Shown piece after piece: positions 1-45,380 of a stretch of DNA of 45,380 nucleotides. Position 1 is the first letter of the stretch. Every line of letters begins with the position of its first letter. The position numbers and the translations under genes were made by a program. The DNA comes from Ignavibacteriota bacterium (lineage in GTDB: Bacteria; Bacteroidota; Ignavibacteria; UBA10030), in NCBI GenBank assembly GCA_003170475.1, contig PMZI01000016.1:73165-118544 (forward strand). The letters run 5' to 3'. The notes under the pieces were generated by a model. The model did no database searches. It was not told the origin of the DNA and was given only the letters and a program-made list of their open reading frames with translations.

Positions 1-83
1 ACCGCAAGAGTGGTAACTGCGGACTGAAGAAAGTACATTTCGAGTTCTAAACCTTTCACCAAATAGTCTACTAGAGGAGTGTC

Positions 84-767
84 ATGAAACATCACGTGTC
101 GCTGTCTTCCCTCGCTCTGATCATACTGCTGCCAATGCTCCTTCTCACCGGATGCACGAATCATCTCTCAAACCCGGATCAAATCGTCGGCTCAGGCAAA
201 CTCCTTGCTCAAACACGCAGCCTACCCACATTCACTGGGATTCAAGTCACTGGAATTGCCAAGGTCATTCTGAAACAGGATACGACTCAGTCGCTGCGCA
301 TTGAAGCGGACGACAACATCGTCGATCGCGTCACTGCCGCGGTCAACAACGGACTGCTCGTCATCGGGTTGCAGCAGGGATCTTACAGTAAAGTGACAAT
401 CAATGTGTATGCCAACATGAAGACGATTGATAGACTCGAATGCGTCGGTACTGCCGACTTTGTCACCACCGGACCAATCAAGGCCGATGCCATTACTTGC
501 AGGATCACAGGTGCTGGCTCGATGACCATCAGTGGTACAGCGACGAATCAGACTGTAGAAGTGACAGGGACGGGAGATGTTCATAATTTTGGCCTCATCT
601 CCAGCCGTTGCTCTGCCACGATCACGGGCGTTGGCAGTCTTGAAGTGAATGCAACGCAACAACTGGACGCGATTGTCTCGGGAACCGGTTCCATCGTCTA
701 TGCGGGAAGCCCAACCGTCGTGAACAAGACGGTTGTGGGCGTTGGGTCAGTGAGGCCAAAATCATGA
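84..767 (+). CDS. GIN-domain (DUF2807-like) lipoprotein
   Basis: The 227-residue protein starts with a hydrophobic signal peptide ending in a lipobox (LLTGC, Cys about residue 24), so it should be a lipid-anchored envelope protein. The rest is an all-beta repeat pattern with many G-T-G/G-V-G turns (for example residues 140-225), typical of the 'head GIN' / putative auto-transporter adhesin family (DUF2807). Proteins of this family are surface or periplasmic beta-solenoids of unknown ligand. The start is supported by a GAGGAG ribosome-binding site at 73-78. The next gene overlaps the stop codon (ATGA), so the two are translationally coupled. No catalytic motif is visible. Assignment to the family is fairly sure; function is unknown. 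Confidence 0.82.
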   Translation: MKHHVSLSSLALIILLPMLLLTGCTNHLSNPDQIVGSGKLLAQTRSLPTFTGIQVTGIAKVILKQDTTQSLRIEADDNIVDRVTAAVNNGLLVIGLQQGSYSKVTINVYANMKTIDRLECVGTADFVTTGPIKADAITCRITGAGSMTISGTATNQTVEVTGTGDVHNFGLISSRCSATITGVGSLEVNATQQLDAIVSGTGSIVYAGSPTVVNKTVVGVGSVRPKS

Positions 768-1321
768 GCGAAAGAATCTGTCCATGGTGGCTAGGATACC
801 TCCTGGCGGCCCCTGTGAGAAAGCTCGCGCAGAATCCAGCGACAATACTCTCGCCCTATATCAAGAAGGGAGACACCGTACTCGATGCAGGGAGCGCGAT
901 GGGATTTTTTAGTTTGCCGATGGCTCAGCTAGTCGGAGATGCTGGCCGTGTGATCTCCATAGATCTTCAACAGAAGATGATCAATGGACTGAGGAGACGA
1001 GCGGTCAGAAAAGGTGTGGAGAAAAGGATGGAAATGCGCGTTTGCACGACGAAATCACTCTGCATCGACGAATTGGCAGACAAGGTGGATTTCGCGCTGG
1101 CATTCGCGGTAGTCCACGAAGTTCCTGATGCAGCGCGATTCCTTCGCGAGATCTATTCTTCTTTGAGGAACGGGGGGACATTCCTCTTGTCAGAACCAAC
1201 CGGACATGTTACGAAGGAGGCATTCGCCAACACCATCGCCATCACCAGGGAAATTGGTTTTCACGAGGTAAGTGCTCCTCTCATCCGGAGGAGCCATTCC
1301 GCGCTTCTTGCGAAACGCTAG
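764..1321 (+). CDS. class I SAM-dependent methyltransferase
   Basis: This 185-residue Rossmann-fold protein carries the SAM-binding motif I (VLDAGSAMGFFS, about residues 40-51), followed by an acidic motif II (VISIDLQQ) and a later DFALAFAVVHEV segment fitting motif IV. It resembles small methyltransferases of the UbiE/ArsM superfamily, but no substrate-specific motif is recognisable. Its ATG overlaps the upstream lipoprotein stop by four bases, so it is cotranslated with the GIN-domain gene. The substrate is unknown. It converges with the pit gene; only 42 bases separate the two stop codons and no strong terminator is visible there. Confidence 0.8.
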   Translation: MSERICPWWLGYLLAAPVRKLAQNPATILSPYIKKGDTVLDAGSAMGFFSLPMAQLVGDAGRVISIDLQQKMINGLRRRAVRKGVEKRMEMRVCTTKSLCIDELADKVDFALAFAVVHEVPDAARFLREIYSSLRNGGTFLLSEPTGHVTKEAFANTIAITREIGFHEVSAPLIRRSHSALLAKR

Positions 1322-1363
1322 TTCCTGAAGCTGACTCATCCGAACAGGGCGAAGTGATATCGA

Positions 1364-2362
1364 TCAGCGAAGAATGACGCGGAGACAATGGATAAAATCG
1401 TAGGAGAGCGCTGCGACGATTGCAGAGCACGGTATCGTAAGGATCCATGCGACGACGATTTTGCCTGCCAAACCCCACCGGACAGCAGTAACTCGTTTTG
1501 TCGCTCCGACACCCATAATCGCGCCCGTGATGGTGTGCGTCGTGCTGACGGCAATGCCGCTGAATGCTGTCAGCAACAGGGTAATGCCGCCGGCGGTCTC
1601 AGCACAGAATCCGCCTGAGGGTTTCAGTTTCGTCACCTTCTGCCCCATCGTCTTAACGATTCTCCAGCCGCCGAAAAGAGTTCCAAGCGCTATCGAAGAA
1701 TAGCAGCTGATGATAACCCACCAGGGGACCTCGAAAGATTTCAAGAATCCAGTTGTCAAGAGAAGTGTCGTAATGACCCCCATCGTCTTCTGAGCATCAT
1801 TCGCTCCATGACCCAGACTATAGAGGGCTGCTGACAGCAGCTGAAGCCTTCTAAACAAGTTGTTCACTTTTGATGACGACCGGCCATGGAAAATCCACAT
1901 CAAGCTCACCATCAGGATGAATCCGAGGAACATTCCCATGAGCGGCGCGACGACAATGAAGATGAGTGTTTTTGTCCACCCGCTGAGGATAAGCACACCC
2001 AAGCCCGCTTTTGAGATCGCCGCACCCGCATAGCCCCCCATCAGAGCGTGAGATGAACTGGTGGGAATACCGAAATACCATGTCACCAGATTCCACACAA
2101 TCGCTCCGGTCAAGCCGCTCAGAATGACATACTCATTGATTGTCGTCAGTTCGATCAGCCCTTTACCAATGGTCTTTGCGACCTGAACGTCAAACAGGAA
2201 GGCAGCAGCCAGATTGAAGAACGCTGCCCACATTACTGCCTTTCGGGGAGTGAGGACGCGCGTAGAGACGATCGTCGCGATCGAATTCGCGGCGTCGTGA
2301 AAACCATTCAAGAAATCAAAAAAGAGGGCGAACAGAGTAATAGCAACGACGAAATAGATCAT
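1364..2362 (-). CDS. pit: PiT-family inorganic phosphate transporter
   Basis: A 332-residue polytopic membrane protein with the PiT signatures in both halves: FDFLNGFHDAANSIAT near the N-terminus and a matching GHGANDAQKTMG in the second half. PiT carriers move phosphate (as metal phosphate) into the cell using the proton or sodium gradient. The length is normal for short bacterial and archaeal members. It lies 20 bases downstream of the DUF47 gene, the common partner arrangement, so the two probably form an operon. No clear ribosome-binding site precedes the ATG. Confidence 0.93.
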   Translation of the reverse strand: MIYFVVAITLFALFFDFLNGFHDAANSIATIVSTRVLTPRKAVMWAAFFNLAAAFLFDVQVAKTIGKGLIELTTINEYVILSGLTGAIVWNLVTWYFGIPTSSSHALMGGYAGAAISKAGLGVLILSGWTKTLIFIVVAPLMGMFLGFILMVSLMWIFHGRSSSKVNNLFRRLQLLSAALYSLGHGANDAQKTMGVITTLLLTTGFLKSFEVPWWVIISCYSSIALGTLFGGWRIVKTMGQKVTKLKPSGGFCAETAGGITLLLTAFSGIAVSTTHTITGAIMGVGATKRVTAVRWGLAGKIVVAWILTIPCSAIVAALSYDFIHCLRVILR

Positions 2363-2382
2363 AGCAGTTCTTGGGCGTCAGT

Positions 2383-3030
2383 CTATGCATTCTTGATGTA
2401 GATACCTTCAAGCACGTTGGCAGCGTCCTCACACTTGTCTGTTGCTGTCTCCAGACCGACAAGGATTTCCTTGATCTTGATAATCCGGATGGCATCCTTT
2501 TCTTTATCGAAGAGTTCGGCCACTGCGTTGTCAAAGACGTCGTCTGCAACGTTCTCATAGTCATTGACCTTCTGGAAAACACGCTGCAACTCATTCTTCT
2601 TGTTGATATCCCGCAGCATTCCCACACCGCGGTCGAGCTCACCGATGGAGAGTTGCAGGACATCGATCAAGCGGATGACAGATTCGGGGAATTCCGTCAG
2701 CTTGTAGAGTGAGGCACGGCTGGCAGTGCCATCCATATGGTCGAGGATATCATCCAGGGCCGAGGCAAGTTCGTGGATATCCTCGCGGTCAAACGGGGTC
2801 ACAAATGTCGCGTTCAATTCAGAAAAGATCTGGTGCGTAATACTGTCGCCGTGGTGTTCGAGTTCTTTGATCTGCATGATGAGCTTGTCCCGCCCTGACG
2901 CCTCCTGAGTGATGGCGAGCTCTTTCAGGACCGCAACTGCCTGAACGATGTTGTTTGAAGCCTGCTCAAAGAGTTTGTAGAAGTTTTCGTCATGAGGGAG
3001 AAGATTCTGAATAAGTCTGTCAAATTTCAT
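2383..3030 (-). CDS. DUF47 family (PhoU-like) phosphate transport accessory protein
   Basis: The 215-residue all-helical protein matches the DUF47/PhoU-like family, with the conserved acidic metal-binding stretches (for example ELEHHGDSITHQIF and FDREDIHELASALDDILDHMD). Family members sit next to pit genes and are thought to modulate PiT transport, by analogy with PhoU and PstSCAB. Here it is immediately upstream of pit and in the same direction, which supports that role. It is cytoplasmic, with no signal peptide or membrane segment. Confidence 0.9.
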   Translation of the reverse strand: MKFDRLIQNLLPHDENFYKLFEQASNNIVQAVAVLKELAITQEASGRDKLIMQIKELEHHGDSITHQIFSELNATFVTPFDREDIHELASALDDILDHMDGTASRASLYKLTEFPESVIRLIDVLQLSIGELDRGVGMLRDINKKNELQRVFQKVNDYENVADDVFDNAVAELFDKEKDAIRIIKIKEILVGLETATDKCEDAANVLEGIYIKNA

Positions 3031-3086
3031 GGCGGTGGCCCATTCACAATAAGGGGATTGACTTCACGTCGCTGCAGAGAGCACCC

Positions 3087-3109
3087 CTTCAGGGAGGGTG
3101 ACCCTGAAG
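3087..3109 (-). terminator. hairpin directly after purE stop
   Basis: A perfect 8-bp inverted repeat (CTTCAGGG / CCCTGAAG) with a 7-base loop directly abuts the purE stop codon. It lacks a clean T-tract on the minus strand, so it may be an attenuating or RNA-stabilising hairpin rather than a strong intrinsic terminator. Confidence 0.4.
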
Positions 3110-3610
3110 CTATACGTTTGAACTGAGGACTTTTTCTTCCAGCGATTTTCGATATCGGCGAAGCTTTTCTCGTAACTCGGGATGTTTTCCAGCCATGATG
3201 GCCACTGCGAGCAGTGCTGCATTCACTGCACCGTCGATCGCGACCGTCGCAACCGGGATTCCCGCCGGCATCTGTACTATGGAAAGGAGCGAGTCAAGAC
3301 CATTCAGCGCCTTCGACTTCATGGGTATACCGATCACCGGAAGAAGCGTTTTCGCAGCGACGACGCCGGGAAGATGAGCTGCCCCTCCCGCCGCGGCGAT
3401 AATCACTTCGAGCCCGATGGATTCAGCTTCAGCGGCGTACCGAAAAGCATGATCTGGTGTACGATGCGCCGAGAGAATTTTTAACTCGAATGGTACTCCA
3501 AACTCCTTGAGCACAGCCTTCGCAGGCTCCACCTGCTCAAGGTCCGAGGCACTGCCCAGCATAATTCCGACGAGAGGACGTTCCCCACTGGATTTCCGCT
3601 TGAGAGGCAT
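3110..3610 (-). CDS. purE: 5-(carboxyamino)imidazole ribonucleotide mutase
   Basis: PurE converts N5-CAIR to CAIR in purine synthesis. The 166-residue protein shows the family core: GSASDLE near the N-terminus, SAHRTPD, and [14 protein letters not shown], which together form the active site. The open frame extends further upstream, but the extension lies across the end of larB and has no family similarity; the ATG at 3608-3610 gives the usual PurE length. It sits 49 bases downstream of larB, a distant paralogue with the same AIRC-type fold. purK is not in the window. Confidence 0.93.
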
Positions 3611-3659
3611 AGGATTGTACTCTTTGATGGTGAGCAGGAAATGACACGAAAACAGGAAT

Positions 3660-4388
3660 TCAGTGCTTTGCTCTTTGGGCGAGCGCGACCTGATTTGCGA
3701 TGAGCGCTGCAGTCGCTCCGGCTCCAAAGCCATTATCAATATTCACGACCGTCAGCCCCGGTGCACACGACTGCAACATCGTCATCAATGCTGCCTGACC
3801 CTGACCGCCATAGCCGTAACCGGTGCTCGTTGGTACACCAATCACCGGAACCGCGACGAGGCCTCTGACCACCGATGGCAACGCCCCCTCCATCCCGGCA
3901 ACCACGACGATTGCCGAAACTCCTTTCGAGAGCACCGCGTCGAGAGGTTCCAAGAGCCTGTGGATACCCGCGATTCCGACGTCGTAGTGCGCGAGCACCT
4001 CACATCCCATCACTTCGGCGGTCACCCGTGCTTCTTCCGCTGTCGGGATATCAGATGTTCCCGCGGCAAGAATCGCGATAACTCCGCCGGTTGGCTTTGG
4101 CCCGCCCCTCTTTTTCGAAACGACAACGGTTCGTGCAAGACGGACACGATGAATCTGGAATTTCGAACTGAGCGCTCGCTTGATAGCCGTTGCACAGACT
4201 TCACTCACGCGTGTCGCCAGCGCAAGCCCCGCATCCCCCGCCATCATGCGCAAGGCCTTGACAACTTGATCAGTCGTTTTTCCTTCAGCCAAAATTGCTT
4301 CGGGTATTCCGGTTCGCTCGGACCGTTGAATGTCGAGTCTGGCAAATCCCTCGAGAATACCGATATGTTTGGAGTGGCGGTGGCTCAT
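3660..4388 (-). CDS. larB: nickel pincer cofactor biosynthesis protein LarB
   Basis: LarB carboxylates and hydrolyses nicotinic acid adenine dinucleotide to pyridinium-3,5-biscarboxylate mononucleotide, the first step toward the nickel-pincer nucleotide cofactor. The 242-residue product has an N-terminal helical region, then a PurE/AIRC-like domain (about residues 110-235) with [36 protein letters not shown] and NIDNGFGAG. The chosen ATG (4386-4388) is the second of two close Met codons. No Shine-Dalgarno is visible, and a Bacteroidota-like promoter sits just upstream. larC, larE and larA are absent from the window, so the pathway must be completed elsewhere or LarB is used alone. Confidence 0.92.
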
Positions 4389-4400
4389 TGCAGGCGGGAA

Positions 4401-4429
4401 CAAATATAACCGAAAATGTGGAAAACAAC
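4401..4429 (-). promoter_or_regulatory. putative Bacteroidota-type promoter for larB-purE
   Basis: Read on the minus strand, TATATTTG (4401-4408) fits the Bacteroidota -7 consensus TAnnTTTG, and GTTG (4426-4429) lies 17 bases upstream, close to a -33 TTTG-like element. The predicted transcription start would be only a few bases from the larB ATG, implying a leaderless or nearly leaderless message. Only pattern matching supports this. Confidence 0.35.
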
Positions 4430-4465
4430 AGCAGAAAAGAATCGCAGATCCGGCAAGGACAGATC

Positions 4466-5497
4466 TTATCCCTGGGCAGCGCGCCGCAACCTATCCATGA
4501 TCGTAGCTCCCAAACCATAATCCTCGACCCCCTCGATGACGATGACATCCACTCGCATCGCATCGAGTTCGCGAAGTGTCCGGAACAGGTAGCGACCGAA
4601 TATTTCCATTGACGAAGGAAGGACTCGGTAGAAATCGCCGGATTCAAGATGAGAGAGAAGCTGGGAATGAACGATGCAACCGACCTTTTTCCCCAGTTGT
4701 CTTTGTTCCTTGAGCACTGAACCAAACGCAGCAGGATCACCCATGCGGGCGAGAATGACTTGAGCCCTTGGAGCATAGTGCCGATGCCGAGTCCCGGGCG
4801 ATCGGACTCCATGTTCCCCCGAAGTGTCCGTCTCAACTTTACCAATTGCCTCTTCGATGCGTTCGCGGGTCAATCCTCCCAACCGCAGGATAACTGGCGG
4901 ATCAACTGTGACATCGACAACTGTGGATTCCAAACCGATTGCTGTGGGGCCGGCATCAAGAATGAGATCGATACGACCGCGTAGGTCATCGTAAACGTGA
5001 CTCGCTGCTGTAGGACTCGGCCTGCCGGAGAGGTTGGCACTAGGCCCAACAATACCTTCACCAAACGCCCGAATCAAAGCAAGTGCCACGGGATGACCCG
5101 GCATTCGAACCGCGACGGTATCAAGGCCGCCCGTCACAAGATCGGACACAAGGATTGTCCGCTTCATAACAAGGGTCAAAGGCCCCGGCCAAAATGCTTC
5201 GCCGAGAGCCTTCCCCGTGTCGGGGATCTCGTCGACGATGTCATCGAGCTGCTTTGTGCCGGCGACATGAACAATCAATGGATTGTCCGACGGCCGACCC
5301 TTCACTTCAAAGACACGTTTGATCGCATCCAGGTTGAGGACATCCGCCCCTAGTCCGTACACGGTCTCCGTCGGGAAGGCCACGAGCCCACCGTTGCGCA
5401 GAACAGCAGCTGCCTGTTCAATCACTTCAGGATCCGGATCGGTCGGTGATACGGCCAGTATTTTCGTTTCTGTCAAGGAGGACTTTCTGTCTATCAA
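4466..5497 (-). CDS. threonylcarbamoyl-AMP synthase (Sua5 type)
   Basis: This enzyme makes L-threonylcarbamoyladenylate for the universal tRNA t6A37 modification. Residues about 20-210 form the YrdC/TsaC domain, with GLVAFPTETVYGLGAD, the substrate-binding KGRPSDNPLIVH and GPSANLSGRPSPT. The region after GVRSPGTRHRHYAPRA is the extra C-terminal Sua5 domain, so this is the long (343-residue) form rather than short TsaC. The longest frame starts at a TTG that overlaps the TGA of the upstream lipoprotein gene (TTGA), suggesting coupling. The Shine-Dalgarno is weak, so the exact start is uncertain, but the conserved domain is intact. Confidence 0.93.
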   Translation of the reverse strand: MIDRKSSLTETKILAVSPTDPDPEVIEQAAAVLRNGGLVAFPTETVYGLGADVLNLDAIKRVFEVKGRPSDNPLIVHVAGTKQLDDIVDEIPDTGKALGEAFWPGPLTLVMKRTILVSDLVTGGLDTVAVRMPGHPVALALIRAFGEGIVGPSANLSGRPSPTAASHVYDDLRGRIDLILDAGPTAIGLESTVVDVTVDPPVILRLGGLTRERIEEAIGKVETDTSGEHGVRSPGTRHRHYAPRAQVILARMGDPAAFGSVLKEQRQLGKKVGCIVHSQLLSHLESGDFYRVLPSSMEIFGRYLFRTLRELDAMRVDVIVIEGVEDYGLGATIMDRLRRAAQG

Positions 5498-5907
5498 TTC
5501 AATCTTGTCGTCACCATAATGACACCCCCGACATGGGTCGATCCCAGTACTCTCGTGGCGTCATTTGCTTCCAGGAAACGGATGTCTTTGATCTCGCGCA
5601 CGGGGATTTCTCGCAAGGATTCCACCTCTCCATAAAACACTCCGTTCACATAGACGACAGGGCGTGTATCCGGCTGGTCTGCATCACGCAGTGCCCTGCG
5701 ATCAGCGCCTGCCAGAAATGCCGGTCTTCTGATCTGAATGGCTTCGTATGCTGTCAGCGCGGTTGTCCTGGCGATCTCTTCGGCTGTGAGAATCTCACGG
5801 GTCAGCACCGCTTCGCCAGCCTGCGAAGACACGCAGCCGGACATGGCAAGCATGCCAAATGTTATCGAACTCACAACAAAAGTCCAGCGCGCGACCGAGC
5901 GAGGCAT
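5494..5907 (-). CDS. small lipoprotein with TonB-plug-like C-terminal segment
   Basis: The product of about 137 residues begins with a lipoprotein-like signal (start MPRSVARW, lipobox-like MSGC). The C-terminal half reads as a shortened TonB-receptor plug: PVVYVNGVFYGEVESLREI, then IKDIRFLEANDATRVLGSTH, then GGVIMVTTR. This mirrors the plug pattern 'V-V-D-G-V ... I-E-S-I-E-V-L-K-D ... G ... G-V-I-x-I-T-T'. There is no barrel, so it cannot be a transporter by itself. ATG codons at 5905-5907 or 5926-5928 are both possible starts; neither has a clear ribosome-binding site. Its stop overlaps the Sua5 start. The plug likeness is my reading of the pattern; function is unknown. Confidence 0.65.
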   Translation of the reverse strand: MPRSVARWTFVVSSITFGMLAMSGCVSSQAGEAVLTREILTAEEIARTTALTAYEAIQIRRPAFLAGADRRALRDADQPDTRPVVYVNGVFYGEVESLREIPVREIKDIRFLEANDATRVLGSTHVGGVIMVTTRLN

Positions 5908-6021
5908 ATCATGAAAACTGAGTGGCATCGTCACAAGCAATATAGACAAAATTGAGCCCGCAGCCAATTTCGACGCTGGGCCGCGCTCCGATTTCCCGCG
6001 GCATTCACGACCCTTCAGAAC

Positions 6022-7533
6022 TCACTTTGACTTTCTAAATTCTCCAAAACCGTCCCATTTCATGCCTTCGACTTTTCCATCGGAACCGAGAGTGAAGGTA
6101 ATCATGTCCTTGCCAAGGTAGCGATAATTCCATACGATCTGGAAGGTGTCATAATTCCAGTGCTCCACTATACCGACATGCTGAGGGTAGAACGAGAACT
6201 GGAGTTTTCCTCCCTGCATCGTCAGGTTCGCCGTGCCGTAAGTCTGATTGTCGTACGATCCCGCGTACGCCTCCAGAGCGAGAGAAGGTTTCGTCCCCTT
6301 CACGCGCTCATCAGATTTTTTCTTTTCTTCGGCGTCATTCTTCTCCCTTTGTTTCTCCGAGATGTCGAGCAACTCTGCACTCCAATCACGCACCGGTGCG
6401 CCCAAATAATGATCGACGATGCGATACGCAACCGATTCGGGAAGGTCCGTGTGCTCCGCATTGATCAGAATGACAAGACCCAGGCGCTCTTCAGGAACAA
6501 GAACCACCCGTGCTTGCATTCCGTCATAGGCGCCGTCATGCTGGACAAGCTTGCGTCCGAAATAGTCACGAAGAGTCCATCCGAGCCCGTATGACATGAA
6601 GTGATTCGAAGGCCGGAGAGCCCGGTCAAGCGAATCAGGCCGAATCACTGTCTGAGGCGTTTGAATCTCCCGCACAACCTCAGAGCTCATGATTCTCCTC
6701 CCGTCAATCACACCACCATTCAGATTGAGGCGTACCCAGGTCGACATATCCCGAACACAGGAAAGAACTGAACCGGCAGGACCGATGTTGTCGTAGCTTG
6801 CCATGCGAATAGGTCCCATCGTCCCCTCTATGCGACTGTGCGGGGTGGCTACATCGTCCAATGCTCCGGATGATTTGAGATTGGGACGTGTCCTCGTCAT
6901 CCCGAGCGGCACAAACAAGCGCTCGGAAATGAAATCATCCCAGCTCGTGGTTGTGACGGATGGGATGATCTGACCAGCCGCAACGAACATGATGTTGTTG
7001 TATCCATAATGGCTGCGGAAACTCCAGCTTGGCTTAAGAAACCGTACTCTGCGAAGGACTTCCTCACGGCTGTAGGGTGAAAGGTACCAGAGGTTGTCTC
7101 CCCTTTCCAAGCCGCTTCGATGACAGAGGAGATCTCGAACCATCATCTCACGAGTGACATAGGGATCATACAACTGAAACCACGGAAGGTATTTTGTCAC
7201 CGGATCATCCCATTTGATTTTTCCTTCATCAACGAGCATTCCCAGACAGGCGACGGTCATTGCCTTCGTCGTTGACGCGATGGCAAAGATCGTTTTGGGA
7301 GTCACGGGAGTGGATTCCCCCATTTTTGTGACGCCGTATCCTTTCATGAAGATCACTGAATCGTCCCTCACTATCGCGATCGCGAGCCCCGGAGTCTCCC
7401 ACTCCTTCATGGACTTCAGGATGTAAGCATTCAGTCCTCCAAAGGGCTCCGCCTGAGCAAAGAGGTCGTTCGACGCTGCGAAGAAGAGCAGGAAAACGAT
7501 AACCCCGGGTAGCTGTGCTTTCTGAGATCTCAT
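6022..7533 (-). CDS. exported serine hydrolase, beta-lactamase/class C family (PF00144)
   Basis: The 503-residue protein has a Sec signal peptide ending near FAQA (about residue 28), so it is periplasmic or secreted. The penicillin-binding-fold catalytic elements are present: S87-T-T-K90 (SxxK), Y178-N-N180 (YxN) and H332-D-G334 (HxG in place of KTG). HxG is typical of the esterase/peptidase branch rather than true beta-lactamases. After about residue 400 there is a small C-terminal beta domain resembling DUF3471. The likely substrates are peptides or esters; antibiotic resistance should not be assumed. It is 25 bases downstream of the four-helix membrane protein gene, probably in the same operon. 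Confidence 0.88.
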   Translation of the reverse strand: MRSQKAQLPGVIVFLLFFAASNDLFAQAEPFGGLNAYILKSMKEWETPGLAIAIVRDDSVIFMKGYGVTKMGESTPVTPKTIFAIASTTKAMTVACLGMLVDEGKIKWDDPVTKYLPWFQLYDPYVTREMMVRDLLCHRSGLERGDNLWYLSPYSREEVLRRVRFLKPSWSFRSHYGYNNIMFVAAGQIIPSVTTTSWDDFISERLFVPLGMTRTRPNLKSSGALDDVATPHSRIEGTMGPIRMASYDNIGPAGSVLSCVRDMSTWVRLNLNGGVIDGRRIMSSEVVREIQTPQTVIRPDSLDRALRPSNHFMSYGLGWTLRDYFGRKLVQHDGAYDGMQARVVLVPEERLGLVILINAEHTDLPESVAYRIVDHYLGAPVRDWSAELLDISEKQREKNDAEEKKKSDERVKGTKPSLALEAYAGSYDNQTYGTANLTMQGGKLQFSFYPQHVGIVEHWNYDTFQIVWNYRYLGKDMITFTLGSDGKVEGMKWDGFGEFRKSK

Positions 7534-7558
7534 CTGATGATCCTTTTCATGAAGCCCC

Positions 7559-8110
7559 TCATGGGAGGCTTACCGCTTGCCTGATGACGGGCCTTCTCAA
7601 ATAGAAAACCATCCCGACGGATGGAATGATCCATAGAAAGAAACCAAGTATGATCGTGAAGAATCCAAGCGGATTGATGAAGGAATACTGGCTCCCCCCC
7701 ATCCCCCGCATCACCATCGCCAGCGTGTCCTGCATGTTTTTCCAGATCAGGAAACTCAACAAGGTATCAGCCAACGCATTGAAGATTCCAACCCAGCAGA
7801 CGATCTCAAGAGCCTTTCTTCCCCAAGCCCGAAGTCTGACGAACTGAACTCCGGCAACGAGCGCAAACACAAAAAACAGTATGCCGTACCATGTCCAAAT
7901 GCGACTGTAACTGTAGAGGTCCATCACCTTTTTCACCCCCTGAGGAACATATTGGCTCAGCATCGATTGGTCCAGGTTGAAGCTGTCGAGCGTGTTGTAG
8001 CTGAGCAGACTCACCGCATCAACCGCGATCATAATGACAGACGCCATGATGGTCGACCACCCGATGACAGGGATGGAAAGTGGTCTGAGTGAGGTGGTGA
8101 CGGTTTGCAT
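7559..8110 (-). CDS. hypothetical four-helix membrane protein
   Basis: The 183-residue protein has about four hydrophobic helices (around residues 13-35, 70-95, 105-125 and 145-170), separated by short polar loops; the middle part (FVRLRAWGRKALEIVCWVG) resembles small DUF-type integral proteins that bear no catalytic residues. A GGAGA ribosome-binding site lies before the ATG. It precedes the serine hydrolase by 25 bases, so a joint role is possible but unproven. I do not recognise the family. Confidence 0.72.
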   Translation of the reverse strand: MQTVTTSLRPLSIPVIGWSTIMASVIMIAVDAVSLLSYNTLDSFNLDQSMLSQYVPQGVKKVMDLYSYSRIWTWYGILFFVFALVAGVQFVRLRAWGRKALEIVCWVGIFNALADTLLSFLIWKNMQDTLAMVMRGMGGSQYSFINPLGFFTIILGFFLWIIPSVGMVFYLRRPVIRQAVSLP

Positions 8111-8222
8111 AGAGTTCTCCGTTGGTTGCGATAAAGCAATCGATATATCTGTAATTCGATCGACTCCGGCTTGATGATCAAGGGAGGTACCACTCGCTGA
8201 ATCGAGCCCGAAAGAAACTTAG

Positions 8223-8236
8223 CGAACACGTGTCCG
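8223..8236. promoter_or_regulatory. near-perfect palindrome centred on CACGTG
   Basis: CGAACACGTGTCCG is a 14-base palindrome with one imperfect pair. It lies between the stop of the DUF5686 gene and the start of the membrane-protein gene (about 115 bases upstream of its ATG). It could be an operator or a short hairpin; nothing else supports a function. Confidence 0.2.
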
Positions 8237-8246
8237 AAAAGCAACC

Positions 8247-10562
8247 CTACAGAATCGGCGCTACGCCGAACGTCAGGAAGAAACCGCGTGGCTGCATGAA
8301 GCGGTACGAGACGTCCAGGCGAAAGAATGAGAACAGTCGACTGAGGCCGAGGCCCGCTTCCGAGTACCAACCATCGGTCGTCCTGCCAAACGGAAGGGTC
8401 GAGGAACTCCACGTCTGTGCGACGGATCCATGGAGTCTCACCTCAACACTGTTTCTGTAGAGGAACGGTATATCCAGAAGAAGAAAGGGCACGCTGCGGA
8501 AGTTGTGTTCGACGGAAAGAGAGACAAACCGATCGCCCGAAAATTCCTTCACGCCCCCAGTGCGGAGAACGCCAAATGGTCCAAGATCGTCGTAGCGGGA
8601 GTCCAGGCTGAATACACGCTGCGGAGGAAGAGTGCCGCCTGAAGCCCCGGCAGTGAGCTTGATGTTGAGTGTCGGCGGGAACAGCAGCCGCGAAGAAAAG
8701 GTCGTGATCCGGGCTTCACCGCGGAAAATTGCGCGAGTGAAATCGAAGCTGCTCGCAAGAAATCCGGGACTGGAATGTTCCACTTCAAGTTCTGCGGAAT
8801 TCTGTGTCACAAGGCCAAACGGCACATGCTCATCACCATAGCGAAGGAGCACCTTCACGTTTCTCATGGTCCCCTCTGCGATTAGTGGGTTTTCACGAAA
8901 CGGCTTCCTTCGATCGAAGATGCTGAAGTCGGTCGTGTTCACAGCAATCCGTTGATCCTCATCCCGATACTCGAGTTGAACGGAAAGGCGGTTGAGAGGT
9001 CGTGCCTCAATCGCGCCGCGCCAGCCGTTGGCATAGAAATAGTCCCGATAATCGCTCTTGTTCATGACTGCGGCGACTGCAATCACCAGAGGATCATAAT
9101 ATTCCTCGTCGGGTATATTCGAAAACCCCCTGTAGCCTTCGATTTCCAACCTGTAACGTCGGCCCGAATCCAGATGCCTGGCAACCCCAAGGGAGTACTT
9201 TCCCCTTTTGTCCGAAAACCCGTAGCCTGCCGACCCGAAAAGAGAGAGCCCATCAACCACACTGTCTCGGGCACCTTTGAGTCCCAGGTAGAGGCCTTCA
9301 GCTCTGTTATAACGGATTCTTCCATAGCTGAGGGTGTTAAAGAGGGACGATGAGAGCCCGGCGAGCGGCCCGGAGGGTTTGAATTGCTTGTCGAGCGTTT
9401 GTGTACTATCGATGCCCTTGTAGGCTTTTTGCTCTTCCTGCGTGAGAGGCAAAACATCGTGCTGTGCCCAGAACAAGGAGTCAAATTTCTGAGCATCCGC
9501 CAATTCGATCCTGTGCGCCTTTCTGAAGATCGAGTCCGCCAGCTGTCGATTGATCTTGAAGTCATAGATCACCGAGGCTTGCTCTACGGTGATACGGGGA
9601 AAAGAAAGTCCTGCAAACCCAACCTCAATCACGCCGCTGAGTCCAATGTCCATTGGCATCCAATAGCGGTTCTCGTAGAATCCAAACTGCTGCGTGTAGC
9701 GAAGGTCGAGCCGTGAAACAAATGGAATGGTAAAAGCTTCATTCGGCGACATATCGACGGCAATCAGGGCGTACGTGTCGCCGATCACGTCGAGCTTACC
9801 GCGGAAAAGCGGCGTGATGCGGGACTTTGGCATAACGCGGATTGTGTAGACGGGCGTTTCATCGCGCTGCCGTGTATTGTCGAGTTTGAAATCGTAGTAG
9901 TCAAATGCTTCCGGCGACGTTGGTCCGACGAAATGAAACCCTGTGAAATTGATGTCATCATCGTAGAAATTGACAATGAAGCCGCCGACGGCAACCCGCA
10001 CACCGCTCGACAGATTCTCCGTTTTCCTTTTCTGCCGGATAACTTCCCGCAGAGTGTCTCCCTGTCGCCAGTATCCAGTCGAGTATGATTCCGTAATTGC
10101 GGAAATAGAGGTGTCCATGCGCATGACCAATCGCGTAAAAGCATCAAATTCATACGATCGGAGATTCGCGATCCATTCCTTCTTGCGTTGTATGACCTCT
10201 CGCATGATCGCGATCGCTGGATCTTCGTTGGTAACGAGGATTTCTGACATTTGTATGGCAGAAGGTTGGAGCCGCGCGGTATATTCGGAAGATTGTTCGA
10301 GCGGAATGTGAAGCGTGTCGGACCGATACCCGATGAAACTGTAGACGATGGTGTATCGGTCCTTCTCCAGGGCAAGTCGGTAGACGCCCATGGAATTCGC
10401 GACGGTGCCCTTTGTCGTCCCCAGGACGCGGACGTTTGCCGCCGGAAGAGGGGCATTCGTCACAGCATCTCTGACGGAGCCCGAAAGTGTCAGCACTTGC
10501 GACAATGCTGCATATGCAGGAAACAGGAACAGAAGGATGAGAAGAATACCTCGGGAAGACAT
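8247..10562 (-). CDS. DUF5686 outer-membrane protein with carboxypeptidase-regulatory-like domain
   Basis: With the ATG at 10560-10562 the product is 771 residues and begins with a good Sec signal peptide (ends near ALSQ). The next 90 residues form a CarboxypepD_reg-like beta-sandwich (LSGSVRDAVTNAPLPAANVRV ... YRLALEKDRYTIVYSFIGYRS), then a DUF5686 region starting at about AIAIMREVIQRKKEW and running to a C-terminal beta barrel. This is a common Bacteroidota surface-protein architecture without known activity. Upstream Met codons at 10598 and 10649 give a poorer N-terminus. It is preceded by the Fe-S oxidoreductase operon but separated from it by 163 bases. Family assignment is good; function is unknown. 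Confidence 0.87.
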   Translation of the reverse strand: MSSRGILLILLFLFPAYAALSQVLTLSGSVRDAVTNAPLPAANVRVLGTTKGTVANSMGVYRLALEKDRYTIVYSFIGYRSDTLHIPLEQSSEYTARLQPSAIQMSEILVTNEDPAIAIMREVIQRKKEWIANLRSYEFDAFTRLVMRMDTSISAITESYSTGYWRQGDTLREVIRQKRKTENLSSGVRVAVGGFIVNFYDDDINFTGFHFVGPTSPEAFDYYDFKLDNTRQRDETPVYTIRVMPKSRITPLFRGKLDVIGDTYALIAVDMSPNEAFTIPFVSRLDLRYTQQFGFYENRYWMPMDIGLSGVIEVGFAGLSFPRITVEQASVIYDFKINRQLADSIFRKAHRIELADAQKFDSLFWAQHDVLPLTQEEQKAYKGIDSTQTLDKQFKPSGPLAGLSSSLFNTLSYGRIRYNRAEGLYLGLKGARDSVVDGLSLFGSAGYGFSDKRGKYSLGVARHLDSGRRYRLEIEGYRGFSNIPDEEYYDPLVIAVAAVMNKSDYRDYFYANGWRGAIEARPLNRLSVQLEYRDEDQRIAVNTTDFSIFDRRKPFRENPLIAEGTMRNVKVLLRYGDEHVPFGLVTQNSAELEVEHSSPGFLASSFDFTRAIFRGEARITTFSSRLLFPPTLNIKLTAGASGGTLPPQRVFSLDSRYDDLGPFGVLRTGGVKEFSGDRFVSLSVEHNFRSVPFLLLDIPFLYRNSVEVRLHGSVAQTWSSSTLPFGRTTDGWYSEAGLGLSRLFSFFRLDVSYRFMQPRGFFLTFGVAPIL

Positions 10563-10725
10563 CGGCAGACAACTGACAGTGGATGGACGGTTTCTCATCT
10601 TGACGGAAAGCGGGCCATTAAGTTCCAGTCCCAAGACAAAGAGGTCCAATGATCGCGTGATCGCTGGGACGTCAAATCAGGGGTGCCCCGCATCGTCAAC
10701 GCTAGCATTCTCAAAATTGCCACGG

Positions 10726-12738
10726 TCAAGACGATTGCGACGATTCAAATACGATTTCTGCGATGTCCTTCACGACGACGCGATCAGCTGCGTCCTTTGA
10801 CTTCACCCCATCCGAAAGCATCGTCATGCAGAAGGGACACGCCGTTGCAATCACCGAAGCGTCAGTCGCGAGCGCCTCTTCCGTCCTCTCGACATTGACA
10901 CGCTTTCCTTCTTTCTCTTCCATCCACATTCTCCCACCGCCGGCTCCACAGCAGAACCCCTTGCTGCGGGCGCGCCCCATTTCCACAAGATCGACGCCGG
11001 GAACAGCTTGCAACAGCTCGCGGGGTTGATCATAGAGGTCATTATACCGGCCGAGATAGCAGGAATCGTGATAGGTCAGCTTCGCCGCCTGCTCCTTGGT
11101 GATCTTTATCTTCCCTTCGTTTACCAACTGCACAAGGAAATCCGTGTGATGAACAACTTTGTAGTTTCCTCCAAACTGAGGATACTCATTCCGCAAGGTG
11201 TTGAAGCAATGCGGGCATGCCGTGACAATAGACTTCACTTTGTAGTTGTTCAGGGTGGCGATGTTTTCCTTCATCAGGATCTGCGCCAGGTACTCGTTGC
11301 CGATTCTTCTCGCAGAGTCACCGGTGCATTTTTCTTCCACTCCCAAAATCGCGAAGGATACTCCGGCTTGCTGGAGAAGCTTCGCCAACGCTTGGGTGAC
11401 TTTGACATAGCGACTATCATAAGCGCCCGCGCAACCAACCCAGAACAGAATCTCGGCATCGGGTTTCTGCTGGAGTGTCGGGATATTCATTCCTTCCGCC
11501 CAATCAGCTCTGCTGCTCGCCGGGAACGCCCAAGGCGAGAAATTGCTTTCAAGGTTCCGGAAAACGACTTGCACCTCCGGCGGGAAATTCGACTCCATCA
11601 ATACCAGGCTGCGCCTCATGTCAATAATGGCATCCACGTGTTCGATATTCACAGGACATTCCTGCACACATGCCATGCATGTCGTACATGCGAACAACTC
11701 CTCCGCCGTAATGTAATCATGGACCAGAGTCTTCTGCAGCGGACCTTTTTGCCCTTCGCCACCGGCGATATCATTGATACCGGCCAGAACGAGAGGCGCT
11801 TTTTCTTCAAGCCTCTGACGAATATCCATGATGATCTTACGCGGTGACAGGATCTTGCCCGTCATGTTGGCCGGACATGCCGCCGTGCATCTTCCACACT
11901 CCGTGCATGTATATCCATCCAACAACTGTTTCCACGTAAAGTCCTGTATATCGCTCGCCCCGAACTTCTCGACGTTCTCTGCTTCGAGGTTGATCGGCTT
12001 GATCGCGCCCCTGGGTTTGGAATTCGAGAAGTAGACATTCGGGATCGACGTCAGCACGTGGAGATGTTTCGAATACGGAAGATAGTTCAGGAAAACAAGC
12101 ACGATGCCAATGTGCACCCACCAGAATAACTCAAACCACACTTGCAGGGATTCGGGTCGCAAAGAGGCGAACAAAGGCATAAGAACACCGGAAAGGAATC
12201 TCCCGCCGAAGGAAGAACTCCCTCCGAGCAAGAGACGCGTGGCGTTCTGCCCGAGCATACTGAGCATGATGAAGAAAATCATCATCAGGATGAACGTTGC
12301 ATCCATTGAGCTGTGACCAGCAAGTTCGAGTCGCTTCGGCTTCAACACATATCGACGGTACAAGGCAACCAGAATCGAAACAATGACCAGACCACAGAAA
12401 AGGTCCTGCAGAAATGCCAGCGGCGCATACAGGGGACCAAGGAAACGGAATGAGAACCCCGAAATGATCCCCTCCCCGATCGACTCGAGCACCGCCGTGA
12501 GAAGCACGAGAAATCCCCAGAAAATGAACGCGTGCATGAAGCCAGCAAGAGGTTCGCGCAATATTTTCGATTGTGCGATCGCGACGACGAGCGTCTTCTT
12601 CAAGCGGGCGATGGGATTGTCAAACCTGCTGTCCCGCTGGCCGAGGCTCAGATATCTGATCACTCGGCGCACGCTGAAGGAAAAGAAACCAAACGCCCCC
12701 AGAAGCACCAAAAGGAATATGAAGTTCTTCGTCGTCAT
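10726..12738 (-). CDS. membrane-bound Fe-S oxidoreductase (FadF/EMO/HdrD-like)
   Basis: The 670-residue fusion has an N-terminal NarI-like membrane part of about five to six helices (residues 1-220, with a histidine in [11 protein letters not shown] that could be a haem ligand). Two 4Fe-4S ferredoxin motifs follow (Cys from about residue 278, and about residues 351-361). Two cysteine-rich CCG/DUF224 domains close the protein (WVGCAGAYD ... TACPHCFN, and DSCYLGRYN ... [12 protein letters not shown]). This is the layout of FadF-type electron-transfer flavoprotein:menaquinone oxidoreductases and of HdrD-like proteins, which pass electrons between a soluble donor and the quinone pool. The ATG at 12736-12738 is chosen because the 89-residue upstream extension overlaps phzF. 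No etfAB gene is in the window, so the donor is unknown. Confidence 0.87.
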
Positions 12739-12751
12739 TGAGAGCGGCCCT

Positions 12752-13675
12752 CTACGCTTTGTACTCTGCTTCCATGATTGTGACAGCCTCCCCTGCGATG
12801 GAGACCTGCCGCACACCATGACCGGTAACGCGCAGCCGAATCTTGACCCTTCCCCTTCGGCCCATGTCATCACCCTGTTCTGCAATGAACTCCATACGTC
12901 CGTCCGGGAGCAGGAATGATGGAATTGGAAAATCCTGATGAATGGCATATTGATACAGATAGACTCCCAGCGGCCCGTTGGCAGAGCCCGTGACAGGATC
13001 TTCAACGATCCCGACGGCGGGAGCGAAGAACCGGGAGTGGACCGCCGAACTCTGCTCGATGGTCTCGAGACAGAATATGCTGATTCCCAACGACTTTGTT
13101 GCTCTTGTGTAAGAATCGAGCAGGCCTAAATCCGGCTTCAGCGACTTTATCACGGAGAGCTTCTTCACAGGAAGATACAGGTACGATTCAGAAACGAAGG
13201 GGAGACCTTTCTGAACATCCGATGGACGGATTCCGAGGGCCTTGAGAAGCGCTGCTGGGACCTTTTTGTGCACACGGAAGTCTGGAATAGGAAGCTGAAA
13301 CTCAATCATCGTGGCAGAGTATCTCTTCTCGACCATTATCCCGAGGATCCCACTTCTTGTCTGGAGCCTGAAATGGTACGTCCCCGGGCGTCTCATGCCA
13401 TACATCCCCGACTCCGCAAGAGCGTGAAAACTCGCGATCGTCGCGTGACCACAGAGTGGCACCTCAGCCGCAGGGGTGAACCAGCGGATTTGAATGTCAG
13501 CACTCTTGACCGTTGGCGGAAGAACGAACGCCGTTTCCGACAGATTCAGTTCACGGGCAATGTTCTGCATCGCCTTCTCATTGATTCCCTTGGCGTCGAG
13601 AACAACCCCGGCAGGATTGCCTGAGAATGGTTCTGTCGTGAAGGCATCAACAAGCTTGACCTTGTACGATTTCAT
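12752..13675 (-). CDS. PhzF family isomerase
   Basis: The 307-residue product matches the PhzF/diaminopimelate-epimerase fold: [19 protein letters not shown] at the N-terminus, [11 protein letters not shown] with the catalytic Glu, [14 protein letters not shown], and the C-terminal [15 protein letters not shown]. Family members catalyse isomerisations of small metabolites; only some act in phenazine synthesis, and no other phz gene is present. The ATG at 13673-13675 gives the standard N-terminus and has GGAG upstream; the longer frame only adds overlap with yjbQ. It is 13 bases upstream of the Fe-S oxidoreductase and so is probably cotranscribed with it. Confidence 0.92.
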
Positions 13676-13707
13676 TGTGCGCCCTTTCTCCGATGCTCCA
13701 GGCTGTT

Positions 13708-14136
13708 TCAAGTGGTCTCTTGGCCAATCAGCTGAACGATGATTGTCCGTTCGCGCGGCCGGTTGTCGTGATCAACGAGGACAATCTGCTGCCATGTGCC
13801 CAACAAGAGTTCCCCCTGTGAAAACGGCACCGACAGGGACGGGCCCATGAATGATGCTCGAACATGGGAGTGTCCGTTGCCGTCGTGCCACATATCATCG
13901 TGATGGTACCGGGCCCCCTGAGGAGCAAGCCGCTGCAATGCCTCTGGTATGTCCCGGCGAAGTCCCGGTTCAAACTCCGTTGTCGTGATCGATGCGGTTG
14001 ATCCCGAAACGAAGATCGTAGCGAGCCCCTCCCGAAGTTTGCGTTGAGTGAGGATAGCCGCGACGCGTTCGGTGATATCAACCACTTCCGAGTTCCCCCG
14101 GGATGAGACCGTGAAGCGTTCAGTTACGATTTCCAT
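13708..14136 (-). CDS. yjbQ: YjbQ/UPF0047 family protein
   Basis: The 142-residue protein is a full-length YjbQ/UPF0047 member, with FVSGSTASITTTEFEPG, the histidine-rich HHDDMWHDGNGHSHVRAS metal-site signature and the GTWQQIVLVDHDNRPRERT C-terminus. Family proteins are small trimeric beta-sheet proteins; some complement thiamine-phosphate synthase in vivo, but the physiological reaction is unsettled. Its 5' end overlaps the end of the DUF4905 gene by 13 bases, and it ends 33 bases before the phzF ATG, so it belongs to the same operon. Confidence 0.93.
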   Translation of the reverse strand: MEIVTERFTVSSRGNSEVVDITERVAAILTQRKLREGLATIFVSGSTASITTTEFEPGLRRDIPEALQRLAPQGARYHHDDMWHDGNGHSHVRASFMGPSLSVPFSQGELLLGTWQQIVLVDHDNRPRERTIIVQLIGQETT

Positions 14137-14984
14137 AGCCGTATGGCTGTGAGAATTCTCTGGTCTTTGATGAAGAGAACAAACGGATACCGGAGAAAGA
14201 AAGAGTCGGGTACATAACCGGCTAGATTGCGACCGATGACATCTGCAAACATCCGCTTCTTGTCGGAAAGTCGGTACACGATCAGGTTGTTTTCCAGCAT
14301 CAGGCGTTCGGCGTCGTCGCGCTTCTGGATATGCATGTTGAACACCAGAACGCCATCGTGTCTGAGATACTCAACTCTGCCGGAGAGCTCTTTCCCTTTG
14401 GTTTCCTTTTTCACGAAAGCGATGATATCTGCATCAACCTCTTCTTCGACGAAAATCTCGGGAAGCGTTGCCTCGGGAGATATCTGCTCTTCGGAGACTT
14501 GTAGGCGAAGAGCATGGAGTTCTTCAAGTGAGGTGTCATGCGTCTTGAGGAGAACACCTGAATGAAGGTCGATCTCATAACCCACTCGTTTCTCGAAGAA
14601 ATCCCGGTATGCGACAACCCGGCGGTCATGCCCGAACCAGTAGGCCACGTCGTCATTGCGCCAGAGCTCGACCCCGGATGCTATGTCGAATGCCCGTATC
14701 CCTTTATGCTCCGGCATATCGGGTTTCGCGAATGCATGGAAAAGCACGACATTCTTGCGGACGGTCTCGATGCCAACCCACCATTTCTCGTCGAAACGCA
14801 GGTCTTTCCAAAGGACCTTTCCAGTAGAGATCTCGAGGCAAAAGAAAGATGCCGCCTTGTTTTCTGGGTCGCGGCATTCACCCACCAATGTTCCTTGTTC
14901 AGCAAGCATCATTCGCCAGATGATGCTATCCGCGGAATATGTCCAAGCAGGAGAAAGACGGACCGATTTGAAAAGAGAGAACAT
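14124..14984 (-). CDS. DUF4905 domain protein
   Basis: The 286-residue protein, read from the ATG at 14982-14984, resembles the DUF4905 family of Bacteroidota/Chlorobi. It has propeller-like beta repeats (SPAWTYSADSIIWRM, ISTGKVLWKDLRFDEKWW, IASGVELWRNDDV) with W-x-D/N turns. There is no signal peptide, so it is probably cytoplasmic. The longer frame adds 36 residues with no family character. It begins the yjbQ-phzF-oxidoreductase gene run. No catalytic residues can be named and the function is unknown. Confidence 0.75.
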   Translation of the reverse strand: MFSLFKSVRLSPAWTYSADSIIWRMMLAEQGTLVGECRDPENKAASFFCLEISTGKVLWKDLRFDEKWWVGIETVRKNVVLFHAFAKPDMPEHKGIRAFDIASGVELWRNDDVAYWFGHDRRVVAYRDFFEKRVGYEIDLHSGVLLKTHDTSLEELHALRLQVSEEQISPEATLPEIFVEEEVDADIIAFVKKETKGKELSGRVEYLRHDGVLVFNMHIQKRDDAERLMLENNLIVYRLSDKKRMFADVIGRNLAGYVPDSFFLRYPFVLFIKDQRILTAIRLWKS

Positions 14985-15066
14985 GCTCGTCAGAATTTTC
15001 CGATGAACGTATTGCTTTTTTGAGGGATTAGCAAGGGAACGGCAAGATGAGCGAGCATGCAAAGTA

Positions 15067-16026
15067 TCAGAAGTCGACGCGCACGGAATCAAGCGTCATG
15101 GCGCCGAAAATACCCAAGCCCCCTTGAATGTTCGAGAAATCGGGTTGGTCTGTTCTGATCGAGTAAGGATCCTGGAATCCGTTTGCAAGGTTGTAGTACT
15201 TGTAGAGATTCTCTTCAACTTGCGTGAGGAAATAAGTCGCCGAAACAATCTGGAACCCGCCAACTCCATATCGATTCTGAATAGCAATGAAGAAAGCATT
15301 GTACACTGAAATGGGAAAAGTCACGGTAACGTAGGGTTGCGAAATTTCATTGAGTCGCCGAGTGAGCTTTGGGTAATCATACTGAACGGTCTGGCCGGTG
15401 ACAGAGAGCACAGAAGTGGGGATCTCATCGCGTTTGTGAATCCAGTTTGCTCCTACACTCACCAAATAGTCCAGATACACGCGTACGATGTAACCGCGCG
15501 CAAGGCTCGAAATTTTGATCGTGACGCTGATATCTTCACTCCCATATTTGTCAGGAGCTTTGAGGATGTACGAGTTGTTCGGGATGAGAAGCCCGGCGTC
15601 CGGAACACCCACAGTGGCAGAGGCGTTTCCCTGGTCAGAGGCGACTGAAAGCCTGTACGTTTTCCCGAGACGGGTTTTGCAGGGATACGCGATGTAGGCG
15701 CCGATGTCGTCCGTGTATCGACTCTTGTCTACGCGCACAAGTGTGGTATCCCTGAGGTTGTATGTCGCCGAATCGTCAGCGAGCGTCACGGCGGCCTTGC
15801 GCACGTACGTATCCGCAGTCACCTCTGCCGGATCGAACCCCGACGGATTGTAAGTGGTGAAAACACGGACGTATTGGCTATCAGAGGTGTTCGACAGAAT
15901 GGAATACACCACCAATTGTTTCTGATAAGGACCTTTGGGGTCAAAGCTGTTCTCGCATCCGGACATCACAACCAGAATCAATCCAAAGACGAAAAGAACG
16001 TCGATATGTGTGTTAGCTCGCTTCAA
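15067..16026 (-). CDS. DUF4249 lipoprotein (partner of TonB-dependent receptor)
   Basis: The 319-residue protein begins with a lipoprotein signal (LILVVMSGC) and continues as a beta-rich DUF4249 domain (QLVVYSILSNTSDSQYVRVFTTYNP, later ISVYNAFFIAIQNRYG and GGFQIVSATYFLTQVEENLYKYY). DUF4249 lipoproteins are typically encoded next to TonB-dependent receptors and are likely surface lids or binding partners. Here the gene lies 16 bases downstream of the receptor. The only start compatible with the signal peptide is a TTG at 16024-16026, preceded by AGGA. The ligand is unknown. Confidence 0.85.
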   Translation of the reverse strand: MKRANTHIDVLFVFGLILVVMSGCENSFDPKGPYQKQLVVYSILSNTSDSQYVRVFTTYNPSGFDPAEVTADTYVRKAAVTLADDSATYNLRDTTLVRVDKSRYTDDIGAYIAYPCKTRLGKTYRLSVASDQGNASATVGVPDAGLLIPNNSYILKAPDKYGSEDISVTIKISSLARGYIVRVYLDYLVSVGANWIHKRDEIPTSVLSVTGQTVQYDYPKLTRRLNEISQPYVTVTFPISVYNAFFIAIQNRYGVGGFQIVSATYFLTQVEENLYKYYNLANGFQDPYSIRTDQPDFSNIQGGLGIFGAMTLDSVRVDF

Positions 16027-16042
16027 AGTATGAATCCTGTCA

Positions 16043-18265
16043 TCAAAACTCTATGGTGAGCGTGGCCGTCGGAAAGAACGGAAGCATGGTCGTTTGCTGT
16101 CCCGTCTTTCGATCGAAGTAGAAAATATTCTTGTGATTGTAGACATTCACGATATGCACCCCGAGACTCCCCGTGATGGGGCGGAGGACAAACCGGTACG
16201 TCCCGCTCGCATCAAGGCGATGATAGGCTGGAAGCCGCGCAGCGTTTTTGTCCCCGAGGATCGTATACGGTTGCCCCGTTTCGCCCGCGTAGGAACCTCG
16301 AAAAATATCCTTCAGTCCCAGACGGTCATAATAACCAACGGTCTCGGTGAACGGGAACCCCGAACCAAACTCCCATCGAAGTGTGAGATCAACGCCTTGT
16401 GCCGCGTGCACAACGGTGAGCAGGTTGAGGTTATGCCTCCGATCATATCGGGGATTGTACGAGAAGCCGTTCGCCGTCACACTCGTCCATCCAAGAGTGT
16501 ATGCCGCATAAACATCGAGGAGATCGCTCGCGTAGCGGACAAGTGCCTCAAAACCGTACGCCGCTCCCGTTCCGTTGATGTAGTCAGGATCCAGAGCGTC
16601 AACCTTTTCGCGATTGTACATGACGAGCGAGCTATAGTTCTTGTAGTATGCCTGAAAATTCGTCGACAGCGTTCTCAGAACATTTCCTTCAAGCCCAACC
16701 ACGAAGTGGTCAGCCTGTTCGGGTTTCAGGTTTTCGGGAACCTGAATCCATGCGTCGAAAATGGAAATCACATCATCTTCATTGTTGACCGTAATGATGT
16801 TCTGTGTAAACCGTCCCAACGACAATTTCGCTTTCCAGTTGTCAAAAAGGCCATAGCTCAGATTGATGCGGGGTTGCAATGTCTCAACGCCGCCGCTCCT
16901 CGCCATTAAGCTCCCGAAATCGAAGTACAATCCAACATCAGCCTGAAGTCGGCTGGGTGCTGTCTCGTAACGCAACCAAGTCGTCGCGTTGACAAAGGAG
17001 CTAGTGAGCTCGGTCGTCACGCCGTAATTGTTCACGAGAGTATAGTCGAGGTTGGGAAAACTGAATTCGAACCCGAAGAAGAACAGATCGTGCGTATCGG
17101 TGTAGATGGTGGCGTTCGCACGAACGCCCGTTTCGCGAACAGATGTTGAGGCGGGAGTGACACTTTTCGAAGATTTCGGATCCCTGTCTGCGACGAAGGA
17201 GTTCTCGAATCCAACGGCCGTGATGTACACCCTGTCCTGAATCAATCCGGAAGCAACAAATCCCGTGGCGGTCGTCCGCCAAGAGTAGTCCGGTTCATTT
17301 GGATTCGTCGACCGCAGGTTGTCGCCGCTGAGAAACGATTGAACGCTGTATTTCCCCTGCGACTCACCTGCCTGGAAAGTGAACTTCACAAAAGCATCAT
17401 AGAATGAAAGGGGCAGGTCTTTGTTGAGGAATTTGGTGAGGGTCTCAGAAAAGAGAGATTTCCTGCCGCTCACCAGAAAACTCACATTGTCCGCAGCAGG
17501 ACCTTCCACCTGGAGTTTCGTGGAAAGGAAATTGATATTCGCCCGCCCTCCCACTCCGTTGGATCTGCCGTCCTTGGTGGTCATATTGACCACCGATGAA
17601 AGCCTTCCGCCGTACTCGGGCGGAAAAGCACCGGTATAGACCTCGGTCGTCTTGATGATATCTGAATCGAAGATGCTAAAGATGCCAAACGCATGATATG
17701 GGTTGTAGATTCGCATCCCGTCAAGGAGAATCAGGTTCTGATCCCCTGCCCCGCCCCTGACGTAGAACTGTGAATTGACATCGCTGGTTGAGACAATTCC
17801 TGGGAGGATTCTGATCGACCGGAACACATCCTCCTGGACAGTGACAGGAACCGCCCTGATATCGCGCTGGTCCATGACATGAACGCTTGTATGAATCTCC
17901 GTGAGCTCGCGCTTTGCATTGTCGGTGACCATCACTTCGGAGAATTCGACGGGCTTCGAGGGAAGCTGGAAACTCACGATCACCGGTTGGTTGCCACTTA
18001 CCTCAACGCTCACCGTCCGTGTCTCATACCCAATGGAGCTTGCCCGTATCTGATAGCGGCCGGGGTACACGTTTGGAATGAGATAGAAGCCCTGGAGGTT
18101 GGAGCTCGCGCCCCGCGTAAGACCCTGAATGGTCACTCCTGCGAACGGGATTCTCTCTCCAGTCGTACTGTCGGACACGATGCCGCGTATGTCTACCCCC
18201 TGCGCACAGACAACAACAGGAAGAGAAACGAATACCAGCAACCGAACAATACCACGGAAAACCAT
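16043..18265 (-). CDS. TonB-dependent receptor with carboxypeptidase-regulatory-like domain
   Basis: From the ATG at 18263-18265 the product is 740 residues with a clear Sec signal (ends near VVCAQ). Residues about 23-105 are a CarboxypepD_reg-like domain (DIRGIVSDSTTGERIPFAGVTIQG). A plug domain follows (VHVMDQRDIRAVPVTVQEDVFRSIRI ... NLILLDGMRIYNPYH ... GGRLSSVVNMTTKDG), then a 22-strand-type barrel ending in TLTIEF. This is the standard FecA/SusC-like outer-membrane transporter layout. There is no N-terminal signalling domain. With the DUF4249 gene it forms an uptake pair of unknown substrate; no siderophore, vitamin or glycan genes accompany it. A 13-codon reading frame overlaps its start codon. 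Confidence 0.93.
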   Translation of the reverse strand: MVFRGIVRLLVFVSLPVVVCAQGVDIRGIVSDSTTGERIPFAGVTIQGLTRGASSNLQGFYLIPNVYPGRYQIRASSIGYETRTVSVEVSGNQPVIVSFQLPSKPVEFSEVMVTDNAKRELTEIHTSVHVMDQRDIRAVPVTVQEDVFRSIRILPGIVSTSDVNSQFYVRGGAGDQNLILLDGMRIYNPYHAFGIFSIFDSDIIKTTEVYTGAFPPEYGGRLSSVVNMTTKDGRSNGVGGRANINFLSTKLQVEGPAADNVSFLVSGRKSLFSETLTKFLNKDLPLSFYDAFVKFTFQAGESQGKYSVQSFLSGDNLRSTNPNEPDYSWRTTATGFVASGLIQDRVYITAVGFENSFVADRDPKSSKSVTPASTSVRETGVRANATIYTDTHDLFFFGFEFSFPNLDYTLVNNYGVTTELTSSFVNATTWLRYETAPSRLQADVGLYFDFGSLMARSGGVETLQPRINLSYGLFDNWKAKLSLGRFTQNIITVNNEDDVISIFDAWIQVPENLKPEQADHFVVGLEGNVLRTLSTNFQAYYKNYSSLVMYNREKVDALDPDYINGTGAAYGFEALVRYASDLLDVYAAYTLGWTSVTANGFSYNPRYDRRHNLNLLTVVHAAQGVDLTLRWEFGSGFPFTETVGYYDRLGLKDIFRGSYAGETGQPYTILGDKNAARLPAYHRLDASGTYRFVLRPITGSLGVHIVNVYNHKNIFYFDRKTGQQTTMLPFFPTATLTIEF

Positions 18266-18306
18266 CAGATCAACCTTTCTCCGATTTCCTTCGAAAAAAT
18301 AAACAT
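18265..18306 (-). CDS. putative 13-aa leader peptide upstream of TonB receptor
   Basis: AGGAGG (18310-18315) is followed after three bases by an ATG opening a 13-codon frame (MFIFSKEIGERLI). Its TGA overlaps the receptor ATG as TGATG. Such an overlap would couple translation of the receptor to that of the leader. The AGGAGG is the best ribosome-binding site near the receptor, and it is 44 bases too far from the receptor ATG to serve it directly. The receptor frame also runs through here, but its N-terminal extension is unlike a signal peptide. The feature is a small-frame prediction from sequence only. Confidence 0.4.
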   Translation of the reverse strand: MFIFSKEIGERLI

Positions 18307-18315
18307 TTTCCTCCT

Positions 18316-18636
18316 GAGAAGCTAACAGATTGGGAGGGAGCGACGACAACTCGCCGGACACTCGACGCTACAATCCTTCTTTTCGACGCTCTGATGCCAG
18401 CAACTGGCGTTCTCGTCTGAGATCCTTCCAGACTTCCATCTCCGGGAGAGCGAATGAACACGACACTTGAGTTTCTCAGCTTTCGAACCTGGCTCTTCAC
18501 AGATCTCCTTGCGGAGTTCAATTCGTTGCCTTGGTGCCCGACTGATACATCGGTCACGTACAGTACAAAGAGGATGCGGGCAGTCCAAGGTTCACTGCCC
18601 GCACCCTGACACAGTCACCGACAGGTGACAAAGGCT
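18316..18636. other. non-coding gap upstream of TonB receptor
   Basis: About 320 bases between the HEAT-repeat gene and the receptor leader. Besides the strong hairpin at 18575-18603, I see no reliable gene, riboswitch motif or promoter. The reading frames here are short and lack a credible start. Confidence 0.5.
18571..18603 (-). terminator. intrinsic terminator-like hairpin after HEAT-repeat gene
   Basis: A perfect 10-bp stem (TGCGGGCAGT / ACTGCCCGCA) with a 9-base loop lies about 33 bases past the stop codon of the HEAT-repeat gene. On the minus strand it is followed by TCCTCTTTG, a weak T-rich tail. It separates that gene from the receptor operon. Confidence 0.6.
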
Positions 18637-19083
18637 TTATCTGTTTTCAGCAACGATCGTTCCATTGGTCTCGGTCGGGATGAAGGCGAACGTGCCGCTG
18701 GAGACCAGCAGATTGTAGTACCAAGCAGACTGCATCTTCACTTTGTCGCTGTCATCGAACCGGACCGCTTGCTTCACGGCATACGTCCCGACACCTGCGC
18801 CGATCTTGCAGAGGGAATAGGCAGCAGCAATCCGTGTCTTTTCGTCGCCATTGTTGTGAAGAATCGCCATCAGCGGTATGACGGCCTTCTCGGCTTTGAA
18901 CTCTCCAAGCCGGTAGATAGCGCTGCGGGTTAAGCCGGGGTTTTTGGAATCAAGGGCCGTCAGGAGATTGGCAACCGCCTGATCGAATTTGGCGGCGCCA
19001 ATTTCTTTGCGAACATCCTGTGCATTTGCAGCAACGGCCAGCATCAAGAATGCGGCCACGAGGAACAATGCGAGAGTTTTCAT
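18637..19083 (-). CDS. exported HEAT-repeat protein
   Basis: The 148-residue protein has a classical Sec signal peptide (MKTLALFLVAAFLMLAVAAN, cleavage near ANAQ) and then two to three HEAT/PBS-lyase-like helical repeats (for example TRSAIYRLGEFKAEKAVIPLMAILHNNGDEKTRIAAAYSLCKIG). It should be a small periplasmic or secreted scaffold protein without an enzyme motif. A strong AGGAGG ribosome-binding site precedes the ATG. It stands alone, between the sigma-54 activator upstream and a terminator-like hairpin downstream. The binding partner is unknown. Confidence 0.82.
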   Translation of the reverse strand: MKTLALFLVAAFLMLAVAANAQDVRKEIGAAKFDQAVANLLTALDSKNPGLTRSAIYRLGEFKAEKAVIPLMAILHNNGDEKTRIAAAYSLCKIGAGVGTYAVKQAVRFDDSDKVKMQSAWYYNLLVSSGTFAFIPTETNGTIVAENR

Positions 19084-19267
19084 GACATCCTCCTATGGAG
19101 AAGGGGAAACTGGAAAGTGAATTAAAAGGGAAACTCTGGAATGGGCGAACAGTCAAACCACACACTCGGTTGTTAGTTACTCAACATGCGGACCAGAGAA
19201 ATTGCTGGAGAACAGAGAGGTTTTGAGGGGGTACAGCGCGGAGATGTGCGTTTTCGAACAAAAGGGA

Positions 19268-19281
19268 GTTCGGATCCGAAC
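19268..19281. promoter_or_regulatory. perfect 14-bp palindrome upstream of HEAT-repeat gene
   Basis: GTTCGGATCCGAAC is fully self-complementary and lies 185 bases upstream of the HEAT-repeat gene, just past the end of the sigma-54 activator gene. It fits an operator for a dimeric regulator, possibly the enhancer site of the neighbouring activator, but no second copy or -24/-12 promoter was recognised. Chance remains possible. Confidence 0.35.
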
Positions 19282-19352
19282 GGAAAATGGTCCTTCCTGT
19301 GATAGAGCGACCGGATACAGTGGGGTGCAGCTAGAGAGATGAGAGCAAATTG

Positions 19353-20888
19353 CTACCGGAGATCGTATTTCTCGATGCGCCGGAGCAATGCGTTGCGATG
19401 CACGCCAAGCATTCGGGCTGCTTCGGCGGCGTTGCCGTGGGACTGCTGAAGAGCGAGATCGATCATATCTCGCTCAAGGTTTTCAATCAGATTCTCTTCG
19501 CCCGATTTGGATTGGAGCAGGGAAAGCAATACGGTTCGTGCGTCCGCTGAGCCGGGTGAAATGGCCCCGATGCCCACGTCACGAATTGCAGATGCAGAGA
19601 CGGAGTTGAATGAGGTAAAGATGGAGATTCGCTCCACGGTGTTCCGAAGTTCGCGCACGTTTCCTCTCCACTCCATTGAGGAAAGATACTGTAACGCTTC
19701 TCCATCGAACGTTTTTGCTCCCGACGAAAATTCTTGCAGAAATGCTTGCGCGAGTTCGGAGATATCCTCCTTACGCTCACGAAGCGTCGGAAGCTGAACA
19801 GGAATGACATTGAGACGGTGATAAAGATCGTCCCGAAATTGATTGGCTTTGATCGCCGCCTGAAGATCCGAATTGGAGGCGGAGATAACTCTCACGTCAA
19901 CTTTATGCTCTTCAGAGGAACCAACGCGGCAGAAGCTCCGCTCCTCGAGAACGCGAAGGAGCTTTGGCTGAAGTTCCAACGGGAGCGCAGATATTTCATC
20001 GAGGAACAGAGTGCCGCCGTCGGCAAGTTCGAATTTTCCCTTCATCGTTGCCGTTGCGCCGGTAAAAGAGCCTTTTTCGTGCCCGAAGAGCTCCGATTCA
20101 AAAAGTGTGGAGGGAATGGCAGCACAGTTCACCGCAATGAACGGCTTTTCCGCGCGGGGACTATGAACGTGGATTGCTCTCGCAGCCACTTCCTTGCCCG
20201 TCCCGGTTGCGCCGATGAGGAGAACGCTCGCACCCGATGGGCCGGCAATCATTATCTTGTTCCTGACCTCTTCCATCAAACGGCTGCCCCCCAGGAGGGT
20301 TCCCACTCCTCGCGTTTGCTGCAGGGAAGCTTTCAATCGCTGGTTGTCCGCGAAGACCGTTTCCTGTATCTTGGCGCGAAGAATGAACTGAGCCGCGAGC
20401 GGAGTGAGAGCTGACACGAGGCGCACCTGCTCCTCTGTGAATATGCTTCCTCCCCGGGAATTCACGAGATGGATCATGCCAAAGGGTTTTCCTTCGTCGA
20501 CGAGCGGTACCGCCATCGACGCCCCGAGCTGCTTGATGTGCTCGGATGGATTTCGGAAGTTCAACTCCCGCAAAACATCATCGGACAAGAATGGGCGCTT
20601 GTGCGCTTCCACCCAACCGGCAACAAGTGTGTTCACGATGTGGTCGATGCCGGCGCGCTCCTGGTGAACGTTCCGAACAACAGTCTGCGGAGACTCATGA
20701 GCCGCCGTACTGAACAACAGGATTGCCCCCCGCTCTGCCTTGCAGAGTTTCAAGCAGCAATCGACGATAGCCTCGAGAGTTTGGTACACACCCACCATGG
20801 AACTCAAGGATTGAGCCAGACGATGGATCTCTTCGAGTTCTTCGACTCGTCGTTTGAGAGCAGCGGCTTCGGTATTCAAAGGCAACAT
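19353..20888 (-). CDS. sigma-54-dependent activator (GAF-AAA+-Fis)
   Basis: The 511-residue protein has three parts. Residues about 20-175 are a GAF-type sensor. Residues about 195-430 are the AAA+ sigma-54 interaction domain, with Walker A GATGTGK (226-232), GSFTGA (273-278, a variant of the sigma-54-contacting GAFTGA loop), Walker B GGTLFLDE and the [10 protein letters not shown] sensor region. The C-terminus is a Fis-type helix-turn-helix ([21 protein letters not shown]). It resembles NorR/FhlA-like activators that sense a small molecule through GAF rather than a phosphorylated receiver; no histidine kinase is nearby. The target genes are not evident. The ATG overlaps a GAGG-like site. Confidence 0.93.
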
Positions 20889-20927
20889 CCTCGAAAGTAT
20901 TAATCGAACTGTGTTCGCGTACTGGTG

Positions 20928-21563
20928 TTAGCGCTTTGGTGAGGGGAGTTTGCCATCGCTCCTGGTTATCCGAGTGATGATAAGTGGAGGCACGAGCGCT
21001 TGACCTTCTGCCGGAGCCATCTGGATCCGACGAACCACGTCCATTCCTTCAGTCACAATTCCGAACGACGCGAAACCCTGTCCATCCGGATTTCTCTTTC
21101 CCCCAAAATCGAGTTCGGGTTGATCGCCGATGCAAATGAAGAACGAGGAAGTGGCTGAATTGGGTTCACCCCTCGCCATCGAAATGGCACCATCGACGTG
21201 CCGGATGCCCGTCACGCTCGTGCGCTCGAGCGAGATGGGCGGAAAGCTGTTGTTCTCCTTCCACGGATGAACGACCGCCTGTACGACCTGGATTTTCACG
21301 GAGTTCTGTTCGTTGTCAGGGCGAACGGTTCTCATGAAGCATCCACCGCTGAAAAAGCCGCCATCGACATAGCGGAGAAAGTTGGAAACCGTGACCGGCG
21401 CTTTGTCGGGATACAATGCAAGAACGATGGTACCGGCTTCGGTCTCGATTCGGATGGAGACCGGAGAAGTCTTTTCTTGCGCGAAGGCCAGTGCGCCCAA
21501 TGCGAGCACTGCAACCACCAAGCACCGAGAATACTTGGCGGGAATTAACTCTCTCACTTTCAT
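20928..21563 (-). CDS. exported cyclophilin-type peptidyl-prolyl isomerase
   Basis: The 211-residue protein has a Sec signal (ends near LAFAQ) and a cyclophilin domain: IETEAGTIVLALYPDKAPVTVSNFLRYVDGGFF, SMARGEPNSATSSFFICIGDQPELDF and GFASFGIVTEGMDVVRRI. It would assist folding of periplasmic or outer-membrane proteins. The usual active-site FHR motif reads FMRT here, so catalytic strength is uncertain. The ATG at 21561-21563 has AGGA upstream; a slightly longer TTG start adds seven residues. It lies 48 bases or more from the DUF4153 gene upstream. Confidence 0.92.
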   Translation of the reverse strand: MKVRELIPAKYSRCLVVAVLALGALAFAQEKTSPVSIRIETEAGTIVLALYPDKAPVTVSNFLRYVDGGFFSGGCFMRTVRPDNEQNSVKIQVVQAVVHPWKENNSFPPISLERTSVTGIRHVDGAISMARGEPNSATSSFFICIGDQPELDFGGKRNPDGQGFASFGIVTEGMDVVRRIQMAPAEGQALVPPLIITRITRSDGKLPSPKR

Positions 21564-21632
21564 TCGGCATCCTGCTGTCAACACAATCTCCCTTGTTGAC
21601 TTCCTTGGTTACGACGCACCCCGTCCCTCCGT

Positions 21633-23459
21633 CTACTTCTCACTTGACATCTTGTACGCAATCTCCGCATCATACGCAATGACTTTTGCCTCACCACCAC
21701 GACGCTGGACATGAACATTCGAAAGAAATACCTTTATCCTCGTCGTTTGACTTGAGGCAACGACCGACATTTTCTCGGTTGGGATTCTGTCGGTGGTGGC
21801 ACTTCCGTAATCGGCAATCAGTTTATTCACCAGTGGCTGAAGATCGACTTGAAGGGAATCGACCGCTCTCGAATCGCGCACAGCGATAATCATCATCTTG
21901 CTCAGATCTTGCCCCACCTGGCAAGCAATTCCTTGCTCGGGAAACTCTCTCTTCTTGCCCACCAGAGGGACATGCTGTGTGCGCAACAAGCGGTCGTAGC
22001 CATCGATAGCAAGGGCTCCATCTCGATCCGCCATGAGCATGATAGTTCCAGCTGAAGAAAACTGCCAGACTCTCACGAATTCGATCCCCATCATTTTTGC
22101 GACACGAGCCGGATCCTTGTACCTGGACTTCTCCCCGACGATATCGGTTTTCAGGCGTTCGCCGAACCATGGCTCGATTGCATCGAATCCATGAATGTCG
22201 GACAGGTACGAAATGATCGAGCTGATCTGCTTCGTCGTCTCGAATTGGAGTGAATCGTGCCTCGCCTGCACCCGTCCATTGACGAGAATATTGTTCTTCG
22301 TCAGCAGCACCTGGAGTCGCGCCACCTGACTGTTCTCTGAGACAGTGAACATCCCCCAGGGACCAACACTTACCAAAAACGTCGCAACGCATAGGGACGT
22401 TGGAATGAAACGGATTGATTTCTTCTTGCTGATGACATAATAGGGAACGACAACGCAGAGCCACATCCCGGCCGCAATTGCGAGATATCTCCCTTCGGTA
22501 ATTCCGTACTCAGAGACTCTCCTCCATACGGCAAGGAACAACATGATAATGAGAGGGATGACGATGACATAGAACCACCGAGACGATATTCTGATCCAGA
22601 TGTTCTCCGTTTGTTCTTTGATCGGGTGCAATAAGAGCAGTGAGGAGATCCCCATCCCGATGAATCCAAGGATGAGTTTGCTGACCCACCCCTCCGGCCA
22701 GTCCCACGCCAGCAAAATCTTCCCGAGGTAAGCATACAGAATGACAAGATAAACAAGAACCAAGGGGAACAGAATGTACTGAGAAAAGATCTTGAGCCCT
22801 TTGGGATAGTCGGTCACCGTGTCCAAGCTGTCGAGATCGCCCGGTATCCCCGCGAGGAAAAACCAGGTTGTGAACACTCCATTGATGAGAACCCACAATT
22901 CACCGTAACGCCTGCTCGGAATATTCACGCCAAAGAGGTTGTCAAGTGCTGCAAGCGCAATCGCCAAACCGGCCCATAAGACGACTGTGTAGAGATATGC
23001 TGTGAGCACTCTGAGCAAGAGCGTCTTGCAGAAGTTCCAGTACCCGAGTTCGCTCTTGTGTCCAAGAAAAGGAACGGCAAATGCAAACAAGACGAATGCT
23101 GTGGTGAGCATAAACAGCCGGAACACATGGATGTTCGGCGCTCCCGGCAGATCTTGAGGAACAGATAAAGAATACAAGGCAATGAGAACAACACCCGCCA
23201 TCTGCGCTCCAATCGACATGGTTTTGCTCCACCTCCGCTTTTCGGATGCTAAAGCAAATCCTCCCAGAAGCGGAAAACCAAGAACGGCAGCAAAGAGTAC
23301 CGGATACAGGAAAGTCGATGAAAGGCGCGCTTCATGATCAATCAGGACCAATGCGCATGTGGTGCCAGCAACTGCATCAAGGAGAACGAATGGGAAACGC
23401 AAGAATGATCGGCGTGCATCGATTGCCGCTTCGGTGATCGATGGAAGTTTCAAGTTCAC
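21633..23459 (-). CDS. DUF4153 family membrane protein
   Basis: The 608-residue protein has about ten to twelve hydrophobic helices in its first 400 residues, followed by a soluble domain of about 200 residues. The helical part fits the DUF4153 family (LLRVLTAYLYTVVLWAGLAIALAALDNLFGVNIP, WVLINGVFTTWFFLAGIPGD, LFPLVLVYLVILYAYLGKILLAWDWPEGWVS). Family members are widespread inner-membrane proteins without an assigned activity. The start codon is GTG at 23457-23459 with only a weak ribosome-binding site. It follows the esterase gene by 58 bases and may be cotranscribed with it. Confidence 0.87.
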   Translation of the reverse strand: MNLKLPSITEAAIDARRSFLRFPFVLLDAVAGTTCALVLIDHEARLSSTFLYPVLFAAVLGFPLLGGFALASEKRRWSKTMSIGAQMAGVVLIALYSLSVPQDLPGAPNIHVFRLFMLTTAFVLFAFAVPFLGHKSELGYWNFCKTLLLRVLTAYLYTVVLWAGLAIALAALDNLFGVNIPSRRYGELWVLINGVFTTWFFLAGIPGDLDSLDTVTDYPKGLKIFSQYILFPLVLVYLVILYAYLGKILLAWDWPEGWVSKLILGFIGMGISSLLLLHPIKEQTENIWIRISSRWFYVIVIPLIIMLFLAVWRRVSEYGITEGRYLAIAAGMWLCVVVPYYVISKKKSIRFIPTSLCVATFLVSVGPWGMFTVSENSQVARLQVLLTKNNILVNGRVQARHDSLQFETTKQISSIISYLSDIHGFDAIEPWFGERLKTDIVGEKSRYKDPARVAKMMGIEFVRVWQFSSAGTIMLMADRDGALAIDGYDRLLRTQHVPLVGKKREFPEQGIACQVGQDLSKMMIIAVRDSRAVDSLQVDLQPLVNKLIADYGSATTDRIPTEKMSVVASSQTTRIKVFLSNVHVQRRGGEAKVIAYDAEIAYKMSSEK

Positions 23460-23483
23460 CCCGGAGTTCGTGAGTTGGGAAAT

Positions 23484-23502
23484 GGTTCATTGTTCATGAA
23501 CC
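23484..23502 (-). terminator. weak hairpin between esterase and DUF4153 genes
   Basis: GGTTCAT / ATGAACC forms a 7-bp stem with a 5-base loop shortly after the esterase stop codon. The minus-strand tail (ATTTCCC) is poor, so termination would be partial at best. Confidence 0.25.
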
Positions 23503-23517
23503 CTTTGCCTCGATGGA

Positions 23518-24429
23518 TCAGTGTCCTGACTGCTCAAGCAGTCCATTTTTCTTGAGAAACTCCTTGATCGCCGTGAAGACTCTCGTCATCTCCTCTTTCG
23601 TAAATCCGCCGTGTCTTCCCCCTGGAATTGTCATCAGCTGATTTGGCACGCCAGCTTTTGTGAGGCCTTCGTGCAGTCGAACTGCGTGGGTGTAGGGAAC
23701 AAGTTGGTCCTTGTCCCCGTGTACCGTGAAGATCGGCGGCAGGCCTTTGCGGACATAGCTCATCGGGGACATTTTCTGCGCGATGATGTCTTTGTCGTTG
23801 AGGTTGCTTAACCAATTCACCGCATAGTCTTGTTTGTTCGGACCAGAGAGAAGATCTTTGACATCGGTGATGCCAAACCAATTGACGATAGCTGCGACTT
23901 TGGGCTCGACGCCGGTATAGTCCCAATCGGTCGGGATATCAAATCCATACGATGGATCGAGCATTCCCGTCATGAGGGCCAGATGACCGCCGGCGGAACC
24001 GCCGGTGACGATGATCTTTGTTGTGTCGAACCCATATTGTTTCGCGTTCTTGAAGACCCAGCGAAGCGCAAGGCGACAGTCTTCTACCGCAGCGGGTGCC
24101 AATGATACTCGCGCAAGTCTATACTCGACGTTGATGACGGAAAGACCCATTTCGAGATACGGAAGGAGACTCATCACGGATGTCTCCTTCGAACCCGCGA
24201 CCCATCCTCCGCCATGGATGTAAATGACAGTCGGCGTTGTGTGACCGGGATTGTTGCGGACGTACGCGTCAAGCTTGCAGTCGTAGTTGTTCGCCGTGGA
24301 ATACACAACATTCGGAACTATCCGATACTCGTTGACGCCATTATATGTCCAGGAAGCGGTCTCCTGCGCTCGTCCTTGAGCAGATCTAAGAACGACGCAT
24401 GCAAAAAGGAACAAAGTACGACATTTCAT
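23518..24429 (-). CDS. exported alpha/beta-hydrolase (BD-FAE/carboxylesterase-like)
   Basis: The 303-residue protein has a Sec signal (MKCRTLFLFACVVLRSAQGRA) and an esterase/lipase fold: oxyanion motif YIHGGGWVAGSKE, nucleophile GGSAGGHLAL (Ser of GxSxGG), acid in HGDKDQLVPYTHAVRL and a histidine in GGRHGGFTKEE. This arrangement is found in BD-FAE-type feruloyl or acetyl esterases and in kynurenine-formamidase relatives. The natural substrate cannot be read from sequence; no carbohydrate-degradation genes are adjacent. The 455-base gap upstream contains a possible promoter. Confidence 0.9.
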   Translation of the reverse strand: MKCRTLFLFACVVLRSAQGRAQETASWTYNGVNEYRIVPNVVYSTANNYDCKLDAYVRNNPGHTTPTVIYIHGGGWVAGSKETSVMSLLPYLEMGLSVINVEYRLARVSLAPAAVEDCRLALRWVFKNAKQYGFDTTKIIVTGGSAGGHLALMTGMLDPSYGFDIPTDWDYTGVEPKVAAIVNWFGITDVKDLLSGPNKQDYAVNWLSNLNDKDIIAQKMSPMSYVRKGLPPIFTVHGDKDQLVPYTHAVRLHEGLTKAGVPNQLMTIPGGRHGGFTKEEMTRVFTAIKEFLKKNGLLEQSGH

Positions 24430-24884
24430 GACGAGCCCTTTCTAAAAGAACTTATACTTGAGCGATTGATTCTCCGGAAGACATTTTTCCAGCAGGCATT
24501 GCGGAACCCCCGTAATCTCGGGCGAGATTTTCAGGGTCCGCTGGGAATAGAGTGTGGGTTAGTACGTGTCCATCCTTTTCTGAACAGACGATGCTTAGTC
24601 AATCAAGAGGAAACCTACCTCAACACTCGGAGAAAGTCAACTTAGAATAATGAGAACGATTCGCATAACAGTCTAAAATCATTATATCGTAAGGCTTTGC
24701 ATTTGTTCAGTTTCGAACAACAGAACAGCGTTGATACATTGAGAGGCCACAAATCACCATCCGGATGCTCTGATCTCAAACACAGCCACTGCTTCTTACA
24801 CGCGGACGCTGGCCTGCCCACCTCGCGTGAATCGAATGGGCTGACGGGGAATCCAGAAGCAGGCGTAGTGCGGGGACCTGAAAA
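24430..24884. other. 455-base non-coding gap
   Basis: The gap between the L,D-transpeptidase and esterase genes holds no credible gene. It contains a sigma-70-like promoter (24681-24709) and a small palindrome AATCTCG-GG-CGAGATT (24514-24529) about 85 bases before the esterase ATG, where a repressor could bind. The rest shows no repeat or RNA motif I recognise. Confidence 0.5.
24681..24709 (-). promoter_or_regulatory. sigma-70-like promoter upstream of esterase gene
   Basis: On the minus strand TATAAT (24681-24686) is a perfect -10 box, and TGAACA (24704-24709, four of six matches to TTGACA) lies 17 bases upstream. The message would have a long untranslated leader of roughly 245 bases. Bacteroidota promoters usually differ from this consensus, so the match may be fortuitous. 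Confidence 0.35.
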
Positions 24885-26552
24885 TCACCTGTGCGCCGTG
24901 AGCGCGGCACCCAGCTTTCGATCCAGACCATAATAATCCTGCCTGAAATTTACGACCCCTTCCATCCCTATCCAAGCCGTGCAATAGATGACATGCACGG
25001 GAATGGGATGTTTCAGAAGAAGCGACTGTTCGGTTCTCTGAGTTACGACGGTGTCAATGCGTTCGCGATTCCAGGTAGGAAATTCTCTCAAGACGTATTC
25101 GGCGAGATCAAGAGGCTTTTCGAGCCGTATGCAGCCGTGGCTGTACATCCGAATATTCTTCGGAAAATCTTCGCGATACGGAGTGTCATGAAGATAAATG
25201 CTGTGCGCGTTTGGTACAAGGAACTTTACCTGCCCCATAATGTTCTGCGGGCCGGATTCCTGTCGGAGAAAGAAATCGATGTCTTTCGGGTCCATCTCCT
25301 TAATATTGATGGTGTGCGGATCGATTTGCCGGAGCGAATCCCCGATTCGGCGCCAGAGAGACATGTTGTTGCTGCGAAGATAGTTCGAATCGGCCTTCAT
25401 GTAGTTGATGAGTTCTTTCGAAAGTATATCATCCGGCGCGATCCAATGAACGTTGAAAAGCACATGCGACATCGCTGTGGAGAACACCGGCGTCTGCCAC
25501 TCCGGAAGACCCAGCACGACTTTCATCGTCAGCACCTGTTTCCCCCCCTCCTCAACAACAAGACGAAAATCGGGGATATTGACATTGATGTGCTTGCGAC
25601 CGAGGTCGTGCGGCATCCATCGCCAGCGTTCGAGATTGATCTTGATCTGCTCGATCCGCTTTTGCACAGGCACATTGAGGACCGCGATTGTTGCACTATC
25701 GGCGAATCCTGATGGCTCGAGGCCGTGTCTCATTTGGAACATCCGCAGGCCGTCGACCAGTGTTGAATCAAACTCATCGGTGTTCCAGCCGCTGCGCGTG
25801 CTGAGATCGCCGGAGACCCAAAGACGGTGCCTGAGGGCGAGCACACGTTTGCCTGCATCTCCGCCTTTCATTGTCTCTCCCGGTGGAATGATCCCCCATC
25901 CGCCCTTCTTTGCCAACGCTGTGAATGACGCGAGCATTTCCTTGAGTCCGTCATACATCGCATGCTGTGGCATCAGCGATTGAAGGCTCTCCCTGATCGC
26001 ATGTGATTCCAGCGATGCAGTGAGAAGACTGTCGTACATCGAACCTGTCTGACCGACGGTCCATCGTGCTTCCAGCGAATCACGATCGATTTTACCTTCT
26101 TCGAGGTGAGAAGCGTACAGCAGATAAGCGTCTGTCAGGAGGAGTTCGAGGTCGGTTCGGAATTGAGAATCAATCGGCTCTCTGCCGGTGTAGTTTCGTT
26201 TCAGCTCTGCCAAAGCGGAATCGATTGCATGGAGATGGTAGTCGTGCGGTTCGAGCCCTTCGAGCTCTGAATTGTTTATAGCTGTCAGGAGAGAATCTGC
26301 CTCGGGGAGGATACTCTTCTCTGCGCTCCATGCGGGACGGAACTGGCGGCCCTCATAGAAATGTCGGACCCAATCCGGCGAGAAAAGGGTATCTTCGCGG
26401 ACCGGGATCTTTACCTGAGTCCTTGAGGTGGTCAGACGACTACGGAGTTGTTGAATGGCCGGATCTGAATGCGTCGCTTTTTCCCCGCAACCGGTGAGGG
26501 AAAGAAGCACGACTGAGGCGAGAACGAGGGAGGGTTTCGCGGTGCGTCTCAT
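24885..26552 (-). CDS. L,D-transpeptidase lipoprotein (YcbB/LdtD-like)
   Basis: The 555-residue protein has a lipoprotein signal (VVLLSLTGC), a scaffold region, a peptidoglycan-binding-like segment (FDSTLVDGLRMFQMRHGLEPSGFADSATIAVLN, about residues 250-300), then a YkuD catalytic domain. The YkuD signature SHGCIRLEKP is at residues 471-480 with nucleophile Cys474; HWIAPDDILSKEL is also typical of the YcbB type. It would make 3-3 cross-links in peptidoglycan or attach proteins to it, acting in the periplasm from a membrane anchor. It is a single gene in the leftward direction, 203 bases downstream of the TolB-like gene. Confidence 0.93.
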   Translation of the reverse strand: MRRTAKPSLVLASVVLLSLTGCGEKATHSDPAIQQLRSRLTTSRTQVKIPVREDTLFSPDWVRHFYEGRQFRPAWSAEKSILPEADSLLTAINNSELEGLEPHDYHLHAIDSALAELKRNYTGREPIDSQFRTDLELLLTDAYLLYASHLEEGKIDRDSLEARWTVGQTGSMYDSLLTASLESHAIRESLQSLMPQHAMYDGLKEMLASFTALAKKGGWGIIPPGETMKGGDAGKRVLALRHRLWVSGDLSTRSGWNTDEFDSTLVDGLRMFQMRHGLEPSGFADSATIAVLNVPVQKRIEQIKINLERWRWMPHDLGRKHINVNIPDFRLVVEEGGKQVLTMKVVLGLPEWQTPVFSTAMSHVLFNVHWIAPDDILSKELINYMKADSNYLRSNNMSLWRRIGDSLRQIDPHTINIKEMDPKDIDFFLRQESGPQNIMGQVKFLVPNAHSIYLHDTPYREDFPKNIRMYSHGCIRLEKPLDLAEYVLREFPTWNRERIDTVVTQRTEQSLLLKHPIPVHVIYCTAWIGMEGVVNFRQDYYGLDRKLGAALTAHR

Positions 26553-26665
26553 AGATCAACGCACAATATCGCTTGCGAGATCCTGAGTTGCAAGGTCCAT
26601 TTGGGGAGGACTGACTTGTGAATAATCGCGCAGAGATGTGCTGGGATGCCGCGGCCCGATCTGCG

Positions 26666-26754
26666 AAACCTCAAACCTCTAAATCTGAGATCCTAAGATG
26701 AAGAAGAAACGCTAATTCGGGGATTCTGATTTGGGATTTCCAATTTCGAATTCG
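26666..26754. repeat. degenerate 7-bp-period array
   Basis: About 13 diverged heptads, starting with two exact copies of AAACCTC (26666-26679) and ending with ATT cores spaced about seven bases apart (GATTTGG, GATTTCC, AATTTCG, AATTCGA). The array stops two bases before the stop codon of the TolB-like gene. It is AT-richer than its surroundings. Comparable arrays occur at 28922-29046 and 37625-37680. Confidence 0.6.
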
Positions 26755-26755
26755 A

Positions 26756-27643
26756 TCACTGTGGCTTCGTCAGTCTTCTTTTATTGGTCCCGTCCGCATT
26801 CATGATCCACAACCCGCCATCCCCCTGTTGAGTGCGTGTGTAGACGATTTCCGAACCGTCGGGACTCCAGGCCGGATAGTCACCGCCGTCGCTCGTTAGC
26901 TTGTAGGTAGCGTTGGCGCTGATACTGTACCGATAGACCTCAGCGTAGTCACTGGACGAGAGAACGCCAAACACAATGTCGGTTGACTTCGGACTCATGG
27001 AACAGAATCCGCAATTCGCTGCTGCGCTGAACGACGTGATGAGTCTGGCATTCGCTGTCGTTGGACTGATCCCAATAAAGGCATAGGCGGTATAGCCGGA
27101 GTATACATCGTACTGGCCGTCCAGAATGACAATTTCCCCTGTTGTCGGAAGCCATGAGGGGTAATCGCCGCGCTGCAAAATCATCGAGCTGGTATCCCTC
27201 AGGACATCATACACCCACAGCGACGTATAGCCGCTGGCATCGCTCTCGATGAAAGCTATCTTAGAACCGTCCGTTGACCACGACGGTCGAACGGCTCCGA
27301 CCGCAGCAGTGAGTTGCTTCACGCTGTCTCCGTTCGGTTTCATCTTGAAGATGCTTCCCGTCTTGGCGAACGCGATCCATTTCCCGTCCGGAGACCAGGT
27401 GGCGCCCACCCCATCCCCTTTCAAAATCTGTTGAACGCTCGAGCCGAGTGTGTCAGTCACATAGATACCTTCCTGCCCCGATACCAGGGACGTGAACGCT
27501 ATCGTCTTGCCGTCAGGCGACCAGGCGGCTCGGCCGTGCAGGTACGAGTCGCTGATTGTGCTGCTCGGTGAGTTCACAGAGTCACACGACGACAGCAAAA
27601 AGAGGGTAAAAAGGAATGGAACGGTGAGCGTGAGCTTCTTCAT
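26756..27643 (-). CDS. TolB-like/WD40 PD40 beta-propeller lipoprotein
   Basis: The 295-residue product has a lipoprotein signal (FTLFLLSSC) followed by repeated PD40 blades, each with the xWSPDGKxIAF pattern (for example AAWSPDGKTIAFTS, ATWSPDGKWIAFAK, PSWSTDGSKIAFIE, PAWSPDGSEIVYTR). Such propellers resemble TolB but lack its N-terminal domain; they are usually envelope scaffolds of unknown target. The ATG at 27641-27643 gives the signal peptide; the longer frame adds 13 uninformative residues. No pal or tol genes are adjacent. Confidence 0.88.
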   Translation of the reverse strand: MKKLTLTVPFLFTLFLLSSCDSVNSPSSTISDSYLHGRAAWSPDGKTIAFTSLVSGQEGIYVTDTLGSSVQQILKGDGVGATWSPDGKWIAFAKTGSIFKMKPNGDSVKQLTAAVGAVRPSWSTDGSKIAFIESDASGYTSLWVYDVLRDTSSMILQRGDYPSWLPTTGEIVILDGQYDVYSGYTAYAFIGISPTTANARLITSFSAAANCGFCSMSPKSTDIVFGVLSSSDYAEVYRYSISANATYKLTSDGGDYPAWSPDGSEIVYTRTQQGDGGLWIMNADGTNKRRLTKPQ

Positions 27644-27788
27644 GAGAATCGGAATTCGTTGAATGATCCCGGCATGATTCAACCAGGTTTACTTACTCTG
27701 TCAAGGTACTCTGGGTCGCGACCAAAGTCAAATTCTGAATACCACAATGAACGCCTGATCGGCAAGACCGCCAGCCTATCCATTGATC

Positions 27789-28907
27789 TCAGTTTGGATG
27801 CTGAGCGACGGCAACGCCCGAGATTTTCACAGCCTCATCGACCATCGCGAGATAGTTCTCCGGCGCAATATAACTCGGGATGGAATTGCCTGACCCGATC
27901 GCATACCGTCCCCGCGCTCCGCAGGTTTCCACCAGGAAACGAGTTTGTACACGCACTTCCTCCGGGGAGCACGCCCCAAGGATGTTGATATCCATTCCAC
28001 CCAGCACGGCGATCCGTTCTCCATACCGCTTCTGAAAATCCTGCACGGGGATGATGTTGTTCTCGTACGAATGCTTGCCGTCAATCTTGACATCATCAAT
28101 GAGGTCGTTCATGATCTTTTCAAGATTGCCGCAGGAATGGAGAAAATAGGGGAAACCGCGTTCGTGCGCCATCGAAGCAAATTTCTTATGCCACGGCAGG
28201 AAATAAGTGCGGAGGTCGTTCGGCGATATCAGCGTGCCGACATTGTACCCCATGTCGTCCCCCGGAAAAACGGCAACCAGCCGGTCCAGATCCAGAAGAT
28301 GACGGTAGAAATCAGTCATCAGATCACCCAGTCGATCGGCAACAGCTTTCACCAGAGACGGATCACTGATCAGGGCAGAACAGAATCCTTCAAGGGACAT
28401 CATCCATGAAATGTGTTCGAAGATTCCGCCGCCGTGTGAGGAGATCAGTCCCATTCCTTCCGGCAGATGAGCGTTGAGGTACTCATATGGAAAGAAGTCA
28501 AACTCCTCCACTTTTGGCCATCGGATGGTTTCGAAATCGTTCCAGCTTGAGAGCGCGCTGTGATGTTCGTCGGCCCACTCGCGGGATTTTGGGGAGCCGG
28601 GAGCAGCGTCGGCGATGATAAGCTTCGATTCAGGAAACGCGAGACTTTGTTCGAATCTCACGAAATCATACCCCATCCGATACCAAAACTCGATGAAGTT
28701 ATCGAGATAGGCTTTCTGCGACTCTCGATCCGGCCCAAACGAGACCCAACGCCTCCCGAGCAGTCCCTCAACAATGGGCTTCATCACAACATCATCAACA
28801 ATGTACTCCACCAAAGGTGTGCGCACCTGTGGCGTACGTCCCATAAGAATATTGATGAATTCGGCTGCGTCAGGCTTGGGGTGGGAAAGGGGCAGGAAGG
28901 TGGTCAT
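27789..28907 (-). CDS. uroporphyrinogen decarboxylase (URO-D) family protein
   Basis: The 372-residue protein has the URO-D family barrel pattern, including MGYDFVRFEQSL, PGDDMGYNVGTLISPNDLRTYFLPWHKKFASMAHERGFPYFLHSCGN and GKHSYENNIIPVQDFQKRYGERIAVLGGMDI. It lacks the N-terminal RxPVWxMRQAGR motif of true HemE, so heme synthesis is unlikely. It belongs instead to the broad group that includes corrinoid methyltransferase-like proteins. No corrinoid protein or other hem gene is in the window. It is bounded by a repeat array upstream. Confidence 0.88.
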   Translation of the reverse strand: MTTFLPLSHPKPDAAEFINILMGRTPQVRTPLVEYIVDDVVMKPIVEGLLGRRWVSFGPDRESQKAYLDNFIEFWYRMGYDFVRFEQSLAFPESKLIIADAAPGSPKSREWADEHHSALSSWNDFETIRWPKVEEFDFFPYEYLNAHLPEGMGLISSHGGGIFEHISWMMSLEGFCSALISDPSLVKAVADRLGDLMTDFYRHLLDLDRLVAVFPGDDMGYNVGTLISPNDLRTYFLPWHKKFASMAHERGFPYFLHSCGNLEKIMNDLIDDVKIDGKHSYENNIIPVQDFQKRYGERIAVLGGMDINILGACSPEEVRVQTRFLVETCGARGRYAIGSGNSIPSYIAPENYLAMVDEAVKISGVAVAQHPN

Positions 28908-28921
28908 AGGATTGGCTCGTT

Positions 28922-29046
28922 CGGAAGTCAGGAGTCAGGAATGTGAATTCAGAATATTGGATCCAGATCGCAGAACCATGGACCTCTGTTTTTTTTCGGG
29001 CCTTAAATTCTGTATTCTCACTCCTGGATTCTGAATACTGACTTCT
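28922..29046. repeat. inverted pair of degenerate heptad arrays around a T8 tract
   Basis: The left arm (28922-28984) holds nine heptads around CAGAAT/CAGGAGT. The right arm (29005-29046) holds six heptads around GNATTCT in the opposite orientation. The spacer contains T8 (28989-28996). GAAGTCAG in the left arm is matched exactly by CTGACTTC in the right arm, so the whole could fold into a long imperfect hairpin. The right arm reaches the stop codon of the methyltransferase gene. Confidence 0.7.
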
Positions 29047-29794
29047 AGTTCCCCAGCTCTCCGATGTACAGGAACGCTTTCCCCTGAAACTCATTCTTGT
29101 GATCGATGCAATCAATCTCGCGGCAATCATAGCGACTTAACCCGAATGCATCGGCAAGCTGGTCAGGGGACTCGAAGAACTGAGTGTGGTAGTTTTCGGC
29201 ATAGAGCCGGAATTTCTGTTTTGGCATCAGCACAACGATTCTCTTGAGGGCAATTCGCTTGAATTCTGCGACCACACTGGCGAGATCTTTTACATGCTCC
29301 AGTGTGTGGCAGCAGGTGATATAGTCGAAGCTCTTGTCGGCGAACGGCAGAGTTTCCGCGAATCCTTCACGCCAGTCAACGATGACACCCTCCCGCCGCG
29401 CGGCTTCAGCTGCCCTACGGAGTGCCTCGGCGCTGACGTCAACACCTGTAACAGTAAACCCTTCCTGCGCCAAGCGAATCGCGAGCGTGCCAATCCCGGC
29501 ACCGACCTCAAGGACGGTCCCCTTCTCGGCTAGAGCTTTGAGGATCAACTCAGCATCTGTTTCCTCGACACAGTCGTTGTTGCGATGCTTCCATGCTTCG
29601 TCGTACGCCCGCTTCCATTCTTGCTGCGACATGTTCTGGAAATTCTTTCGCCAGTCGACATCGAACCACGAACCATACTTCCTCAGCAGTGTCCGCCTGG
29701 CGAACAACCGCTGGTTGATCGCACTTAAGGCATCCCTCACCCCTTCCGGGAGCATTGACTTCAAACGAATATAGGTGGTTCGAACGGAAGACAT
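29045..29794 (-). CDS. class I SAM-dependent methyltransferase (Methyltransf_11-like)
   Basis: The 249-residue protein has an N-terminal region of about 90 residues, then a SAM-binding core: motif I VLEVGAGIGTLAIRLA, motif II VTGVDVSAEAL, and FDYITCCHTLEHVKD. It is a class I methyltransferase related to those acting on sugars or other small molecules; nothing fixes the substrate. The ATG has no strong ribosome-binding site. A sugar-modification or cell-surface role is only a guess. It ends against the heptad repeat arm, and a 66-bp tandem array lies upstream. Confidence 0.85.
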   Translation of the reverse strand: MSSVRTTYIRLKSMLPEGVRDALSAINQRLFARRTLLRKYGSWFDVDWRKNFQNMSQQEWKRAYDEAWKHRNNDCVEETDAELILKALAEKGTVLEVGAGIGTLAIRLAQEGFTVTGVDVSAEALRRAAEAARREGVIVDWREGFAETLPFADKSFDYITCCHTLEHVKDLASVVAEFKRIALKRIVVLMPKQKFRLYAENYHTQFFESPDQLADAFGLSRYDCREIDCIDHKNEFQGKAFLYIGELGN

Positions 29795-30097
29795 TGATTC
29801 AACCTAGTGAGACATTGGCTGAATTTCAAGATCGAGGAGATGAACAACTTTCCTGGTTTGACAAAAAAAGACCCGGGGGTCGCCCTGGGCTTCAAATGCT
29901 CTGCTATCAGATCCCGAGTGCCCGTAGAGCGCTTGGAGACTCGGGATGACGACGGTGAAGCGATTTGTTGGGTCAGATCCTCCGGATCGACAGAAGGCTT
30001 CGATGCTCAGGATGACAGCGCTGAAGCGACACGGATGAGCAGATCCTTCGGCTCGACAGACAACGTCGACCCTCAGGATGACGACGCTGAAGCGTCG
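29795..30097. other. 303-base gap, mostly tandem repeat
   Basis: Between the DUF1501 stop codon and the methyltransferase start there is no credible leftward gene. The gap is filled largely by the 66-bp tandem array. A rightward reading frame runs through it, but it is created by the repeat (66 is a multiple of three). Confidence 0.6.
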
Positions 30098-30106
30098 TCA
30101 CTTGAG
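29909..30106. repeat. 66-bp tandem array, three copies
   Basis: Copies start at 29909, 29975 and 30041, each exactly 66 bases. Each begins AGATCC and holds a CTCAGGATGAC or CTCGGGATGAC core. Copies 2 and 3 are about three-quarters identical; copy 1 is more diverged. Each unit has imperfect internal symmetry (GATCCT near the start, AGGATGAC near the middle). The last copy runs up to the stop codon of the DUF1501 gene. The unit resembles the dispersed GATCCTTCG...CTCAGGATGAC repeats seen in many bacterial genomes. Confidence 0.75.
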
Positions 30107-31711
30107 CAGCATCATTTTCTTTCGATCTCTGAACGATCCCGCCTGGATTTGATAGATATACGCTCCAGTGGCAAGACCGGACGTCGAGGAAAAAGGTACG
30201 GCATGATGTCCCGCGCTCTGCCGTGTATCGACAAGGGTCGTCACTTCGCGTCCGAGCATGTCATAGATCTTGAGCACTACATCCGCCTCGTTCGGGAGAT
30301 CGTACGAAATCGTCGTTGATGGATTGAACGGATTCGGATAATTTTCGTAGAGCACGTATTCGCTCGGGACAGTCTGAGTATTCTCGACAGCGGTCACTCC
30401 GGGCTTGAGAATAGGGAGCTGCGCAAAGTTGCGCAGCATGACCGCGCTGAGTTCATTCGTGTCGGTCCCAAACCATTGACTCAGGATGGAAGCATAGACT
30501 GACCGAAAATCATACGTCATCGTCAAATTGCCGCCGATCAAATTGGCGGGGTTGAGGCTGGGGTTGGCTCCGAGGATGCCATTCGGAACTCCGCCATTGA
30601 CCCATTTCCCAAACACGAAGACCGGAGCAGATGTCCCGTGATCCGTCCCGAGGCTCGCGTTGGATTGCACCCTTCGACCGAATTCAGAAAAGGTCATTCC
30701 CATCACCCGGTCTTCAACATTGAGGAACTTGATGTCATTCTGAAACGCCAGGAGTGCATCCGACAGTTTCTGCAGCAATGTCGCATGCGCTCCAATCGTA
30801 TGATCGTTAGCATCAACCTCGGCGGAATGGAGATCAAAACTTCCCATACTGACGATATAAATGCGAGTCTTGAGTCCCCCTCCAATCAGGCGAGCGACAA
30901 TTTTGAGTTGGTCCGCAAGTGAATTAGGAGTCGGATATGTTTGCTGGCTCTTGACCTTGTCGGCAGCCGCCTTTACGACAGATGCGTACTCAAGCGAATC
31001 CAGGGCAATCTGTCTGACGTAGGAAAGTTCATGTCCCGCCGGTGTGTTCGGAGGCGTGTCGGTCCCGCCACTTGAAATTCCGGTAATAAGATTGTAAAAC
31101 GTGTTGGGATCGGCGATTGAAATTCCCATCGATCTCCCCGGTCCTTCAAGTGCAGTCGAAGTAACCGATCCGATTTGAATCGCGAGCGGGTCAGGCATTA
31201 CCTGATTCGGATAACCACTGGGATATTGCGTGAACTCGTAGTTCAGATATCTCCCAGCCCATCCATCCGTGAGGTATTCATCGGAGTTTGCCGCCGTGAG
31301 CCAAATGTCCGTCGCCCGGAAGTGCGAGAGATTTGGATTGGGATACGAGACGCCCTGCACGACCATGAGTTTCCCCTGATCGTACAGTTGTTTCATTCCC
31401 ACCATCTTGGGATGAAGAGCCGTGGCCGTGGTTAGCCCGGTTCCAGCTGAGGCAATGTCGCTTGCCTTGATCGCGATATTCGCCCGCGCATTGTTGTAAT
31501 CGGTCATTTGATCGAGAGGGATGACGGTGTTGATTCCGTCGTTTCCCCCTGAGAGTTGCACGAGCACCAGTACACGATCAGTTGCGTTCAACGCTCCCGC
31601 CAGTGTCTCAAGAAAGGGCGATCGACCGTACGCGCGCAACGGAAGGCCATTCAACAGAAATGGCAATGCGGTCACCGGAACCACACCGCGAAGAAAGTCT
31701 CTGCGTTTCAT
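30098..31711 (-). CDS. DUF1501 protein with Tat signal and T9SS sorting domain
   Basis: The 537-residue protein starts with a twin-arginine signal (MKRRDFLRGVVPVTALPFLL), then the DUF1501 domain (LVQLSGGNDGINTVIPLDQM, GVSYPNPNLSHFRATDIW, DHGTSAPVFVFG). The last 85 or so residues are a type IX secretion sorting domain (YENYPNPFNPSTTISYDL, then VVLKIYDMLGREVTTLVD and GAYIYQIQAG). It should therefore be folded, exported by Tat, and passed to the T9SS at the outer membrane. DUF1501 is distantly related to the alkaline-phosphatase superfamily; activity is unknown. It lies 41 bases downstream of DUF1800, its usual partner. Confidence 0.92.
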   Translation of the reverse strand: MKRRDFLRGVVPVTALPFLLNGLPLRAYGRSPFLETLAGALNATDRVLVLVQLSGGNDGINTVIPLDQMTDYNNARANIAIKASDIASAGTGLTTATALHPKMVGMKQLYDQGKLMVVQGVSYPNPNLSHFRATDIWLTAANSDEYLTDGWAGRYLNYEFTQYPSGYPNQVMPDPLAIQIGSVTSTALEGPGRSMGISIADPNTFYNLITGISSGGTDTPPNTPAGHELSYVRQIALDSLEYASVVKAAADKVKSQQTYPTPNSLADQLKIVARLIGGGLKTRIYIVSMGSFDLHSAEVDANDHTIGAHATLLQKLSDALLAFQNDIKFLNVEDRVMGMTFSEFGRRVQSNASLGTDHGTSAPVFVFGKWVNGGVPNGILGANPSLNPANLIGGNLTMTYDFRSVYASILSQWFGTDTNELSAVMLRNFAQLPILKPGVTAVENTQTVPSEYVLYENYPNPFNPSTTISYDLPNEADVVLKIYDMLGREVTTLVDTRQSAGHHAVPFSSTSGLATGAYIYQIQAGSFRDRKKMMLLK

Positions 31712-31752
31712 ACGTCCCCTGTTTTGGAGTGAAGAAGATCAGTGAGTATGCG

Positions 31753-33513
31753 CTATCCGAGCTGAAATTCAGCCATGCGAAACATGAACTTCAGAAGAGG
31801 CGTCAGCATCTTCAACACGATATTCTTGTTCGCGGTTGTCTGGCCGCCGGCAGCCCAGTAGGCATTCCAGGCTGTCGTCCATGCCCCCTCCCCGTTCACA
31901 ACCAGACCCATAACGTTGTACATCAGGTAGTCGCTCTGAGTCTTGGTCAACGGTATCGGAAAGAGTTGCGTGGCAAGATCGTTGATCAATTGAAACGGAT
32001 CTGCGGGTGTCCCCATCGTTTTTGCAAATGCAATCGGATCAAAAAGAAGTTTCCCAGTACCCGTCCCGGAGCCCAGACCGGTGAACAACAGGTCGGTGAT
32101 TTGCCCCCGAAGCGGAAGTGTTGTTGTGCTGACCCATATCTCATAGAAATCAGGAATCTGGTAGTACGCCTCCCATCCTGCGACGCTGGGAGGATCCAGC
32201 ACGTTCATTTCCTGAATTGCCGCGCGGTTTCGAAGGTCGCCAAACGCCAGATAATAGTTCGGATCGGTCATCGCCGGCAGCGGGATTCCCGTCTGTCGCA
32301 CCGTGCCAACGATGAAGTCCATCGGGTTCTTGATCATGCAGCCGATGTTGTTATCGTCATAGAAGTGCGCGCTGCGGAAAAGCGCATTCAACACAGGCAG
32401 AACCTCGAAATTGTTCGATGACATGATATTGGCAAGTGGGATGATGACATTCGTTTCCGCATTTGCGTCGATATCGTAATACACAAACCATCGGTACAGC
32501 TTCCTGCACATGTAGCGCGCAACTTTGTTGACGCCGTCGGTGTCGACCTGCGAAAAGATCATCGTGAACATGTCATCAAGTTCTTTCGGAGCGTCAACAG
32601 CCGTCGATCGTCCTTGAATCACGGTGTTGCCATACTGTCCGGAGAACTGCTTGTTCGTGGTATCATGATTCGCGAGCGTGAAGAGGTAGTCGATGGTCGC
32701 GTTTGTGGTCACCCGATAACCGACGTCGCTGAATCCTGTGAGCACTTTTGCAGCGGCCTGGACGTCCGCTTCGGTATAGTTCGTGTAATTTCCCTGGGCA
32801 ATCTGTGGTCCCTTGCCGATGGTGAACAGCTCCTGAACCTCACGACCATAGTTCTCATTTGCATGCGCCTTCGTATTTGTATCTCCATTAAGATACCGAA
32901 GCATCGCGGGATCGATCGTCGCCAGTTTCACCAGCTGTTTGAAGTTTCCAAGCGCGTTCTGGCGATAGAGCGCAAGCTGCCTGAACAAGAATCGCGAATC
33001 CGCCACCGTGGCATACGCGGAGACAAAATGGTTGTGCCAGAAAAGCACCATTTTTTCCTGAATGGACATTCCCTGGCGCGCCATCAACCCAACCCACCAT
33101 GCCTTCAACCAATTGGCATACGAACCGTCGTTCAGCGAATCGAAGGGAAGATTGACCCAAGTCTGCCCGGCTGCCAGCGGCGGAGAGGGGCCAATCGGAG
33201 CATCAGGCAACGCTTGAGAAGCCATGAGGGAAGTCAGCGTAGCATCGAGGCTCTGCGACGCCGCTTGCAGGATCTCAGCCCGTGTCGGCCCGAACATCGT
33301 CCGCCGAAGCAAATGTGCGGCAGTCTTCGTCCCCCAGTCTTGGGGGCTCATGGCCTCTAACCCTTTTACACTTCGGACAAGATTCCTGGATCGCTGGATG
33401 GCGAGAGAATTTTTGGAGGGCGATTGAGGATCCCGTGGACTGTCATCGTTGAGAGCTGCGACGCCCTCTTGAACAGATCCGATTGCTCCGGTAAAGAAAT
33501 CTCTTCGGTTCAT
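31753..33513 (-). CDS. DUF1800 family protein
   Basis: The 586-residue protein begins with a twin-arginine-like signal (MNRRDFFTGAIG) with only a modest hydrophobic core, then the DUF1800 domain: TAAHLLRRTMFGPTRAEI, KMVLFWHNHFVSAY, GNFKQLVKLATIDPAMLRYLNG, NENYGREVQELFTIGKG, CRKLYRWFVYYDI and GWEAYYQIPDFYEIW. DUF1800 and DUF1501 genes are habitually paired and are probably jointly exported. The mode of action is unknown. No T9SS sorting domain is present at its C-terminus, unlike the partner. The ATG has GAAGGGG upstream. Confidence 0.92.
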   Translation of the reverse strand: MNRRDFFTGAIGSVQEGVAALNDDSPRDPQSPSKNSLAIQRSRNLVRSVKGLEAMSPQDWGTKTAAHLLRRTMFGPTRAEILQAASQSLDATLTSLMASQALPDAPIGPSPPLAAGQTWVNLPFDSLNDGSYANWLKAWWVGLMARQGMSIQEKMVLFWHNHFVSAYATVADSRFLFRQLALYRQNALGNFKQLVKLATIDPAMLRYLNGDTNTKAHANENYGREVQELFTIGKGPQIAQGNYTNYTEADVQAAAKVLTGFSDVGYRVTTNATIDYLFTLANHDTTNKQFSGQYGNTVIQGRSTAVDAPKELDDMFTMIFSQVDTDGVNKVARYMCRKLYRWFVYYDIDANAETNVIIPLANIMSSNNFEVLPVLNALFRSAHFYDDNNIGCMIKNPMDFIVGTVRQTGIPLPAMTDPNYYLAFGDLRNRAAIQEMNVLDPPSVAGWEAYYQIPDFYEIWVSTTTLPLRGQITDLLFTGLGSGTGTGKLLFDPIAFAKTMGTPADPFQLINDLATQLFPIPLTKTQSDYLMYNVMGLVVNGEGAWTTAWNAYWAAGGQTTANKNIVLKMLTPLLKFMFRMAEFQLG

Positions 33514-33705
33514 ACACCCCTTCCCTTATGAGTGAAGAAGAATAGAATTTCTTATCCAACCTACGGTTGGTCGGACTTAGATGCATTGTCCGTGATCACA
33601 CAACGGCTTATCGGTTAGTCATTTCGACGGCATCCGCGGTTTAAATGAAAAAGCATTCACCCTTTGCCACTATCGAGTTACCGCGAAACCCGACTCGTTC
33701 CGATC

Positions 33706-34287
33706 CTACGATGGATCCTTCACAAGCGATTCGATCTTCTCAATGACCTCTTTGTCAGTTGGCTTCACTTTCGATGGGTACATTGCTACGATGTTGCCAT
33801 TCTTGTCGACGAGATACTTCTGAAAATTCCACTTCACTTCGCCGGGGAAAGGTGAATCTTTCGTTATGTACCGATACAGCGGGTGTTGATCGTTCCCCTT
33901 CACGCTGATCTTGGAAAAGAGATCAAAGGTCACGTTGTATTTGGTGTCGCAAAACGTCTTGATCTCTTCGTCGGTCCCAGGTTCCTGTTGACCAAAATTG
34001 TTGGCGGGAAATCCAAGTATCACGAGTCCCTTGTCTTTGTACCTCTGATAGACCTCTTCAAGATCCTTGTACTGAGGTGTGTAGCCACAGAACGATGCGA
34101 CATTGACGATGAGCAGGACTTTCCCTTTGTACTCAGTCAGAGGTTTATCTTTTCCGTCAATCGTTTTCATGATGAAGCTGTACACGCCCTGCTTGTCCAC
34201 AGAGGTAGTCTCCTTTTGCTGCGCCGAGAGTATGAATGAAAAAGTGAGAATGGAGAGTAGAGAAAGCAAAATGGTCGGTCGTGTCAT
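33706..34287 (-). CDS. glutathione peroxidase-family thiol peroxidase (exported)
   Basis: The 193-residue protein has a Sec signal (ends near LSAQ) and a GPx fold. The peroxidatic cysteine is Cys67 in NVASFCGYTPQY; Gln in FPANNFGQQEPG and Trp in VKWNFQKYL complete the catalytic site. Cys113 (TFCDTKYNVTF) is well placed as the resolving cysteine. It is a Cys-type enzyme, so thioredoxin rather than glutathione is the probable reductant. It would remove hydroperoxides in the periplasm. It sits alone, 192 bases downstream of the DUF1800 gene start. Confidence 0.92.
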   Translation of the reverse strand: MTRPTILLSLLSILTFSFILSAQQKETTSVDKQGVYSFIMKTIDGKDKPLTEYKGKVLLIVNVASFCGYTPQYKDLEEVYQRYKDKGLVILGFPANNFGQQEPGTDEEIKTFCDTKYNVTFDLFSKISVKGNDQHPLYRYITKDSPFPGEVKWNFQKYLVDKNGNIVAMYPSKVKPTDKEVIEKIESLVKDPS

Positions 34288-34379
34288 CGTCCTTTTCCCA
34301 AAAGTGTCTGAATGGAGTTCAAACCTTGGAACAAAGACTATAACACGCCGACCATCGCAGTAGTTTCACCGGGAAGGTC

Positions 34380-34401
34380 AGTGTGAGACCTGCGTCACAC
34401 T
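34380..34401 (-). terminator. hairpin next to pspC stop
   Basis: AGTGTGA / TCACACT forms a 7-bp stem with an 8-base loop that overlaps the first base of the pspC stop codon. No T-tract follows on the minus strand, so termination strength is doubtful. Confidence 0.35.
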
Positions 34402-34604
34402 CATTGCGGGGCCGAGAGAGGAGCTTCGGGAACTATAACCCAGGCAATGACATAGGCGATGACGCCGGGAAAGAATCCCGTAGCGATGCAAAGAATAGCG
34501 GACCCGAGTCGAACCACCGTGGGGTCAATTCCCAGATATTCTCCTAATCCGCCACAAATGCCAGCTATTTTCTTATCCGTATATGATCGATACAAGCGCT
34601 TCAT
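34401..34604 (-). CDS. PspC-domain small membrane protein
   Basis: The 67-residue protein is almost entirely a PspC domain: [32 protein letters not shown] followed by a hydrophobic helix ([24 protein letters not shown]). PspC proteins are inner-membrane components of envelope-stress responses or toxin-antitoxin-like partners of PspB. The true start is the ATG at 34602-34604; the GTG two codons upstream overlaps the GAGGAG ribosome-binding site that serves this ATG. It lies 19 bases downstream of the DUF4097 gene, which points to an operon. Confidence 0.92.
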
Positions 34605-34623
34605 ATGCACTCCTCTTTCGTGG

Positions 34624-35430
34624 TTACCGTTCCAAGAGCCGAATTGTCCCGTGATCAGTCTTCAATCGTACGAGTGGACCTCCACCATGAATGGGAGAAC
34701 GCAGTTCAAGTGACGAGCGACGGTCCCGGCGTCGGTCTCGTTCGATGGCAAAATCCGAGTCAAACGTACCATGTCGACCGATGTCTGCATCGAGCTCGAA
34801 CCCTTTGCCCTTGGGCAAGCTGATGTCGATCGACCCTTTGTAGGTCTCAAAGCGGCTGCGTCCAACCAATCGGGCAAAAGAAACTCTCGCTTCCCCTTTG
34901 TACGTCTCAAGAGTAAGTGAACCCGACAATCGGCCCACTTCAACCTCTCCCTTGTAGGTTTCGATGTTGACGTCCGATTCAATGTCATTCACCTCGGTTC
35001 TCGATTTGTAATCCTTCACGTCGAGGTTTGTCGTTTTGGGGACTTTAATGGTGTAGTGCACCAGCGGAAGATTCCCCGAGTCGTCTCCTCTGAAAAGCCC
35101 CAAAAATCCATTGTGGCGCTCCTTCACTCTATCGTAATCCGTCTTGATGCGGGCAGAATGCGGTGAGAGATCAATCCTGATTTCGGTGTCCTCCACTTTT
35201 TCTCGTGAACGACGATCCCAACCGTCAGATTCTATCCGAGCCAGGATCTCGATTTCCGATTTGTCCCATGTGAGGATTTTGATGGTTCCCTTGTAGGTAT
35301 CGATCGACAGGCGACCATTCTGGCCGAATTCGCCGGATTTGCGTACTTCCCGGAAATCTTGAGCTTGGCAGACGAGAGCGAAGGAAAGGAGAAGAAACAG
35401 AATCGAGAATGAAGAAGTAGCCTTTATCAT
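34624..35430 (-). CDS. exported DUF4097-type beta-repeat protein
   Basis: The 268-residue protein has a Sec signal (ends near CQAQ) followed by a beta-solenoid-like region. The TYKG motif recurs four times: [10 protein letters not shown] near residue 43, then [18 protein letters not shown] and ETYKGSIDI, each at one rung of the solenoid. This resembles the DUF4097/DUF4098 family, often encoded next to PspC or anti-sigma proteins. No enzyme motif is visible. It is upstream of pspC with a 19-base gap, which suggests a small envelope operon. Confidence 0.8.
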
Positions 35431-35556
35431 TGCAGTTCTCCCTGAAACTGAAAAACAAACTACAGCTTTCCAGATCCTACGAGAACGAGACGATGGAAGT
35501 TGCGGAGAGTTTGGTTCCGTGAGGCGCCAGAATATGCAGGAACCGATTGTCAGTAC

Positions 35557-36036
35557 TTAGAATTTCAGATCCTTTCCCGTTTTCAGCTTTGTGATGTAGA
35601 TGATTTGTCCACAATGGAGTGCAAAGTGTTCCACGACAACGGCGATGATCTCGAAGATGCGCCGTTCCCGGTCTTGCACGATCGTTGTTTCGAGCAAACG
35701 TCCAGCGTCCAGCCGTGAAAGCGTCTCGTCCGCAGCGAACAATGCCTCTTGTAACTCCTGGATCAGTTCCTCTTTCGAGATTCTTTGCCGCTCTGAAAAT
35801 TCCTTGTCCTTATTGCGCAAATCCTTCGCTCCACCGACACCAGACAGAATAAACTGCCTCAGATTACCGGTAAGATGGAGGATGAGATTGCCGACGCTGT
35901 TGTTCGTTTCATGTTGGCGCCACCATACTTCCTCGTCAGTAAGTTCAGACATGCAGCTCTCGACGCGCGGCCAGTATTGTTTCATCAACCGAAAGCGACA
36001 CCAATCAATGTACGCTTTGCCGAACTCGTTATTCAT
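35557..36036 (-). CDS. DinB/DUF1572-family protein
   Basis: The 159-residue helical protein has the DinB-like four-helix layout with histidines suitable for a metal site: NLILHLTGNLRQFIL and VVEHFALHCGQIIYITKLKTGKD. It matches the DUF1572 subgroup of the DinB/YfiT superfamily, whose members include thiol transferases and uncharacterised damage-inducible proteins. The ATG at 36034-36036 is preceded directly by TTGGAG and overlaps the arfB stop region by eight bases, so translation is coupled to arfB. Function is unknown. Confidence 0.82.
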   Translation of the reverse strand: MNNEFGKAYIDWCRFRLMKQYWPRVESCMSELTDEEVWWRQHETNNSVGNLILHLTGNLRQFILSGVGGAKDLRNKDKEFSERQRISKEELIQELQEALFAADETLSRLDAGRLLETTIVQDRERRIFEIIAVVVEHFALHCGQIIYITKLKTGKDLKF

Positions 36037-36484
36037 CTCCAAGGTGCACCTTCCTCAGTCTTTTCTTCTGGCTGTGTTTCTTTTTGGTTTGCACCCGCGT
36101 TTCGTTTGAGCCCCGCGTGGGAGCGGTCTTGATTCGCTTCTTTCTGATCTTCAGCGCATCGCGAAGCAGGCTGACGAGTTTCTCGATCGTCACTTGTTTG
36201 TTCTCCCACTGACTGCGTGACCGCTGGGAACTGATGTGAAGCACGCCTGCAGCATCAATGCGCGACGCCAGTACAAAGAAGATGCGTTCCCGCTGCTCGT
36301 TGCTTAAGGACGAAGAGTGCAGAACATCAAACAAGAGTTCGACGCGTGTCTCGAGTTTGTTGACGTTTTGACCTCCCGGTCCGCTGCTGCGCGAGGTGCG
36401 GAACCGCAACTCAGCAGCCGGAAGCTCAACGGTCGCTGTAATATGAAGAGAAGTGGACGAGTGCTGCATTTGATGTTCGCTCAA
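36029..36484 (-). CDS. arfB: alternative ribosome-rescue factor, peptidyl-tRNA hydrolase
   Basis: The 151-residue ArfB (YaeJ) releases nascent chains from ribosomes stalled on non-stop mRNA. The catalytic GGQ loop is at residues 37-39 (RSSGPGGQNVNKLETRVEL) and there is a long basic C-terminal tail (KKKHSQKKRLRKVHLGDE) that enters the empty mRNA channel. It is shorter than class-I release factors and lacks stop-codon-recognition domains. It overlaps the DinB-like gene downstream. Confidence 0.93.
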   Translation of the reverse strand: MSEHQMQHSSTSLHITATVELPAAELRFRTSRSSGPGGQNVNKLETRVELLFDVLHSSSLSNEQRERIFFVLASRIDAAGVLHISSQRSRSQWENKQVTIEKLVSLLRDALKIRKKRIKTAPTRGSNETRVQTKKKHSQKKRLRKVHLGDE

Positions 36485-36595
36485 TTATGAACAGCTCTCT
36501 TGAGGAGGCAAAGAGTCCCTGAGAAGATGTGACGAAACGTTGAAGGGTTGCGGGAAGCATGCATCGAAGATTCAGGCGCAACGAGCACGGACTCT

Positions 36596-37558
36596 TCAGA
36601 TCAAAAACCGTCCGCCCTCCATCACCTTTTTGTCATCGAACCAAACAGTCGGTTCCTTGATGAGCCCATCGAGATGACTCGCCACACGAACGGAGCCACC
36701 CATCGATTTATTGTCGCCGAAAGCGATGTGGATGGTCCCCATGACTTTTTCGTCTTCAATGATCAATCCGGTAAGGATGGCCCTGTCATTCGTTCCAATG
36801 CCAAATTCAGCGACGGTTCGTGCGTCCTTGCCATGAGGCTCCAGAAGTTCTATCAAGCGCTTCGCTTCGGCTCCACCCGTGATGTCTGTAGCGTACCCGT
36901 CTTGCACGGTAATCCGGATGGGCTCCCTCACCAGCCCAACCTGCGCCATCGAACCATCAACAACAACCACCCCTTGCGATTCCCCTTCGAGCGGGGCAAG
37001 ATATGCCTCACCCGTTGGGAGGTTTCCCCAGAGGCCTTTTTCGCGGAAGAGGCCGGAGCTCGCATGGGCCTTTCTCCCTTTGATGGGAAGCGTCACATCT
37101 GTGCCGGACGGGGCTTTGACTCTCACGATACTGGTCTTCTCCAACTCGTCGCAAAGACGAAACGTCCGCTCAGCAATCTTGTGATAGTCGGCGTTCATGC
37201 AACGGACCATGATCTCCTCTGTCACTCCGGGTAACGTGGCGACCCTGGCCCCCGATGCACTCGCCGCACGCCGCGAGTCGGTATGGGTGAGAGATTTGGA
37301 AGTGGGACACAAAACAACGTCAACCATCTTCATCAGTTCCGCTACTTCCGGAGGAGGTTCAGCACCATTGGAGGCTCGCGGCAGAATTTCCACGAGCATA
37401 ACTTCCGTGCCAAGGTCCTTCGCTGCTTGCCACAACGCATAGCCTATCGTCCGGAGCGGTTCATCAGTCACGATAAGAACACGCTCACCAGCTTTCGTAC
37501 CCATGCAGTCGCGGACAGCAATGAGAGAAGCGGAATAGAGCTCAGGAGAAACGACCAC
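36596..37558 (-). CDS. M29-like (aminopeptidase T, COG2309) metallo-aminopeptidase
   Basis: The product of about 320 residues has the M29 signature region: AEFGIGTNDRAILTGLIIEDEKVMGTIHIAFGDN followed by HLDGLIKEPTVWFDD, providing metal-binding Glu, His and Asp residues. It should remove N-terminal residues from peptides in the cytoplasm. The open frame extends upstream through a heptad repeat and the end of the MFS gene; that extension encodes low-complexity sequence. The GTG at 37556-37558 is the first start that leaves only the conserved domain. It opens the peptide-use block (transporters, PepD, ProDH). Confidence 0.85.
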   Translation of the reverse strand: MVVSPELYSASLIAVRDCMGTKAGERVLIVTDEPLRTIGYALWQAAKDLGTEVMLVEILPRASNGAEPPPEVAELMKMVDVVLCPTSKSLTHTDSRRAASASGARVATLPGVTEEIMVRCMNADYHKIAERTFRLCDELEKTSIVRVKAPSGTDVTLPIKGRKAHASSGLFREKGLWGNLPTGEAYLAPLEGESQGVVVVDGSMAQVGLVREPIRITVQDGYATDITGGAEAKRLIELLEPHGKDARTVAEFGIGTNDRAILTGLIIEDEKVMGTIHIAFGDNKSMGGSVRVASHLDGLIKEPTVWFDDKKVMEGGRFLI

Positions 37559-37624
37559 GGGAGTTCCGATTGTCGATGTTCGATGTATGATTTGGAAATG
37601 GCTAATAGGTGAATTGTAGAGTCC

Positions 37625-37680
37625 TAGTTTCGAGTTTTGAGTTCTGAGTTCTGAGTTCTGACTCCCGGATTCTCCCTTCC
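37625..37680. repeat. heptad array (GAGTTCT)n
   Basis: Eight 7-bp units, three of them exact GAGTTCT (37639-37659) flanked by diverged copies (TAGTTTC, GAGTTTT, GACTCCC, GGATTCT, CCCTTCC). The array abuts the stop codon of the MFS gene and falls inside the spurious N-terminal extension of the aminopeptidase reading frame, where it would encode a repeating RTQNSEL-type sequence. Confidence 0.75.
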
Positions 37681-39011
37681 TATTTCGAGCTTGCTTTGAT
37701 CGTCTCCAGCCCGTGCCCTTGCGGCCCCGCTTCTGTTTTCCGAAGCATGATCGCAAAGAACAGTCCCAGGAAACCGAGAGTGGAGAAGATCCACATGCCG
37801 ACGGCATAGCCTCCGGGATTGGTTCCGCTCCCATGGCCTGCGTCGTTCGCCATGCCTACCATAAGATTGAGGGCGAAGAAACCGATTTGCTGAATCAGCG
37901 TCATCAGCGCATATGCAGTACCGAGACGCTTCTCTTCGACGATGTAGGCAACTGAAGGCCACATGACAGCAGGGATAAGCGAGAAGGCAATCCCCATCAT
38001 CGACACCGGAACCCAAAGCGTTACTCCGCTGTACATCATGATCAAATAAACCGGCATCAGGAGAAATGAGCCTACCATCATGAAGAGAGCACGCTTTCCG
38101 ACTTTGTCGACCAGAAGTCCGAAGAGCGGCGTCGCAATCATCGCTGAAAAAGGGAGCAGGCTGTTGAAGAACCCGGCCGAGCTGCGAGCAGCGCCTTCAG
38201 CGAGACCTGCGAAATGCGTATCCATGAAGAATTTGATGGCAAACGTCCGGAATGGAAAGATCGCAGAGTAGAAAGCGAAACAGAGTGCGACAATGTACCA
38301 ATATGACTTGTTGAAACGGAAGATCCCTTTGAATTCGAGTTTGTCCGTAGAGCCTGCCTGGCCAAGCGAGTACTTGTTGGCGGCACTATTCTCCAACCAC
38401 CAATACACGACAGCAGCAATCACGCAGATCAATCCGGCGCCAACCGCAATGAAGAGCGGTCCTTGCCAGCTTGGCTCCGCACTCGGCCCATGCGGATAAA
38501 ACACTCCTCCTGCCCAGGACGGCGAATTGTCAGCAGCAACCGAAGCCAAACGCGCTATGGTGAGGTTCACCCCGAATGCAAAACTGAGTTCCTTTCCCCG
38601 AAACCATTTTGCAAGAGCGGTGGTCACTGCCACGATCAACGACTCAGCTCCTAGCCCCAGAACGGCTCGCCCCGAAACCATCACGGCAAAGCTCCCTTTG
38701 ACCGCAGTCAACATCGCCCCCAGGAGGCAGAGAACCGAGAATATCAAGATTGCCTTCTTGGCGCCGATCCGGTCGACGACGATGCCGCCGATCAGAAGCG
38801 TCAGCACTGCGGCAACACTGTAGCTCGAGTTCAACCAGCCAACGTTCTCATCGCTGAAGCCCAGTTGCTTCACGAAGATATCGACAACCGGATTAATGGC
38901 ATCATAGATGTAGTAGTTCCCAAACATCGCAAGGCTGAGGAACAGGAGGGCAACCCATCGGAAAACACGCGGCGGTTGGGGCAACGCAATGGAAGCGGCA
39001 GGAGATGACAT
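37680..39011 (-). CDS. MFS transporter
   Basis: The 443-residue carrier has 12 predicted helices and the MFS A-motif (GGIVVDRIGAKKAIL, after about residue 70), plus a similar segment in the second half (GLLVDKVGKRALFM). The ATG at 39009-39011 is preferred; the upstream extension lies over the pepD terminator region and is not protein-like. Substrate cannot be read, but the neighbours (M29 aminopeptidase, PepD, OPT) make a peptide or amino-acid substrate a reasonable guess. Stop codon is touched by a heptad repeat array. Confidence 0.9.
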   Translation of the reverse strand: MSSPAASIALPQPPRVFRWVALLFLSLAMFGNYYIYDAINPVVDIFVKQLGFSDENVGWLNSSYSVAAVLTLLIGGIVVDRIGAKKAILIFSVLCLLGAMLTAVKGSFAVMVSGRAVLGLGAESLIVAVTTALAKWFRGKELSFAFGVNLTIARLASVAADNSPSWAGGVFYPHGPSAEPSWQGPLFIAVGAGLICVIAAVVYWWLENSAANKYSLGQAGSTDKLEFKGIFRFNKSYWYIVALCFAFYSAIFPFRTFAIKFFMDTHFAGLAEGAARSSAGFFNSLLPFSAMIATPLFGLLVDKVGKRALFMMVGSFLLMPVYLIMMYSGVTLWVPVSMMGIAFSLIPAVMWPSVAYIVEEKRLGTAYALMTLIQQIGFFALNLMVGMANDAGHGSGTNPGGYAVGMWIFSTLGFLGLFFAIMLRKTEAGPQGHGLETIKASSK

Positions 39012-39025
39012 AGGCACTCGCGGAA

Positions 39026-39069
39026 AAATGAAAAAGAAATGGGCAGGCAAAAAAGTCTCTTGCCTGCCC
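39026..39069 (-). terminator. strong intrinsic terminator after pepD
   Basis: GGGCAGGCAA / TTGCCTGCCC makes a perfect 10-bp stem with a 9-base loop, and on the minus strand it is followed by ATTTCTTTTTCATTTT. It lies just past the pepD stop, so the MFS gene is expected to need its own promoter or read-through. Confidence 0.88.
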
Positions 39070-39085
39070 TTGATTGGAACTGGGA

Positions 39086-40543
39086 TTAGTTGACGTTCTT
39101 CAGAATTGCCAGCAGGAACTTCCAGAACTTCTCGACTGTATCGATGTGGATTTTCTCGTCCGGCGAGTGAACTGCCTGCATGGTGGGACCGAATGAGACC
39201 ATATCTATGCCGGGATATTTCTCTCCGATGATCCCGCACTCGAGACCTGCATGAATAGCTTTGACTGCCGGTTCTTTTCCGTACAGCGATTGATACGTGG
39301 ATTTCGCGACCTTCAGGATTGGCGAATCAAGGTTCGGCTTCCATCCCGGATACCCTTCTCCCTTTTCCACCTTCGCACCACCCAGCTCAAACACGCAGGC
39401 GACAGTCTGACAGATCTCCTGAATCTCGGATGCGACAGAGCTGCGTTGACTGGTGATGAGCGTGATCTTTCCCTTCTCCGTCTTGAGCACTGCAACATTC
39501 GTCGAAGTTTCAACGAGCCCGGGAATATCGGCACTCATTTTGATGACGCCATGAGGCAGACCGGCAATCGTCTTGAGTACAAGCGCCTGCAATTGCTTCT
39601 TGACCACTTTCCCCTTCTTCACATTTTTGAGGACTTCAAGCTCAACGACAAGGTCTGGTTCAACCGTTGCGAGTTCAGCCTTCGTTGTGTGCTGGTATGC
39701 GCCAACGACTTTCTTCGCCTGTGCCAGCTTCGCTTTGGGAATGTAGACAAGTGCCTCTGCTTCACGTGGTATGGCGTTACTCTTGTTACCGCCCTCCATA
39801 TTCGCAATGCGCACACCGAGATCGGTCAGGCCAATGAGCGTGCGGTTGAGAATCTTGAGGGAATTTCCGCGACCCTTGTCGATTTCGAGTCCGGAGTGCC
39901 CCCCTTTCAATCCTTTCACGTGGATCATCGCAGCAACAGTGTTTCCCGGTGCGTTCTCAAAATTTACTTTCCACACACCCGTTGTGTTCTTTCCGCCTGA
40001 GCAGCCGACGTACAATTCGCCCTCTTCTTCAGAGTCCAGGTTCATTAAAATCTTGCTCTGCACAAATCCGGGCTTCAGATTCGTGGCGCCCGTCAATCCA
40101 GTCTCTTCATCGATTGTGAAAAGGAATTCCAACGGACCGTGAACAAGCGATTTGTCTTCCATGATCGCCAGGTTCGTGGCAACGGCGACACCGTTATCCG
40201 CACCAAGGGTCGTTCCATTTGCCATCATCAAGTTGCCGTTACGGACAAGTTCAATAGGATCCTTCTCAAAGTCATGGACCGTGTCCTTGTTCTTCTCGCA
40301 GACCATATCCAGGTGTCCCTGCAAACAGATCATGGGGCGGTTTTCGTAACCGGGAGAAGCCGGCTTGCGAACAACCACCGTCATGAACTTGTCCTGCTTT
40401 GCCTCGAGCCCAAATTCCTTGGCCTTCTGCATGACATATGCAGCAATCTGTTTTTCGTTTTTTGAGCCGCGTGGAATCTTGCTGATCTCGGCAAAGTACT
40501 TCCACACGCCTTCGGGTTTTAATCCTTCAATGGGGTTTGACAT
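39086..40543 (-). CDS. pepD: aminoacyl-histidine dipeptidase (M20C)
   Basis: The 485-residue PepD cleaves dipeptides such as carnosine-type Xaa-His and many others in the cytoplasm. The M20C metal-binding set is present: CLQGHLDMVCEKN, LGADNGVAVA, DEETGLTGATNL, NLDSEEEGELYVGCSGG and a late LECGIIGEKYPGIDMVSFGP. Length is normal for PepD. The ribosome-binding site is AAGGAGA; a nearly identical leader (AAGGAGACTG) also precedes the OPT gene. The upstream PqqD-like gene ends 20 bases before the ATG, so the two are likely cotranscribed. A strong terminator follows it. Confidence 0.94.
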   Translation of the reverse strand: MSNPIEGLKPEGVWKYFAEISKIPRGSKNEKQIAAYVMQKAKEFGLEAKQDKFMTVVVRKPASPGYENRPMICLQGHLDMVCEKNKDTVHDFEKDPIELVRNGNLMMANGTTLGADNGVAVATNLAIMEDKSLVHGPLEFLFTIDEETGLTGATNLKPGFVQSKILMNLDSEEEGELYVGCSGGKNTTGVWKVNFENAPGNTVAAMIHVKGLKGGHSGLEIDKGRGNSLKILNRTLIGLTDLGVRIANMEGGNKSNAIPREAEALVYIPKAKLAQAKKVVGAYQHTTKAELATVEPDLVVELEVLKNVKKGKVVKKQLQALVLKTIAGLPHGVIKMSADIPGLVETSTNVAVLKTEKGKITLITSQRSSVASEIQEICQTVACVFELGGAKVEKGEGYPGWKPNLDSPILKVAKSTYQSLYGKEPAVKAIHAGLECGIIGEKYPGIDMVSFGPTMQAVHSPDEKIHIDTVEKFWKFLLAILKNVN

Positions 40544-40563
40544 ACGACAGTCTCCTTAGAATA

Positions 40564-40938
40564 TCATTGTTGCTTTGGTGCTGTGACATGAGCATTGAGG
40601 TTCACAAGATCTGACTTCTCCAGCATGAGGAGGAACGTGCGAATCCGGTCTTCGGCAGATTCCGCCGTTTCCGTGAATTCAGAGCGCAGTCTCTCGGCGA
40701 TCTCTGCCACCGTGGTTCGTCCGTCACACTGTTTCCAAACAAAACTTCCCAGCCTGTCCAGCTTGACACGAACATGAGGATACTTCAGGTGCGGAACAAG
40801 CCATTTCACCAGCAGCTCGTGTTGAAACTTTGGAATGAGAACAACGACATTTCCGTTCTCCGCCGTTTCCCACGTCGCTCTCTGCTCTGGGGTGAGCTCG
40901 AGGAGGTTGATGGATTGCCTGTTCTTACGTCGCAGCAT
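40564..40938 (-). CDS. orphan PqqD-like (RRE-fold) protein
   Basis: The 124-residue protein has a short N-terminal segment, then a PqqD-like winged-helix region: VRVKLDRLGSFVWKQCDGRTTVAEIAERLRSEF followed by RIRTFLLMLEKSDLVNL. PqqD-type RREs bind leader peptides for radical-SAM or other modifying enzymes. No radical-SAM gene, precursor peptide or other pqq gene is in the window, so the protein may serve a partner elsewhere or have taken another peptide-binding role. It lies between a dipeptidase (20 bases downstream) and the OPT transporter gene, itself followed by a terminator. Confidence 0.8.
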   Translation of the reverse strand: MLRRKNRQSINLLELTPEQRATWETAENGNVVVLIPKFQHELLVKWLVPHLKYPHVRVKLDRLGSFVWKQCDGRTTVAEIAERLRSEFTETAESAEDRIRTFLLMLEKSDLVNLNAHVTAPKQQ

Positions 40939-40964
40939 TGGACGGCACCTAAACCGCTATCGAC

Positions 40965-41003
40965 AAAATGAGCGGAGCAAGCTTGGCAGCGTTACTCCGC
41001 TCA
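40965..41003 (-). terminator. intrinsic terminator after OPT transporter gene
   Basis: TGAGCGGAG / CTCCGCTCA forms a perfect 9-bp stem with a 17-base loop, followed on the minus strand by TTTTG. It starts 20 bases past the OPT stop. Confidence 0.72.
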
Positions 41004-41023
41004 AAATCAGACTCAGATTTCTT

Positions 41024-43132
41024 CTACATCATCGCCGTCGGTGGCGCAGGCTCATCGGGTGATCCCGCCTTTTTCAACGGAACAAAGATAAGATAGAATG
41101 CCAGAACAGCAAAGAATGCAACCGCCAGATACGGCGCGACATCGTTGAAAATGTCCAAGGACACGAATTCAGGCGGTTTGCCCATGCGATCGTTTATAAA
41201 GACGACAGCCGCAATGAACAATCCCATGAGCGCCTCTCCGGCAATCAATCCAGAAGCTGCAAGAATTCCTGCATTCTCCACCCGCGCCTTCTGAGCATCA
41301 TTATGACCGCGTTTCTTTGAAAGCCGATCGACTACGCCACGAATCATGCCGCCAATAAAAATTGCGAAGGTCGTGCCGAGCGGGAGATACATGCCAACAG
41401 AGAAAAGCATCGGACTACGGACCTTAATGAGGATCATGGAAATTCCCATTGCGATGCCGACAATGACGAGCGGCCAGGCCATCTCACCGCCGATGATTCC
41501 CTGTGAAAGGGCGGCCATCAAGCCTGCCTGAGGAGCTGGTAGGTGAGCGCTTCCAAAACCACCGTTTGTCGGGTTCAGCGCCAGGTCTGAATTATGTAGC
41601 ACGTAAAGCGGAAAGAACATGACCAAGCCGGCAAGGATCACACCGATGATGTCACCGATCTGCATTTTCCATGGTGTTCCGCCGAGAATATGACCAACCT
41701 TCAGATCCTGCAACATTTCCCCCGCTACCGCCGACGAAACGCACACGACGGCGGCCACGCCCAGTACCGCGGCGACCCCCTGACTTCCGGAGACGCCGAC
41801 AAGCACCATCGTCAGCGCTGCAACGACGGTTGTCGCAAGCGTGAGCCCGGAGATAGGGTTGTTGGACGATCCAATGAGTCCAACCAGATTGCCGGAGACT
41901 GCAGCGAAAAAGAACCCAGTAATAAGCATGACCAACGCAGCCAGAATTGCGCCGCCGATCACCTGAGTGAAATAGAAATAGAGGGCAATCATGAGCAAGA
42001 AGATGACGACGATACCCAGCAAAACGACGCGGAACGAAAGGTCTTTTTCAGTGCGAAGAGTGGTGGTATCTGCTGATGCCGCCTTCCGCACATCTGCGAC
42101 GCCGCGCTTGATGCCCAGGATGAGATTCTTCCGCATCTTCCAGAGTGTGAAGCAAGCGCCGACGAGCATACCGCCCACCGCGATTGGTCGGACGATATAT
42201 CGATAGAGATGGCCTGTGAGTTGCGCCCAGTGCTGCGTTCCATCTGGTGTGGTGTATTTGTCGATCATATTGGGGCCAACGAAGAACACCAGCAGTGGCA
42301 CAAGAAGTCCCCATGCCAGCAGTCCGCCGGCGAAGTTCAGAGCACCGAGCTCGGGACCGATGATGTAGCCCACGCCAATGTACGCTGGCGTGATATCGGG
42401 AGCAGAAAACGTCGTGATACCTCCAGCCGGTACGACATTCGATTCCTTCGTTAGACCGAGCCTGACGAGGCTCTCCTTGAGCTTTCCCACGGGGATCTGA
42501 AAGGTGTTCTGATAGAAGAAAACACCCAATCCATCCTTTGTTCCGATATCGCCCCTGGAGAGTAATTTGACCAAGGCACCTACGCCCATCGCCTTAAACA
42601 GCTGCATTGCGGCTCCCATGCCGCGTTGGCCGGCCTTGTGGATTTCGCTGGCAGCAACCGATTCAGGGAATGGAAGCGTATGGTCCTCGACCATGACTTT
42701 GCGAAGGATTGTAACGAACATAATCCCAAGAACTCCACCGAGGATCATCAGCGCGCTGGCAGTCAGATACTCTGTCAGCATATTGGCCGTGTCGAACTTC
42801 CAAAGCTGGAGAACCACGAATGCCGGGATCGTAAAGATCGCACCGGCAGCGACCGACTCACCGATGGATCCGACCGTTCGGGCAAAGTTCTCTTCGAGAA
42901 GTGAACCTTTGTAGATTCGCAGGATCGCCATGCCGATGACTGCTGCCGGGTAGGTGGCAGCGATCGTCATTCCTGCCTTGAGGCCGAGGTAGGCATTCGC
43001 CGCTCCGAGAACCACGCACATGATCAATCCGATAATGAGCGCGCGGACCGTGAATTCCTTCATATCAGTGTCGACGGGAACGAAGGGCCTGAATTTCGGT
43101 TCCCCTCCGCCTCCGCTCTTGATATCTGCCAT
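41024..43132 (-). CDS. OPT family oligopeptide transporter
   Basis: The 702-residue polytopic protein matches the OPT family (proton-coupled oligopeptide carriers of about 15-16 helices): N-terminal FTVRALIIGLIMCVVLGAANAYLGLKAGMTIAATYPAAVIGMA, the mid-region GNLVGLIGSSNNPISGLTL and KMQIGDIIGVILAG. It would import small peptides or peptide conjugates across the inner membrane. The ribosome-binding site AAGGAGA sits before the ATG. It is flanked by ProDH upstream (34 bases) and PqqD-like/PepD downstream, which gives a peptide import-hydrolysis-proline oxidation sequence. Confidence 0.94.
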   Translation of the reverse strand: MADIKSGGGGEPKFRPFVPVDTDMKEFTVRALIIGLIMCVVLGAANAYLGLKAGMTIAATYPAAVIGMAILRIYKGSLLEENFARTVGSIGESVAAGAIFTIPAFVVLQLWKFDTANMLTEYLTASALMILGGVLGIMFVTILRKVMVEDHTLPFPESVAASEIHKAGQRGMGAAMQLFKAMGVGALVKLLSRGDIGTKDGLGVFFYQNTFQIPVGKLKESLVRLGLTKESNVVPAGGITTFSAPDITPAYIGVGYIIGPELGALNFAGGLLAWGLLVPLLVFFVGPNMIDKYTTPDGTQHWAQLTGHLYRYIVRPIAVGGMLVGACFTLWKMRKNLILGIKRGVADVRKAASADTTTLRTEKDLSFRVVLLGIVVIFLLMIALYFYFTQVIGGAILAALVMLITGFFFAAVSGNLVGLIGSSNNPISGLTLATTVVAALTMVLVGVSGSQGVAAVLGVAAVVCVSSAVAGEMLQDLKVGHILGGTPWKMQIGDIIGVILAGLVMFFPLYVLHNSDLALNPTNGGFGSAHLPAPQAGLMAALSQGIIGGEMAWPLVIVGIAMGISMILIKVRSPMLFSVGMYLPLGTTFAIFIGGMIRGVVDRLSKKRGHNDAQKARVENAGILAASGLIAGEALMGLFIAAVVFINDRMGKPPEFVSLDIFNDVAPYLAVAFFAVLAFYLIFVPLKKAGSPDEPAPPTAMM

Positions 43133-43166
43133 AGCAGTCTCCTTACGTTTGTGTGAGAGAACTGGT

Positions 43167-44066
43167 TCAACGAATAAAGATAGCCTTTGTGATGTACCAC
43201 GCCATGGCTGGATTCTCTTTCAGGCGGCGCGTCGAGTATGCGTACCATTGTTCACCATAGGGAACATAGACGCGAAGTCGATGACCATCTCGAACAATCT
43301 GGTCGCGCCGGGATTCCCGAACCCCAAGGAGCATCTGGAATTCATATTGAGCGGGTTCCAACTCAAGCTTCTTGAGAAGGGTGATAGCTCCATCGATAAG
43401 AAAATCGTCGTGGGTTGCTATCCCAACATAAGAGCCTCCTTCAAGAATGATTTGAAGGAGCTTCAAGTAGTTGTTCCGGATCTCCTGTCGGTCTTTGAAG
43501 GCGATCGAGGGAGACTCATTGTAAATTCCTTTGCAGAGGCGGAAATTGGCGCCTTCCTTGACCAAGGCTCGGACATCCGCTTCGCTTCGATGAAGGTACG
43601 CCTGAATCACAACCCCCATGTTGGAATAGCCATCCGCGCGCAATCGGCGATAGATGGCAATCGTGGCGTCGGTCGTCGTGGCGTCTTCCATGTCGATGCG
43701 CACAAAATTGCCGAGCCGTCGCGCTTCATCGAGAATAGTGCGAATGCTCTGGAAGCAGAGTTCAGGATCGATGCTTAATCCCAGTTGCGTAGGTTTGATT
43801 GAGACGTTGGAGTTGAGTTGATTCTGACCAATCGCCTGGAGAATCGACAGGATATTGTCCCGAACCTGATGGGTCTCCGACGCATCCTTCACGTCTTCTC
43901 CCAGAAGGTCCATCGTGCACATCATCCTTGCTTGATTCAATCTCTTTACTGTCTGAACACCCTGGTTGAGCGTAGTTCCGGCAATATACCTGCTCGCGAC
44001 GCGGCCGACGATAGCCTTTGGAATGAGCGGCATCGCAGTGACGACGAACTTATTAAGAAGGGACAT
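43167..44066 (-). CDS. proline dehydrogenase (monofunctional)
   Basis: The 299-residue FAD enzyme oxidises proline to pyrroline-5-carboxylate. The ProDH barrel motifs are present: VSIKPTQLGLSIDPELC, FVRIDMEDATTTD, NMGVVIQAYLHRSEAD, FRLCKGIYNES, VGIATHDD, YEFQMLLGVRE and the C-terminal VYVPYGEQWYAYSTRRLKENP. The ATG at 44064-44066 is preferred; the 30-residue extension of the frame lacks similarity. There is no P5C-dehydrogenase domain or gene in the window. Its 34-base spacing to the OPT gene suggests cotranscription. Confidence 0.94.
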   Translation of the reverse strand: MSLLNKFVVTAMPLIPKAIVGRVASRYIAGTTLNQGVQTVKRLNQARMMCTMDLLGEDVKDASETHQVRDNILSILQAIGQNQLNSNVSIKPTQLGLSIDPELCFQSIRTILDEARRLGNFVRIDMEDATTTDATIAIYRRLRADGYSNMGVVIQAYLHRSEADVRALVKEGANFRLCKGIYNESPSIAFKDRQEIRNNYLKLLQIILEGGSYVGIATHDDFLIDGAITLLKKLELEPAQYEFQMLLGVRESRRDQIVRDGHRLRVYVPYGEQWYAYSTRRLKENPAMAWYITKAIFIR

Positions 44067-44166
44067 AATCGGATATTCAATTGAGTGAGAAACGCGGAAG
44101 GACTGCAGACCATAACGAGAGAACAACCCGTAACTGCAGACCCGAAAACGATGCAAAAAACGTAAA

Positions 44167-44279
44167 GTCGTCCCGAAAAGCTCTTGTTCGGGACCTCGTT
44201 CTTCAGACCCCGATCAAAAGTCCCGCTTTTGGATTCCGCTCACATGCGGGATTCCTAAAGCGGAACATGTCGGGGTGAC
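44167..44279. repeat. double-hairpin repeat, copy A, with a nested palindrome
   Basis: The copy has GTCCCGAA...TTCGGGAC (first hairpin), then CAGACCCCGA and, later, TCGGGGTGAC (second hairpin). Unlike copy B, about 45 extra bases (44221-44265) separate the two arms of the second hairpin. That insert is itself nearly palindromic: CCGCTTTTGGATTCCGC pairs with GCGGGATTCCTAAAGCGG. The arrangement looks like one small element inserted within another. Confidence 0.7.
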
Positions 44280-44294
44280 GTGAGCTCTTTTCCT

Positions 44295-44361
44295 GTCGTC
44301 CCGAAACGTATTTGTTCGGGACCTCGGTTTCAGACCCCGACCAACAGCGTGTCGGGGTGAC
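44295..44361. repeat. double-hairpin repeat, copy B
   Basis: A 67-base copy of the same unit: GTCCCGAA (44298-44305) pairs with TTCGGGAC (44315-44322), and CCCCGAC (44335-44341) pairs with GTCGGGG (44351-44357). It shares the conserved GGACCTCG and CAGACCCCGA boxes with copy A. Confidence 0.75.
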
Positions 44362-44486
44362 TTGGTGATTTTGTGCGTTTGCAGAAAAAGGAGGTAAGCG
44401 TCTCGCCTCAAGAACGGCGAAAAAAGATAGCCACACAACCCTAGAAAAGCAACTGAAAAGCCCTCGTATTCGGGCCATTCTCAACG

Positions 44487-45380
44487 TCAGAAAGTCACAA
44501 CAAAATCAATTTTGGGCTCGATGCGCTTCTGAGGTTCATATCCGACGACATTTCCTGACTTCTCATCGCGGACTTCTGTCCATGTCCACTGATACAACAT
44601 CGACACAACAATGAACGGCACGGGCTTGTAGCCTACCTGGGCATACAGAAGCGAATTGTTGTCAAGTTTGAAAATCGATCCGATATTCTTCTTGTCGTAT
44701 CCTCCTGCCAGAAGAATGCCCGGAAGTGCGGAACTCGTCTGCAATTCCATATGAAGCGTCCCGGCATTTCTGACGCCGACGGGTGCCTCATAACCTCCAA
44801 TGATGTTGAATGTGTTGAGAATGCTAATAAAGATTTCTCCGAACCACCCGTCGTACGCCGGAGCATTTGTCAGGAGCTGCGCTTTGCTCATGAACCTGTT
44901 CGTATCCAGAACCTGAAACCGATCTCGTTCATAGAAGGCGTCGAAGTAAGAAGGTAGAAACTGATTGCCTACAAATCGTCGCTCGTACTTCGCATCGATC
45001 GTCAACAGTCCAAGACCCCGCAGCCCGAGATTCAAGCCCACTGCAGCGCCGCTTCCATATGAAACGATCTTGGCGTAGTCCGCATACAGCGTTGAGTGGA
45101 TGACGTCAAGTGAAAGAAGCGGCAAGCCAACATCGAATCCTACAATGGAGAGCGCTCCTCCTCCCTTGGCAAGCCTCGTAACACCGACCGAATCTCCCCA
45201 GGTCTTGTTCGCATTTGAATTGAAATCCGACGCCAGCGTTGCTCCGGTCTCGAGGCCTCCAAGAATTGGAATCGATGCCGCGTCGGTAAATCTCAACGGT
45301 CTGAGGTAACCGCGAAAACCGAAGATCGATCCGCTCCCGACATCGCTGTACATGGATTCGAATCCGACTTTCTGAAAATC
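44487..45380 (-). CDS. outer-membrane beta-barrel protein, 5'-truncated by the window edge
   Basis: The reading frame is open to the right end of the window, so the N-terminus is missing; about 297 residues are visible. The sequence is rich in alternating beta strands with glycine and aromatic girdles (for example YLRPLRFTDAASIPILGGLETG, SIVGFDVGLPLLSLDVIHS, LLYAQVGYKPVPFIVVSMLYQW) and ends in KIDFVVTF, the aromatic terminus expected for outer-membrane insertion. I do not recognise the family. A hairpin repeat region lies downstream of its stop codon, followed by the ProDH gene. Confidence 0.75.
   Translation of the reverse strand, partial: DFQKVGFESMYSDVGSGSIFGFRGYLRPLRFTDAASIPILGGLETGATLASDFNSNANKTWGDSVGVTRLAKGGGALSIVGFDVGLPLLSLDVIHSTLYADYAKIVSYGSGAAVGLNLGLRGLGLLTIDAKYERRFVGNQFLPSYFDAFYERDRFQVLDTNRFMSKAQLLTNAPAYDGWFGEIFISILNTFNIIGGYEAPVGVRNAGTLHMELQTSSALPGILLAGGYDKKNIGSIFKLDNNSLLYAQVGYKPVPFIVVSMLYQWTWTEVRDEKSGNVVGYEPQKRIEPKIDFVVTF

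Follow-up and report, generated by a model that had tools for sequence, protein, structure and literature searches.

The PqqD-like protein encoded next to an OPT-family oligopeptide transporter in this Ignavibacteriota genome belongs, as judged by sequence comparison, to a conserved family of its own and is not a stray gene. Computation shows that the family is conserved, that its genes frequently adjoin OPT genes and co-occur with them at the genome level, that the two members modelled are predicted to share a fold, and that the gene is under purifying selection. We lean towards the view that the protein is an accessory factor of the RRE/PqqD fold serving an OPT-dependent peptide-use module outside RiPP synthesis, where it would grip a peptide strand. 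The module would consist of proline dehydrogenase, the OPT importer, the PqqD-like protein, a PepD dipeptidase, an MFS transporter, and an M29 aminopeptidase.

The first-pass annotation of the window (the whole stretch of 45,380 nucleotides analysed here) placed a PqqD-like protein between a dipeptidase and an OPT transporter, and this description holds: its coordinates are exact, and Pfam matches were obtained for all three genes, with TIGR matches for OPT and PepD (Table 1). The three genes lie on one strand, with 85 nt separating OPT from the PqqD-like gene and 20 nt separating the latter from PepD. The PqqD-like frame is not a chance open reading frame, since homologs were found in 41 of the 100 genomes of a search among relatives (its own included) and dN/dS against the nearest homolog, 85% identical, is 0.096, a value that indicates purifying selection. 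A hairpin past the PepD stop suggests the end of the transcription unit; it has the longest stem among the terminator-like sites of the region, which number 8 versus a mean of 8.3 in shuffled sequences. The gap between OPT and the PqqD-like gene also holds an 8-bp inverted repeat with a 17-nt loop (GAGCGGAG/CTCCGCTC, window 40970-41002), perhaps an attenuator or an mRNA-end structure. Elsewhere in the window (30098-33513), the gene for a DUF1501 protein, which bears a Por secretion tail, adjoins one for a DUF1800 protein.

Table 1. Genes and sites of the OPT-associated module in the window.
Feature	Position	Strand	Length	Basis and remarks
M29-type aminopeptidase	36596..37834	-		Same module; homology over 36599-37543; PF02073, 43 bits; 56% identity to M29 of locus L207
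MFS transporter	37680..39011	-		Same module; PF07690, 139 bits; 61% identity to MFS of locus L207; frame listed from 39239, likely start at ATG 39011 (read from translation)
Terminator-like hairpin	39041..39069	-		13 pairs, T-rich tail; just past PepD stop; consensus scan only
PepD-type M20 dipeptidase (TIGR01893 family)	39086..40543	-	485 aa	Downstream of PqqD-like gene; TIGR01893, 596 bits; PF01546, 66 bits
OPT-associated PqqD/RRE-like protein	40564..40938	-	124 aa	ATG at 40938, stop ends at 40564; PF05402 (PqqD), 5.8e-13, 49.4 bits, cut-off 23.4; inserted helix at about residues 41-50; AlphaFold model; dN/dS
OPT-family oligopeptide transporter	41024..43132	-	702 aa	Directly upstream of PqqD-like gene; PF03169, 285 bits; TIGR00733, 358 bits
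Proline dehydrogenase	43167..44156	-		Upstream of OPT; PF01619, 125 bits; same place in most relatives (gene order)

The linkage to OPT recurs well beyond this genome. All 40 other relatives carry OPT immediately upstream in the same orientation, although in one of them a contig edge leaves only 32 residues of it and the profile count is 39 of 40; the usual gene order is proline dehydrogenase-OPT-PqqD-PepD. A scan of named genomes, some of which also belong to the relatives set, confirmed 107 relatives, of which 80 loci were kept. In 74 of these 80 the gene immediately upstream is OPT, a proportion biased by the scan's use of motifs from OPT-linked members and more fairly estimated from the phylum and clostridial samples described below. 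The scripted count was 71, to which L147, L168, and L171 were added from gene order, their open frames overlapping by more than 200 nt. Of the remaining loci, three are truncated by a contig boundary and three (L135, L144, and L146) are true exceptions, with OPT elsewhere in two of the three genomes. L135 is one of the two, and there a PAS histidine kinase (L135:3764-5839) occupies the expected place of OPT upstream of PqqD-PepD.

Among 395 genomes sampled across the phylum, 60 had a match to the family; 6 short proteins of family f28, matching only from about position 54, were set aside, leaving 54 full-length members. Eleven of these, the window included, had been covered by the search among relatives and have OPT adjacent; the loci of the other 43 were fetched. 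OPT is directly upstream in 23, the order is OPT-MFS-PqqD in 6, and no OPT lies within the fetched stretch in 14, all of whose genomes carry OPT elsewhere. Seven of these 14 loci (family f14) retain PqqD-PepD, and the other seven have an MFS gene directly upstream, followed in six of them, after PqqD, by a gene for a 250-aa protein of unknown kind and M29. Taken together, the 20 loci of the 43 in which OPT is not the direct neighbour comprise 7 with PepD adjoining, 12 with MFS, the unknown gene, and M29, and 1 with MFS. The PepD, MFS, and M29 genes of these departures are parts of the same module. The MFS and M29 proteins encoded there are related to those of the window (see L207 in Table 1); a relative of the window MFS is the direct upstream neighbour of PqqD in other loci. 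The 250-aa protein (L207:4391-5131, with relatives in L175-L217), encoded between MFS and M29, seems to carry a signal peptide and matches no Pfam family, and no match to it was found in the window.

Co-occurrence at the genome level follows the same pattern. OPT is present in all 54 phylum genomes with a full-length family member versus 124 of the 395 overall. In a sample of 148 genomes of the clostridial class, 36 carry the family and 48 carry OPT, 33 having both, as counted by reading the match lists, and OPT is directly upstream in 30 of the 33 clostridial loci fetched from 39 matches. Fisher tests on these co-occurrences were run on related genomes, so their values overstate independence. 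OPT-PqqD junctions are often short or overlapping. Checked across genomes in this way, the linkage of the PqqD-like gene to OPT and peptidase genes, on which the first-pass annotation had built its interpretation, proves to be conserved across phyla.

The kept loci of the named-genome scan are titled Ignavibacteria, Calditrichota, KSB1, Gemmatimonadota, Acidobacteria, Deltaproteobacteria, Bacteroidota, Aminicenantes, Clostridia, Synergistaceae, and, in two cases, Thermoplasmata archaea. These names are those of the MAG records, and L095 (Deltaproteobacteria) and L096 (Calditrichaceae) share nearly the same OPT, so one of them may be misbinned. In a MAFFT alignment of 172 members, comprising the distinct sequences from all fetched loci with no motif filter, eight positions are near-fixed: P17 (170), L60 (170), D61 (167), G64 (169), W68 (162), D72 (157), G73 (166), and R98 (170), and the window protein has all eight. 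Alignment A4, from which five clostridial rows lacking the Trp-containing motif were removed and others omitted, owes its "invariant" columns partly to that choice. No frame fusing PqqD with OPT or PepD was seen among the matches listed; the longest open frames at matches to the OPT-associated family are of 228 aa (containing a run of N) and 186 aa, and the 302- and 485-aa frames of genome G107 belong to further PqqD matches, outside the fusion check. In several clostridial loci, a small protein with an apparent single N-terminal membrane helix and a soluble tail is encoded close behind PqqD (L157:6369-6761, L162:6342-6704, L166:6367-6711, L167:5393-5758, and L161:2563-2901), in four of the five directly before PepD. 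Of the three scanned singly (L157, L162, and L161), only that of L162 gave a match, a weak one to FeoB_associated; this protein is a possible second partner.

The comparison with RREs proposed in the first-pass annotation was carried out on predicted structures, and it bears out the assignment. An AlphaFold2 model of the window protein, built on a 39-row alignment (pLDDT 82.4), begins with three strands, continues through an inserted helix (residues 41-50) and a strand at 55-59, and finishes with three helices and a last strand. Winged-helix topology with three strands and three helices, together with matches to PqqD and RRE structures, places it in the PqqD/RRE superfamily, even though its best Foldseek E-value is a modest 3e-3. 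With VIA-align, the model superimposes on TbiB1 (5v1u), which holds its leader peptide, with Z 11.3 over 82 residues at 2.0 Å, the alignment spanning model residues 17-115 and leaving room for the inserted helix; Z is 10.8 for 6jx3 and 9.7 for the PqqD structure 5sxy. A further model, of a clostridial member and built on another alignment (pLDDT 86.3), repeats this arrangement down to the inserted helix and has largely the same fold matches (Z 11.1 to TbiB1). The top structural match of both models is a domain of the methyltransferase Rv2067c (8hkr; Z 12.4 for the window protein and 11.7 for the clostridial one). Both also weakly resemble the winged-helix domain of a putative peptidase of Clostridium acetobutylicum (3k9t; Z 6.8 and 6.1), possibly another peptidase-linked use of an RRE-like fold.

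The closest known systems differ from this family in several respects. The PqqD of PQQ synthesis (PF05402; TIGR03859; 5sxy, 3g2b) has in common with it the fold and the LD..G...DG core, and the window protein passes the Pfam cut-off. However, it falls below the TIGR03859 cut-off (42.1 versus 46), its genome has no match to SPASM (PqqE-type), and in its family strands 2 and 3 are separated by an additional helix. Discrete lasso-peptide RREs (TbiB1 5v1u/5v1v, 6jx3), solved with leader bound, are the best structural matches among small domains (Z 10.8-11.3), whereas the window protein reaches only 22 bits against NF033536 (cut-off 80), no lasso gene occurs among its Pfam-scanned neighbours, and its context is one of OPT and peptidases. 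The residue Arg98 (170/172) corresponds, as read from alignments, to Asp in the aligned chains of 3g2b, 5v1u (TbiB1), and 9x8z and to Gln in 9x90. The RRE-like winged helix of Rv2067c, despite its highest Z, is part of a larger methyltransferase, whereas the window protein has no methyltransferase domain. OPT transporters of the TIGR00733 subfamily are the conserved neighbour of the family. The fold and the OPT family are both known, whereas among the literature matches listed we found no paper on a PqqD-OPT pairing and none that names an OPT partner of the PqqD kind.

The dependence between the two genes is one-sided. In the phylum sample, 70 of the 124 OPT-bearing genomes lack a full-length member of the family, and the reverse situation, the protein with no OPT match, was encountered in 0 of 54 phylum genomes, 3 of 36 clostridial genomes, and one KSB1 genome of 1.7 Mb. 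An OPT often without PqqD and a PqqD rarely without OPT make up the asymmetry that an accessory factor would show. In an OPT tree of 104 rows (124 less 3 short sequences and 17 duplicates; FastTree, with long-branch warnings, the window being added later), one large clade is accompanied by PqqD throughout (57/57), and the clade of the window's OPT has 17 rows, 13 without PqqD and 4 with it, the window included. Those 13 keep the order proline dehydrogenase-OPT-PepD, with an OPT-PepD gap below 190 nt that leaves no room for PqqD. The PqqD-bearing genomes G001, G003, and G005, of the window's genus, are absent from the tree owing to their fragmentary OPT pieces, and the PqqD-less loci are 20 chosen ones (L074 turned out to have a cut PqqD), with candidates such as G009, G073, and G083 left out. 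Judged from gene content, then, OPT works without the PqqD-like protein. The idea that constraint on PqqD is relaxed in the OPT clade of the window was considered and set aside: the ratio (1-PqqD identity)/(1-PepD identity) is 2.5-5.5 there (6 pairs) versus 1.1-3.9 in the other clade, and the ranges overlap. One of the clostridial loci of the OPT-associated family, in a genome without an OPT match, has a TldD/PmbA-like metallopeptidase nearby (L244:2840-5824).

Several explanations can be set against this background. The possibility of a distant RiPP partner, raised in the first-pass annotation, would make the protein the RRE of a pathway with its enzyme and precursor encoded at other sites of the genome; the fold itself agrees with it, and discrete RREs are able to serve enzymes in trans. 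However, the window gene is the only PF05402 match in its 4.08-Mb genome (96% complete), and searches of that genome found no match to SPASM or YcaO, which matched 8 and 5, respectively, of 14 control genomes in the same searches. No RiPP-modifying enzyme was recognised among the 8 surrounding proteins and 10 further proteins of the window, and none is among the 25 commonest of 134 families of downstream neighbours, a tally of 103 of 106 listed proteins, three large ones having been left out. A single PqqD domain is likewise present in 8 of 9 other genomes checked, G107 having four. The short PqqD proteins of family f28 offer a contrast: at L218, in the same phylum, one adjoins a radical SAM enzyme, and no OPT match was found in any of the three f28 genomes tested (that of L218 and two others). 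Given the sole PqqD domain and the missing SPASM and YcaO matches, as well as the OPT and peptidase linkage across phyla, a RiPP partner is unlikely, and we regard this explanation as very improbable. The word "orphan", applied earlier to the protein, is apt in the RiPP sense and inapt if taken to mean the lack of a conserved partner. Somewhat less improbable, yet still a poor candidate, is a winged-helix protein that regulates transcription of the peptide operon: RREs and DNA-binding winged helices have a common fold, family members often have a pI above 9 (median 9.3 in 39 members), and a passage of the RRE-Finder paper (PMC7470986) suggests that some false positives among discrete lasso-type RREs might bind DNA. 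Against this, the best structural matches are mostly peptide-holding RREs, and the gene lies inside the operon, neither upstream of it nor divergent. In the one sequence analysed for charge, that of the window protein, the positive charge resides in the N-terminal tail; the folded core has a net charge of -2 and helices 2 and 3 of -1 each, and for this reason we give DNA binding little weight.

A more serious alternative, though one we consider rather unlikely, is that the protein is a cytosolic subunit or gate of OPT that binds the inner face of the importer, in stability, assembly, or feedback, and not the transported peptides, the RRE cleft being merely inherited. The frequent direct adjacency with short or overlapping junctions and the genome-level co-occurrence speak for such a subunit, as does the family-specific inserted helix, whose W/F and basic residues could dock on the membrane or the transporter. 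It fits less well with the seven f14 loci that sit with PepD while OPT is elsewhere, the 13 loci directly behind MFS, the 13 of 17 OPT rows of one clade without PqqD, and the lack of a fused OPT-PqqD frame among the matches listed. Our preferred reading is an adaptor that links peptides imported by OPT to the peptidases, because the companion of the family is a whole peptide-use module and not OPT alone; a transporter-binding subunit comes next, followed by DNA binding and then a RiPP role. The suggestion that the protein has a role tied to peptide use, made in the first-pass annotation as a possible new peptide-binding function, is favoured by the conserved OPT and peptidase linkage and by the PqqD/RRE fold match, with peptide binding a probable part of that role.

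As an adaptor, the protein would be cytosolic. In RREs the bound peptide forms an additional strand that lies on strand 3 and helix 3, and the corresponding cleft, which holds the leader peptide there, would here grip a peptide strand. The ligand could be an oligopeptide imported by OPT, held or handed on to the peptidases, or else a short stretch within OPT or a peptidase, whereby the importer would be coupled to peptide breakdown, and the inserted helix may serve as a docking surface. Counting against the adaptor is the diversity of imported food peptides, as known RREs bind particular leader sequences. The OPT tails were considered as the bound leader-like peptide and rejected, neither correlating with the presence of PqqD. 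The near-fixed C-tail (..AG.PDEPAPPSAMM; window 41024-41090) is kept in Ignavibacteria and relatives (L034-L154) whether or not PqqD is present and is absent from PqqD-bearing clostridial, several KSB1, and archaeal OPTs, and nearly all OPTs share the N-tail (FxPFVPA..MxEFT).

Our results also bear on how genes of this kind are interpreted. Discrete RRE matches without lasso machinery are discussed in a passage of the RRE-Finder paper as possible DNA-binding proteins or members of unknown RiPP pathways (PMC7470986), and the OPT-associated family could account for some of these non-lasso matches as a third option beside the two. RREs, whose fold normally serves to deliver peptides to enzymes that make antibiotics, are usually taken as markers of RiPP clusters, and the family is a warning that not every PqqD-family gene encodes a chaperone of peptide modification. 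More tentatively, and at a level of confidence that leaves it doubtful, the RRE fold may be a general peptide-gripping device, RiPP synthesis being only one of its uses, with this family a so far unnamed cytosolic part of the OPT import machinery of bacteria and archaea that would receive or sense imported peptides and couple the importer to peptidases, possibly nearer than leader binding to the original use of the fold. Prokaryotic OPT importers gain a conserved candidate partner that is directly testable. The retention of its gene beside importer and peptidases, in many bacteria as well as some archaea, suggests that it plays a part, not described so far, in the use of peptides as food.
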